From Elusimicrobiota bacterium (GTDB taxonomy: Bacteria > Elusimicrobiota > Elusimicrobia > UBA1565 > UBA9628): a stretch of 43,660 nt of DNA. The notes beneath the pieces are model-generated. The model had not been told where the DNA came from. It did not search any database and saw nothing but the letters and a program-made list of their open reading frames with translations. Numbering within the stretch: the stretch's first letter is position 1; each line of letters begins with the position of its first letter. Shown here in pieces: positions 1 through 43,660 of this stretch. The translations under genes were made by a program, and so were the position numbers. Location of the stretch: the NCBI GenBank assembly GCA_030696455.1, contig JAUYSH010000021.1, positions 1 to 43,660 of the forward strand, given 5' to 3'.

Positions 1-169
1 CGGCAAGGCCTTCGGCGTCCCCGCCCTCACCGGCGGCTCGGTGTACACGGCGACCCTGACGCGCGCCGCGGCTCCCGCCCCCTACGGCTCCTACGTCGTG
101 ACCTACCTCGGGCCCGCCGGGACGCTGTCGTGCAGCCAGACGAACTGCACCACCGACCTCCTGCCTTAA
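1..169 (+). CDS. C-terminal end of an unknown protein (partial, left edge)
   Basis: The frame starting at base 2 is open from the window edge to TAA at 167-169 and gives the last 55 residues of a protein. The fragment is rich in Gly, Thr, Tyr and Pro, with two Cys four residues apart near the end (CSQTNC) that could form a disulfide. This looks like the end of a secreted or surface beta-rich protein, but no family can be recognised. It converges with the gene at 171-1493, one base separating the two stop codons. A GC-rich hairpin with a T-rich tail just downstream is its likely terminator. The coding call rests on the open frame, GC-rich third positions and the hairpin. Confidence 0.6.
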   Translation, partial: GKAFGVPALTGGSVYTATLTRAAAPAPYGSYVVTYLGPAGTLSCSQTNCTTDLLP

Positions 170-170
170 T

Positions 171-1493
171 TCAGCGGGGGCGAGCCGGAAGAAGAGCCGC
201 GCGGGCCGCATGCCGCGCGGCTTCTTCTTTGCGGCCGGCCGCGCGCAGGGCGTCGGCGAGCTGACCGTGCGCAGGACCGAAGGCGGGATCGAGCTTCACC
301 GCCCGGCTCCAAAAGGCGACAGGATCGCGCCAATGGCGCGACTCCCGACGGGAGCCCGCGATCAGCAGCAGGGCCAAGGCGCAGACGGCGGCGAGGCCGC
401 GACCGCCCCGGACGGCCGCCCCCGCGAGCGCGAAAAAACCCAGGCAGCCGAGATAACCGTACGCCAGGTAGACGTAGACCGCCCCCCCCTGGGCGCCGAG
501 CGCCGGAGGCAGGACGGCGGCGGCATAGCAGGTCCCGGCCAGAAGCCAAGAGGGCCGGCGCCGGCGCAGATTCCATAGGACAAGGGCCGCGAGCGCCGTC
601 AGCCCCAGCGCGGCCCATGCGGGAAGCGCCGGCCGGCTCCAGCCGCCCTGCAAGCCGTACGCAGCGAGATAATCGCCGGGCCATGCCAACGCCCATGGGT
701 ACAGCCAGAGGGCCCGCGCGGCCGCGACCGGGGCGAAGGACGGCTCGTAGAGCTCCCGGCTCTTGGCGAGCTGGGTCAGCGAGGCGGCCGCGATCGCGAG
801 CACGACGAACGGCACTTTTTCCGCCCACACGTCCACGCGCTCCTGGTCGAACGGATCCCCGGGGCGGGCCCGCAGCCGCCGCAGCGGCCAGTAGTCGAGC
901 GCGAGCAAAACGAACGGGAGGCTGAGGCTTCGCCAGCGGAAAAGCAAAGACACCGCGTAGAGGGCGAATACCGCCGCCACGCGCGGACGCGCGGTCCCGC
1001 CGAGGTAGACGAATACGGCGAGGAGGAAGCAGAAGGTCGAGAGCATGTCGGGCAGTTCGATGGCCCACGCGACCGTGTTGACCTGGAAGGGGTGCACGCA
1101 GAACAGAAGGGCCGCGGCGAACGCCGCAAGGTCCGGCTGAGGGTTGCCCGCGAGCCGGAACAGGCGCCGGGAAGACGCGAACAGCGCGACCGAAACGAGC
1201 CAATGCGCGATGAGGTTCGCGGCGTGAAACGCCGCCGGATCAAGGCCGCGAAGCGCGAACACCGAGGCGAACGCCGCCCAGCCCAGGGGCATATAAGTCG
1301 TCAGGTAGGTGGTGAAGAACATCCAACGCAGCCGCCCCGCATCGAGGCCGTGGACGCCGGCGTTCTCCACGATCAGGGCGAAATCGTCGAAGACGAAGCC
1401 GTGTCCCAGTATCGGGCCGAACGCGGCGAGCACGGCCAGGAGCAGGACGCCCGCGACCGAGGCGTCGAGGAGGCGACCGCGCGGGAGCTTCAT
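171..1493 (-). CDS. TMTC-like multi-pass (GT-C) glycosyltransferase with C-terminal TPR
   Basis: A 440-aa integral membrane protein with about nine or more hydrophobic helices. The first extracytoplasmic loop after helix 1 carries an FDDF acidic motif (about residues 35-38), the position of the catalytic Asp in GT-C enzymes that use lipid-linked sugars. The last ~55 residues form one or two TPR-like helix pairs. This architecture matches the TMTC/O-mannosyltransferase-like family, which transfers sugars from polyprenyl phosphate outside the membrane; donor and acceptor are unknown. It shares layout and the FDDF motif with the gene at 42374-43660, so the two are paralogues. The ATG has no Shine-Dalgarno site; TAGATT ends 7 bases before it. 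It stands alone, divergent from the gene at 1592. Confidence 0.8.
   Translation of the reverse strand: MKLPRGRLLDASVAGVLLLAVLAAFGPILGHGFVFDDFALIVENAGVHGLDAGRLRWMFFTTYLTTYMPLGWAAFASVFALRGLDPAAFHAANLIAHWLVSVALFASSRRLFRLAGNPQPDLAAFAAALLFCVHPFQVNTVAWAIELPDMLSTFCFLLAVFVYLGGTARPRVAAVFALYAVSLLFRWRSLSLPFVLLALDYWPLRRLRARPGDPFDQERVDVWAEKVPFVVLAIAAASLTQLAKSRELYEPSFAPVAAARALWLYPWALAWPGDYLAAYGLQGGWSRPALPAWAALGLTALAALVLWNLRRRRPSWLLAGTCYAAAVLPPALGAQGGAVYVYLAYGYLGCLGFFALAGAAVRGGRGLAAVCALALLLIAGSRRESRHWRDPVAFWSRAVKLDPAFGPAHGQLADALRAAGRKEEAARHAARAALLPARPR
195..230 (+). terminator. Rho-independent terminator for the partial gene at the left edge
   Basis: A perfect 10-bp GC-rich stem (195-204 with 213-222), an 8-base loop and a TCTTCTTT tail at 223-230. 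It lies inside the 3' end of the oppositely oriented gene 171-1493, where the same bases encode a Lys/Glu/Ala-rich stretch, so part of the symmetry may be coding coincidence. Confidence 0.5.
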
Positions 1494-1500
1494 GGGAAAA

Positions 1501-1506
1501 AATCTA
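1501..1506 (-). promoter_or_regulatory. -10 box, leaderless type, for gene 171-1493
   Basis: TAGATT on the minus strand, 7 bases before the ATG at 1493, with no Shine-Dalgarno site between. Confidence 0.55.
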
Positions 1507-1579
1507 CCATTTCACGGCTAGGCCCAATGACCCGAAGATTCCGGGACCAAGGGCCCTTCAGCCCGAACGCGCGCTTTCA

Positions 1580-1585
1580 TAAGAT
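1580..1585 (+). promoter_or_regulatory. -10 box, leaderless type, for gene 1592-4519
   Basis: TAAGAT ends exactly 6 bases before the ATG at 1592. The 98-base divergent gap (1494-1591) holds this box and the opposite one at 1501-1506. Confidence 0.55.
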
Positions 1586-1591
1586 CGGGGC

Positions 1592-4519
1592 ATGATCCAA
1601 TTCCCCCTTCGCCGCGTCGTCGCCTCCGCTCTTTGCCTCTCCCTCATCGCCGTCTGCCCCGGCCTGGCTCCGTACGCCGCCGCGCAGAACATCCGCGTCG
1701 CACCCGCGGCCTCCGCCAACGTCGCCGCCCCGGCGATATCCCCCGTCTCGGTCGTCGGCGGAGCCTCGTTCTCGGTCCCCTCCTTAAAACCCTCGGCCCT
1801 CGGCCTGACCTCGAGCCTCGGCGCGCCCTCCGCGCCGGCCCCCATGCTCCTCGCTCCCGCGTCGGCGGCTAAGGCCCTGCTCGCCCCTGCCGCGCCGGTC
1901 GCGGGCCCCCTTCTAACGGCGAGCGGAAGGGACACTTCCTCGCCTTATGGCTCGGTCGCCACTCCCATTGCCCTGACCCGGACTGTTTCCGCCGCGGCGA
2001 AGTCGGCCGCGTCGGCGCTCGAGAAGGCCGGCCCGCTCGCCGCCGCCTCGCCCGCCTCCGCCAGCGGCGTCGGGCAGAAGCTCGAGGAAATCCTGACCGG
2101 AGCGCCGGCCCTGCGCCGCGACTCCGAGGTCTCCGCCCCCGCGATCGGCCAGTGGGGCGCGCTCAGCGAATCGATCCAGCTCGCGCGCCCCGCCGGCGAC
2201 TCCATCCGCGCCGCCGTCGCCGCCTCCGTCCAGGAGGCCGACCTTCCTCCGTCTCCGCCCGCCGGCGCGCCCGCCCCGCAGGCGCCGAAGAAGGGCCCCT
2301 TCTGGCCGCGCCTGCTCTCCGCCGGCCTCGCCTTGGCCCCCGCGGTGTTCCTCGGCCTGCCGCTGCTCGCCGCGTCGGCCTACGTCGTCGGCGGCCTCGT
2401 GCTCGCGACGAGCGCCGCGTTGGCCGTGATGCCGTTCCTGAGCGAGACGGCGCCGAAGGCCCTGCGCGCGGCCCCCGGCTTGGCGCTCGCCGCTCTCGGC
2501 GTCGCCTCCGCCGGCATCGCCCTCTCCCTGTCCTTCGGCCTCGGCGTGGCCGTCGCCCCCGCTCTGATCTGGACCGGCGCGCTGGCCGTCCTCGGCGGCT
2601 GGGGCCTGACGCGCTACGGCCTGGGCAAGAGCGAGGGCCGCTACGGCTCCTACGGCTCGGTGGAGACGCTCTCCGCCTTCTTCGGCGGCCTCGCCGCGTT
2701 GACGGGCGTAGCCCTCGCCGCGTCCACCCCGCTGGGCTGGACCGCGACCGGGCTTCTCTGGCTCTCCTATCCGCTGGCGACCTTGCTCTGGTTCCACCTC
2801 CCCGGCTGGGTGGGCAAGGGCATGACCGCCGCCGTCGAAGGCGTCTGGCACGGCATCCTCGGGATGTCGCGCGTGCTCACCGCCATCCACCGCGACACCG
2901 TCCTGCTCGACCGCCTGCAGAAATTCTCTGAAAGACACTGGAACAGTTCTAAGTGGAATGGAGTCTGGCTCGCCGTGATGTGGACGCCGATCATGCTCGC
3001 CGAAGCGTTGATGTACGCGCTCTCCGCCGTCGCCGGCCTCGCCGTCGGCGTCGTGGCCGCTCCCGTTAATTTCCTGTGGGGCGCCTCCGCCAAGCTCTGG
3101 CCCGGCTCCAAGGCCAACGTCTACTTCGCGGAGTCAGCCCGCCTCGTCTTCGATAACGTGCAGAACGGCAAGGTCGCGCGATTCAACCCGCTCGAGTCCA
3201 AGCTGATCCCGCTCGCCAACTCGCCGAAGTTCCTCGTCAGCGCCGCCGGCGCGCTCGGCCTGCGGGCGCTGCAGCTCGGCTGGCTCGTCTACGCCGCGGT
3301 CGCCACGCCGCTGCTGTCGGTCGCCGGCCTCGTCCTCGCTTTCAGCCGCGCCGGGCCCTACGACGAGAAACGCCACGCCCACCGCTCGCTGCGCGTCAAC
3401 CGCGACGACTCTCCGTCGGAGAAGCCCGAGGAGCCGGCCGAGCCCGAGCCCGGCAACCCGTCCAAGGCCACCATCGCGCCGAAGCTGATCGCCGTCGCCC
3501 TGGCCCTCGTGCCGGCCTACTTCTTCGGCCTGCCCATCATCGCGGGAGCGTCCTTCATTCAGATCCCCCTCTACTTCGCGCTCGTTCTGCCTTTGGCCGC
3601 GATGCCTTTCCTCGGCAAGTCTCCTCTGTGGGCCAAGTCCTTCGCGGGCCGCGCCCTGTTCTACAACGGCCTCGTCCTCCTGCTCAACGGCAGCGCGATC
3701 TGGGTCGGCCTGCTCGCCGTCCTCGGCGGCTGGGGCTTCGGCCGCTGGGTCAAGAAGACCGCGGAGAAAGGCGGCTCCTTCGACGAGGCCGAGTTGGGCG
3801 CGTTCTTCGGCGCCCTCGGGTCCGCCGCCGCCGTCGGCGCGGTCTGGGCCGGCTTCCTCGGCGGCTGGGTCGGCTGGGGCACGCTCGCCCTGGCCGCGGC
3901 CACGAGCCCGTTCCTCCTGATGCACCTTCCGTCGTGGGTCTGGGAAGGCCTGCGCGGCGTGTTCAAGTCCTTCGCGCGGTCGATGGAGTCCTTCTCCGAC
4001 GTAGCCGGCTTTTGGCACGTGGACACGAAGTTCCGCTCGAATCTCAAGAGCCACGCCTCCTACTGGCTCCAGAAGACGTACTGGAACGGCGTGTGGCTCT
4101 CGGCGATCTGGGTGCCCGTCGGCCTGCTCCAGGCCGCCGAGTTGATCCTGTCCGTCGCGCTCGGCGCCGTCGTCGGCCTGCTGCGCGCGCCGTTCGCCTT
4201 CGCCGCCTCCGCGTTCGGCGAGGCCAAGTCCGGCTCGAAGGCCGCGCGCTTCGCAAAGGGCCTCGTGGACGGCTGGAAGGCCGCGTCCGAAGGCTCCAAG
4301 TCCCTGTTCGACCGTCTCGTCTCGGGCCTCGTGCCCGCGATGAACGAGGCGACGCCCGAGACCGGCCGTCCGACCTTGAAGGCCGCGGGCGCGTTCCTGC
4401 TCGCGCGCTTCGTCCAGGTCGCCTGGCTCCTCGGCGCCGTCGCGATGAACCTGACGGGCCTCGCGTTCCTGATCGGCCTGTATCGCGGCCTGCGCGCCGC
4501 TTTCACGACGCCAGAATAG
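1592..4519 (+). CDS. Large exported multi-pass membrane protein with an internal duplication, function unknown
   Basis: 975 aa. Residues 1-31 are a classic signal peptide (RR, hydrophobic core, PYAAA cleavage region). Residues ~33-235 are an Ala/Ser/Pro-rich low-complexity linker. The rest is two homologous membrane modules, about 238-585 and 628-970, joined by a charged Pro/Glu-rich stretch near 600-627. Shared landmarks occur about 375 residues apart: a hydrophobic hairpin ending in MPFL, an AVLGGWG turn, an AFFG segment, a hydrophobic segment ending in a P-W pair (LPGWV / LPSWV), and a WNGVWL motif (about 455 and 830). I recognise no family and no catalytic motif. It could be a scaffold, channel or transporter-like protein of the envelope. 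The start is supported by the signal peptide and by a TAAGAT box 6 bases upstream. Confidence 0.8.
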   Translation: MIQFPLRRVVASALCLSLIAVCPGLAPYAAAQNIRVAPAASANVAAPAISPVSVVGGASFSVPSLKPSALGLTSSLGAPSAPAPMLLAPASAAKALLAPAAPVAGPLLTASGRDTSSPYGSVATPIALTRTVSAAAKSAASALEKAGPLAAASPASASGVGQKLEEILTGAPALRRDSEVSAPAIGQWGALSESIQLARPAGDSIRAAVAASVQEADLPPSPPAGAPAPQAPKKGPFWPRLLSAGLALAPAVFLGLPLLAASAYVVGGLVLATSAALAVMPFLSETAPKALRAAPGLALAALGVASAGIALSLSFGLGVAVAPALIWTGALAVLGGWGLTRYGLGKSEGRYGSYGSVETLSAFFGGLAALTGVALAASTPLGWTATGLLWLSYPLATLLWFHLPGWVGKGMTAAVEGVWHGILGMSRVLTAIHRDTVLLDRLQKFSERHWNSSKWNGVWLAVMWTPIMLAEALMYALSAVAGLAVGVVAAPVNFLWGASAKLWPGSKANVYFAESARLVFDNVQNGKVARFNPLESKLIPLANSPKFLVSAAGALGLRALQLGWLVYAAVATPLLSVAGLVLAFSRAGPYDEKRHAHRSLRVNRDDSPSEKPEEPAEPEPGNPSKATIAPKLIAVALALVPAYFFGLPIIAGASFIQIPLYFALVLPLAAMPFLGKSPLWAKSFAGRALFYNGLVLLLNGSAIWVGLLAVLGGWGFGRWVKKTAEKGGSFDEAELGAFFGALGSAAAVGAVWAGFLGGWVGWGTLALAAATSPFLLMHLPSWVWEGLRGVFKSFARSMESFSDVAGFWHVDTKFRSNLKSHASYWLQKTYWNGVWLSAIWVPVGLLQAAELILSVALGAVVGLLRAPFAFAASAFGEAKSGSKAARFAKGLVDGWKAASEGSKSLFDRLVSGLVPAMNEATPETGRPTLKAAGAFLLARFVQVAWLLGAVAMNLTGLAFLIGLYRGLRAAFTTPE

Positions 4520-4525
4520 TACACT
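4520..4525 (+). promoter_or_regulatory. -10 box, leaderless type, for the response regulator
   Basis: TACACT ends exactly 6 bases before the GTG at 4532. It begins at the base after the TAG stop of the gene at 1592-4519, so the regulator can be transcribed on its own although it is only 12 bases downstream. Confidence 0.5.
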
Positions 4526-4531
4526 GTCCGC

Positions 4532-4903
4532 GTGGCGCGCATACTCAGCATCGAGGACGACGTCGACCTTCAGCAGGTCGTGACCTACGCCCTGGCGAAG
4601 AAGGGCTGGGACGTCGTCTACGCCTACGACGGCAAGGACGGCCTCGACCAGGCCCGGAAGGTCATCCCCGACCTGATCCTCCTCGACATGATGCTCCCCG
4701 GCCTCAACGGAATCGAGGTCATCAAGGCGCTCAAGGCCGACGAGGCGACGCGGGACATCCCCGTCGTCGTCATGACGGCCTACCCCTCGGACGCCCAGTT
4801 CCTCAAAAGCGCCGTCCTGGCGATGGGCGCCGTCGAGTACCTCGCCAAGCCCGTCCACATCGACGAGCTCGTTTCGACGATCGAGCGGCTGCTCCCGCAT
4901 TGA
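4532..4903 (+). CDS. Single-domain (CheY-like) response regulator
   Basis: 123 aa, only a receiver domain. The acidic pocket is E8-D9-D10, the phosphoacceptor is D52 (LLDMMLPG), the switch Thr is T82 (VMTAYP) and the conserved Lys is K106 followed by Pro. No output domain follows, so it acts by protein-protein contact or as a phosphorelay intermediate. No histidine kinase lies in the window; the nearest candidate partner is the kinase-less membrane sensor at 6446-7222. The GTG start is set by the first receiver strand and a -10 box 6 bases upstream. Confidence 0.93.
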   Translation: MARILSIEDDVDLQQVVTYALAKKGWDVVYAYDGKDGLDQARKVIPDLILLDMMLPGLNGIEVIKALKADEATRDIPVVVMTAYPSDAQFLKSAVLAMGAVEYLAKPVHIDELVSTIERLLPH

Positions 4904-4914
4904 TCCGGGAGTGC

Positions 4915-4920
4915 TAAAAT
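4915..4920 (+). promoter_or_regulatory. -10 box, leaderless type, for gene 4927-6120
   Basis: TAAAAT ends exactly 6 bases before the ATG at 4927. I see no TTGACA-like hexamer about 17 bases further upstream. Confidence 0.6.
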
Positions 4921-4926
4921 AGCCGC

Positions 4927-6120
4927 ATGAGATTCCTGATCCTCGGCTCCGGCTTCCAGGGGCGCGCCTGCGCGTACGACATGCTCCGCAACCCCGCGGT
5001 GACGGAGGTCGCGCTATGCGACATGTCCGCCGCGAACCTCGCGTCCGCGAAGACATTCCTGGCCAAGGTTTCCAACGGGCGCGCCAAGTTCAAGCGCCTC
5101 GACGCCGCGAACCCCGCCGCGGTCAAGAAGGCGCTCAAGGGCTACAGCGCCTTGGTCTCCTGCGTGCCCTATTTCCTGAACCTCCCGCTCGCGAAGGCCG
5201 CGATCGCGGCCCGCGTGCACTATGTGGACCTCGGCGGCAATACGGACATCGTAAAAAAAGAAATCGCGCTGCACCCCCTCGCGGTGAAGGCCGGCGTCTG
5301 CGTTCTGCCCGATAACGGGTTGGGCCCGGGCATGATCTCGACCTTGGCCGTTCACGCCATGTCCATGCTCGACACGGTCGACGAAGTGCTCATCCGCGAC
5401 GGCGGCCTCCCTCAGAAGCCGGTCCCGCCGATGAACTATATGCTCACCTTCTCCGAGCACGGCCTGATCAACGAGTACGTGGCCCCCGCGACCGCCCTGC
5501 GAAACGGCAAGGTCGTGCAACTCCCCGGCCTGTCCGAGACCGAGATCATCGATTTGCCCGCCCCTCTCGGCCGCTGCGAGGCCGCGCACGCCGCCGGCGG
5601 CCTGTCCACCATGGCCGAGACCTACGCCGGCAAGGTCAAGACGATGGACAACAAGCTCATCCGCTACCCGGGCCATGTCGCGGTGATCAACGCGATGGCC
5701 GCCATGGGTTTTTTCGACGATGCCCCGATCGAAGTCCGCAAGGGCGTCAAGGTCGCGCCTCGGGAGATCGCGGCCAAGCTGTTCCGCCGCCATTTCCACC
5801 GCCCGGGCGATGAGGACATGGTCGTCATCCACAACATCGTGCGCGGCGTCAAGGACGGCCGCCCCGCCGAGATCGTGCACAGCCTCGTGGACTACGGCGA
5901 CAAGGCCAACGGCATGACCGCGATGATGCGCACGACGGGCTGGCCGGCGTCGGTCGTCGCCCAGATGGCCGCCGACGGGCGCGGGCGCATCAAGCCCGGG
6001 GCCTACCCCGTCGAGCTCGGCGTCCCGGCGGAGTCCTTCATCGACGAGGCGCGCAAGCGCGGCTTCAACCTGACCTGGAAGTTCCGCTGGCTCGACGTGC
6101 CCGTCGCCCACGCCTCCTAG
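4927..6120 (+). CDS. Saccharopine dehydrogenase-family (lysine 6-dehydrogenase-like) oxidoreductase
   Basis: 397 aa. The N-terminus is a Rossmann fold with the dinucleotide motif GSGFQG (residues 7-12), followed by a saccharopine dehydrogenase C-terminal domain with DNGLGPGM near residue 130. Members of this length and layout include lysine 6-dehydrogenases, which oxidise the epsilon-amino group of lysine with NAD+, and the carboxynorspermidine/saccharopine dehydrogenase group. I favour an amino-acid dehydrogenase but cannot fix the substrate. An aldehyde dehydrogenase and a class III aminotransferase 2.3 kb downstream could act in the same lysine or omega-amino acid pathway. Its stop shares the four bases CTAG (6117-6120) with the stop of the convergent gene at 6117-6449. 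Confidence 0.85.
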   Translation: MRFLILGSGFQGRACAYDMLRNPAVTEVALCDMSAANLASAKTFLAKVSNGRAKFKRLDAANPAAVKKALKGYSALVSCVPYFLNLPLAKAAIAARVHYVDLGGNTDIVKKEIALHPLAVKAGVCVLPDNGLGPGMISTLAVHAMSMLDTVDEVLIRDGGLPQKPVPPMNYMLTFSEHGLINEYVAPATALRNGKVVQLPGLSETEIIDLPAPLGRCEAAHAAGGLSTMAETYAGKVKTMDNKLIRYPGHVAVINAMAAMGFFDDAPIEVRKGVKVAPREIAAKLFRRHFHRPGDEDMVVIHNIVRGVKDGRPAEIVHSLVDYGDKANGMTAMMRTTGWPASVVAQMAADGRGRIKPGAYPVELGVPAESFIDEARKRGFNLTWKFRWLDVPVAHAS

Positions 6121-6449
6121 CCCCGGCGTCCCGGCAGCTGGAGGCCCGACAGCGCGACGATCAGCCCGCCGACGACGGTGCCGGCGACCGGGAAGGGGAC
6201 GGCCGCCGCGAGGGCGCCGAGGAAGGCCTTGCCGTGGGCCCGGCGAGCGTCGTCGCCGCCCAGGCGGGTCTGGACCTTCCAGACGACGGCGTAGGTCGCG
6301 GCGAACGCCGCGAAGCTCATCACCGCCATCGACAGCGGCCCGAGCTGCCACTCGAGGCCGAAGCAAAGCCAGTCGACGGCGAGGATCGCCGCGCCGCTGG
6401 CGCGCTCGAAGAAGGCCCGGCGGCGGGGCTCCAAGGTCGGCTCGCTCAC
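6117..6449 (-). CDS. Small three-helix membrane protein, unknown
   Basis: 110 aa with a charged N-terminus (about 15 residues) and three hydrophobic stretches at roughly 18-32, 36-57 and 74-103, separated by a charged loop (RLGGDDARRAHG). I do not recognise a family. Its ATG overlaps the TGA of the sensor-like gene 6446-7222 by four bases, so the two are translationally coupled and probably work together; it may be an accessory subunit of that protein. Confidence 0.75.
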   Translation of the reverse strand: MSEPTLEPRRRAFFERASGAAILAVDWLCFGLEWQLGPLSMAVMSFAAFAATYAVVWKVQTRLGGDDARRAHGKAFLGALAAAVPFPVAGTVVGGLIVALSGLQLPGRRG

Positions 6450-7222
6450 TCGACGGGGTTCCGGGGCTGGGGCGACTGGGCTTCGAGTCGCTCGCGCTCA
6501 TGGGCGAGCTGGTTGAGCGCCTCGCCCGCCGCGTCGCGCAGCTCCTCGTTCTGTTTGACCACCCGCTCGAGCGCGCGCGCCAGGTTGTCCATGACCGAGT
6601 TCACGGCTTTCACCGAGCGGGCGACCTCGGGATCGAGGTCGTCCTCAAAGCGGATGCCCCAACCCCCGTTGGCGAGCTTCTCGAGCGCGAGGCGCATCTC
6701 GAGCTTTTGAATGCGCTCGTCGCGGTCGCGCACGCGCGCCGCCATCACCCCGGTGAAGAATGCCACGGCCTGGAGCAGGGCGAAGCGCAGCAGGAGGTTG
6801 GTCAGCGGCAGGTCCGCGCCGGCCTTGCCCGAGGACCACAGCCCGGCGTAGATCAAGGACGCGACGCCGGCGATGAGGAAGCTGTGCCAGACCTTCGTCA
6901 TCAAGGCCGACATGAACAGGATCAGGAAGAACATCAGGTAAAGCTCGGAATCGAAACCCTCGCTGAAGTACATGACTCCGGCCACCGCGCCCATATCCCA
7001 CAAGAAGGCGGCGGCCTGGGCGGACGGGGCGCCCAGGCGGCGGTCCAGGGATATCCATAAAAGGAAGCTCGAGAAAAGGTAGGCGGCGGCGATGAAGAAG
7101 GGGACGAGGTCGAGGGCCAACTCCTGGTGGCGGCTGTGCACCAGCATCAGGATCATGGAAAGGAACAGCACGCCCCGGAACGCGAACACCGTGCTACGAT
7201 CGTCCAGCGCGAGGACCTTCAC
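6446..7222 (-). CDS. Six-TM sensor-like membrane protein with coiled coil but no kinase domain
   Basis: 258 aa from the GTG at 7220-7222. Residues ~15-165 hold about six hydrophobic helices like the membrane sensor part of NtrB/MASE-type histidine kinases. A heptad-like region (RVRDRDERIQKLEMRLALEK) follows, then a helical segment and a second coiled coil (about 205-245). There is no H-box, no ATP-binding N/G boxes and no GGDEF domain, although the segment after the first coiled coil has the position of a DHp domain. An earlier in-frame GTG (7279) would add 19 polar residues; I prefer 7222 because TATCCT lies exactly 6 bases before it and the shorter form starts just before the first helix. 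It could be a sensor that signals through a partner, or a degenerate kinase. Confidence 0.75.
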   Translation of the reverse strand: MKVLALDDRSTVFAFRGVLFLSMILMLVHSRHQELALDLVPFFIAAAYLFSSFLLWISLDRRLGAPSAQAAAFLWDMGAVAGVMYFSEGFDSELYLMFFLILFMSALMTKVWHSFLIAGVASLIYAGLWSSGKAGADLPLTNLLLRFALLQAVAFFTGVMAARVRDRDERIQKLEMRLALEKLANGGWGIRFEDDLDPEVARSVKAVNSVMDNLARALERVVKQNEELRDAAGEALNQLAHERERLEAQSPQPRNPVE

Positions 7223-7228
7223 CCCTGA

Positions 7229-7234
7229 AGGATA
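7229..7234 (-). promoter_or_regulatory. -10 box, leaderless type, for the sensor-like gene
   Basis: TATCCT on the minus strand, exactly 6 bases before the GTG at 7222. This spacing decides the start over the upstream GTG at 7279. Confidence 0.5.
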
Positions 7235-7303
7235 ACGGACGAGGCCGCCGAAGTAAAGGCCCCTGGGCCCTTTGTTCACCGTTAGTTTTCCGATTATTTT
7301 ATA

Positions 7304-7609
7304 TCAGTAAATCGGCACTTCCGGGTCGATGTCCCGGGACCAGGCGTCGATGCCTCCGACGAGATTGAGGGCGTCGAAGCCGGCCTCGCGCAGATGATGC
7401 ACCGCGTGAGCCGAGCGCATGCCGTGGTGGCACAGGACCACGAGGGGCAGGGCCTTGGGCAGTTCCGCCAGCCGCCCGGGCAACTCGTCGAGCGGGATCA
7501 GCACCGCGCCGTCGAGCCGGGCGGTCGCGTACTCCTCGGGCTGGCGGACGTCGAGCAGGAGATGGGCCTTATTCGCGCGGCGCCAGGCGGCGTACTCGTT
7601 CACGGTCAT
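7304..7609 (-). CDS. Single-domain rhodanese-like sulfurtransferase
   Basis: 101 aa, a complete small rhodanese domain. The active-site loop is C60-HHGMRS, with the catalytic Cys at 60; the conserved LLDVRQPEEY (about 18-27) and IPLDEL segments precede it. It has no signal peptide, so it is cytoplasmic, and could carry persulfide sulfur (as GlpE does) or be a sulfur donor. It is divergent from the cyclophilin lipoprotein at 7665. The ATG is set by TAGAAT exactly 6 bases upstream. Confidence 0.93.
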   Translation of the reverse strand: MTVNEYAAWRRANKAHLLLDVRQPEEYATARLDGAVLIPLDELPGRLAELPKALPLVVLCHHGMRSAHAVHHLREAGFDALNLVGGIDAWSRDIDPEVPIY

Positions 7610-7615
7610 GCCCTG

Positions 7616-7621
7616 ATTCTA
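7616..7621 (-). promoter_or_regulatory. -10 box, leaderless type, for the rhodanese gene
   Basis: TAGAAT on the minus strand, exactly 6 bases before the ATG at 7609; no Shine-Dalgarno site. Confidence 0.6.
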
Positions 7622-7642
7622 TCAATCTAGAAATGCCCCCGC

Positions 7643-7657
7643 CTAATCTGTTAGACT
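7643..7657 (+). promoter_or_regulatory. -10 box with the repeated CTAATCTGTTA element, cyclophilin lipoprotein gene
   Basis: TAGACT (7652-7657) ends 7 bases before the ATG at 7665. The 11 bases at 7643-7653 recur exactly at 8397-8407, again merging into a -10 box. The shared CTAATCTG could be an extended -10 or a regulator site. Confidence 0.5.
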
Positions 7658-7664
7658 CGGCCCC

Positions 7665-8360
7665 ATGAACAAGAAACTCCTCCCCCTCCTCGCCGTCGCC
7701 GCCGCCTTCGCTCTCGCCGCCTGCGACAAGAAGGGCGAAGCCGAAGCTCCGGCCGCGCCCGCCGCCGCCCCGGCCCAGACCATGCCTGCCGCCGCCGCGA
7801 ACCCCGCCCTGCTCTCCCCCGAAAAGGCCGTCGAGAAGGCTCCGGAGACGTTCAAGGTCAAGCTCGCCACCACGAAGGGCGACCTGGTCGTCGAGGTCAA
7901 CCGCGCCTGGTCTCCCAACGGGGCCGACCGCTTCTATAATCTCGTCAAGCTCGGCTTCTACGACGACACCGCCTTCTTCCGCATCGTCAACGGCTTCATG
8001 GCGCAGATCGGCATCCACGGCGACCCCACGGTCATGGCGAAGTGGCGCACGGCCAACATCATGGACGACCAGCCCGCCGGCCAGTCCAACAAGCCCGGCT
8101 ACGTGACCTTCGCCAAGACCGGCGCGCCCAACAGCCGCTCGACGCAGATCTTCTTCAACTTCGGCGACAACTCCTTCCTCGACGGCCAGGGCTTCACGCC
8201 CTTCGGCAAGGTCGTCGACGGCTCCCCGGTGCTGGGCGCGCTGAACCTCGAGTACGGAGAGTCCCCCGACCAGGGCGCCATCCAGTCCAGCGGAAACGCC
8301 TACCTGAAGGCGAGCTTCCCGCGCCTGGACTACATCAAGACCGCTCGCATCGTTCCCTAG
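7665..8360 (+). CDS. Cyclophilin-type peptidyl-prolyl isomerase, lipoprotein
   Basis: 231 aa. Residues 1-19 are a lipoprotein signal peptide with lipobox LAAC and lipidated Cys at 20. An Ala/Pro-rich tether follows to about residue 60, then a bacterial cyclophilin domain (about 63-230) with FFRIVNGFMAQ and STQIFFNFGDN in place of the FHRVI and GSQFFIT motifs. It should catalyse proline isomerisation of envelope proteins from a membrane anchor, since D21-K22 after the Cys gives no unambiguous sorting signal outside E. coli. The domain is divergent from the cytoplasmic-type cyclophilin at 11323-11823. The start is fixed by the signal peptide and by TAGACT 7 bases upstream. Confidence 0.93.
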   Translation: MNKKLLPLLAVAAAFALAACDKKGEAEAPAAPAAAPAQTMPAAAANPALLSPEKAVEKAPETFKVKLATTKGDLVVEVNRAWSPNGADRFYNLVKLGFYDDTAFFRIVNGFMAQIGIHGDPTVMAKWRTANIMDDQPAGQSNKPGYVTFAKTGAPNSRSTQIFFNFGDNSFLDGQGFTPFGKVVDGSPVLGALNLEYGESPDQGAIQSSGNAYLKASFPRLDYIKTARIVP

Positions 8361-8394
8361 CCCCTCGCGGCGCGCGCCCGGACCTTCCATAACG

Positions 8395-8422
8395 AGCTAA
8401 TCTGTTAAAATGCAGATTAGCT
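8395..8422 (+). promoter_or_regulatory. Perfect 10-bp inverted repeat around a -10 box (probable operator)
   Basis: AGCTAATCTG (8395-8404) and its exact complement CAGATTAGCT (8413-8422) flank eight bases that hold most of TAAAAT (8406-8411). A GGGAG Shine-Dalgarno site (8430-8434) then precedes the ATG at 8442 by 7 bases. The symmetric arms around a -10 box look like a dimeric repressor site for the aldehyde dehydrogenase operon. The tail after the hairpin (TTGTTACG) is too poor in T for a convincing terminator of the upstream gene, though that is the alternative. Confidence 0.55.
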
Positions 8423-8441
8423 TTGTTACGGGAGCGCCTCC

Positions 8442-9932
8442 ATGAAAACCTCGGTCAAGAGTTCCGTCAAGACGTACGAGATGCTCATCAACGGAAAGTT
8501 CGTGAAGGCCCGCAACGGCGGCGTGCGCGACATCCTCGACCCCGCCAGCGGCGAGCTCCTCGCCGTCGTGCCCGAGGCCGGCCGCGCCGACGTGAAGCTC
8601 GCCGTCGAGGCCGCCCGGAAGGCCTTCGACGAGGGCCCCTGGCGCAAGACCACCGCGCAGGACCGCGGCAAGCTCCTCTTCAAGATCGGCGACCTGATCC
8701 GCGCGAACGCCAAGGCGCTCGCCGAGCTCGAGGTCCGAAACATGGGCAAGCCGCTGGCCGAGGCCGAGTACGACGTCGCCGACGCGGCGAACTGCTTCGA
8801 GTTCTACGGCGGCCTGGCCACGAAGATCCACGGCGAGACGATGTCGGTGCCCGCGAACTCGATGAGCTTCGTCGTGCGCGAGCCCATCGGCGTCTGCGGC
8901 CAGATCATCCCGTGGAACTACCCTCTCCTGATGTCGGCGTGGAAGATCGCCCCCGCGCTGGCCTCGGGCTGCACCGTCGTCCTCAAGCCCTCGGAGCTGA
9001 CCCCGCTGACCGCCCTCTTCCTCGCCCGCCTGATGCACGAGGCGGGCGCGCCCGCGGGCGTCGTCAACGTCGTCTCCGGCCCCGGCGCGGGCGCCGGCGA
9101 GGAATTGGCCGAGAGCCCCCTCGTCGACAAGCTCGCCTTCACCGGCGGCACCGCGACCGGCCGCAAGATCGCGCTCGCGGCCGTGGGCAACCTCAAGAAG
9201 CTCACCCTCGAGCTCGGCGGCAAGAACCCCAACATCGTGTTCGCCGACGCCGATTTCGACTCCGCCGTGGACGGCGCGCTGTTCGCCGCCTTCGCCAACC
9301 AGGGCGAGGTCTGCTCCGCGGGCTCGCGCCTGCTCGTCGAGAAATCCATCAAGAAGCGCTTCGTGGCGGCCATGCTCGCCAAGATACCGCGGATCAAGCT
9401 CGGCCACGGCCTGGGCGCGGGCGTCAAGATGGGTCCGCTCGTCTCCGCCGCGCACCGCGACAAGGTCGAGGCCATGATCAAGGCCGGCGTCCACGAGGGC
9501 GCCAAGCTCGTCTGCGGCGGCGGCCGCCCCAAGGGCGCCGAATTCGCGAAGGGCTTCTTCCTCGAGCCGACGATCTTCGACGAGGTGAAGCCGACGATGC
9601 GCATCGCCCGCGAGGAGATCTTCGGGCCGGTGCTGTCCGTCCTCGAGTTCAAGGACGAGGCGGAGGCGATCCGCCTCGCCAACGACACGGAGTACGGCCT
9701 GGCGGCGGGCGTGTGGACGTTAAATGTGAATAAAGGAATCAGGGTGCTCAAGGAATTGCGGGCCGGCATCACCTGGCTGAACACCTACCACCCCACCTTC
9801 AACGAGATGCCCTGGGGCGGGTATAAGCAAAGCGGCAACGGAAGAGAACTCGGGCTGTACGGCATCCAAGCCTACCTGGAAACCAAACAGATCAACATCA
9901 ATCTCGACGAGGCTCCCCTTGGCTGGTACTAA
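8442..9932 (+). CDS. NAD(P)+-dependent aldehyde dehydrogenase
   Basis: 496 aa, the usual length of the ALDH superfamily. The N-terminal part has the PWNYP motif, then the general base E257 (LELGGK) and the catalytic Cys C291 (NQGEVCSAGSR). The GQxxCSAGSR context resembles betaine-aldehyde, gamma-aminobutyraldehyde and related amino-aldehyde dehydrogenases. With the aminotransferase starting one base after its stop, an amino-aldehyde or semialdehyde is the likely substrate. Translation is Shine-Dalgarno driven (GGGAG, 7-base spacing), unlike most first genes here. Codon choice becomes more AT-rich from about 9720 onward, and this continues into the next gene. Confidence 0.95.
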   Translation: MKTSVKSSVKTYEMLINGKFVKARNGGVRDILDPASGELLAVVPEAGRADVKLAVEAARKAFDEGPWRKTTAQDRGKLLFKIGDLIRANAKALAELEVRNMGKPLAEAEYDVADAANCFEFYGGLATKIHGETMSVPANSMSFVVREPIGVCGQIIPWNYPLLMSAWKIAPALASGCTVVLKPSELTPLTALFLARLMHEAGAPAGVVNVVSGPGAGAGEELAESPLVDKLAFTGGTATGRKIALAAVGNLKKLTLELGGKNPNIVFADADFDSAVDGALFAAFANQGEVCSAGSRLLVEKSIKKRFVAAMLAKIPRIKLGHGLGAGVKMGPLVSAAHRDKVEAMIKAGVHEGAKLVCGGGRPKGAEFAKGFFLEPTIFDEVKPTMRIAREEIFGPVLSVLEFKDEAEAIRLANDTEYGLAAGVWTLNVNKGIRVLKELRAGITWLNTYHPTFNEMPWGGYKQSGNGRELGLYGIQAYLETKQININLDEAPLGWY

Positions 9933-9933
9933 G

Positions 9934-11244
9934 ATGAAGAGCATCGTCCTCAAGACCGCGATTCCCGGGCCGAAAAGCGTCGCGCTGATGGCGCGGCGCA
10001 GGGCGGCCGTCGCGCGGGGACCGTTCCACGGGACCCCCGTCTTCGTGGATCACGCCCATGGCGCTTTGATCACGGACGTCGACGGCAACGTGCTGATAGA
10101 CCTCGCGGCGGGGATCGGCGTGGTGAATGCCGGCCACACGCCGGAGGCGCTCGTGGACGCCATAGCGGCGCAGGCGGGGAGGCTCATACATGGGAGCTTC
10201 AACGTGACGCCTTATGAGGGGTATGTCGCGCTTTGCGAGAAGCTCAACGGCCTCGCTCCTGGGAAGTTCGCGAAGAAATCGTTTTTGGCCAACAGCGGCG
10301 CGGAAGCGGTGGAGAATTCGATAAAAATCGCTCGCGCTCATACGGGCCGACCGTCCGTCATCGCCTTTGAACATGCATTTCATGGACGGACCTACATGGC
10401 GATGACGTTGACGGCTAAAGAGAAGCCCTATAAAACGGGCTTTGCGCCGTTTAACGGCAACGTATTGAGGGCTCCTTATCCCTACCCTTATCAGGGAGTG
10501 AGCGCTGAAGCTGCCTTCGCCGCTTTCACCGACCTTGCGGCGAAGGGTACGGCGAAAGACATAGCGGCGGTCATCATAGAACCCGTTCTTGGCGAGGGCG
10601 GATTCATACCGGCGCCGAAAGAGTTTCTGGCGAAACTTTCCGCCTTCTGCACGATCAACGGAATAGTGCTTATTGCAGACGAAATCCAATCCGGCTTTGG
10701 CCGCACTGGAACCTCATTTGCGTCCGAACAACTCGATTTCGCCCCCGACCTGATTCTAAGCGCCAAAGGACTGGGCGGAGGCATGCCCATCTCCGCGGTG
10801 ACGGGACGCGCGGAGATCATGGACGCGCCTATCGAGGGCGGCATCGGCGGCACGTTCGGGGGCAACCCGGTCGCGGTCGCCTCGGCGCTGGCGGTCATCG
10901 AGCTGATGAGCGACCCGGCGTTCCTGCCGCGGGCCTCGGCGCTCGGGCGGTCCGTGCTCCAGACCCTGTCGGCGTGGAAGGAGAAATATCCGGTCATCGG
11001 CGACGTGCGCGGCCTCGGGCCGATGCTCGCCCTCGAGCTGGTCAAGGACCCCGCCTCGAAGGACCCTTACGCCGACAGCGCGAAGCAATTAGTGAAGCAC
11101 TGCTACGAGCGCGGCGTCGTCCTCATGACCGCCGGCTCCTACGGCAATTGCGTGCGATTCCTCTTCCCTCTCGTCATCACCGACGAGCAGCTGGCCGAGG
11201 CGTTCGAGGTCGTCGAGGACGGACTCAAGTCCCTCAAGCCGTAG
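9934..11244 (+). CDS. Class III (omega) aminotransferase, GABA/lysine/ornithine type
   Basis: 436 aa from ATG 9934. PLP residues are visible: D249 (IADEIQSGFGRTG) and the Schiff-base Lys K278 (SAKGLGGGMP); NSGAEAVENSIKIAR marks the cofactor phosphate loop. The closest pattern is the 4-aminobutyrate/acetylornithine/lysine 6-aminotransferase group, moving an omega-amino group to 2-oxoglutarate. A TTG at 9919 overlapping the aldehyde dehydrogenase is possible, but the ATG one base after that stop fits termination-reinitiation. The first two thirds (to about 10790) use noticeably more A/T-ending codons than the last third or the neighbouring genes, suggesting a mosaic origin. Confidence 0.93.
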   Translation: MKSIVLKTAIPGPKSVALMARRRAAVARGPFHGTPVFVDHAHGALITDVDGNVLIDLAAGIGVVNAGHTPEALVDAIAAQAGRLIHGSFNVTPYEGYVALCEKLNGLAPGKFAKKSFLANSGAEAVENSIKIARAHTGRPSVIAFEHAFHGRTYMAMTLTAKEKPYKTGFAPFNGNVLRAPYPYPYQGVSAEAAFAAFTDLAAKGTAKDIAAVIIEPVLGEGGFIPAPKEFLAKLSAFCTINGIVLIADEIQSGFGRTGTSFASEQLDFAPDLILSAKGLGGGMPISAVTGRAEIMDAPIEGGIGGTFGGNPVAVASALAVIELMSDPAFLPRASALGRSVLQTLSAWKEKYPVIGDVRGLGPMLALELVKDPASKDPYADSAKQLVKHCYERGVVLMTAGSYGNCVRFLFPLVITDEQLAEAFEVVEDGLKSLKP

Positions 11245-11253
11245 CCGTTTAGC

Positions 11254-11299
11254 CCGGAAAAGTCATCCCCCGCGCCTCCAGCGCTGGAGGCCGGGGGAT
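11254..11299 (-). terminator. Strong hairpin between convergent genes, probable terminator
   Basis: The outer arms ATCCCCC/GGGGGAT and the inner palindrome GCCTCCAGC/GCTGGAGGC (11265-11299) form a long GC-rich stem in the 78-base gap. Read on the minus strand it is followed by GACTTTTCC, a short T tract, so it best serves the cyclophilin operon ending at 11323. It may also block read-through from the aminotransferase. Confidence 0.55.
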
Positions 11300-11322
11300 A
11301 ATCATGCCGCCTCTCGACGGTC

Positions 11323-11823
11323 CTATTTCTTAAGCGGCTGGACGAGCTTGACCTTCTCCATCTTGACCGGCGTATTGGGCCGGTCGCCGCCGTCGCGCGG
11401 GGAATCCCCGATCTTGACGACGACGTCCTGGCCCTCGATCACCTGGCCGAAGATCGCGTGGCGGTTGTCGAGGTGGGGCGTGGCGGCCAAGGTGATGAAG
11501 AACTGGGAGCCGCCGGTGTCGGGGCCCGCGTTCGCCATGGAGAGGATGCCCGCCTTGGAGTGCTTGAGCTTGGGGTGGAACTCGTCGAGGATGGTCCAGC
11601 CCGGGCCGCCGCGGCCGGTGCCCGTCGGGTCGCCGGTCTGAACCATGAACTTGGGGATCACGCGGTGGAAGAGCACGCCGTCGTAATAGCCCTTCTCGAC
11701 GAGCTTGAGGAAGTTCGCGACGGTATCGGGGGCTTCCTTGGGGAACAGCTCCACGGCGACCTTGCCCAGCGTGGTCGCGATCTCGACGACGGGATTGTCC
11801 GTCTTGTAAGGGCGTTCGCTCAT
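11323..11823 (-). CDS. Cyclophilin-type peptidyl-prolyl cis-trans isomerase, cytoplasmic
   Basis: 166 aa with no signal peptide. The canonical active-site motifs are intact: LFHRVIPKFMVQTGDPTGTG and GSQFFITLA, followed by LDNRHAIFGQV. It catalyses prolyl cis-trans isomerisation in the cytoplasm. It is the last gene of the epimerase-rfbB-tdk-cyclophilin run; a strong Shine-Dalgarno site (AGGAGA) lies 4 bases before the ATG at 11823, in the 8-base gap after tdk, typical for an internal gene here that does not overlap its neighbour. Confidence 0.96.
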   Translation of the reverse strand: MSERPYKTDNPVVEIATTLGKVAVELFPKEAPDTVANFLKLVEKGYYDGVLFHRVIPKFMVQTGDPTGTGRGGPGWTILDEFHPKLKHSKAGILSMANAGPDTGGSQFFITLAATPHLDNRHAIFGQVIEGQDVVVKIGDSPRDGGDRPNTPVKMEKVKLVQPLKK

Positions 11824-11831
11824 ATCATCTC

Positions 11832-12428
11832 CTAACGTTTAAAGCAGCGACGGCAGCGGGCTTCGTATTTGTCGGACGCGCCGACCTCGACGACCTTGCG
11901 GCCGCCGGACAGGCGCTGGGAACGGTTCGCGGGGTTGCCGCACAGCATGCAGATGGCGAGGTTCTTCGTGACGAACTCCGACAGCGCCATCAGGCGCGCG
12001 GTCGTCTCGAAGGGCTCGCCGCGGAAGTCCTGGTCGAGCCCGGCCACGATGACGCGGCGGCCCTCGCCGGCGAGCTTCTCGCAGACCCCGATGATGTCGG
12101 CGTCGAAGAACTGGACCTCGTCGATGCCGACGACCTGGGTGTCCGAGGATATCTTCTTGAGTATGTCCTTGGCCTTGGCGACGGCGATCGAGGGCGTCTT
12201 GACCAGGTCATGGGAGACGATGTGGTCCTTCGCGTAGCGCACGTCGAGCGCGGAGTTGAACACCTGCACCTTCTGGCGCGCGATCTGGGCCAGGCGCAGT
12301 CGCCGGATGAGCTCCTGGGTCTTGCCGGAGAACATCGAGCCGACGACGATCTCCATCCAGCCGCCGTGGCTCCAGGACATCGGCGCGGCGGGGCGGTGTC
12401 CATTGACGACGCTTTTCTTCCGGCTCAT
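11832..12428 (-). CDS. tdk: Thymidine kinase (type II)
   Basis: 198 aa. The P-loop is GSMFSGKTQ, the Walker-B-like lid is DEVQFFD, and the C-terminal structural zinc site has CMLC and CRRC pairs. It phosphorylates thymidine to dTMP for salvage. The ATG at 12426-12428 overlaps the rfbB TGA by four bases; it gives a polar ~23-residue N-terminal tail before the usual start of the fold. Its place directly behind a dTDP-glucose 4,6-dehydratase is suggestive, because dTMP feeds dTTP and dTDP-sugars, but co-location may be accidental. Confidence 0.95.
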   Translation of the reverse strand: MSRKKSVVNGHRPAAPMSWSHGGWMEIVVGSMFSGKTQELIRRLRLAQIARQKVQVFNSALDVRYAKDHIVSHDLVKTPSIAVAKAKDILKKISSDTQVVGIDEVQFFDADIIGVCEKLAGEGRRVIVAGLDQDFRGEPFETTARLMALSEFVTKNLAICMLCGNPANRSQRLSGGRKVVEVGASDKYEARCRRCFKR

Positions 12429-13411
12429 TTCTTGTAAGCCTTCTTGACGTAAGCGCGGTAGCCGCCCGCGACCTTCAGCGGCCGCCACCAGGCCTCGTGG
12501 TTCATGTACCAGGCGATGGTCTGCGCCAGGCCGCGCTCGAAGTCATACTCATGCTTGAAGCCCAGGCGCTTGAGCTTGGAGCAGTCGAGGGCGTAGCGCC
12601 GGTCGTGGCCCTTGCGGTCCTCGACGCGCGTCACCAATCCGTTCGGCTTCTTCATGAGACGCAAGACTTTCCGTATGAGTTCTTTATTTTGGCAGGTGTA
12701 GGAGCCGCCGATGTTGTAGACCTCCCCGAGCGTTCCCTTTTCCAGAACCGTCAGAATCGCCCGCGCGTGATCCCTCACATGCAGCCAGTCGCGCACCTGC
12801 TTGCCGTCGCCGTACTGCGGGAAGGGCTTGTCCTCCATGAAGTTGGTGATCATGAGGGGCAGGGCCTTCTCGGGGTACTGGTACGGGCCGTAGTTGTTGG
12901 ACGCGCGCGTCGTGATCACGGGCGCTTTGTGGGTCACGAAATAGGAGCGGACCAGGAGGTCCGAGGCCGCCTTCGACGCGGCGTACGGGCTGTTGGGCTC
13001 GAGGTGGTCGCCTTCTTTGGAGTAACCCTTCGGGATGGAGCCGTACACCTCGTCGGTGGAAACGTGCAGGAAGCGCTTGACCTTATGCCGCAGCGCCGCG
13101 TCGAGCAGGACCTGCGTGCCCAGTACGTTGGTCTTGAGGAACGCGCCGGCGTCGAGGATGGAGCGGTCCACGTGCGTTTCGGCGGCGAAGTGGACGACGT
13201 AATCGGAGCCCTTCATCGCCGCGTCCACGGCCTTGGCGTCGCAGATGTCCTTTTTGACGGTCAGAACCTTCAGGCCGGCCAGATTGGCGGGGTTGCCCGC
13301 GTACGTCTGCTTGTCGAGGTTGACGATCTTCCAGGCCGGGCGCGCCTTGACGAGGTGGCGGATGAAATTCGAGCCGATGAAGCCCAGGCCGCCGGTGACG
13401 AGGACCTTCAC
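12425..13411 (-). CDS. rfbB: dTDP-glucose 4,6-dehydratase
   Basis: 328 aa extended short-chain dehydrogenase. It has the NAD motif GGLGFIG (7-13), the active-site VSTDEVYGS (Thr-Asp-Glu triad of the dehydratases) and YAASK catalytic Tyr/Lys. It converts dTDP-glucose to dTDP-4-keto-6-deoxyglucose, the entry to rhamnose and other deoxysugars of surface glycans. The other rml genes (A, C, D) are not in this window, though the cupin at 37182-37580 may act on a related sugar. The start is GTG, sharing GTGA with the stop of the epimerase gene upstream. Confidence 0.95.
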   Translation of the reverse strand: MKVLVTGGLGFIGSNFIRHLVKARPAWKIVNLDKQTYAGNPANLAGLKVLTVKKDICDAKAVDAAMKGSDYVVHFAAETHVDRSILDAGAFLKTNVLGTQVLLDAALRHKVKRFLHVSTDEVYGSIPKGYSKEGDHLEPNSPYAASKAASDLLVRSYFVTHKAPVITTRASNNYGPYQYPEKALPLMITNFMEDKPFPQYGDGKQVRDWLHVRDHARAILTVLEKGTLGEVYNIGGSYTCQNKELIRKVLRLMKKPNGLVTRVEDRKGHDRRYALDCSKLKRLGFKHEYDFERGLAQTIAWYMNHEAWWRPLKVAGGYRAYVKKAYKK

Positions 13412-14415
13412 GCTCCGCTCCGCTTCGCGTGATTTCCCTTCATAAGCGGCTTTATCCCGTGCTTGCGCGGGAAGTATTCATCGACGAAGTAGTTCCAGGT
13501 GTCGCGCAGGCCGTCGTCGAAGCCGACGACGGGCTTATAGCCGAGGCCGCGGCGGATCTTGCGGTTGTCGGCCCACGTGCGGCGCACGTCGCCGCCGCGC
13601 ATCGGATGGTGCCGGCGCTGCAGCTTGCGGCCGATGAGCTTCTCGATGCCCTCGACCACGTCGAGGAGGCTGTAGGTCTCGGAGTTGGCCACGTTGTAGA
13701 CCTCGCCGGAGGTCGACTTCGGGCCCTTCGCGGCCAACAGGTTCGCGCGGACCACGTTGGCGACGAAGGTGAAGTCGCGGGACTGCTTGCCGTCCCAGTG
13801 CACGTCGAGCGGGACGCCGAGGTAGGCCTGCTCCATGAACTTGGGGATGACGGCCGAGTACATCGACTCCGGGTCCTGGCGCGGGCCGAACACGTTGAAG
13901 TAGCGCAGGGAGACGGTCTCGAGGCCGAAGGACTTGGCGAACACGATGGCGTAGTGCTCGGCGGCGAGCTTGGAGACGGCGTAAGGCGACATCGGCTGCT
14001 CCCTCATGTCCTCGCGCTGCGGGAACACCTTGCAGTTGCCGTACGCGGAGCTCGAGGAGGCGTACACGAAGCGCCTGACCTTGGCGTCGCGCGCGGCGAC
14101 GAGCATGTTCAAGGTGCCGGTGACGTTGGCCTCGTTGGACGGCTGGGGCCGGTCCATGGACTTCGGCACCGAGCGGATGGCCGCCTGATGCAGGACGTAG
14201 GCGACGCCCTTGCAGGCCTTCGCGCAGTCCGCCGGGCGGGTGATGTCCCCCTTCTGGAAGTCGATCTTCGAGCGCACCGCGGCGAGCTTGTCGAGGAGGC
14301 CCGTGGAGAGGTTGTCGATGACGCGGACGCGCTCCCCGCGGCGCACGAGCTCCGCGACGATGTGCGAGCCGATGAAGCCGGCGCCGCCGGTGACGAGCCA
14401 GAGGGGTTTATTCAT
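13408..14415 (-). CDS. UDP-N-acetylhexosamine 4-epimerase-like enzyme (WbpP type)
   Basis: 335 aa from ATG 14415. Extended SDR fold: GGAGFIG near the N-terminus, SSSSAYGN and catalytic YAVSK. The run SVPKSMDRPQPSNEANVTG and the RYFNVFGPRQDP segment match WbpP-like UDP-GlcNAc 4-epimerases better than GalE. It supplies UDP-GalNAc or a related sugar for O-antigen or capsule. It heads the operon. An ATG four codons upstream (14427) would overlap the TAATAT box at 14426-14431, so I prefer the inner start. Confidence 0.88.
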   Translation of the reverse strand: MNKPLWLVTGGAGFIGSHIVAELVRRGERVRVIDNLSTGLLDKLAAVRSKIDFQKGDITRPADCAKACKGVAYVLHQAAIRSVPKSMDRPQPSNEANVTGTLNMLVAARDAKVRRFVYASSSSAYGNCKVFPQREDMREQPMSPYAVSKLAAEHYAIVFAKSFGLETVSLRYFNVFGPRQDPESMYSAVIPKFMEQAYLGVPLDVHWDGKQSRDFTFVANVVRANLLAAKGPKSTSGEVYNVANSETYSLLDVVEGIEKLIGRKLQRRHHPMRGGDVRRTWADNRKIRRGLGYKPVVGFDDGLRDTWNYFVDEYFPRKHGIKPLMKGNHAKRSGA

Positions 14416-14425
14416 GTTGAAAGCC

Positions 14426-14431
14426 ATATTA
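14426..14431 (-). promoter_or_regulatory. Probable -10 box of the epimerase-rfbB-tdk operon
   Basis: TAATAT on the minus strand, 10 bases before the preferred ATG at 14415. It overlaps the alternative ATG at 14427, which argues against that start. Confidence 0.35.
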
Positions 14432-14458
14432 GCATTTCGCTGTTTGGCGGATGTTTGG

Positions 14459-14487
14459 TTGTCCGAACCCGCACCCCCTGCTATCCT
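14459..14487 (+). promoter_or_regulatory. Full -35/-10 promoter of a small RNA
   Basis: TTGTCC (14459-14464), a spacer of exactly 17 bases, and TATCCT (14482-14487), each matching 4 of 6 consensus positions. Nothing protein-coding on the plus strand lies downstream before the terminator at 14555-14590. Confidence 0.5.
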
Positions 14488-14493
14488 CGAATG

Positions 14494-14590
14494 GACGGAT
14501 GAAAGGAGGACACGCTATCGAAAGAGCCTGACGTTCGGATTCGGCGCGTTTCACGGGGCTCCCTGTTCTCGGCGGGGAGCCCCTCTTTTA
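14494..14590 (+). ncRNA. Candidate small RNA, about 97 nt
   Basis: The region lies between the -10 box at 14482 and a textbook terminator ending at 14590, in a gap between two minus-strand genes. No ORF longer than 10 codons is present: ATG 14499 opens a 10-residue frame ending at 14531. An AGGAGG (14504-14509) matches the anti-Shine-Dalgarno of 16S rRNA but has no start codon at the right distance. It does not match 4.5S, 6S or tmRNA that I can recognise. A leader-peptide attenuator is unlikely because the next gene lies on the other strand. Confidence 0.45.
14555..14590 (+). terminator. Rho-independent terminator of the small RNA
   Basis: A perfect 9-bp stem GGGGCTCCC/GGGAGCCCC (14555-14563 with 14575-14583), an 11-base loop and the T-rich tail TCTTTTA. 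There is no T tract on the minus strand, so the terminator points to plus-strand transcription. Confidence 0.8.
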
Positions 14591-14648
14591 TGGTGTCAGG
14601 CATATCGTTCTTTGCATAGTTATGCAAAGAACGATATGCCTGACACCA
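14591..14648. repeat. Perfect palindrome with 28-bp arms and a 2-bp centre
   Basis: 14591-14618 is the exact reverse complement of 14621-14648, separated by GT. It starts at the base after the small-RNA terminator and ends 8 bases before the lptD stop. The outer arms read TGGTGTCAGGCA and TGCCTGACACCA, resembling the ends of a miniature mobile or REP-like element. It is less GC-rich than its surroundings and has no T tail. Confidence 0.9.
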
Positions 14649-14656
14649 ATGGTCTC

Positions 14657-16735
14657 TTATGGGCGCAGGTCGTCTTGGGTGGCGCGTTCGGGGAAGAGCT
14701 CGGTTTCCCAGTCGCGGCGCGGGGCCTGCTTGGGGTCGAAGGTGCCGAACTTGAAGTCGACGCGGACCGAGGCCTCGCCGACGCCGCCGGGGCGGAAGCG
14801 GCCGGAGATCTTCGTGTAGAAGTCGTGCCAGCGTTTCGTCCAAGAAAATTCTTTTTCAAAGACGCGCCAGCCGTGCAGGCCGGCGAGGCCGCGGGAGCTC
14901 TCCGCCTGGCCGCGGACGCCGAAGGCCAGGCGCCAGGTGGGGCTCGAGGGCGCGATCGCGAAATCGAAGCTCGCGACATAGCGGCGGGAGTCCGCCGCGT
15001 TCCAGGAGAAGCCGCCGCCGACCGCGGCGCCCTCGTCGTCGCCCCAGCGGGCGTCGAGGATCGCCGCCTGGTTGCCCTCGTCCAGGGCGTAGGTGTCGCG
15101 CACCGTCAGGTTCAGGCGGGAGGTCGGCGCCCAGCTCGCGTCGGCGGTGATGGGCTGCACGCGCCGGCGGAAGCCGATCGTGCGGTCGCGGAAGGTCCGG
15201 AAGTCGTAGCCGGAGGAGAGGCGGGCGTACATGCGCGGCGCGGGGATGAACACGTCGGTGACCGTGAGCAGGTTCTCCTCGACGCCCTTGTCGACCGCGC
15301 CCTTGTCCCGGAGGACCTTGCCCGACTGGAAGCGCTGGCGGTACGACTGGGTCAGGTCGAGGCCGCCCAGGGGCGTGTCGAAGCGCAGCGTGCCGGCCGC
15401 CGCGGGGCGGCCGATCACCGCGTCGAGCGTCGTGGCCGTCGAGCCCCCGACGGCGGGCTGATCGAAGCGGTTGTAGTAAGTTTCCTGGTAGCCGACCTTC
15501 GGGGTGAGGCTCACGCCGCGCGCGAGCACGAAGGTCCGCGTGCCCTCCCAGCCCCCGCCGACCGTCTTCTCGATGTAGGGGCGGCCGATGAGGAAGGTGT
15601 TGTCGGCGAAGCCGTTCAGGGTGTTGAGCCAGGGCAGGCGGCCGAAGCGCAGGGGCTGGCTCAGGACGTCCAGGCGCGGGTAGCTCTCGCTGGTCTTGAT
15701 GAAGCGGCGGCGGCTCTCGTCGGCGGTGTCGATGCGGGAGTAGGAGAGGCGGGCGGTCGCCTGGGAGAAGCGGTGGGTGAACGCGCCTCCGTTGACGAGC
15801 TCCGGCGTGACGCGGAAGGAGTTCCCCCGGGAGTAGTTGTTGTTGAAGTCCGAGTCGGACTGCACCTGCAGGCGGCCCTGGAAGGACGTCGAGGAGAAAA
15901 GCGTCTGGTACTGCTGGCCGAGCACCGCCCAGCGGCGGTCGCCGGTCGAGGTCTCCTTGATCGTATAGCCGAACAGGGCGCCCCGGGAGTCCTCGCCCTC
16001 GCGGCGGTGGAGCTCGCCGCCGAAGCCGGCCCCCTGCTTCAGGTAGTAGTCGGCGTAGAGCTTGCTGTACACCGTGTCGCCGTGGTCGGTCGTCAGCGTG
16101 TTCTTCAGGAACGGGCCGTTGCGCTGGTCGTAGCCGGGCTGGCTTTTCCAGCGCAGGTAGTGCCTCTGGGACAAGGATTTATAGAGAAAGGGAAGGTAGA
16201 AGACCGGGACCTCGCCCAAGTAGAACAGAACGTTGCGGGCGATCATGTGCTTCTTGGGCTTGACGGTGATGGTCGAGGCGCGGAAGTGATAGTGCGGCGG
16301 CTTGTTGCCGCAGCTCGTGAATTCTCCGCCGAGGTAATCGAGGCGGCGGTTCTCGCCGACCTTCGCCTCCTTGGCGCGGATGCGCCAGTCAGCGTGGCCC
16401 GCGCTCGTGCGCTGCAGGCGGCCCGTGTGCTTGGCGAAGTCGAACTCGCCGGACTCGCCGTACACGGCGGAGATGCCGTCCTCGACGAGCAGCGGGCCCT
16501 CGGAGCGGCCGCGGCGCAGCTCGGTGTCGATCCACAGCTCCTGGCCCTTGACGGTCCAGGTGGATTCCGTGAGGACCACCTGGCCCTGCAGGTGCAGCTG
16601 CTGGCGGTCGGCGTCGAACTCGACCTGATCGGCGGCGTAGTCGAGGCGAGGGCCGGGCGGCGGCTCGGGCAGCGGGTAGTCCTCGGCGCGGGCGGCGGCG
16701 CCGAGCGCCAGAAGCAGGAAGGCGGCTCGGATCAA
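14657..16735 (-). CDS. lptD: LPS-assembly outer-membrane protein LptD
   Basis: 692 aa. A signal peptide (residues 1-17, cleavage after ARA) is followed by an LptA/OstA-like beta-jellyroll (about 28-130: DQVEFDADRQQLHLQGQV and similar), then a long beta-barrel region rich in alternating aromatic residues. LptD with LptE inserts lipopolysaccharide into the outer leaflet of the outer membrane. The N-terminal Cys pair of E. coli LptD is not obvious; a single Cys (TSCGNKPP) lies before the barrel. The start is TTG, sharing TTGA with the ROK stop. It is the last gene of murA-folC-ROK-lptD. Confidence 0.9.
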   Translation of the reverse strand: MIRAAFLLLALGAAARAEDYPLPEPPPGPRLDYAADQVEFDADRQQLHLQGQVVLTESTWTVKGQELWIDTELRRGRSEGPLLVEDGISAVYGESGEFDFAKHTGRLQRTSAGHADWRIRAKEAKVGENRRLDYLGGEFTSCGNKPPHYHFRASTITVKPKKHMIARNVLFYLGEVPVFYLPFLYKSLSQRHYLRWKSQPGYDQRNGPFLKNTLTTDHGDTVYSKLYADYYLKQGAGFGGELHRREGEDSRGALFGYTIKETSTGDRRWAVLGQQYQTLFSSTSFQGRLQVQSDSDFNNNYSRGNSFRVTPELVNGGAFTHRFSQATARLSYSRIDTADESRRRFIKTSESYPRLDVLSQPLRFGRLPWLNTLNGFADNTFLIGRPYIEKTVGGGWEGTRTFVLARGVSLTPKVGYQETYYNRFDQPAVGGSTATTLDAVIGRPAAAGTLRFDTPLGGLDLTQSYRQRFQSGKVLRDKGAVDKGVEENLLTVTDVFIPAPRMYARLSSGYDFRTFRDRTIGFRRRVQPITADASWAPTSRLNLTVRDTYALDEGNQAAILDARWGDDEGAAVGGGFSWNAADSRRYVASFDFAIAPSSPTWRLAFGVRGQAESSRGLAGLHGWRVFEKEFSWTKRWHDFYTKISGRFRPGGVGEASVRVDFKFGTFDPKQAPRRDWETELFPERATQDDLRP

Positions 16736-17634
16736 CCGCGCCTCTCGCGGGACAGCAGGGCGGCGCCCACGACGCCCCAGTCGCGCTGCGCCGGGGCCGA
16801 CAGGACGACCTGCTTGAAGGGCTCGCGGAACGGCTGAGCGGCAAAGACCCGGCGGATCGGGTCGAGGACGAGCCGGCCCGCGCGCGCCACGCCGCCGAGC
16901 AGGAGGATCGCGTCGGGGTTGAGGACGAGGACCAGCCCGGCGAGGCCCTGCCCGAGGCGCGTGCCGACCTCGTCCCAGACGGCGCGGGCGCCGCGGTCCC
17001 CGGAGAGCGCCGCGGCCGCGACGGCCTTCGGGGTGAGCGGGGACGGGAGGCGGCGCATGCGCGCCTTGGCGGCGCGAAGGATCGCGTGGGTGCCGGCGTA
17101 GGCCTCGAGGCAGCCGCGACGGCCGCAGCGGCAGCGAGGGCCGTCGAGCTCGAGGGTGAGGTGGCCGAGCTCGCCGGCGTACCCGGAGGCGCCGCGGTGC
17201 AGGCGGCCTTCGATGACGAGGCCGCCGCCGACGCCGGTGCCGAGGGTGACGCCGATGACGGTGGCGTGGGGCTGCTTTTTGAGCGCTACGACGTAACCGC
17301 CCCAGACGGCGGCGTTCGCGTCGTTCTCCACCGTGACGGGAACGCCCAACGACTTCGAGAAGGCTTTTTTGAACGAAAAACCTGTCCAGCCCCTCAAATT
17401 AGGAACGAAGAGAAGAGAACCGGTCTTCGCATCCACGCCCCCCGCCAAGCCTAACCCGACGGATCCAAAGTTCCATGCTTTCACGATCGCCGCTGCGCGG
17501 CGTGTGAAGTGGGCGGGGCCTTTGGAGGGCTCGGTCGGGATTTGGAGGGATTGGATAACGGAACCATCGGGGGCGACCAAACCGAGCTTGGTGAAGGTGC
17601 CCCCCACGTCTATGCCGACCGAATATTTTTTCAT
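16732..17634 (-). CDS. ROK-family sugar kinase (glucokinase-like)
   Basis: 300 aa. The phosphate-binding DVGGTFTKLG (9-18), catalytic D105 (ENDANAA), E155-LGH158 and the ROK zinc motif C168-RC-GRRGC175-LEAYAG are all present. It is the right length for a ROK kinase without a DNA-binding domain, so an enzyme rather than a repressor. Glucose is the commonest substrate, but N-acetylmannosamine, fructose and others are possible. The ATG shares ATGA with the folC stop. Confidence 0.92.
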   Translation of the reverse strand: MKKYSVGIDVGGTFTKLGLVAPDGSVIQSLQIPTEPSKGPAHFTRRAAAIVKAWNFGSVGLGLAGGVDAKTGSLLFVPNLRGWTGFSFKKAFSKSLGVPVTVENDANAAVWGGYVVALKKQPHATVIGVTLGTGVGGGLVIEGRLHRGASGYAGELGHLTLELDGPRCRCGRRGCLEAYAGTHAILRAAKARMRRLPSPLTPKAVAAAALSGDRGARAVWDEVGTRLGQGLAGLVLVLNPDAILLLGGVARAGRLVLDPIRRVFAAQPFREPFKQVVLSAPAQRDWGVVGAALLSRERRG

Positions 17635-18872
17635 TTCACGGCCTTCAGTGCGGCGCCCGCCAAATAAAGAGAACCGGCGCAGATCGCAACCTTCGGCGAT
17701 TTCTTATCGCGGCGCCACGCCTTTATCGCGGTCGCCGGATTCCTTTCGATCGTGACATGCGCCTTCGGCGCGGCGCGGCGGACGAAGCGAGCCAGTTCGA
17801 GCGGCTCGAGGGCGCGCGGGCTCGGAGGCCGCACGAGCACGGCCTCCTTGATGAACGGCGCCAACGGGGCCAGGACCCCGCGGGTGTCCTTATCCTTCAT
17901 GATGCCCATGATCCAGCGCGCGGGTTTGCGCGACATCGGCGAGGAGCGCCAGGTCGCGGCCAAAGCCCGCGCGGCCTCCGGATTATGCCCGCCGTCGACG
18001 ATCAGCGTTTTTTTACCCAGCTCGATCGTCTCGAAGCGCCCGCGCCAGGAAACCCTGGCCAGGCCCGTCTTCCAGGCGGACTCGGGAACCTTCAGCCCCG
18101 AGGCTTCCACGGCGGCATACGCCAGGGCGGCGTTCATGCCTTGGCGCGAGCCGAGAAGGGAAAGAGTATAGGAGCGCCCGAAGGGCGCGCGTAGGACCTG
18201 GCGGCCCTTCGCCCAGTCGATCCTGATCGATCTCCACGGCCGGCGCACGACGACAGGCGTGCCGCGCAGCGCGGCGCGACGCAGGACCGGGAGGTCGGGG
18301 CGCACGGCGGGGCGGCCGGCCTTGAAGATGCCCGTCTTCTGGCGCGCGATCTCGGTCAAGGTGTCGCCGAGATAGGCTTGGTGGTCGAAGCCGATCGAGG
18401 TCACGATCGCGGCGAGCGGGGACGGCACCACGTTGGTCGCGTCGAGACGCCCGCCGAGACCGGTCTCGAGCACCATCACGCCGCACTTCTTCGCGGCGAA
18501 GTGCTGGAAGGCCACCGAGGTCAGCAGCTCGAAATAGGTCAGGCTCTTCTTCTTGTCGGCGCGCAGGGCGCGCGCGAGCAGAGCTGCGAAGTCGGCCTCG
18601 GAGATATTTTTCCCATCGACGCTGATGCGCTCCCGGATGGAGAGAAGGTGGGGCGAGATGAAGAGCCCGGTGCGATGGCCGGCCGCGGTCAGGACCGAGG
18701 AGAGCATCGCGCACGTCGAGCCCTTGCCGTTGGTGCCGGCGACGTGGATCGCGGGCACCGCCAGGTGCGGATCGCCCAGCGCCGCGAGATGCGCCCGCAC
18801 GCGGCCCAGCCCCAGCACGATCTTCGTCTCCTGGCGCTCCTCGAGCCTCTCGAGAGCGGCGGCGAACTTCAT
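17631..18872 (-). CDS. folC: Folylpolyglutamate synthase / dihydrofolate synthase
   Basis: 413 aa, Mur-ligase fold. The P-loop is GTNGKGST (46-53), followed by FISPHLLSIRERI, ETGLGGRLDATN, IGFDHQAYLG and the C-terminal VDGGHNPEA, all typical of FolC. It adds glutamate to dihydropteroate and/or folates. The ATG overlaps the murA stop by four bases and its stop overlaps the ROK start. Confidence 0.95.
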   Translation of the reverse strand: MKFAAALERLEERQETKIVLGLGRVRAHLAALGDPHLAVPAIHVAGTNGKGSTCAMLSSVLTAAGHRTGLFISPHLLSIRERISVDGKNISEADFAALLARALRADKKKSLTYFELLTSVAFQHFAAKKCGVMVLETGLGGRLDATNVVPSPLAAIVTSIGFDHQAYLGDTLTEIARQKTGIFKAGRPAVRPDLPVLRRAALRGTPVVVRRPWRSIRIDWAKGRQVLRAPFGRSYTLSLLGSRQGMNAALAYAAVEASGLKVPESAWKTGLARVSWRGRFETIELGKKTLIVDGGHNPEAARALAATWRSSPMSRKPARWIMGIMKDKDTRGVLAPLAPFIKEAVLVRPPSPRALEPLELARFVRRAAPKAHVTIERNPATAIKAWRRDKKSPKVAICAGSLYLAGAALKAVK

Positions 18873-20122
18873 TTCAGCCGCTCGAGGCGGGCGCCCGCTC
18901 CCGACAGCTTGCGCTCCACCGTCTCGTAGCCCCGGTCGATGTGATAGACGCGCGCGATCGTCGTCTTTCCCTTGGCCGCGAGGCCGGCGACCAACAGGGC
19001 CGCGCCCGCGCGGATGTCGGAGGCCATGATCGGCGCGCCCGACAGGCTCTCAACCCCGGCGACGACGGCGGTGCGCCCCGACACGGCGATCTGAGCGCCC
19101 ATGCGGCCGAGCTCGGCGGCATGCAGGAATCGATTCTCGAAGACGGTCTCGGTCACCTTGGCGAAGCCGGTGCACAAGGTCATCAGGCTCATCCACGGGG
19201 CCTGAAGGTCCGTGGGGAAGCCCGGATGGGGCTTGGTCACGACCGTCACCGCCTTCGGGCGCCGGTCCATCGAGATTTCGATCCAAGATTTGCCGGTCTT
19301 GATCTTCGCCCCCGCCTTCTTGAGCGCCGAGAGGACCGCCGTCAGGTGCGAGGCGTCCGCGCCGAGCAGCTTCACGCGCCCCCGCGCCGCGGCACAGGCA
19401 AGTAAAAATGTCCCGGCCTCGATGCGGTCCGGTATGACGCGGTGGCGCGCGCCGTGAAGTTTTGTTTTTCCGGTGATCGTCACCACCGCCGTTCCGGCCC
19501 CGCGGACGTCGGCCCCGAGGCTTTGCAGGAACCTCCCGAGGTCCTCCATCTCCGGTTCACGCGCCGCGTTCTTGATGATCGTCTTCCCTTCGGTCGCCGC
19601 CGCGGCCATCATGAGGTTTTGAGTCGCCCCGACGCTCGGGAAGCGGAGCTTGATCGTGACGGGATTAAGCTTCGGCGCGGACATGATGATGTCGCCCTGG
19701 TCGGCGATGCGGCGCGCGCCCATGGCCTCGAAGCCCTTCAGGTGGATGTCGATGGGTCTTAGGCCGATCGCGCACCCGCCGGGGATCGGCACGCGCACGA
19801 GGCCGAAGCGGGCCAGCAGGGGACCGGCGGCCAGCACCGAGGCGCGCATCTGCTTGACGATGTCGTACGGGGCCTGGGTCTTGAGCGAGCCGGTGGAAAG
19901 CACCTTGACCGTCGAGCCTTCGACGACGACCTTCTTGCCGAGGCTTTCCAGCAGGCGGAAGGTGGTGCGCAGGTCGCGCAAGGTCGAGGGGACGTTCTCG
20001 ATCACGCACGGCTCGTCGGTCAGCAAGGTCGCGATCAGGATGGGCAAGGCCGCGTTCTTCGCGCCGCTGACCTTGATCGTTCCGTTGAGGGGTTTTCCGC
20101 CTTCGATGACGAGCTTATCCAT
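18869..20122 (-). CDS. murA: UDP-N-acetylglucosamine 1-carboxyvinyltransferase
   Basis: 417 aa, full length. It has the two-domain EPSP-synthase-like fold with SGAKNAALPIL near the N-terminus (K22-N23) and the catalytic loop PGGCAIGLRPID with C117, the residue attacked by fosfomycin. It performs the first committed step of peptidoglycan synthesis, adding enolpyruvate to UDP-GlcNAc. It leads the murA-folC-ROK-lptD run. TAAATT lies 9 bases before the ATG and no Shine-Dalgarno site is seen. Confidence 0.97.
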   Translation of the reverse strand: MDKLVIEGGKPLNGTIKVSGAKNAALPILIATLLTDEPCVIENVPSTLRDLRTTFRLLESLGKKVVVEGSTVKVLSTGSLKTQAPYDIVKQMRASVLAAGPLLARFGLVRVPIPGGCAIGLRPIDIHLKGFEAMGARRIADQGDIIMSAPKLNPVTIKLRFPSVGATQNLMMAAAATEGKTIIKNAAREPEMEDLGRFLQSLGADVRGAGTAVVTITGKTKLHGARHRVIPDRIEAGTFLLACAAARGRVKLLGADASHLTAVLSALKKAGAKIKTGKSWIEISMDRRPKAVTVVTKPHPGFPTDLQAPWMSLMTLCTGFAKVTETVFENRFLHAAELGRMGAQIAVSGRTAVVAGVESLSGAPIMASDIRAGAALLVAGLAAKGKTTIARVYHIDRGYETVERKLSGAGARLERLK

Positions 20123-20131
20123 GTGAAAGTG

Positions 20132-20137
20132 AATTTA
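20132..20137 (-). promoter_or_regulatory. Probable -10 box of the murA operon
   Basis: TAAATT on the minus strand, 9 bases before the ATG at 20122; the mRNA would have almost no 5' leader. Confidence 0.4.
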
Positions 20138-20177
20138 CCATTTCTGAATGCTCTGAGGATTTCCGCAGCAGCATGCG

Positions 20178-20201
20178 CGTCGGACCCCTCCGGGTCCGAC
20201 G
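20178..20201 (-). other. GC-rich hairpin in the prmC-murA gap
   Basis: A 10-bp perfect stem CGTCGGACCC/GGGTCCGACG with a CTCC loop, 19 bases after the prmC stop in the minus direction. There is no T tract on either side, so it may only stabilise the prmC mRNA end or be a weak or Rho-assisted stop. Confidence 0.5.
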
Positions 20202-20219
20202 GACGGCATGAGCCCAGGC

Positions 20220-21077
20220 CTACGTCGGAAGCGCCCCGATGGCGAAGCGCTCGAGGCCCTGGGCGTCCTTCTTGATGTGAACGCCCACGAGCCCGGCCGC
20301 GGCGAACAGCTTGGAGACGGCCGGCCCCTGCTTGGAGCCGATCTCCATGGCGAGGATGCCGCTTGGCTTGAGCATCTTGGGCCCCATCGCCGTGATCGCG
20401 CGGATGGCGTCGAGGCCGTCCTTGCCGCCGTCGAGCGCCATGCGCGGCTCCTTGAGGACCTCGGGCTCGAGGCCGTCGAGGTCCTTGGTCGGGATGTAGG
20501 GAGGGTTGGAGACCATCAGGTCGGCCCAGCCTCGAAGGCCCTGCTTGTCCGAGAACAAGTCCTCGCGGACGAACCGGATGCGGTTGCCGACGTGGTGGGC
20601 GATCGCATTGCGCTGGGCGAGCTCGAGGGCCTGCTTGGACAGGTCGGTCGCGAAGATGGTCGCCGAGGGCAGCAGCTGGGCCAAGGCGATGGCGATGCAG
20701 CCCGTGCCGGTGCCGATCTCGAGTATTTTCGGCGCGGCGGCGCCCGCCGCCTTGACCAGGCGCTCGCACTCGATGACGAGCTCCTCGGTCTCCGGGCGCG
20801 GGACCAAGGAATCCCGGGTGACGCGGATGTTGATGCCGAGGAAGGGCTGGTGGCCGATGATGTAGGCCAGCGGGATGCGCTTGCCCCGCCACTTGATCCA
20901 GTCAAGGTATTGGTGCGTCTCCTTGGCCGTGAGCGCCCGCGTGCCCTGCGTGACCGCCGTCAGGCGACCGACGCCGAGCATCTCGGCCATCAGGAACTCG
21001 GCGTTGGCCTTCGGCTCGGGAACGCCGCGGTCGATGAGGTAGGACTCGCCCTTCTTCAGGCACTCGCCGACGTTCAT
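20220..21077 (-). CDS. prmC: Release-factor glutamine methyltransferase
   Basis: 285 aa from the ATG at 21075-21077. An N-terminal helical domain (about 1-75) precedes the SAM-binding fold with [14 protein letters not shown] and the catalytic NPPY. It N5-methylates the Gln of the GGQ motif in release factors, and its substrate PrfA is encoded immediately upstream. The frame stays open upstream of this ATG inside prfA, but the ATGA overlap and the start of the HemK-like N-terminal domain fix the start. Confidence 0.96.
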
Positions 21078-22126
21078 TTCGAATCGGCCATCAGCAGCCG
21101 GCGCTGCTCGTCGCGCAGGGCCTCGAACACAGGCCCCAGGTCGCCCTCCATGACGGCGGCGATGTTGTGCCAGGAGCGCTCGAGGCGGTGGTCGGTCACG
21201 CGCGACTGCGGGAAGTTGTAGGTGCGGATCTTCTCCGAGCGGTCGCCGGTGCCGACCTGGGACTTGCGCTGCGAGGCGTTCGACGCGGCGGCCTTGATGC
21301 GCTCGGCGTCGGCCAGCATCGCGTACAGGCGCTTCATCGCGCGTTCGCGGTTGCGGCCCTGCGAGCGCTCCTCCTGGCATTCGACGATGAAGCCGGAGGG
21401 GAGGTGGGTGATGCGGACGGCCGTCTCGACCTTGTTGACGTTCTGGCCGCCGGCGCCGCCCGCGCGGTAAGTATCCACTTTAAGCTCATCCGGCCTGATG
21501 ATGATCTCCGCGCTTTCCTCGACCTCGGGCATGACGGCGACCGTGACGGTGGAGGTATGGATGCGCCCCGCGGCCTCGGTGGCCGGCACGCGCTGGACGC
21601 GGTGCACCCCGCCCTCGTAGCGCAGCCAAGAATAAACTTCTTTTCCCGAGACGAAGATGACGGCGCTCTTCACTCCTTTGCCGTTCGTGCTGAGTTCCTG
21701 CGTCTCGACCTTCCAGCCCTTGGTCTCGCAGTAGCGCATGTACGCGCGCAGCAGCTCGCCCGCGAACAGCCCCGCCTCGTCGCCGCCGGCGCCCGCGCGG
21801 AGCTCGAGGTAGCAGTTCTTGACGTCGTTGGGATCCTTCGGGAGGAGGTCGGCGGCGATGTCGGCGGACAGGGCGTTCCAGCGGTCCTGGAGCCGCGGGC
21901 GCTCCTCATCGGCCATCGCCTTCATGTCCGGGTCGGCCTCCATCGCCGCGAGGCCCTCGAGCTCGCCCTCGACGCGCAGCAGCTCGCGCACCTTGGCCAT
22001 CATCGGGGCCAGCTGGGAGTGGCGCACGGCCAGCTCCTTCATCTCGGCGGCCGACAGCGCTCCCGACGCGAGCTTGCCTTCGAGCTCGCGGTAATCGTTG
22101 TCCAGCTTGGCGATTTTAGGATCCAT
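21074..22126 (-). CDS. prfA: Peptide chain release factor 1
   Basis: 350 aa. The stop-codon recognition tripeptide PAT is at 181-183 (the PxT of RF1, not the SPF of RF2) and GGQ is at 226-228. It releases peptides at UAA and UAG. It is coupled by ATGA to prmC. I see neither a Shine-Dalgarno site nor a well-placed -10 box before the ATG; TTAAAC ends one base before it, so the promoter of this gene is unclear. Confidence 0.98.
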
Positions 22127-22149
22127 GGTTTAACGGACTTCAGCGCGTC

Positions 22150-22205
22150 TGATAAAAGAAGCGGGCCCCGGCGCGATTCGCCTTCGGCGAATCGACCGGG
22201 GCCCG
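22150..22205 (-). terminator. Rho-independent terminator after rpmE
   Basis: A two-part stem: outer CGGGCCCCGG/CCGGGGCCCG (22162-22171 with 22196-22205) and inner CGATTCGCC/GGCGAATCG (22174-22182 with 22186-22194) around a 3-base loop. On the minus strand it is followed by CTTCTTTTATC. It separates rpmE from prfA. Confidence 0.88.
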
Positions 22206-22222
22206 ATTTCGGAGCGAGACCG

Positions 22223-22633
22223 CTAGTCCTTCTTGGCGGGCTTGTCCTTTTTCGGAGCGGCCTTCTTCGCGTCCTTGTCTTCCTTCTTCACGGCGGTGGA
22301 GAGAACCTTATCGCGCTTGGCCGTATGGCCGACGTGGACGAGGCGCTTGGTCTGCGTCTTGGCGACCTTGCGGCCGACGGTCTTGCCTTCGGAGGCGACG
22401 AAGCGCTTCTTGAAGCGGTCGATGCGGCCGGCGGTGTCCATGACCTTCTGCTGGCCCGTGTAGAACGGGTGGGAGAGGGCGGAGATGTCGAGCTTGACCA
22501 TGGGGTAGGTCTTGCCGTCTTCCCAGACGACCGTGTCCTTGGCGATGACGGCCGAGCGGGTGATGAAGCCCTTGTTGGCCGAGACATCCTGGAACACGAC
22601 GGTGCGATAGAGGGGGTGCAGGTTCTTCTTCAT
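22223..22633 (-). CDS. rpmE2: 50S ribosomal protein L31 type B with Lys-rich extension
   Basis: 136 aa. The first ~85 residues are L31 (MKKNLHPLYRTVVFQD, ALSHPFYTGQQKVMDTAGRIDRFKKRF). The CxxC zinc pair of the type-A protein is absent, so this is the zinc-free form. A Lys/Ala-rich tail of roughly 50 residues makes it longer than usual; such basic tails may bind rRNA. It is a single-gene unit: a TATACT box with upstream TG starts it and a strong terminator ends it. No Shine-Dalgarno site precedes the ATG. Confidence 0.95.
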   Translation of the reverse strand: MKKNLHPLYRTVVFQDVSANKGFITRSAVIAKDTVVWEDGKTYPMVKLDISALSHPFYTGQQKVMDTAGRIDRFKKRFVASEGKTVGRKVAKTQTKRLVHVGHTAKRDKVLSTAVKKEDKDAKKAAPKKDKPAKKD

Positions 22634-22641
22634 GATGACTC

Positions 22642-22647
22642 AGTATA
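22642..22647 (-). promoter_or_regulatory. Extended -10 box of rpmE
   Basis: TATACT with TGC in front (TGCTATACT) on the minus strand, 8 bases before the ATG at 22633. Confidence 0.6.
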
Positions 22648-22652
22648 GCAAA

Positions 22653-23030
22653 TTAATCGCGTTTTACGGCGAACTTTCCGGAGCCATGGCAGGCGATGAA
22701 GAGGAACAGGAAGCAGTAGATCACCGCCAGCTCGCCCTTGTTCACGGCCGGGAAGAATTCAGAATTCATCTTCATTTTCCAGTGGAATTGCATATAGGCG
22801 ACGGCCATAGTTCCGCTCGCAAGGAAGGCCGCGACGCGGGTCTTGAGGCCGACGGCGATCAGGAGGCCGCAGACGAACTCGATGAGGCCGCCGAGGCCGA
22901 TCTGCGACAGCAGCGGGGGCCGCTCGGCGTTGAGGAAGAGCTTCTGCGCGCCGTGGAAGGCGAACATCCAGCCCGACATGAAGCGCAGCGCGGCGTAGGC
23001 GTGGTCCGAAAAATACGAGAGGGATTTCAT
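22653..23030 (-). CDS. DoxX-family membrane protein
   Basis: 125 aa from the ATG at 23028-23030. Four hydrophobic helices (about 12-32, 44-62, 66-84, 98-117) and the DoxX pattern RFMSGWMFAFHGAQKLF, LGGLIEFVCGLLIAVGL. DoxX proteins are small four-helix membrane proteins, some linked to thiosulfate:quinone oxidation or membrane redox stress; no specific reaction can be given. An ATG six codons earlier overlaps the perfect TATAAT box, so the inner start is chosen. Confidence 0.88.
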   Translation of the reverse strand: MKSLSYFSDHAYAALRFMSGWMFAFHGAQKLFLNAERPPLLSQIGLGGLIEFVCGLLIAVGLKTRVAAFLASGTMAVAYMQFHWKMKMNSEFFPAVNKGELAVIYCFLFLFIACHGSGKFAVKRD

Positions 23031-23036
23031 GCCGGT

Positions 23037-23042
23037 ATTATA
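23037..23042 (-). promoter_or_regulatory. -10 box, leaderless type, for the DoxX gene
   Basis: Consensus TATAAT on the minus strand, exactly 6 bases before the ATG at 23030, with no room for a Shine-Dalgarno site. Confidence 0.75.
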
Positions 23043-23058
23043 AACCATCGCGGCGGGG

Positions 23059-24813
23059 TCAGCCCAGCCGCGTCAGCAGCTCGCGCGCGCGCTTGGCCAG
23101 TACGGCTCGTTCCGCGCGGATCATCTCCTTGAGCTCCAGCCCGTGCACGCCCGCGCGGCGCGCCGCCATGGCGAGCAAGGCGCGCTCGGAGTCCTCGATG
23201 TAGCCGTCGGCGAGACACATGCGGATCAGGCTCGACAGCAAGGCGCGGTCCGCGCCGAACGGCGCGTTGTAGGGCAGGCGCCCCGCGCGCGCCTCCTCGA
23301 CGATCTTCTCGACCTGGGCCGAGGTCATGCCGCGGCGCTCGGCGTACTTGTCGAGGTACGCGAGCTCGCGGTGGTGCAGCGCCCCGTCCACGGCGAGGCA
23401 GGCCGCCATCGCGGCGACCGCGTCGGCCGGAGCCACGTCCTCGCCGCCCTCGAGGCCGGGCAGGACGTGCCCCGTCGCCGCCGTCTCCTCCGGGCGCTCC
23501 CACAGGCCGAACGGCGCGATCTCGAAAAGCACCCAGCCGCGGCTGCCGTCGTTGAACGCGGTCGCGCAATACTCGCACTTATCCGCGTCGGCCTTCGCGG
23601 GCGCCGCGCCGCAGCCGGGGCAGCGCGTGGCGCTGAGGCCGGCCTTGCGGTCGCTCGTCATGCCGGCGCGCCGCCGGAAGATGAAGGTATCGGTGCGGCG
23701 CTCGCCTCCGGCATCCCACCGCACCTGCACGTGCGCCGAGTCGAGCTCGTCGCCGTGCTCGAAGGCGACGACCTCGGCGGCTCCGAACAGGGCGTCGCCC
23801 GCGAAGGGACTCTCGAGGGAGAGAGCATCGACGAGCTCCGTGGTCGCGCTCCCGCGCAGCGGAGCGCGGTCGCGGCGGCGGCGCGCGTCGATCCAGCGCC
23901 AGAACGCGACCGCCGCGCGGTCCTCGAGCGACTCGAGGCTCAGGTCGGGATCGTGCTCGCGCATCGTCGCCCAGCCGGTGACGTCCCGGCGCGGGTCGGC
24001 GTAGCGCCACTCCCAGGGCACGGTGCTCTCCACGGCGACCCAGTCGTGCTCGCCGGAGTTGATCCAGGTCTTGCATGACCCGCAGAGCACCGCGTCGACG
24101 ATCGACACGGGCGCGCCGCACGACGGGCAGAAGCCCTCGATGGCGCCGCCCTGCGCGAGGGTCGCCGCGCCGGGGCGCCGCAGGAAGGTCCAGATCTCCT
24201 CGAAGACCTCCTCGCCGCCGTCGAGAAGCCTCCCCGTCTGCGCCGCCACTCGGGCGCGCACCGCCGAGACCTTGAAGCGCACGGCCACCGAGTCGTAGTG
24301 CCAGCCGGCCGCGTAGCCCAGCGCGCGCCGCTCCATGACCTTGACCTCGCGCATCACATGGCGCACGCCGGCCGCCTCCTGCCCGCCGATGTGCCGCCGC
24401 AGGCGCTCGAACATCCCGTCGGACAGGAACGCGCGCGCCGCGCCCAGCTCCTGGCGGCTGAAGGCGTCCTGGACCTTCAAGAAAGCCTCCTCGGCCCGGT
24501 GCAGGAACATGTCCTCGTCGAAATACTGGTCCCTCCTCCTGATCTCCTTGAGGGCGTTGACGCGGCTTTGCGCGGCCTGGAGCTCGCGGCCCTTCGCGAT
24601 CACGACGGCGTCGAGCGCTTCGCCGCGCTCCCGGTTGTGCACCCAGAACCAATAGACGGCGTACACGACGCCGAAGCCGAGGAGCACGAAGAACTCGGGC
24701 GAATGGAGGAACGCGTCGAGCTTCGCCATCAGCGCCTTGTCGCCGAAGGGATCGGGCCCGAAGTCGAAGCCCAGATCGCGCAGCGTCAGGCGTTCGGGAT
24801 CCGAGGCGCTCAT
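23059..24813 (-). CDS. Membrane-anchored TIM44-like / double zinc-ribbon / TerB-like protein
   Basis: 584 aa. One membrane helix at about 41-59, a helical region to ~90, then a TIM44-like (mitochondrial import/MbA1-type) domain at about 95-215. A zinc ribbon follows (FCPSCGAPV...CGSCKTWIN, about 235-260), a second region with another TIM44-like pattern, and a second ribbon (CPGCGAAP...CEYCATAF, about 405-430). The C-terminal ~120 residues are two TerB/DjlA-like helical repeats, each with an acidic start (LAVDGALHHRE and LADGYIEDSE). Function is unknown; the parts suggest membrane-tethered binding of protein or peptide and metal. The ATG shares ATGA with the GT87 stop, and a hugely extended upstream frame is an artefact of GC-rich DNA. 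Confidence 0.8.
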   Translation of the reverse strand: MSASDPERLTLRDLGFDFGPDPFGDKALMAKLDAFLHSPEFFVLLGFGVVYAVYWFWVHNRERGEALDAVVIAKGRELQAAQSRVNALKEIRRRDQYFDEDMFLHRAEEAFLKVQDAFSRQELGAARAFLSDGMFERLRRHIGGQEAAGVRHVMREVKVMERRALGYAAGWHYDSVAVRFKVSAVRARVAAQTGRLLDGGEEVFEEIWTFLRRPGAATLAQGGAIEGFCPSCGAPVSIVDAVLCGSCKTWINSGEHDWVAVESTVPWEWRYADPRRDVTGWATMREHDPDLSLESLEDRAAVAFWRWIDARRRRDRAPLRGSATTELVDALSLESPFAGDALFGAAEVVAFEHGDELDSAHVQVRWDAGGERRTDTFIFRRRAGMTSDRKAGLSATRCPGCGAAPAKADADKCEYCATAFNDGSRGWVLFEIAPFGLWERPEETAATGHVLPGLEGGEDVAPADAVAAMAACLAVDGALHHRELAYLDKYAERRGMTSAQVEKIVEEARAGRLPYNAPFGADRALLSSLIRMCLADGYIEDSERALLAMAARRAGVHGLELKEMIRAERAVLAKRARELLTRLG

Positions 24814-26030
24814 TTTTTTTCCGCGAGCGCCGGGCTTCCCCCTTCCACGCTTCGCGCGAGATGGAGCCAGAAGCCGGCGAGGACGAAAAAGGGCAGCGAC
24901 AAGATCGCGTTGGCCGGGCCGTGGGCGAACCAGCTCAGCCGGGTCAGGGAGATGAACTTGTCCGCCACCAACGGGACGAATTCCGCGAGGGCGGCGTAGA
25001 AGGCCGCCGTGCCGAAGGAGAACGGCAGGGACAGGAACCCGGCGAGCAGCAGCGCCTGATGGTGGGTGTCGGCGTGCGGGGCGACGAGCAGCGCGGTGAC
25101 CAGACACAGGGTCAGAAGGCGTCCCGAGTGCTCCTCGCCGCGGGCGCGCAGCGCGGCGCGCGCGTAGCCCGCGAGGAAGACGGCGGAAAGCGCGGCCCGG
25201 AGGAAAGCGGCGGCGCGAGGGCTGTCGATCCAGCCGGTCGCGTAGGGAGAAGCGGCGAGCCAGCGGTAAGTGAAGCCGCTCGCCGACTGATTGTCGTAGA
25301 ACGCCTCGATGCCCAAGGGCGCGGCCAGGCGCGTCCAGTAGGGCGCCTGCGCTTCCCAAGGCACGGCCATCCCCCCGGCCGCGAACAGCAGCGCCAGCCA
25401 GAACACGCAATAGCCGAGGGCCCGGTACTGCCGGCGCAGCAGCAGATGGATGAGGAGAAGCCCCAGGAACAGCTTGAGCCACACCGCCGCGGCCAGAAGC
25501 AGTCCTCCGACGAAGAACCGGCCCGTGTTCAGGCCGTACAGCCCGGCCGCCAGGCAGAAGAGGATGAGGGGCTCGCTTTGCCCGATCCGCAGGGACAGGT
25601 ACAGCGGGGAGAAGAGGAGGATCACGACGAGGGCGGCCAGGCCTTTCTCGCGCCTCTCCGCCTCGGGCCAACGCCTGATGCAGACCGCCCAGAATCCCCA
25701 GAGCAGCGCATGGCTCAGGACCTGAAACAGCGCGAAGGCGAGCGGATGCTCGAGCAGGCCCAACGGCGCGAACAGCAGCGCCGCGGGAGGCGGGTACATG
25801 TAAAACAGCGAACCGGATCCGGGCCGGAAGGCGAGAAAGGCGTCGTAGATTCCCGCGCCGCGCCCATGAGCCACGGCCGCCGCGGCGTCATGCACGATCT
25901 TGAAATCGAAGCCGTTGGCGAAAAGGCCCGCGTAAACCCCCTGGCACAGGTAGCGGGACAAGGCCAGGATCAGGAGCAGCTGGAGGCCGAGGGGCGCGCG
26001 CCGGGCGGCGTCGAGCCAGAGCCCGATCAC
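24810..26030 (-). CDS. GT87 (DUF2029) polyprenyl-phosphate mannosyltransferase-like protein
   Basis: 406 aa with about nine to ten membrane helices. The early loop has the acidic FDFKIVHDAAAAV segment (first-loop Asp typical of GT-C enzymes), the YMYPPPAALLFAPLGLL motif and RIGQSEPLILF, all hallmarks of GT87. Known members are actinobacterial mannosyl- and arabinosyl-type enzymes using polyprenyl-phospho-sugars. Donor and acceptor here are unknown. The GTG start shares GTGA with the hydrolase stop. Confidence 0.85.
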   Translation of the reverse strand: MIGLWLDAARRAPLGLQLLLILALSRYLCQGVYAGLFANGFDFKIVHDAAAAVAHGRGAGIYDAFLAFRPGSGSLFYMYPPPAALLFAPLGLLEHPLAFALFQVLSHALLWGFWAVCIRRWPEAERREKGLAALVVILLFSPLYLSLRIGQSEPLILFCLAAGLYGLNTGRFFVGGLLLAAAVWLKLFLGLLLIHLLLRRQYRALGYCVFWLALLFAAGGMAVPWEAQAPYWTRLAAPLGIEAFYDNQSASGFTYRWLAASPYATGWIDSPRAAAFLRAALSAVFLAGYARAALRARGEEHSGRLLTLCLVTALLVAPHADTHHQALLLAGFLSLPFSFGTAAFYAALAEFVPLVADKFISLTRLSWFAHGPANAILSLPFFVLAGFWLHLARSVEGGSPALAEKK

Positions 26031-26764
26031 AGACGAGTCAGGAAAGACAGCAGGCGATCGTTGAACGCGGCCGGATTCTCCGCGTTGGTGAAATGACCCG
26101 CGTCGGGAATGATGTGAAGCTCCGCGCCGGGTATTCGTGAGCGCATCGCCTCGGAGAGGGGCAGGGGCGTGATCTTGTCCTGGGAGCCCACGAGCACGGC
26201 GGTCGGCGCCGTGATCTTGGACAGCCCGGGCACGGCGTCGGGGCGCGCGGCCAGGGCCGCGAGGGCGGCCATGACGGCCTCCGACGAGGACTTGGCGGCG
26301 ACGCCGCGCAGGAAGGGCAAGGCCGCCTCAGCGGCGACCGCGTCTTTCAAGAAGGGGCCGAGGAAGGGCTCGACGCCGTTCTTGCGCACGAAGTCGATGG
26401 CGGCGGCGCGCTTGGCCTTGTTCTCGTTGGCGTCGGGCTCGGCGCGGGTGTCGCACAGGACGAGGCCCGCGACGCGCTCCGGAGCCGCGGCGGCGATCTG
26501 CAGGGCCACGTAGCCGCCCATCGAGAGCCCGACGAAAGCGGCCTTGCCGGAGAAGGACTCGAGGACGTCGGCGGCGGCGTGCTCCATCAGCCACGGCGAA
26601 GCCAATGGGGTGCCGCCGAATCCGCGCAGATCGGGGATAAGAACGCGGCAAGCGCTCAACGCCTCGAGCTGCGGCTCCCACATGGCGCCGGACATGGGGA
26701 AGGCGTGGAGCAGGACGACGGGAAGGCCCTTGGGATCGCCGGCCTCGCGCAGGGAGAGCTTCAT
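26027..26764 (-). CDS. Alpha/beta-hydrolase
   Basis: 245 aa, complete fold. The oxyanion region is HAFPMSG, the nucleophile elbow GLSMGG with S81, the acid is the Asp of VGSQDKITPL and the His is in DAGHFTNAENP. It resembles BioH, PcaD and MenH-like hydrolases; the substrate is not deducible. Its ATG overlaps the last base of the M23 peptidase stop (TGATG), so it is co-translated with an envelope gene. Confidence 0.92.
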   Translation of the reverse strand: MKLSLREAGDPKGLPVVLLHAFPMSGAMWEPQLEALSACRVLIPDLRGFGGTPLASPWLMEHAAADVLESFSGKAAFVGLSMGGYVALQIAAAAPERVAGLVLCDTRAEPDANENKAKRAAAIDFVRKNGVEPFLGPFLKDAVAAEAALPFLRGVAAKSSSEAVMAALAALAARPDAVPGLSKITAPTAVLVGSQDKITPLPLSEAMRSRIPGAELHIIPDAGHFTNAENPAAFNDRLLSFLTRL

Positions 26765-27687
26765 CAGCGCCGCCCGATCTTCGCGGAGGGATTGACGGCC
26801 CGGCCGTTCTTGTCGCGGACCTCGAAATGCAGATGCGGGCCGGTTGAGATGCCCGTGGAGCCCACGCGTCCGATCATCGTCTTGCCTCGCTCGACCATGT
26901 CCCCGACCTTCACCATCGTCTTCGACATGTGGCCGTAGCGCGTCGTCTCACCGTTGTTGTGCTTGATGACGACGAGCTGGCCGTATCCCTCGTGCCAGGA
27001 AGCCTGGATCACGCGGCCGGAGCGGGAAGGATAGATCGGCGTGCCGTGGGGCTTGGGGATGTCGAGGCCGTCGTGGCGGCGAGTTCGCTTGAGCACGGGG
27101 TGGTAGCGCGAGCCGAAACGCGAGGAGATGCGCGGGAAGGATTGCGACGCGAACGGGAACCGGTAGGTGTCGAAGCTCACCCGGATGCCGGGAAGGAGCA
27201 CGCGGTCGCCGCGCTCGAACTCGAGAGGCTGCAGCAAGGCGAGGCCGGGCAGGCCGTTGGCCGTCACGACCTGCTCCTTGAACTGCCGGCGAGCGTCGGC
27301 GCCCGTCTTGTACCTCGCGACGATCGCGTCGAGCGTCTCCTTATCCTTGCGCACCTCGTAGAGCAGCCCGTCCCCGTTGAACACGGTCATGCGCATTCCG
27401 GTATACATCAGCACGAACTCGTTGTTGTTGGTCGCCTGCAGCGAGGCCAAGGTCGTCCCGTAGTTCTTCGCCAGGTTGCCGATCCAGAGCTCCCCCCGCT
27501 GCACGCGATGCTCCGCATATAGAAGTCGGCGAGACTGCGCCAGGATCTCGGGCCGAGGTTCGTCCGGCCCGGGAGGGGTGAGAACCGAGAAGCGCTCGAA
27601 CGCGGCGGCGTCCGGCGACCCGGAGGCGATGACGGCGGCGGGGGAAGCGGAGGCGAGCAGCGCCAGCGAGAGGACGGCCCTGAGCAT
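26764..27687 (-). CDS. LysM-containing M23 (LytM) peptidoglycan endopeptidase
   Basis: 307 aa. A signal peptide (1-18) is followed by two LysM-like modules (about 57-106 and 108-167) and a C-terminal M23 domain. Zinc ligands are H205 and D209 (RRHDGLDI) and H287 (GPHLHFEV, with H285 catalytic); H253 lies in RYGHM. All are intact, so it should cut peptidoglycan cross-bridges in the periplasm rather than be an EnvC-like inactive activator. Its ATG overlaps the rho stop by one base. Confidence 0.93.
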   Translation of the reverse strand: MLRAVLSLALLASASPAAVIASGSPDAAAFERFSVLTPPGPDEPRPEILAQSRRLLYAEHRVQRGELWIGNLAKNYGTTLASLQATNNNEFVLMYTGMRMTVFNGDGLLYEVRKDKETLDAIVARYKTGADARRQFKEQVVTANGLPGLALLQPLEFERGDRVLLPGIRVSFDTYRFPFASQSFPRISSRFGSRYHPVLKRTRRHDGLDIPKPHGTPIYPSRSGRVIQASWHEGYGQLVVIKHNNGETTRYGHMSKTMVKVGDMVERGKTMIGRVGSTGISTGPHLHFEVRDKNGRAVNPSAKIGRR

Positions 27688-29051
27688 CAGCCGACCATGT
27701 TGGAGAGCTCCATGGACCGGAGGAACTCCTTGTTCGATTTCGTCGACAGGATCTTCTCGCGCAGCAGGTCCATGGCCTCGACGGAAGCCAGCGGCGCCAG
27801 GACCTTGCGCAGGATCCAGATCTTATTCAGCTCGTCCTCGGTCATCAACAGCTCTTCCTTCCTCGTGCCCGTCCGGTTGATCTCGATGGCCGGGAACATG
27901 CGGCGGTCGGCGAGCTTGCGGTCGAGGTAGGCCTCGGAGTTGCCGGTGCCCTTGAACTCCTCGAAGATGACCTCGTCCATGCGCGAGCCGGTGTCTATGA
28001 GGGCCGTAGCCAGGATCGTGAGTGACCCGCCTTCCTCGACGTTGCGCGCCGCGCCCAGGAAGCGCTTCGGGCGCTGCAGGGAGGTCGCCTCGAGGCCGCC
28101 CGACAGCACGCGCCCGGAGGAGGGCGTGCAGGTGTTGTAGGCGCGCGCGAGGCGCGTGATGGAGTCGAGCAGGATGACGACGTCCTTGCCCAGCTCGACC
28201 ATGCGCTTGGCCTTCTCCAGGACCATCTCGGAGACCTGGACGTGGCGCTCGGCGGGCTCGTCGAAGGTGGAGGCGATGACCTCGCCCTTGATCGTGCGCT
28301 TGCACTCGGTGACTTCCTCGGGCCGCTCATCGATCAGCAGGACGAGGATGACCGTCCCGGGGTGGTTCTTGGCGATCGCGTTGGCGATCTTGCCGAGGAT
28401 GATGGTCTTGCCGGTCTTGGGCGGGGCGACGATGAGGCCGCGCTGGCCCTTGCCGATGGGACAGATGAGGTCGAGCAGGCGTCCGATGACCTCCTCGCGG
28501 GTGGTCTCGAGCGTGTACTTCGCGTCCGGGTGGAGAGGCGTCAGGTTGTCGAAGAGCGGGCGGTCCTTGATCGTCTCCGCGTCGATGCCGTTGATCTTCT
28601 TGACCTGAAGCAAGGCGAAGAAGCGCTCGCCGTCCTTGGGCGGGCGCACGAACCCGGCGACGGTGTCGCAGCGGCGCAGGCCGAACTTCTTGATCTGGGA
28701 GGGCGACATGTAGATGTCGTCGGGGCCGGGAAGGTAGGAGTAGTCGGGCGAGCGCAGGAAGCCGAACCCGTCGGGCAGGATCTCCAGGACACCCTCGTCG
28801 TAGATCATGCCGTTCGCCTTGAGCTGGCCCTCGACGATCTTGGCGATCAGCTCCTGCTTCTTGAGGCCGCTGAGGCCCTCGAGCTTGAGCTCCTTGGCGA
28901 TCGCGTTCAATTCGGCCATGGTCTTCTTGGCCATCTCGGCGGTTTCCAGCGGCTTGAGCGCCGCGGCGGCGGCGGCCGTCGGGGCCGGCGCGGGGGCCGG
29001 CGTCGCGGGGGGCTTAGGGGTTTCGGTCATAGGCTTAGTCGTGGTTTCCAT
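27687..29051 (-). CDS. rho: Transcription termination factor Rho
   Basis: 454 aa from ATG 29049-29051. A Pro/Ala-rich N-terminal insert (about 10-32) comes before the Rho N-terminal helices, the cold-shock-like RNA-binding domain ([15 protein letters not shown]) and the RecA-like ATPase with P-loop APPKTGKT (about 209-216), [22 protein letters not shown] and the Q/R-loop region. It is an RNA-dependent helicase that ends transcription. AAAGGA 7 bases before this ATG is a good Shine-Dalgarno site; it lies in the end of coaE, and the ATG overlaps coaE by 17 bases. A 31-residue longer upstream reading is rejected. Confidence 0.97.
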
Positions 29052-29664
29052 GAGATAGTCCTTTAAGAAGGAGATTGAGGCCTGAAAAGTAATCGTGAAT
29101 ATGTTTATCGAGACGCTTGAAATCTCCGTCGTTATCGATCGCAACGTCGGCCAATTTCCGTTTCTGATCTAAGGGTAATTGCGCTTTTACACGCAGCCGT
29201 GCTTCCTGTGAGCTCAAGCCGTCACGTTTGATTATCCGTTGAAGCTGTTTTTGGGGCGTGCACGAGATCACCATCGTGGCGTCAAAATTCTTCTGGAGCT
29301 TCTTCTCGAACAGCAACGGCACGTCCACGACGACGAGACCCTTCAATTTACCGATCAACCCCTTCATTTCTTTCAAAATCAACGGATGGGTCGCTCGCTC
29401 CAGGCCCAGCTTCGCGCGCTTGTCGCTGAAGATCACCCGTCCGAGGAGCGCGCGGTTGATGGACTTGTCGTCGTTCAGGATGCACGGCCCGAACGCCTTC
29501 ACGATTGCCCTATAGCCTTCCCTTCCCGGCTTCGCCTGCCCCTTGGCGATCTGATCGAGACACAACGTCGCGGCCCCGAGGCTTTCGAACGCCTTCAGCG
29601 CGGACGATTTCCCCGTCCCGATTCCGCCGGTGAGGCCCAAGACGAAGCGCGCGGGCTTCTTCAA
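29035..29664 (-). CDS. coaE: Dephospho-CoA kinase
   Basis: 209 aa. The P-loop GGIGTGKS is at 13-20, followed by the conserved LDQIAKG and the [10 protein letters not shown] segment of the substrate site. It makes CoA from dephospho-CoA in the last step of CoA synthesis. The TTG start shares TTGA with the rhomboid stop, the same kind of junction as ROK-lptD. Its end overlaps the start of rho. Confidence 0.95.
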
Positions 29665-30491
29665 GAGAGCTTGTTCCTCTCGGAGTACTTGTGCATGATC
29701 CCCCTTTCCTCGTCGGTAAGGGATTCCAACCCATCGGACAATATCTTGTCGAGTATCCGATCCACCTCCGCCATATCGTTGGCCGGGGCGGCGGCCTTCG
29801 GCTTGGCCGCGCGGCGCGGGATGGGGCGCGGCGCGGGCTCCTCCTCGGGCTCGGCGCGGCTCGCGCGGCGCCAGAGGGCCTTGAGCTGGACCTTCGCCAC
29901 CCACCACCAGCGGATATAGAGGTAGCCGGTGAGCATGCCGCCGAGGTGGGCGAAGCGGGCCACGCCGGGCGTGGAGCCCGTGGCGCCGGCGAAGAATTCG
30001 ATGGCGCCGAACAGGAGCGCCATGTGGGCGGCCTTGATCGGGATCAGGAAGTACAGGTAGACGACCGCGTCCGGATACAGCAGCGCGAAGGCCACGAGCA
30101 GGCCGTACACCGAGCCCGACGCGCCGATGACCGGTATCGCGGAGTGAGGGGCCAAGGCGAGGTGGGCCGCCGCGGCACCGAGGCCGCACAGGAAGTAGTA
30201 CTTCAGGAAGTCGCGCTGCCCCCATTGCGCCTCCACCGGCATGCCGAACATCCACAGCGCGAACAGGTTGAAGAACAGATGCCAGAGGTTTCCGTGGAGG
30301 AACAGGTAGGTGATGGGCTGCCAGATCCAGCGGTGGAAGAGCACCTGCTGGGGCACCAGGCCGAACAGGTTGTGCATGTCCGGCACGACCAGCGCGATAA
30401 GGAAGCCGACGATGTTGGCGATCATCAGGAGCCGGATCGCGGGCGGCAGGCTGCGGAAATCGACGGGGTCGTGGCGGAATACGCGGGTCAC
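29661..30491 (-). CDS. Rhomboid-family intramembrane serine protease with a C-terminal tail
   Basis: 276 aa, six-helix rhomboid core. The motifs are HGNLWHLFFNLFALW (helix 2), GASG with catalytic S125 (helix 4) and AHLGG with H182 (helix 6). After residue ~195 comes a cytosolic tail: a Pro/Arg/Ala-rich linker and an acidic helical C-terminus (MAEVDRILDKILSDGLESL) like the tails of many bacterial rhomboid-DUF6576 proteins. It cleaves membrane-protein helices. The GTG start shares GTGA with the polA stop. Confidence 0.95.
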   Translation of the reverse strand: MTRVFRHDPVDFRSLPPAIRLLMIANIVGFLIALVVPDMHNLFGLVPQQVLFHRWIWQPITYLFLHGNLWHLFFNLFALWMFGMPVEAQWGQRDFLKYYFLCGLGAAAAHLALAPHSAIPVIGASGSVYGLLVAFALLYPDAVVYLYFLIPIKAAHMALLFGAIEFFAGATGSTPGVARFAHLGGMLTGYLYIRWWWVAKVQLKALWRRASRAEPEEEPAPRPIPRRAAKPKAAAPANDMAEVDRILDKILSDGLESLTDEERGIMHKYSERNKLS

Positions 30492-33094
30492 TTGATTTTC
30501 TCCATATCCTGCCAGTTAGGCCCGATCTTGACCTCGGCGACGACGGGCACGCGGAGCTTCACCGCGTCTTCCATGACGCCTTTGACCCATTTGCCGAAGG
30601 CGTGCGCCTCTTCCTTCCCGACCTCGAAGACCAATTCATCGTGGACCTGAAGGAGCATCACCGCGTTCTTCTTGCCCTTGGCCATTTCCTTGGCGATGTT
30701 GATCATCGCGAGCTTGATGATATCGGCCGAGCCGCCCTGGATCGGGGTGTTTCGGGCGGCGCGCTCGGTGAACTGGCGGACCGCCGCGTTCTTGGCGGTC
30801 AGCTCGGGCAGCCAGCGCACGCGGCCGAGCAAGGTGCGCACGCAGCCGTCGGCCTTTGCCTGGGCGAGGTTCTTCTCCACCCAGGCCGAGACTCCCGGAT
30901 AGCGCACGAGGTAGTTCTTGATGTAGGTCGAGGCTTCCTGCTGGGAGATGCCGAGCTGATTGGACAGGCCGAAGGCGGTCTGGCCGTAGACGATGCCGAA
31001 GTTGATGGCCTTGGCGGCGCGGCGTTGATCGGTCGTTATGGTCTTTGGATCTGCATGGAAGATCTCGGCCGCGGTGCGCAGGTGGATGTCCTCTCCCCGG
31101 GCGAAGGACTCCATGAGGGTCGCGTCCCGGGATTCGTGGGCGAGCACGCGCAGGTCGATCTGCGAGTAGTCGGCGGAGACGAGGACCTTGCCCTTGGGGG
31201 CGATGAAGGCGCGGCGGATGCGGCGGCCGGCCTCGGTGCGGATCGGGATGTTCTGGAGGTTCGGGTCGAGGCTCGAGAGGCGGCCGGTGACGCTGCCGGT
31301 CTGGTCGAAGGTCGTGTGCACGCGGCTCGTCTGCATGTGCATGCGCTCGAGCAGGCCGCGGACGTAGGTGGACTCGAGCTTCGCTATCTCCCGGTATTCG
31401 AGGATCTTTCCCGGAAGGGCGTGCTGGGATGCGAGCGACTGCAAGGTTTCCTCATCCGTCGATCTTCCGCCGCCGGCGGTCTTATGAAGGACGGGCAGAT
31501 TGAGCTTGTCGAACAAGACCTCGCCCAGCTGCTTCGGCGATTGCGCGTTGAGGGGCGCGCCCGCGAGCGCGTCGATCTCCTTCTGAAGGCCCTTGAGGGC
31601 CTTGAGGAACTCGACGGAGAGCTCGCGCAGGTAATCGGCGTCGGTCAGGATGCCGGCGCGCTCCATGCCGAGGAGAATAGACGACAACGGCATTTCGACG
31701 TTCTGAAAGAGATCGTAGACCTTGATCTCCTTCATTTTGGCGATCACCGCGTCGCGGCCCGAGCATTGGGCGGCACGCGCCAGCACGGCGGCCTCGGGGT
31801 CGCCGTTCTTGGGATCGCGGGCCGACGAGGGGTCGATGCAATACGCGGCAAGTTTGTAGTCGAAATCGGGGCCGTTCAGAGTGACTCCGGCGACGTCCAG
31901 CGCACGGCGCGTCCCTTTGAGATCCCAGCCGATCTTCGTTGCCGTACCCGCGAGCGAAGCGAGCGCCGCTTTATCTTTGAGCTGGTGCTCATCCAAGACC
32001 GCCACTTTGCCGTTCTCAAGGCCGAGCCCCATGCGCACGCGCGACACGGACAGGAGTTCTCCTTCGCCGGCCGAGTCAGGCACGCAGAGCGCGAGCACGG
32101 CTTTCGCTTTGGCGAGGTCCTTCGCGATAGAACGGAACTCGACTTTTTCAACGGATAAGACTGGCGCGGATGCGGGCCCCTTAACAGAAGGCGCGGGCGA
32201 GGGGGCCGCGGCGCCTTCGGCGCGCGGCGGCAGGGTGGCACCGAGATCCCGGGCAAGCGTTTTGAATTCAAATTTTTCTAGACCTGCAGCGAGGACCTTC
32301 GGGTCCGGATCTTTGACCTTGCAGTCGTCGACGCTCGCCTCGAGCGGCACCTTTTCGTCGAGCGCGATCAAAGACAGCGCCAGATCCGCCGTTTTTTCGC
32401 CGTCCAAGAGCGCTTGCGCCAGCTTCGGCGTCAATCCCTTATCTCCCTTTTTCGCCGCCTCGATCGCGCCCTTGAAGCTGCCGTAGGCCTTAAGCAGCTT
32501 CACCGCTCCGACCGGCCCCACTCCTTTCAACCCGGCCACGTTGTCCGAAGCATCCCCGACGATCGCCAGATAGTCGCGGACCAACGAAGGCGGGATGCCG
32601 AACTTCTCCTCGACCTGGGGGGCGTCCAGCCAGGCGTCCTTGGAGACGTTGAAAACGCGAATTCCCGGCCCCACGAGCTGCAGCGCGTCCTTGTCGCCGG
32701 TCACCAGCACCGCGTCCCAGCCTTCCTTGACGGCTTTGCGGGCCATGGTCGCCAGAATGTCGTCGGCCTCATAGCCGACCTTTTCTATGCAGTGAAACCC
32801 CAACGCTTCCGTCAACGGCTTCGCCTGCCCCAATTGCGTGATCAGATCCCCGTCGATCTCCTTGCGCGTGGCCTTGTACTTGTCGAACAGCTTATCTCTG
32901 AACGTCGGCCCGGGCGTGTCGAAGCAGACGGCGATGCCCTCGGGCTTGTCGCGCTTGAGGATCTGGATCAAGGTCCGCGCGAAGCCGTAGAGGGCCCCGA
33001 CCGGCTCGCCCTTGGAGTTCGTCAGGGGCGGCATGGCGTGGTAGGCCCTATGAAGGTAAGCGTGGGCGTCGATCAGGTAAAGGCGGGGTTTCAT
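30488..33094 (-). CDS. polA: DNA polymerase I
   Basis: 868 aa. The 5'-3' flap nuclease (about 1-275) is intact: D9, GYEADDILA, TGDKD. The polymerase domain has motif A with D642 (SADYSQIDLR), motif B and motif C (VHDELVFEV, D819-E820). The middle domain, about residues 310-470, occupies the place of the 3'-5' exonuclease but lacks the DxE of motif I and the YxxxD of motif III, so it should not proofread, as in Taq. It lies 49 bases after trxA; the palindrome CGACC-GTA-GGTCG abuts its ATG and no Shine-Dalgarno site is evident. It fills gaps and removes primers. Confidence 0.97.
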   Translation of the reverse strand: MKPRLYLIDAHAYLHRAYHAMPPLTNSKGEPVGALYGFARTLIQILKRDKPEGIAVCFDTPGPTFRDKLFDKYKATRKEIDGDLITQLGQAKPLTEALGFHCIEKVGYEADDILATMARKAVKEGWDAVLVTGDKDALQLVGPGIRVFNVSKDAWLDAPQVEEKFGIPPSLVRDYLAIVGDASDNVAGLKGVGPVGAVKLLKAYGSFKGAIEAAKKGDKGLTPKLAQALLDGEKTADLALSLIALDEKVPLEASVDDCKVKDPDPKVLAAGLEKFEFKTLARDLGATLPPRAEGAAAPSPAPSVKGPASAPVLSVEKVEFRSIAKDLAKAKAVLALCVPDSAGEGELLSVSRVRMGLGLENGKVAVLDEHQLKDKAALASLAGTATKIGWDLKGTRRALDVAGVTLNGPDFDYKLAAYCIDPSSARDPKNGDPEAAVLARAAQCSGRDAVIAKMKEIKVYDLFQNVEMPLSSILLGMERAGILTDADYLRELSVEFLKALKGLQKEIDALAGAPLNAQSPKQLGEVLFDKLNLPVLHKTAGGGRSTDEETLQSLASQHALPGKILEYREIAKLESTYVRGLLERMHMQTSRVHTTFDQTGSVTGRLSSLDPNLQNIPIRTEAGRRIRRAFIAPKGKVLVSADYSQIDLRVLAHESRDATLMESFARGEDIHLRTAAEIFHADPKTITTDQRRAAKAINFGIVYGQTAFGLSNQLGISQQEASTYIKNYLVRYPGVSAWVEKNLAQAKADGCVRTLLGRVRWLPELTAKNAAVRQFTERAARNTPIQGGSADIIKLAMINIAKEMAKGKKNAVMLLQVHDELVFEVGKEEAHAFGKWVKGVMEDAVKLRVPVVAEVKIGPNWQDMEKIK

Positions 33095-33143
33095 CGACCG
33101 TAGGTCGGATTAGAGGACGGCTGGAAGTCTTTAGAAAAAGGCG

Positions 33144-33467
33144 TTAGGCGAGAAGACCGTCGAGAACCTTCTTGATGTCGGCCTTGGACTGCACGCCGAC
33201 GCGCTGCTCGACCATCTTGCCGCCTTTGAAGAACAAAATCGTGGGGATGGCCGAGATGCGGAAGCGGCCGGGGGCGTTGGGATGCTCGTCGGTGTTGAGC
33301 TTGCCGACCTTGGCCTTGCCCGCGTACTCCTTGGCGATCTCCTCGATGATGGGCGTCAGCATCCGGCACGGACCGCACCACGGAGCCCAGAAGTCGACCA
33401 ACACGGGCTGGGCGGACTCGAGAACTTCCTTGTCGAAGGTGTCGTCGGTGAGCTGGATTTCGGCCAT
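33144..33467 (-). CDS. trxA: Thioredoxin
   Basis: 107 aa with the redox motif W30-CGPC-34 and the cis-Pro loop SAIPTILFF. A cytoplasmic disulfide reductase. It is the first gene of the long run trxA-polA-rhomboid-coaE-rho-M23-hydrolase-GT87-TIM44. AGGAGA stands 7 bases before the ATG and a consensus promoter lies 39 bases upstream, unlike the leaderless genes around it. Confidence 0.97.
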   Translation of the reverse strand: MAEIQLTDDTFDKEVLESAQPVLVDFWAPWCGPCRMLTPIIEEIAKEYAGKAKVGKLNTDEHPNAPGRFRISAIPTILFFKGGKMVEQRVGVQSKADIKKVLDGLLA

Positions 33468-33505
33468 CGGGGAATCTCCTGGGAGGGAACAAAGACTACC
33501 GTTTC

Positions 33506-33534
33506 ATGATAGCAGGACTCAGAATTGGTGTCAA
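33506..33534 (-). promoter_or_regulatory. Consensus sigma-70-type promoter of trxA
   Basis: On the minus strand: TTGACA (33529-33534), exactly 17 bases, then TATCAT (33506-33511) preceded by TGC (extended -10). The -35 box overlaps the TGA stop of the glycosyltransferase gene 33531-34736. Transcription should start near 33499, giving a leader of about 30 nt with a Shine-Dalgarno site. Confidence 0.85.
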
Positions 33535-34736
33535 GCGCGCTTTGCTCGTCGGCGAACCAGCGCCTCGAACCCCGCCCCGGCCAGCATCAGCACGATGATC
33601 ATCAGGGGCACCCGGTAGCGGATCGGGGCCTGGCTGATCGAGAAGGCCCAGGTCACGGTCACGATCATGGGGATGAAGTGCCAGCGCACCCACGGGTCGC
33701 GGCGCTTGACCCACAGCCCGAACAGCGCGAGCGGGACGAGCCAGCCGTCGGAGGCGAGCGCGGTGAGCGCCACGACGAGGTAGCTGTGGGTGTACTCGCG
33801 GTCGCGCGGCACCAGGCGCCAGAGCTTGACGGAATGCTCCGCCATGGCCGCGAAGAACCGCGCGGGATGCGCCAGGAAGTACTCCTTGGACGCCGCCATG
33901 AAGGCCTTGTGCCGGGGGATCTCCCCCTCGACGGACGCGATCTTCTGGAAGGTCGCGTCGGCCGAAAGGAGGCGCGTCTGCTCCTCGGTGCCGAGGACGT
34001 CGTAGGGGATGGTCATGCCGATGTAGATCTCCCCGCCGACGTTGGAGGAGAAGGGGATCACCTCGCGGAACACGAGCCAGTTGCGCCCGGCCCAAGCGCC
34101 GATCATCAGCACGAGCGGCAGCGCGAACGCGGCGCTCCGCTTGAGCCTCTGGCCCGGCTTCTCGGTGAAGAACAGCGCCAGGGCCGACCAGAAGCAGCCG
34201 GCGGCCCAGGCGCCGTTGGCCAGACACAGCCAGCCCGCCAAGGCGCCGGCCCCGGCGGTCGCCCAGGTGCCTTTCCAGCGGACGAGGACGTACAGCATCG
34301 AGACGAGGATGAAGGCCAGGAGGTCTTCGCGGAAGAAATAGCCGGCGTAGTAGATGAAGTAGGGGTAGAGCGCGCAGGCCCAGAAAGAAAAGCGTCCGAC
34401 CAGCGGTGAGAACAGCCTCGCCGCCAGGCCGTAGAGGATCCCCGCGGTCAACGTGGACAGAAGCACCTGGGCGAGGAAGACATACATGCGATGAGTCGTG
34501 AAGATCTTGTAGATCAACGCGACGAAGAGGATATAGCCCGGCTCGCGTCGCGCGGTCGGGACGCCGCCGGGAGGATCGCTGTACACGCCCGAGGCGAGCA
34601 GGCCGCGCGCGATCGGCTCGTACTCGTACTTTCCGGTGGGCGTCGGCTGCACGTCCTTGTGGTAGGCGTGGATGGTGAAGCCCGTGCGCAGGACCAAGGC
34701 GAGGAAGAGCCCGATCCACAGCTCGCGGCGGCTCAC
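33531..34736 (-). CDS. GT39/GT83-like (PMT_2) membrane glycosyltransferase
   Basis: 401 aa with about ten hydrophobic helices. After helix 1 comes a loop with YEYEPIARGLLASGVYS and the REPGY motif of ArnT/PMT_2-type GT-C enzymes, which use polyprenyl-phosphate sugars on the outer face of the membrane. A soluble segment (about 235-300) includes DVLGTEEQTRLLSADATFQK. It is the last gene of the glycan cluster; its GTG start shares GTGA with the gene upstream. Confidence 0.85.
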   Translation of the reverse strand: MSRRELWIGLFLALVLRTGFTIHAYHKDVQPTPTGKYEYEPIARGLLASGVYSDPPGGVPTARREPGYILFVALIYKIFTTHRMYVFLAQVLLSTLTAGILYGLAARLFSPLVGRFSFWACALYPYFIYYAGYFFREDLLAFILVSMLYVLVRWKGTWATAGAGALAGWLCLANGAWAAGCFWSALALFFTEKPGQRLKRSAAFALPLVLMIGAWAGRNWLVFREVIPFSSNVGGEIYIGMTIPYDVLGTEEQTRLLSADATFQKIASVEGEIPRHKAFMAASKEYFLAHPARFFAAMAEHSVKLWRLVPRDREYTHSYLVVALTALASDGWLVPLALFGLWVKRRDPWVRWHFIPMIVTVTWAFSISQAPIRYRVPLMIIVLMLAGAGFEALVRRRAKRA

Positions 34737-36520
34737 GCGGCCTCCTTGAGGGCGTAGATCTCGACGAGCGGGTTCGCCGTCGTCGAGCTCGGGTCGAGCT
34801 CGACCCAGGGGAAGAGCTTGGCGCGCGGGAACACGGCGCGGCGCTCGTAGCGGCCGAGGATGGGCGCCAGGGCCGGGCGGTCGTCGTAGTCGGGGACGGT
34901 CAAAGCCAGCCAGCGCGGCAGCTTCTCCGGCGGCAGCGACGCCGCGAGGCCGGGCTCGATGAACTTCAGGCGGTAGCGGTCGTAGCGGAAGAACGGGCTG
35001 TTCGACGGCTGAGGGTAGCGCAGGAGGCCGATCTCGGAGCCTTCCGGTATGTTCTTCTCGATCCAGTCGCCCGACAGGACGTGATTGGAGCGCGCGCCGG
35101 CGCCCAGGTGGAAGTTGTAGGCGTAGGAGAAGCCTTGGGACGCCAGGCCCGCCAGGACGATGACGGCGGTGAGCGTGCCCAGGCGACCCGGCGCCCCTTT
35201 CAAGGCGCGCAGCTCCTGAAGCACGTGCCCCGCGAGGAAGGAGCCGACGCCGATCCAGCCGATGAAGTAGCGCGCCTGGCGCGTCGCGATGACGCCGCCG
35301 ACCGTCGCCGTGGAGGCGAGCGCCAGCAGGAAGGCGATCGCGCACAGCAGGAGGACGGGGTCGCGCCGTCCCTTGAGCAAGGCCAGCGCCGCGCCGCCGA
35401 ACATCAAGGTCAGCACCGGGTCGGTGACCGAGCGGCGCAGGGCGTTCGTCGCGAACAGCCAGATGTGGGAGGGGTTCATCGCGCTGAAGCCGCTCAGGAC
35501 CTTCATCTCGGCCATCGCCTCGCCGAAGCCCGTGACCCAGTAGGGGCTCACGAGCAGGAACGCGCCTCCCGCGCACACGCCCGAAAGAACGAGGCCCTTG
35601 AGCTCGGGAGCGGGGGGGCGCGGCGTTCCGCCGGGCTCGTGCAGGCCGGCCAGGCGCAGCGCCCCGGCGGCGCCGACGACGAGGCAGGCGGGCCAGGCGC
35701 CGAGGAAGGACGCCGTCGCCAGCCCCGCGACCGCGCCCGCCGCGGCGTAGTCCTTGAGGGCCCCGCGCGCGAGCACGACCGCGCAGCGGTCCACCGTCCA
35801 CAGCGCGAAGAAGGCCCAGAACGTGTGCGTCTTGAGCACGTGGGCCTGCACGACGGCCGCCGGCGTCATCAGGAAGATCGCCGCGGCGAAGGCGCCGGCC
35901 TCGTCCCCGCCGGACCAGCGCCGGCCCAGGCGCAGCAGCATGAGCGCGCAGCCGACGAAGGCCGCCACGGACAGCAGGCGTCCGGCCAGGTACATGGAGG
36001 CCATGTCGGCGGGGTGGGCGAGATAGTGGAGCAAGGAGCCCTTCACCGCGACCTGGCCCAGGACCGCGCCCGCGGCGATCGCCGCGCCCACCGAGTAGAT
36101 GTGGAATGCCCCGTAGGTGAACAGGTGCGGGTTGAATTGAAGCTGGAGGGGCTTCATCCGCGACAGCGCGAGCAGTATGCTCTGCTCGTCCTCGTGCTCG
36201 GAGCGGACGTAGAAGGAGCGGTAGGAGTTCAGCAGCTCGGGCGGCGGGGTCTTCCAGCCGGCGGGGACCTCGACGACGCCGGTGAAGGAGCCGAAGGACT
36301 TCGGGTTGACCATCAGGTTCTCGCCGAGGCCGCGGTGCAGCGCCGACCAGGAGTCCGCGAGCGCCTGGTGGAAGGCGGGGCCGTCGAGGCCGGGCGGCAG
36401 CACTCGCGCCAGACGCTCCGGGCCGGGCAGGCCCCAGCGGATGCCCCACAGCCCGAGCGCCAGCCCGAGCAGGACGAGGGCGGCGGGAAGAGCCCGGCGT
36501 CTTACTTGAAGCGTCGCCAC
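34733..36520 (-). CDS. GT39-like membrane glycosyltransferase, large
   Basis: About 595 aa. Helix 1 (GT-C N-terminus) is followed by a long first periplasmic loop with HEDEQSILLALSRMKP and FNPHLFTYGAFHIY, the DE and N-P-x-Y pattern of GT39-type enzymes. Eight or more helices and a C-terminal soluble region (SGDWIEKNIPEGSEIGLL onward) follow. I place the start at the GTG 36518-36520, inside the end of the GT2 gene, because the conserved part begins there; a longer upstream frame exists but is GT2 shadow. It likely adds a sugar to the glycan assembled by the neighbouring enzymes. Confidence 0.75.
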   Translation of the reverse strand: MATLQVRRRALPAALVLLGLALGLWGIRWGLPGPERLARVLPPGLDGPAFHQALADSWSALHRGLGENLMVNPKSFGSFTGVVEVPAGWKTPPPELLNSYRSFYVRSEHEDEQSILLALSRMKPLQLQFNPHLFTYGAFHIYSVGAAIAAGAVLGQVAVKGSLLHYLAHPADMASMYLAGRLLSVAAFVGCALMLLRLGRRWSGGDEAGAFAAAIFLMTPAAVVQAHVLKTHTFWAFFALWTVDRCAVVLARGALKDYAAAGAVAGLATASFLGAWPACLVVGAAGALRLAGLHEPGGTPRPPAPELKGLVLSGVCAGGAFLLVSPYWVTGFGEAMAEMKVLSGFSAMNPSHIWLFATNALRRSVTDPVLTLMFGGAALALLKGRRDPVLLLCAIAFLLALASTATVGGVIATRQARYFIGWIGVGSFLAGHVLQELRALKGAPGRLGTLTAVIVLAGLASQGFSYAYNFHLGAGARSNHVLSGDWIEKNIPEGSEIGLLRYPQPSNSPFFRYDRYRLKFIEPGLAASLPPEKLPRWLALTVPDYDDRPALAPILGRYERRAVFPRAKLFPWVELDPSSTTANPLVEIYALKEAA

Positions 36521-37185
36521 AGCTTGTAGAGCGTCTCCAGGTAGCTCATGCCGAACTTGAAGATGCGCGCCTTCGACTCGCCCTGCTCGCGCGGCACGTA
36601 CAGGTAGGGGATCTCGAGCACCTTCTTGCCGCTCCCCCACAGCAGGACGATGATCTCGGCGACGACGTCGTAATACGGGCCTTCGCTCTGGACGGCCTGA
36701 ACGTCGGCGGTCTTATAAAGGCGGAAGCCGCCGGAGATGTCGGTGAGCGGGCAGACGAGCACGGTGCGGAATACCGAATTGAGGATCCGGCTGAGCAGGC
36801 GCCGGCCCCAAGGCCGCGTGTCCCCCGCGCCGGGGAGGTAGCGGGAGCCCATGACCACGGAATACTTCTCACGCTCGGCCCAAAAGGCGCCGAAAAGATT
36901 CTTGGGGTGGGAGGAGTCCGCGTCGAGGGCGAGGATGTACTTGCCCTTGGACAGCGCGAGGCCCTCGCGGTAGGCGTTGCCGTAGCCGGGCCTGCTCTGC
37001 GTCACGACGCGCACGCCCGCCTTCTTCGCGATCTCGACGGTGCCGTCGGTGGAGCCGCCGTCGACGATGAGCACCTCGTAGCGCGGCTCGATGGGCTTGA
37101 TCGCCGGCCCGAGCTGATCCAGGAACTCGCCGAGGGCGCCCGCCTCGTTGAGCGTCAACGTCAGGATGGTCAGCTCCGGAGTCAT
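36502..37185 (-). CDS. GT2 family glycosyltransferase (polyprenyl-phosphate mannosyltransferase-like)
   Basis: 227 aa, GT-A fold only. VDGGSTDGT and the metal-binding DADSSH (about 92-97) are intact, and ISGGFRLYK is the acceptor loop of dolichyl-phosphate mannose synthase-like enzymes. It lacks the C-terminal membrane helices of some relatives. It most likely charges polyprenyl phosphate with a hexose, the donor for the GT39-like enzymes encoded next to it. Its ATG shares ATGA with the cupin stop. Confidence 0.92.
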   Translation of the reverse strand: MTPELTILTLTLNEAGALGEFLDQLGPAIKPIEPRYEVLIVDGGSTDGTVEIAKKAGVRVVTQSRPGYGNAYREGLALSKGKYILALDADSSHPKNLFGAFWAEREKYSVVMGSRYLPGAGDTRPWGRRLLSRILNSVFRTVLVCPLTDISGGFRLYKTADVQAVQSEGPYYDVVAEIIVLLWGSGKKVLEIPYLYVPREQGESKARIFKFGMSYLETLYKLWRRFK

Positions 37186-37580
37186 TTCCGGGACGGTTTC
37201 TTCGGGGCGATCAGCGGCTCGACGAGCCGGAAGGTGTCCTTCTCGTAGTCGCGGCCGTGGCGCAGGCCGTGCGCCAGGGCGAGGAAGGTCGCGTCGGTCA
37301 GCGCCTCGGTCGCGTGCGCCTCGTGGGGCGGGCTCACCGCGAGGTCGCCGGGCTTCAAGATCACCGTCGTCGTGCCGCCCTTCTTGCCGCGCGAGACGTA
37401 CTTCACGCGGCCGGACAGCACATACGTGTACTGGATCGTCTTCTTGTGGAAGTGGTTCGCCCGGACCGCGCCTTTCTTGTTGGTGATGATCGTGACGGCG
37501 TTCAGCGGGACGCCGTCCAGGATGTCGGTGATCGCGCCGCGCGCGTCGGTGAAGGCGGCCTCGCGCCGGAAGAACTTCAC
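37182..37580 (-). CDS. Cupin-fold sugar-nucleotide-type protein
   Basis: 132 aa from a GTG that shares GTGA with the methyltransferase stop. A single cupin barrel: ANHFHKKTIQYTYVLSGRVKYV is cupin motif 1 with two His, and KPGDLAVSPPHEAHATEAL is motif 2 with further His. In glycan clusters such proteins are dTDP-4-keto-hexose 3,4-isomerases or epimerases, but the metal-type His pattern also allows a regulatory or oxygenase cupin. Context (methyltransferases, GT2) favours sugar modification. Confidence 0.8.
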   Translation of the reverse strand: MKFFRREAAFTDARGAITDILDGVPLNAVTIITNKKGAVRANHFHKKTIQYTYVLSGRVKYVSRGKKGGTTTVILKPGDLAVSPPHEAHATEALTDATFLALAHGLRHGRDYEKDTFRLVEPLIAPKKPSRK

Positions 37581-38803
37581 GGCTTGGCGATCCGCGGCGT
37601 GGGGATCGGGATGATGAAGCGCCCCCCTTTCTTCACGTACTCCTTCAGGTTGGCCATGATCTCGGGCGCGAAGTTCCACGCGAGCAGGAGCGCGTAGTCG
37701 GGCTTGCGCTTGAGCAGCTCGGAGTCGGGTAGGATCGGGATATGCGAGCCCGGCGTGAACCGGCCGATCTTGAGCGCGGACTTCTCGGTGACGAAATCGA
37801 GCGTCTCGGAGCCGATCTTGCAGTAGTTGAGCAAGGTCATGCCCTTCGCGGGCGCCGACACGGCGACGATGCTCTTGCCCTTGTGCTTGAGGTCGCGCAG
37901 CAGCCAGAGCAGCTCGGCGCGGTTCTTCTCGACGTCGGCCGCGAACTTCCTCAGGACCTTCTCGGAGTGCAGGCCGGACCTGGCCTCGCCCTTGAGCGTC
38001 TGGGCCACGCGCGCCTCGACCTTGTGCTTGCCCGGGCGGCCCACGAAGACCCGGAAGGACCCTCCGTGGATGTTCTGCTTCTCGACGTCGAAGACCTCCA
38101 ACCCGTGCTTCTTGAAGAACGGGATCATCGGCTTGAGCGACAGGTAGGAGAGATGCTCGTGGTAGATCGTGTCGTACTCGAGGTTCTCGATCAAGGTCTG
38201 GAAGTGGGGCGCTTCCATGATGAAGACGCCCTCGGGCGTCAGCAGGACGTCGAGGGCCTTCACGAAGTCGACCAGGTCGTTGACGTGCGCGAAGCAGTTC
38301 GAGGCGGTGACCACCGAGGCCCGGCCGTGCTCGCCGCGGATCTTGGCCGCGAGGTCGGCGCTGAACAGCTCGTTGAGCGTCGGGATGCCGTTCTTCTCGG
38401 CGATGCGCACGATGTTCGCCGCCGGGTCGATGCCGAGGATGCGCGTGCCGCCGGCCTTGAAGTTGCCGAGCAGGACGCCGACGTTGCTTCCCACGTCGAT
38501 GACGAGGTCTCGCCCGCTCAGGCCGAAGCGGGAAACGGTCTGCGCCGCGAACTCGGCGAAATGCTCCCGCCCCGTGCGCGTCGTGGACGCCTCATACGGG
38601 TAATCGTGGCGGTACAGGATCTCCGGCGAGACGACGTAGCCGAGCTGGCTCAGGCCGCAGGCCCGGCACATCCACACGTCGAGCGGATAATACGCCCGCG
38701 GATAGCGCAGCTGCTCCTTGCGCAGGAACTCGTCGGCCGGGGGCATGAACCCCAGGTCGAGGAATCGGTACATGTTCTCGCTGCGGCACATGCGACAAAT
38801 CAT
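37577..38803 (-). CDS. Sugar C-methyltransferase-like SAM-dependent methyltransferase
   Basis: 408 aa with the three-part TylC3/NovU-like layout: an N-terminal zinc domain (C3, C6, C46, C49), a Rossmann SAM domain with VIDVGSNVGVLLGNF (about 100-114) and EAPHF...EHLSYLSL, and a C-terminal domain. Characterised relatives C-methylate dTDP-4-keto-6-deoxysugars at C3, and rfbB in this window makes such an intermediate. It heads the sub-operon methyltransferase-cupin-GT2-GT39-GT39. TATTTT lies exactly 6 bases before the ATG. Confidence 0.9.
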   Translation of the reverse strand: MICRMCRSENMYRFLDLGFMPPADEFLRKEQLRYPRAYYPLDVWMCRACGLSQLGYVVSPEILYRHDYPYEASTTRTGREHFAEFAAQTVSRFGLSGRDLVIDVGSNVGVLLGNFKAGGTRILGIDPAANIVRIAEKNGIPTLNELFSADLAAKIRGEHGRASVVTASNCFAHVNDLVDFVKALDVLLTPEGVFIMEAPHFQTLIENLEYDTIYHEHLSYLSLKPMIPFFKKHGLEVFDVEKQNIHGGSFRVFVGRPGKHKVEARVAQTLKGEARSGLHSEKVLRKFAADVEKNRAELLWLLRDLKHKGKSIVAVSAPAKGMTLLNYCKIGSETLDFVTEKSALKIGRFTPGSHIPILPDSELLKRKPDYALLLAWNFAPEIMANLKEYVKKGGRFIIPIPTPRIAKP

Positions 38804-38809
38804 GGATTG

Positions 38810-38815
38810 AAAATA
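38810..38815 (-). promoter_or_regulatory. -10 box, leaderless type, for the C-methyltransferase operon
   Basis: TATTTT on the minus strand, exactly 6 bases before the ATG at 38803, in the 29-base gap after the previous gene. Confidence 0.6.
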
Positions 38816-38832
38816 CCTTTTTTAAAGGTGAT

Positions 38833-39525
38833 TTATGAAGGTTTGCGGGCCCGAAGGTATATGCTGCGCCCGAAAGACCGGCCGACCAGAGGGTCCACGA
38901 TATAAGTGAACGGGAATATCACGTTGTCGTAAAAAGTCATGGATCCGGGAGTTATGTTGCCGTCTCCCCACTTGAGTATCTTGTAAACGCCGAAGGCAAG
39001 AAACCCCACCGCGTCGACGTTGAATACTTCTTCTATCTCGAATCCCGCCGTTTTGACCTTCTCTAAGAGGTCCGCGCGGTCATATCGCCGAAAGTGATGC
39101 ACCAGCGCATCCAGATGTCCGTATAACACCTGCGCCGCAGGAAGGTATAAGTTCAGGATACCACCCGGTTTCAATTTCGCATACAGCTCCCGCAAGGTTC
39201 CCCTGTCGTTTTCTATATGTTCAAGGACATTGACCGAAACTATGCCGTCGTACCGGCCCGGGAGATCTTCCAGTTTGGCGGCCACCGTCCGGGCCAGAGG
39301 CTTCAAGGCCTCAAAAAACTGCGGCTCGTTCTCGACGCAATCGATCAACTTTCCTTTCTGTTTGAATCGTTCCAGGAAGTCGCCCAAACCCGGCCCGAAC
39401 TCAAGGAGCTCCCCGTCCATCTTGAGCCCCCGGCAGATCAGATCGAAGACGTAATTGTTGTACCGAACGAGCGACCGCGTCGCGATCAGATGGCTCGTCC
39501 CCTTATACTCCGCCTTCTCTAGCAC
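38833..39525 (-). CDS. Class I SAM-dependent methyltransferase
   Basis: 230 aa from the GTG at 39523-39525, which overlaps the SDR stop by 7 bases. Motif I is EFGPGLGDFLE, motif II VSVNVLEHIEND and the following strand GGILNLYLPA, a type-11/12 methyltransferase fold. The acceptor is unknown; glycan or lipid modification fits the neighbours. Codon use is more AT-rich and varied than in the adjacent genes, hinting at separate acquisition. Confidence 0.88.
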   Translation of the reverse strand: MLEKAEYKGTSHLIATRSLVRYNNYVFDLICRGLKMDGELLEFGPGLGDFLERFKQKGKLIDCVENEPQFFEALKPLARTVAAKLEDLPGRYDGIVSVNVLEHIENDRGTLRELYAKLKPGGILNLYLPAAQVLYGHLDALVHHFRRYDRADLLEKVKTAGFEIEEVFNVDAVGFLAFGVYKILKWGDGNITPGSMTFYDNVIFPFTYIVDPLVGRSFGRSIYLRARKPS

Positions 39526-40253
39526 AGTATCTTCCCCGCCGGATCCAGCCTCAGCACCGACCCCGTCGGTATGCCGCAGTCCTCCAGCGAGAGCTCCACG
39601 AACGCCTGCGCCACCACCCCCGGAGATTTGATCGTCTTCGGGTCCTCGTCCGGCGCCGCCGCCGCCCGCATCGCCGTCGCCGTCGGTCCGGGGCTCACGC
39701 TGTAGAACCTGATCCCCGCGCCCCGCGTCTCGTCGGCCCACACCTGATTCAAGCCCTCCAGCCCGTACTTGCTCGCCGCGTACGGCCCCCAGCCGGCCGT
39801 CCCCTTGCGCCCCTGGCCCGAGGACACGTTGATCACCACGCCCCGCTCGCGTTTGAGCATCGAGGCGCGCAGCACCTCGCGCGTCATGAGGAACGGCCCC
39901 GTCAGATTGGCCCGGATCGTCCCCTCCCAGTCCGCGGCCGCGACCTTCGCGAGCTCGCTCCGGGGCCCGAGGACCCCCGCGTTGTTGATCAGGACGTCGA
40001 TGGCGCCGAACTCGCGCAGCACGGCGGCGATGAACTCCCCCACCTGGCCTTCGTCGGTGACATCGCAGCTCTCCGCGACGACCTTGGCCCCGAGAGCGCG
40101 CAGCTCGGCCGCGACGGCTCCCAGATTGGCGGAGTCCCGGCCGCAGACCGCGACCTGCGCTCCTTCCTTGGCGAAGGCGAGCGCGGCGGCCTTGCCGATG
40201 CCCTGGCCGCCCCCGGTGATGAGGACCGTCTTCTCACGGAGGCGTCCGTTCAT
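39519..40253 (-). CDS. Short-chain dehydrogenase/reductase
   Basis: 244 aa, classical SDR: TGGGQGIG cofactor motif (13-20), NNAG (90-93), catalytic S144/S145, Y158 and K162 (YAASK), and the PGPTAT loop. It resembles 3-oxoacyl-ACP reductase/FabG-like and related alcohol dehydrogenases; the substrate is unknown. An ATG ten codons upstream (40283) is excluded because a consensus TATAAT sits between it and the chosen ATG, exactly 6 bases from the latter. It is divergent from the gene at 40292. Confidence 0.92.
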   Translation of the reverse strand: MNGRLREKTVLITGGGQGIGKAAALAFAKEGAQVAVCGRDSANLGAVAAELRALGAKVVAESCDVTDEGQVGEFIAAVLREFGAIDVLINNAGVLGPRSELAKVAAADWEGTIRANLTGPFLMTREVLRASMLKRERGVVINVSSGQGRKGTAGWGPYAASKYGLEGLNQVWADETRGAGIRFYSVSPGPTATAMRAAAAPDEDPKTIKSPGVVAQAFVELSLEDCGIPTGSVLRLDPAGKILC

Positions 40254-40259
40254 GGCGGC

Positions 40260-40265
40260 ATTATA
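40260..40265 (-). promoter_or_regulatory. -10 box, leaderless type, for the SDR gene
   Basis: Consensus TATAAT on the minus strand, exactly 6 bases before the ATG at 40253. Confidence 0.75.
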
Positions 40266-40277
40266 ATAGATTTCTGA

Positions 40278-40283
40278 TAACAT
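40278..40283 (+). promoter_or_regulatory. -10 box for gene 40292-41722
   Basis: TAACAT with TGA in front on the plus strand, 8 bases before the ATG at 40292. The divergent gap is only 38 bases (40254-40291), so each promoter's upstream region lies inside the other's. Confidence 0.45.
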
Positions 40284-40291
40284 AGCCCCCG

Positions 40292-41722
40292 ATGAAGAAG
40301 ACGGCTTGGCCCGAGGGACGCACGACGGCGGCGATATTCATCGCCGTCCTTCTGTTCAACCTCTCCCAGCGCTCCCTCTTCTACAACTTCGACGGCATCG
40401 CCTGCGCCATCGCGGTGGAGCTGTCGGATTTCAAGCATCTGGTCCATGGGAATCATCTGGCTTACGGCGTGGTGGGCTGGTGCTTCGACAAGATCTGGCG
40501 TGTTTTCGGATATCAGGGCCAATCGGTGCTCGTCCTCCAAGTCCTCGACTCCGTTCTCGGCGCCGCAGGCGCCGCGATCTTTTCCTCCCTTCTGCGCCGC
40601 ATGGGCCGCGGCGAACGTGAATCCGTCCTCGCCGCCGCCGCATTGGCGGTCTCCCACGCCTGGTGGTTCTGGAGCCTCGAGGCGCAGGTCTACATGTTGG
40701 GTGCGTTGTTCGCCGCCCTCGCCGCAAGAGAGGTTTTGTCGGAAAAGCCGCGCCCGGCCCTCGTGGGGTTGTGGCACGCGGGCGCGATCCTGGGCCACGT
40801 CGGCCATCTTATGGCGTTACCCGCGTTGTTGTTCGTCCTCACGCGAAAGCGCAACCCGCGCGAGGCGTTCCCCTATCTGAGTTCTCTATCCGTTGCCGTT
40901 GCCATCCCTTATATCTGCGCCGGCCTCTTTGCCGTTGATCCGTCTTCGTTCAATGACCTGCGCCTCTGGCTCCTCGGCAGCGCCGCCCTCACCACCGACC
41001 GGTCCTTCCATTGGCATTCGATCCCTTTGTCCTCCGCGCTCCCGGCCTGGCTCGGGATGTCCCTGCGCATCTTCACCGAGTTCGTCGGCCGTCAAGGTCC
41101 GTCCTGGTTCGCGGGCGTAGCCCTCGCCGTCCTGCCCCTGCTCGCCGCCGCCCGCGGCGCCGCGGACCGCACCCGGGAGTCCGTCTTCTGGCTGCTGTGG
41201 CTCGCCGGCTACGCCGTCCTCTTCATCGCCTGGGAACCCTACACCATCGTCTATCGCGTCAGCGACCTGCTCGCGCTCTGGGCGCTGGCGACCATGGGCC
41301 TGAAGTCCCTGCCGGCGCGCGCGCGCCAGGGCGCCTTGGTCGCCTGGACGGCGGCGGCTTTGGCCTTCAACCTGACCTACGTCGTGCGCCCCGCCGCCGA
41401 CCCGGCGAACAACCCGGACCTCGTCGAGGCGGAGTGGACCAAGATCAGCGCCCCCGAGCACGCCTGGGTCCTCGCCAACGGCCGCGGGGCGGTGTACATC
41501 CCTTATTTCACCGCGCGCCGCCCGGTGAACCTGCGCTACTACACCGACGAGAAGGCCCTGCACGCCCGCCTCGACGCGCTGACGGGGGCCGGCGAGGCCG
41601 TCTACGTCAGCGGCCGCACGCTCCTGGAGGAAGGCCTGCGCGGCAAGCTCGAGCGCTACGGCCTGCACCCCTCCGCCGCGGCCGGGAACCTCGCGATGTA
41701 CCGCGTTCAGCGCTTCAAGTAG
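40292..41722 (+). CDS. GT-C-like multi-pass membrane protein, unknown
   Basis: 476 aa with about ten hydrophobic helices. The N-terminal loop YNFDGIACAIAVEL has an Asp in the GT-C catalytic position, followed by HLAYGVVGWCF and SLEAQVYMLGALFAALA, a pattern of undecaprenyl-linked or protein O-mannosyltransferase-type membrane enzymes. The last ~100 residues are soluble. I cannot assign a named family. It stands alone on the plus strand next to the glycan cluster, which supports a role in surface glycosylation. Confidence 0.75.
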   Translation: MKKTAWPEGRTTAAIFIAVLLFNLSQRSLFYNFDGIACAIAVELSDFKHLVHGNHLAYGVVGWCFDKIWRVFGYQGQSVLVLQVLDSVLGAAGAAIFSSLLRRMGRGERESVLAAAALAVSHAWWFWSLEAQVYMLGALFAALAAREVLSEKPRPALVGLWHAGAILGHVGHLMALPALLFVLTRKRNPREAFPYLSSLSVAVAIPYICAGLFAVDPSSFNDLRLWLLGSAALTTDRSFHWHSIPLSSALPAWLGMSLRIFTEFVGRQGPSWFAGVALAVLPLLAAARGAADRTRESVFWLLWLAGYAVLFIAWEPYTIVYRVSDLLALWALATMGLKSLPARARQGALVAWTAAALAFNLTYVVRPAADPANNPDLVEAEWTKISAPEHAWVLANGRGAVYIPYFTARRPVNLRYYTDEKALHARLDALTGAGEAVYVSGRTLLEEGLRGKLERYGLHPSAAAGNLAMYRVQRFK

Positions 41723-41771
41723 GGAACTTTTCGCCCCTCTCGATCGTATGATAGTATGGAAACATTAGGCC

Positions 41772-41800
41772 TTGACGGCGTCTATTTCTCATATTATCCT
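41772..41800 (+). promoter_or_regulatory. Full promoter of the toxin-antitoxin operon
   Basis: TTGACG (41772-41777), exactly 17 bases, then TATCCT (41795-41800). Transcription should start near 41807, 17 bases before the antitoxin ATG. Confidence 0.75.
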
Positions 41801-41828
41801 AATATATGAATATAGGAGATAATATGAG
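41788..41828 (+). promoter_or_regulatory. Operator-like inverted repeats over the toxin-antitoxin promoter
   Basis: CTCATATTAT (41788-41797) and its exact complement ATAATATGAG (41819-41828) are 31 bases apart, about three DNA turns; a third element forms the palindrome ATATTA-TCC-TAATAT (41791-41805) across the -10 box. The left arm is upstream of the transcription start, so this is a DNA site rather than an RNA hairpin. Antitoxins usually repress their own operon through such sites. Confidence 0.6.
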
Positions 41829-42099
41829 CAAACTTGTCGCAGTGTCGCCCATCGGGAAGAACGGGCAGACGGTCGTTCCCGCGAAGATCCGCCGTCTCTT
41901 CAAGCTCGAGCCGGGCAAAGGCATGGTCGGCTTCTACCTCAACGCCGGGCACATCGAGCTGGCTCCCATCTCCGTGGTCCGCGAAACAAGCGCATACACG
42001 GAAGCCGAGCTGGATAAGGTCGAAAAGCTCGGCCGCGCGCGCGGGGGCAAAAGCTTCAAGAACGCCCGCTCCGCCGCCGCCCACCTGAAAACATTGTAG
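41824..42099 (+). CDS. AbrB/MazE-type antitoxin
   Basis: 91 aa. The N-terminal ~45 residues are a SpoVT/AbrB swapped-hairpin DNA-binding domain (SPIGKNGQTVVPAKIRRLFKLEPG); the acidic, then basic C-terminal half should wrap the toxin. A Shine-Dalgarno site AGGAG (41814-41818) lies 5 bases before the ATG; an in-frame ATG at 41806 is too early for it. The toxin gene follows after 4 bases. Confidence 0.9.
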   Translation: MSKLVAVSPIGKNGQTVVPAKIRRLFKLEPGKGMVGFYLNAGHIELAPISVVRETSAYTEAELDKVEKLGRARGGKSFKNARSAAAHLKTL

Positions 42100-42103
42100 A
42101 ACC

Positions 42104-42356
42104 ATGCGCGTCTCCTTCGCCCCGGCGTTCTTGAAGCAGTTGAAGAAATTCGACCTTCAGGTGAAGGAAGGCGCAAAGGAGGCGGCCGGGAAGGTCATGG
42201 ACTTCTACGAATCCGGGGACAAGCCGCCGGGCCTCGGCGTCAAGCGCTTGCGCGGGGACATATGGGAAGCGCGCGGGCCTGAAGATCCGAATTTTGTACT
42301 CGCTTTCCGGGGATGAGCTGCGATTCATTCTCGCAGGGACCCACGACGACGTCTGA
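42104..42356 (+). pseudogene. RelE/ParE-superfamily toxin, interrupted by a one-base frameshift
   Basis: The annotated frame (42104-42316) starts like a RelE/YafQ toxin (MRVSFAPAFLKQLKKF) through KRLRGDIWEAR, then turns into an unrelated tail and stops early. Removing one base at the GGG of 42275-42277 continues into GLKIRILYSLSGDELRFIL and an AGTHDDV end, exactly the beta-strand C-terminus of this family, with TGA at 42354-42356. The restored protein has 83 residues. Either the toxin is dead, the base is a sequencing or assembly error, or a +1 ribosomal frameshift is used. Confidence 0.8.
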
Positions 42357-42373
42357 AAATTTCTTTCCCGAGT

Positions 42374-43660
42374 CTAGTCCTCGCCGGCCTCCCAATCGAG
42401 GAGGCGCTTGTTGACGCCGGCCCTGGTGTAATCCGGACGCAGCCGCAGCGCCGTCCGGTACTGCTCGAGAGCCTCCTCGCGGCGGCCGGCTTCCTGATAG
42501 GCGAGGCCGAGGTTGTTGCGCGCGCGGGCGTTGTCGGGCGCCTCGCGCACGCTCGCCTCCCACAGCCGGATCTCGCTGCGGTAGTCGAGCTGACGCGCGA
42601 CGCTCGCGGCGCCGAAGGCCGCCAGGAGCAGCCCGGCGGCGGCGCGGGCGCGAAGCGGCGTCATCGCGCGGGAGGCGGCGACGGCCAGGGCCAGCAGCGG
42701 GCCCCAGCACGCGAGATAGAGCTGACGGTCGTTGGCGGGGTCCAGGCGCGGCACGAGGGAGTTGGTCGGGGCGAGCTGGAGGAAGAACCACAGCAGGCCG
42801 AAGCCGAGCTCCGGGCGCCGGCGCAGGCTCGCCAGCCCGAGCCCGAGGAACGCGGCGAGGGCGCCCGCCTGGGCGGCGAGCGCCGGGGTCCAAGCGCTCA
42901 GCGCGGGAAGGCCGGGGTCGATGTTGAAGCCGCGCAAGGTCGTCAGGCGCGCGAGCAGGTACCACGCGCCGTTGACCTGGGTGAGGAAGTTCTCGAGCAC
43001 CCCCCGCTGCGTGAAGCCGTAGCCCAGCAGATCCCGGTAGCGCGCGCTCAGCCCCATCACGAGCAGGCCCGCGGCGGCGGCCGCCCACATCGGGACCTGG
43101 CGGCGCGAGAACTTCCCGTCGAGCAGCAGCAAGGCGGCGGGCAAGGTGATCGCGGTCTCCTTCACCGATATCGCCAGGACGAACAGCACGGCCGAGGCGA
43201 CGATGGGCGCGCCGCGCAGATACAGCAGCGCCGCGCCGAGATAGAAGCTCGCCATCAACGACGACGAGCGCCCGCAGATATAGGTCACCGCCTCGGTCTG
43301 CGCGGGGTGCAGCGCGAACAACAGCGCCGCGGCCAGGGCCGGCCCCGCGGCCTTCTCCTCGCCGAGCCAGCGCGCGCACAGCCGGCGGCCGATGCCGTAG
43401 ATCAGCGCGGCGTTGAGCGCGTGGACCGCGATGTTGAACGCGTGAAAGCCCGCCGGCCCGGGGCCAAGCGCCCAGCTCAGCGCGTAGCTCGCCTTGAGCA
43501 GGGGCCGGACCCCGCCGCCCAGGGCCGCGAGCAGGGCCTTGCCGGAGCGGAGCGCGGGCTCATGGACGATGACGTTGAAGTCGTCGAACTGGAACGACCC
43601 GCCCAACGACGGGAGATGGGCGGCGGCGGCGGCCAGCGCGGCCGCGGCCGCGCCGCGGCG
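42374..43660 (-). CDS. TMTC-like membrane glycosyltransferase with TPR (5' end beyond the window)
   Basis: At least 428 aa; the frame is open to the right edge, where the codons before the FDDF motif encode an Ala-rich first helix, so the real start lies outside. It has the FDDF acidic loop, PLLKASYALSW, HPAQTEAVTYICGRSS (the TMTC-type HPxxTEAV motif) and about nine helices, then a TPR pair (REAPDNARARNNLGLAYQEAGRREEALEQY). It is a paralogue of the gene at 171-1493. It likely transfers sugar from a polyprenyl donor to an extracytoplasmic protein. It converges on the broken toxin gene with a 17-base gap. Confidence 0.85.
   Translation of the reverse strand, partial: RRGAAAAALAAAAAHLPSLGGSFQFDDFNVIVHEPALRSGKALLAALGGGVRPLLKASYALSWALGPGPAGFHAFNIAVHALNAALIYGIGRRLCARWLGEEKAAGPALAAALLFALHPAQTEAVTYICGRSSSLMASFYLGAALLYLRGAPIVASAVLFVLAISVKETAITLPAALLLLDGKFSRRQVPMWAAAAAGLLVMGLSARYRDLLGYGFTQRGVLENFLTQVNGAWYLLARLTTLRGFNIDPGLPALSAWTPALAAQAGALAAFLGLGLASLRRRPELGFGLLWFFLQLAPTNSLVPRLDPANDRQLYLACWGPLLALAVAASRAMTPLRARAAAGLLLAAFGAASVARQLDYRSEIRLWEASVREAPDNARARNNLGLAYQEAGRREEALEQYRTALRLRPDYTRAGVNKRLLDWEAGED

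Follow-up and report, generated by a model that had tools for sequence, protein, structure and literature searches.

A candidate lineage-specific membrane protein with a duplicated module and a presequence common to many unrelated proteins of an Elusimicrobiota genome

What is a bacterial protein that opens like an exported one, continues through a long spacer, and ends in two copies of a membrane module of unfamiliar layout? The question is raised by an open reading frame at 1592..4519 (+ strand) of the window, by which we mean the whole analysed stretch of 43,660 nucleotides from an Elusimicrobiota bacterium (contig JAUYSH010000021.1, assembly GCA_030696455.1). The frame starts with ATG and encodes, stop codon included in the coordinates, a protein of 975 amino acids, exactly as delimited in the initial annotation. 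Residues 1-31 (1592..1684, +) form a signal-peptide-like segment with R7 and R8 in the n-region, a hydrophobic core and the end PGLAPYAAA, followed by Q. The assignment is based on the sequence itself, on P23, G24 and A30, which do not vary across 14 orthologues, and on a pattern, PGxxxYxAxAQ, which is found here at residues 23-32 and recurs at the signal-peptide end of other proteins, the carriers discussed below. The spacer that follows (residues 32-222; 1685..2257, +) is rich in Ala, Pro and Ser and belongs to the shared presequence. One copy of an interspersed 63-bp DNA repeat (1900..1962, +), read in frame as GPLLTASGRDTSSPYGSVA, lies within the spacer, as does, close to the presequence end, a short conserved helix motif of the LTG/FDG type seen in the carriers, GVGQKLEEILTG (2066..2101, +). 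Ahead of module 1 lies a further motif, LARPAGDSIRAAVAA (2180..2227, +), which is conserved within the twin-module family, with P200 invariant and I205 and A208 nearly so. Module 1 (residues 235-597; 2294..3382, +), with about eight hydrophobic segments, is joined to module 2 (residues 624-970; 3461..4501, +) by a charged, proline-rich connector (residues 598-623; 3383..3460, +).

The surroundings of the gene gave no hint of transport. Twelve bases past the stop codon lies the gene for a single-domain response regulator (4532..4903, +; Response_reg, 4e-23), a neighbour kept at loci L030 and L034 of near relatives and not found at L033. It is followed by the gene for a saccharopine-dehydrogenase-type protein (4927..6120, +), which is kept at L030, L033 and L034 and adjoins the twin-module gene at L025. 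A promoter and terminator scan of positions 1480-5000 yielded nothing exceeding shuffles.

The internal duplication had been read by eye, with a constant offset of about 375 residues. We compared the halves (residues 235-610 and 626-975) by Smith-Waterman alignment with BLOSUM62 and shuffled the second half 500 times under each scheme. The score of 389 compares with a maximum of 114 in global shuffles (mean 61.9, sd 11.3), 179 in shuffles of 10-residue blocks (mean 105, sd 20.6) and 134 in shuffles of 20-residue blocks (mean 84, sd 17.2), and the similarity between the halves thus far exceeds what composition and local hydrophobicity would produce. The two modules are 31-33% identical. Their offset turned out not to be constant, being about 391 residues at the module start and about 377 from the AVLGGWG block onward, because module 1 has an additional stretch past the first hairpin. 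Across 26 module copies the motifs MPF, GGWG, AFFG, HLPxW, DT and WNxxWL are conserved, bearing out those named from the single sequence, and the positions that are invariant or nearly so include prolines in MPF and in the first hairpin, along with GGWG, HLPxW, DT and W...WL. A tree of these copies separates all 13 first modules from all 13 second modules across one branch (support 100/99), a split recovered in 100% of 200 bootstrap trees, which makes the duplication older than the divergence of the three sampled families of the order. On these sequence comparisons, the head-to-tail duplication of a module of about 350 residues preceded the radiation of the order.

The module matches none of the libraries searched, be it Pfam, NCBIfam, PDB sequences or PDB folds, and the early description of it as unrecognised has held. 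The only Pfam match of the 975-aa protein is to TMEM144 (PF07857), at 17.5 bits against a curated cut-off of 26.2 (E 0.0022); it spans 36 residues around the GGWG-type helix, or about 34 of 332 profile positions, and recurs in 4 of the 26 module copies (best E 0.003), and with the score under the cut-off we do not assign the protein to that family. The NCBIfam search of the protein returned no matches, and nothing significant was found among PDB sequences by phmmer or by profile. For the major facilitator superfamily (MFS, PF07690), whose fold has two parallel six-helix halves, Pfam gave no match in the protein or in any of the 26 module copies, while MFS_1 is matched by three of the tagged proteins in this genome. 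No MFS motif A was found by eye. An AlphaFold2 model of module 2, built from 14 rows, is all helical with hairpins (pLDDT 70.9, pTM 0.51), and a Foldseek search with this model, at that pLDDT, retrieved no PDB match at E <= 1e-3. VIA-align returned helical-bundle background, the best rows being designed helical cages with Z of 10.0 and 9.1, in a range (below about 13) which the tool's note describes as common among helical bundles. A model of the whole body (763 residues; pLDDT 54, pTM 0.38) was too poor and was set aside. The titles and opening portions of abstracts that we searched contained no description of the module or of the presequence.

Homologues appear to be confined to one order of Elusimicrobiota, bar one weak match. 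A homologue (E <= 0.001) was found in 22 of 58 relatives, the source genome counted, which is 22 of the 47 genomes sampled within the order. Both modules are present in 19 of them; in two (G001 and G037) the match is a fragment at the end of a contig, and one (G006), as read, has module 2 alone, apparently behind a presequence, with Ns breaking the frame. A pattern scan of species genomes gave six loci, all in Elusimicrobia or Elusimicrobiota MAGs. The presence/absence survey across the phylum, proposed at the outset as a check, gave a module profile match in 17 of 294 genomes, 16 of them in the same order and one, in G258, a weak match elsewhere (E 6e-4, profile positions 245-340, in a 171-aa frame). 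Within the order the gene tracks large genomes, being present in 16 of the 18 genomes of 3.5 Mb or more and in 6 of the 29 smaller ones, counted from rounded sizes of 47 genomes, some of them incomplete. Its patchy occurrence indicates that the gene is not essential.

The more surprising part of the protein is its front end. The initial annotation correctly saw a signal peptide and a linker, here about 190 residues long, but called the linker low-complexity and missed that the two form one presequence common to at least 24 proteins. The linker is under purifying selection (dN/dS 0.35-0.49, with 0.20-0.29 for the body, against four relatives). A profile of the first 213 residues, built solely from 14 orthologues of the twin-module protein, found in the source genome the protein itself and nine other places at E <= 1e-4, with four more up to 0.1, and the places that were read are the N-termini of unrelated proteins. 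A second profile, built from 13 proteins (A6), matched 24 places at E <= 1e-4 and a further three more weakly; 13 of the 24 are the training rows, among them the twin-module protein (3.2e-28), and 11 lie outside the training set. Four further carriers were recognised by reading, namely an MFS protein (C12), an M48 plus MFS protein (C137), a Clp-like protein (C132) and a protein of 2461 aa (C144). When the spacer was shuffled, none of 100 shuffles attained the real score in any of the 16 carriers outside the training set, the weakest of which (L217) scores 3.4 bits; when the signal peptide was shuffled, none of 100 did so in 14 carriers and 1 of 100 in the other two (L213 and L217). Both parts therefore carry an ordered similarity beyond composition. 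We conclude that the presequence consists of a signal peptide, an ordered Ala/Pro spacer and a short LTG/FDG helix, and that the first 200 residues of the 975-aa protein belong, as judged by these profile matches, to a family with at least 24 members in the genome, itself counted. Of 158 sampled genomes of the phylum, 10 match the presequence profile at 1e-4, and every one belongs to family f1 or f2 of the order; this count will miss distant presequences because the profile was built from the source genome. No Tat signal of the SRRxFLK type was seen by eye.

The carriers are strikingly diverse. Their Pfam domains comprise a MoxR-type AAA_3 protein, a 3182-aa protein with TPR, VWA and DUF58, Peptidase_M50 with S8, an animal haem peroxidase, an ATP-grasp membrane protein (its MFS part seen as a weak NCBIfam match alone), M48 with MFS, a Rce1-like protease, a HAD-like hydrolase, PspA/IM30 and a Lon-like AAA protein. 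They further include a subtilase, S41 with PDZ, trypsin with PDZ and Rce1, a Clp-type AAA protein, an amylase, a PQ-loop domain followed by adenylate kinase with uridine kinase, MFS, a PD-(D/E)XK nuclease, S8 with GH77, and MFS with thymidylate kinase. The carriers L207, L213 and L216 have no Pfam family. The carrier in C117 (P0002, 1399 aa) combines the presequence with three mutually alignable membrane repeats that belong to no family; homology of these repeats to the twin module was considered and dropped at an hhalign probability of 4%. Untagged paralogues occur beside tagged proteins for MoxR (two of three copies), adenylate kinase and Clp (two full-length copies). Of the three AAA_3 proteins in the genome, two have frames 339 and 333 aa long and the third carries the presequence, which is under purifying selection on this protein (dN/dS 0.25-0.50 in five comparisons). 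In 14 regions of other genomes, from three families, that hold the MoxR clade or its neighbours, 10 have the signal peptide and linker, three are cut by a contig end or by Ns and one lacks the presequence. The presequence on MoxR is old.

On which side of the membrane, then, does the linker lie? Averaged over copies, each module shows about eight segments, arranged as three hairpins, a charged interfacial stretch, a single very long helix and a final hydrophobic stretch. From hydrophobicity and the middling model, an even number of helices per module (about eight, in hairpins) is our preferred reading, in which case the modules would be parallel and form a pseudo-twofold unit. Lysine and arginine average 0.00, 0.08 and 0.04 per copy in the three hairpin turns and 1.35, 2.23, 3.62 and 7.81 in the four linker-side stretches (n = 26 for both), the stretches having been picked by eye from the alignment and reaching no further than the sixth helix of each module. 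Positive charges mark the inner side of a membrane protein (the positive-inside rule), and their concentration on the linker side would place that side inside. The pattern of an exported, N-out membrane protein, with positive charges opposite the linker, was not found in this alignment-wide count of 26 copies. A crude peak finder applied to the single sequence disagrees with both the even parity and the linker-side-inside reading; it gave seven segments per module, an odd number with which the modules would be antiparallel, and it counted 15 K/R on the side of the linker and 20 on the other. We give this result less weight because the same peak finder misses helices in MFS proteins, where it detects only 6, 9 and 10.

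A paradox follows, at least as read from the sequence: the presequence looks like that of an exported protein, yet the charges of the modules would put the linker side inside. The original label of "exported" accordingly fits the signal peptide and is contradicted by the charge distribution of the membrane part. Other carriers raise the same difficulty. The MFS_1 match begins directly behind the linker (profile positions 11-344 in C12 and 3-342 in C107), and since the N-terminal side of the MFS_1 start is cytoplasmic in known MFS structures, the linker would lie on that side. The ATP-using carriers likewise point to a linker on a cytosol-like side, an argument weakened by two Clp-like carriers whose Walker B is broken, reading FIAEIH in C89 and FIDKIH in C132, and by a Lon-like carrier in which no P-loop pattern was seen.

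We favor, at roughly 50%, the explanation that the 975-aa protein is a lineage-specific integral membrane protein, whose presequence would send it, like all other carriers, to a single site at a membrane or within one. Its parallel modules would pair with pseudo-twofold symmetry, like the halves of duplicated transporters, and the charged loops, the linker and the interfacial RDT...WNxxWL stretch would all face one side. The least certain step is that this unit would be transporter- or channel-like and act at the site shared by the tagged proteases, the Clp/MoxR ATPases and the MFS transporters. A transporter-like role of the twin-module body is guessed from its architecture and strikes us as falling somewhat short of an even chance; the body itself indicates no substrate and shows no transporter motif and no confident fold. 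A common tag alone is also not proof of a common destination.

Among the alternatives, ordinary Sec export would make the presequence a plain signal peptide and spacer, with a periplasmic linker and an N-out membrane part, and the ATPase-type carriers would work without ATP or have been remodelled for the periplasm. We regard this as a minority possibility, though a serious one. The conserved A-x-A-Q end is typical of signal peptidase I substrates, several carriers are of exported type (trypsin with PDZ, S41 with PDZ, subtilases, amylase, haem peroxidase), and the source genome has one SecY gene. A second SecY, considered as a sign of a second export route, occurs only in G005, G012 and G035 and not in the source genome. 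The broken Walker B motifs would also be expected of carriers that have given up ATP, as would the Lon-like protein of C112, which lacks a P-loop pattern in the 1074 aa read (its gene is cut by a contig end) and in this would resemble the ATP-independent LonC type (LonC_helical, 22.8 bits, below the cut-off of 24). Export would, however, leave the positive charges of the modules outside and conflicts with the position of the linker before MFS_1. It is also hard to reconcile with a MoxR carrier that retains Walker A and B and whose body evolves at a dN/dS of 0.04-0.17, or with the ClpB-type part of the C144 protein, whose ATP-site motifs look intact. The same holds for the dTMP kinase carrier (86 bits against an NCBIfam cut-off of 83.25), the adenylate and uridine kinases, which give clear matches below equivalog cut-offs, and the ATP-grasp protein, all of which look intact.

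Just as plausible, and no more so, is a hydrophobic N-terminus that serves as a tether and not as a translocation signal, holding the carriers at the membrane with the linker in the cytosol. Such a tether would account for both the charge pattern and the ATP-using carriers, and a disordered tether should tolerate insertions. The 63-bp repeat is found at 15 places in the genome at E <= 1e-4, including the copy at 1900-1962, and was not found at the orthologues' loci when up to 9 mismatches in 36 were allowed; 3 of the 15 copies lie inside presequence genes, the other two at C137:17961-18018 and C137:26431-26490 (opposite strand), which fits an insertion-tolerant spacer. Yet the segment has all the sequence features expected of a signal peptide that is cleaved (basic n-region, core, A-x-A-Q), and these would put its C-terminal side outside; moreover, the trypsin/PDZ, S41/PDZ and haem peroxidase domains of some carriers normally reside outside the cytosol.

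It is improbable, but worth stating, that the presequence addresses the carriers, the twin-module protein included, to an internal membrane-bound compartment that holds ATP, in the style of plastids and mitochondria. The cargo is mixed much as an organelle proteome is (MoxR, Clp, Lon-like, PspA/IM30, trypsin/PDZ, S41, kinases, ATP-grasp, GH13, GH77, MFS), untagged paralogues of MoxR, adenylate kinase and Clp occur beside the tagged ones, and the tag has been kept on the MoxR clade across three families. Against this stand the one SecY gene in the source genome and in 26 of 29 genomes with a match, the two Clp-like carriers with a broken Walker B, and the absence of any such report from the titles and abstract openings searched. 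An assembly or gene-calling artefact, for which one could cite the MAG source and the Ns or frameshifts in some relatives (L012 of G004, L022 of G006, L033 of G010, and L035), can be dismissed almost entirely, given that the two-module frame recurs in other MAG records and in the majority of the 22 matching genomes among the 58, and that dN/dS lies well below 1 in presequence and body alike.

The body of the protein represents a membrane protein family absent from the searched libraries, with a clean and ancient duplication. Its front end matters more, since one order of bacteria, from a little-known phylum, tags dozens of unrelated proteins with one long presequence, and the tagged set includes enzymes that are normally cytosolic and require ATP. 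An explanation is needed either way: ATP may be used outside the cytosol, the signal peptide may fail to export its cargo, or the cell may contain an internal compartment. If the last, long-odds option were true, some thirty proteins addressed by a presequence of 150-200 residues would point to a bacterial organelle with presequence-based protein import, equipped with PspA, nucleotide kinases, transporters and a Clp/MoxR/Lon-like quality control of its own.

Compared with known systems, the body has an architectural parallel in duplicated transporters such as the MFS, which also have two homologous, and here probably parallel, membrane halves in one chain. The twin-module protein differs from them in having no MFS_1 match, longer modules and a large interfacial stretch between the hairpins and the last helices. 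The likeness to TMEM144 amounts to the one stretch around the GGWG-type helix, below the cut-off, and the triple-repeat carrier of C117 shares the presequence, but its repeats have no demonstrable homology to the module. For the presequence, plastid and mitochondrial targeting offers a similar mix of cargo, as presequences there are found on ATP-dependent enzymes, proteases, PspA/IM30 and carriers, with untagged paralogues in the cytosol. The segment described here is, however, like a Sec signal peptide, and we know of no organelle or import machinery in the Elusimicrobiota. In the YSIRK/GS system of Gram-positive cocci, one specialised signal peptide is used by many unrelated proteins, and the resemblance lies in this single recognisable N-terminal signal on diverse cargo; the presequence of the Elusimicrobiota differs in spanning 150-200 residues, with an ordered spacer and a helix motif, and in sitting on nucleotide kinases, MoxR, Clp and polytopic transporters.

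Two membrane proteins encoded in the same genome also carry the presequence of the main protein. One of these, P0002 (1399 aa; L084:5051-9247), contains three membrane repeats that resemble one another and is without any assigned family, and in the other an MFS part is fused to thymidylate kinase and APH/DUF2252 parts (contig C107, L217:1191-4769). A possible one-module form of the main protein, with module 2 only, is encoded on contig C7 of genome G006 (L022), where the frame is interrupted by Ns and about 115 additional C-terminal residues are present. An additional divergent SecY was identified in genomes G005, G012 and G035.

A 63-bp interspersed repeat, one copy of which is located at positions 1900-1962 of the window, was recovered from 15 places in total (E <= 1e-4), including three in presequence spacers. 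The repeat resembles small elements that integrate within genes; an examination of its DNA fold revealed nothing special.

Presequences were also found on Clp-like proteins. Two of their genes (L212 on contig C89 and L230 on contig C132) have a degenerate Walker B motif and are truncated by the contig end at identical residues, probably by a repeat that breaks the assembly. The Walker motifs are intact in the ClpB-type double AAA part of a 2461-aa carrier (L229 on contig C144, frame from 1642), the membrane-protease-like start of which contains an AHEVAH motif, as seen by eye. A further carrier (3182 aa; L078:4321-13866) combines a start that appears BatD-like by eye with TPR, three VWA stretches and DUF58, and a MoxR gene with a presequence is located nearby. 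This protein is a predicted MoxR/VWA system within a single giant chain.
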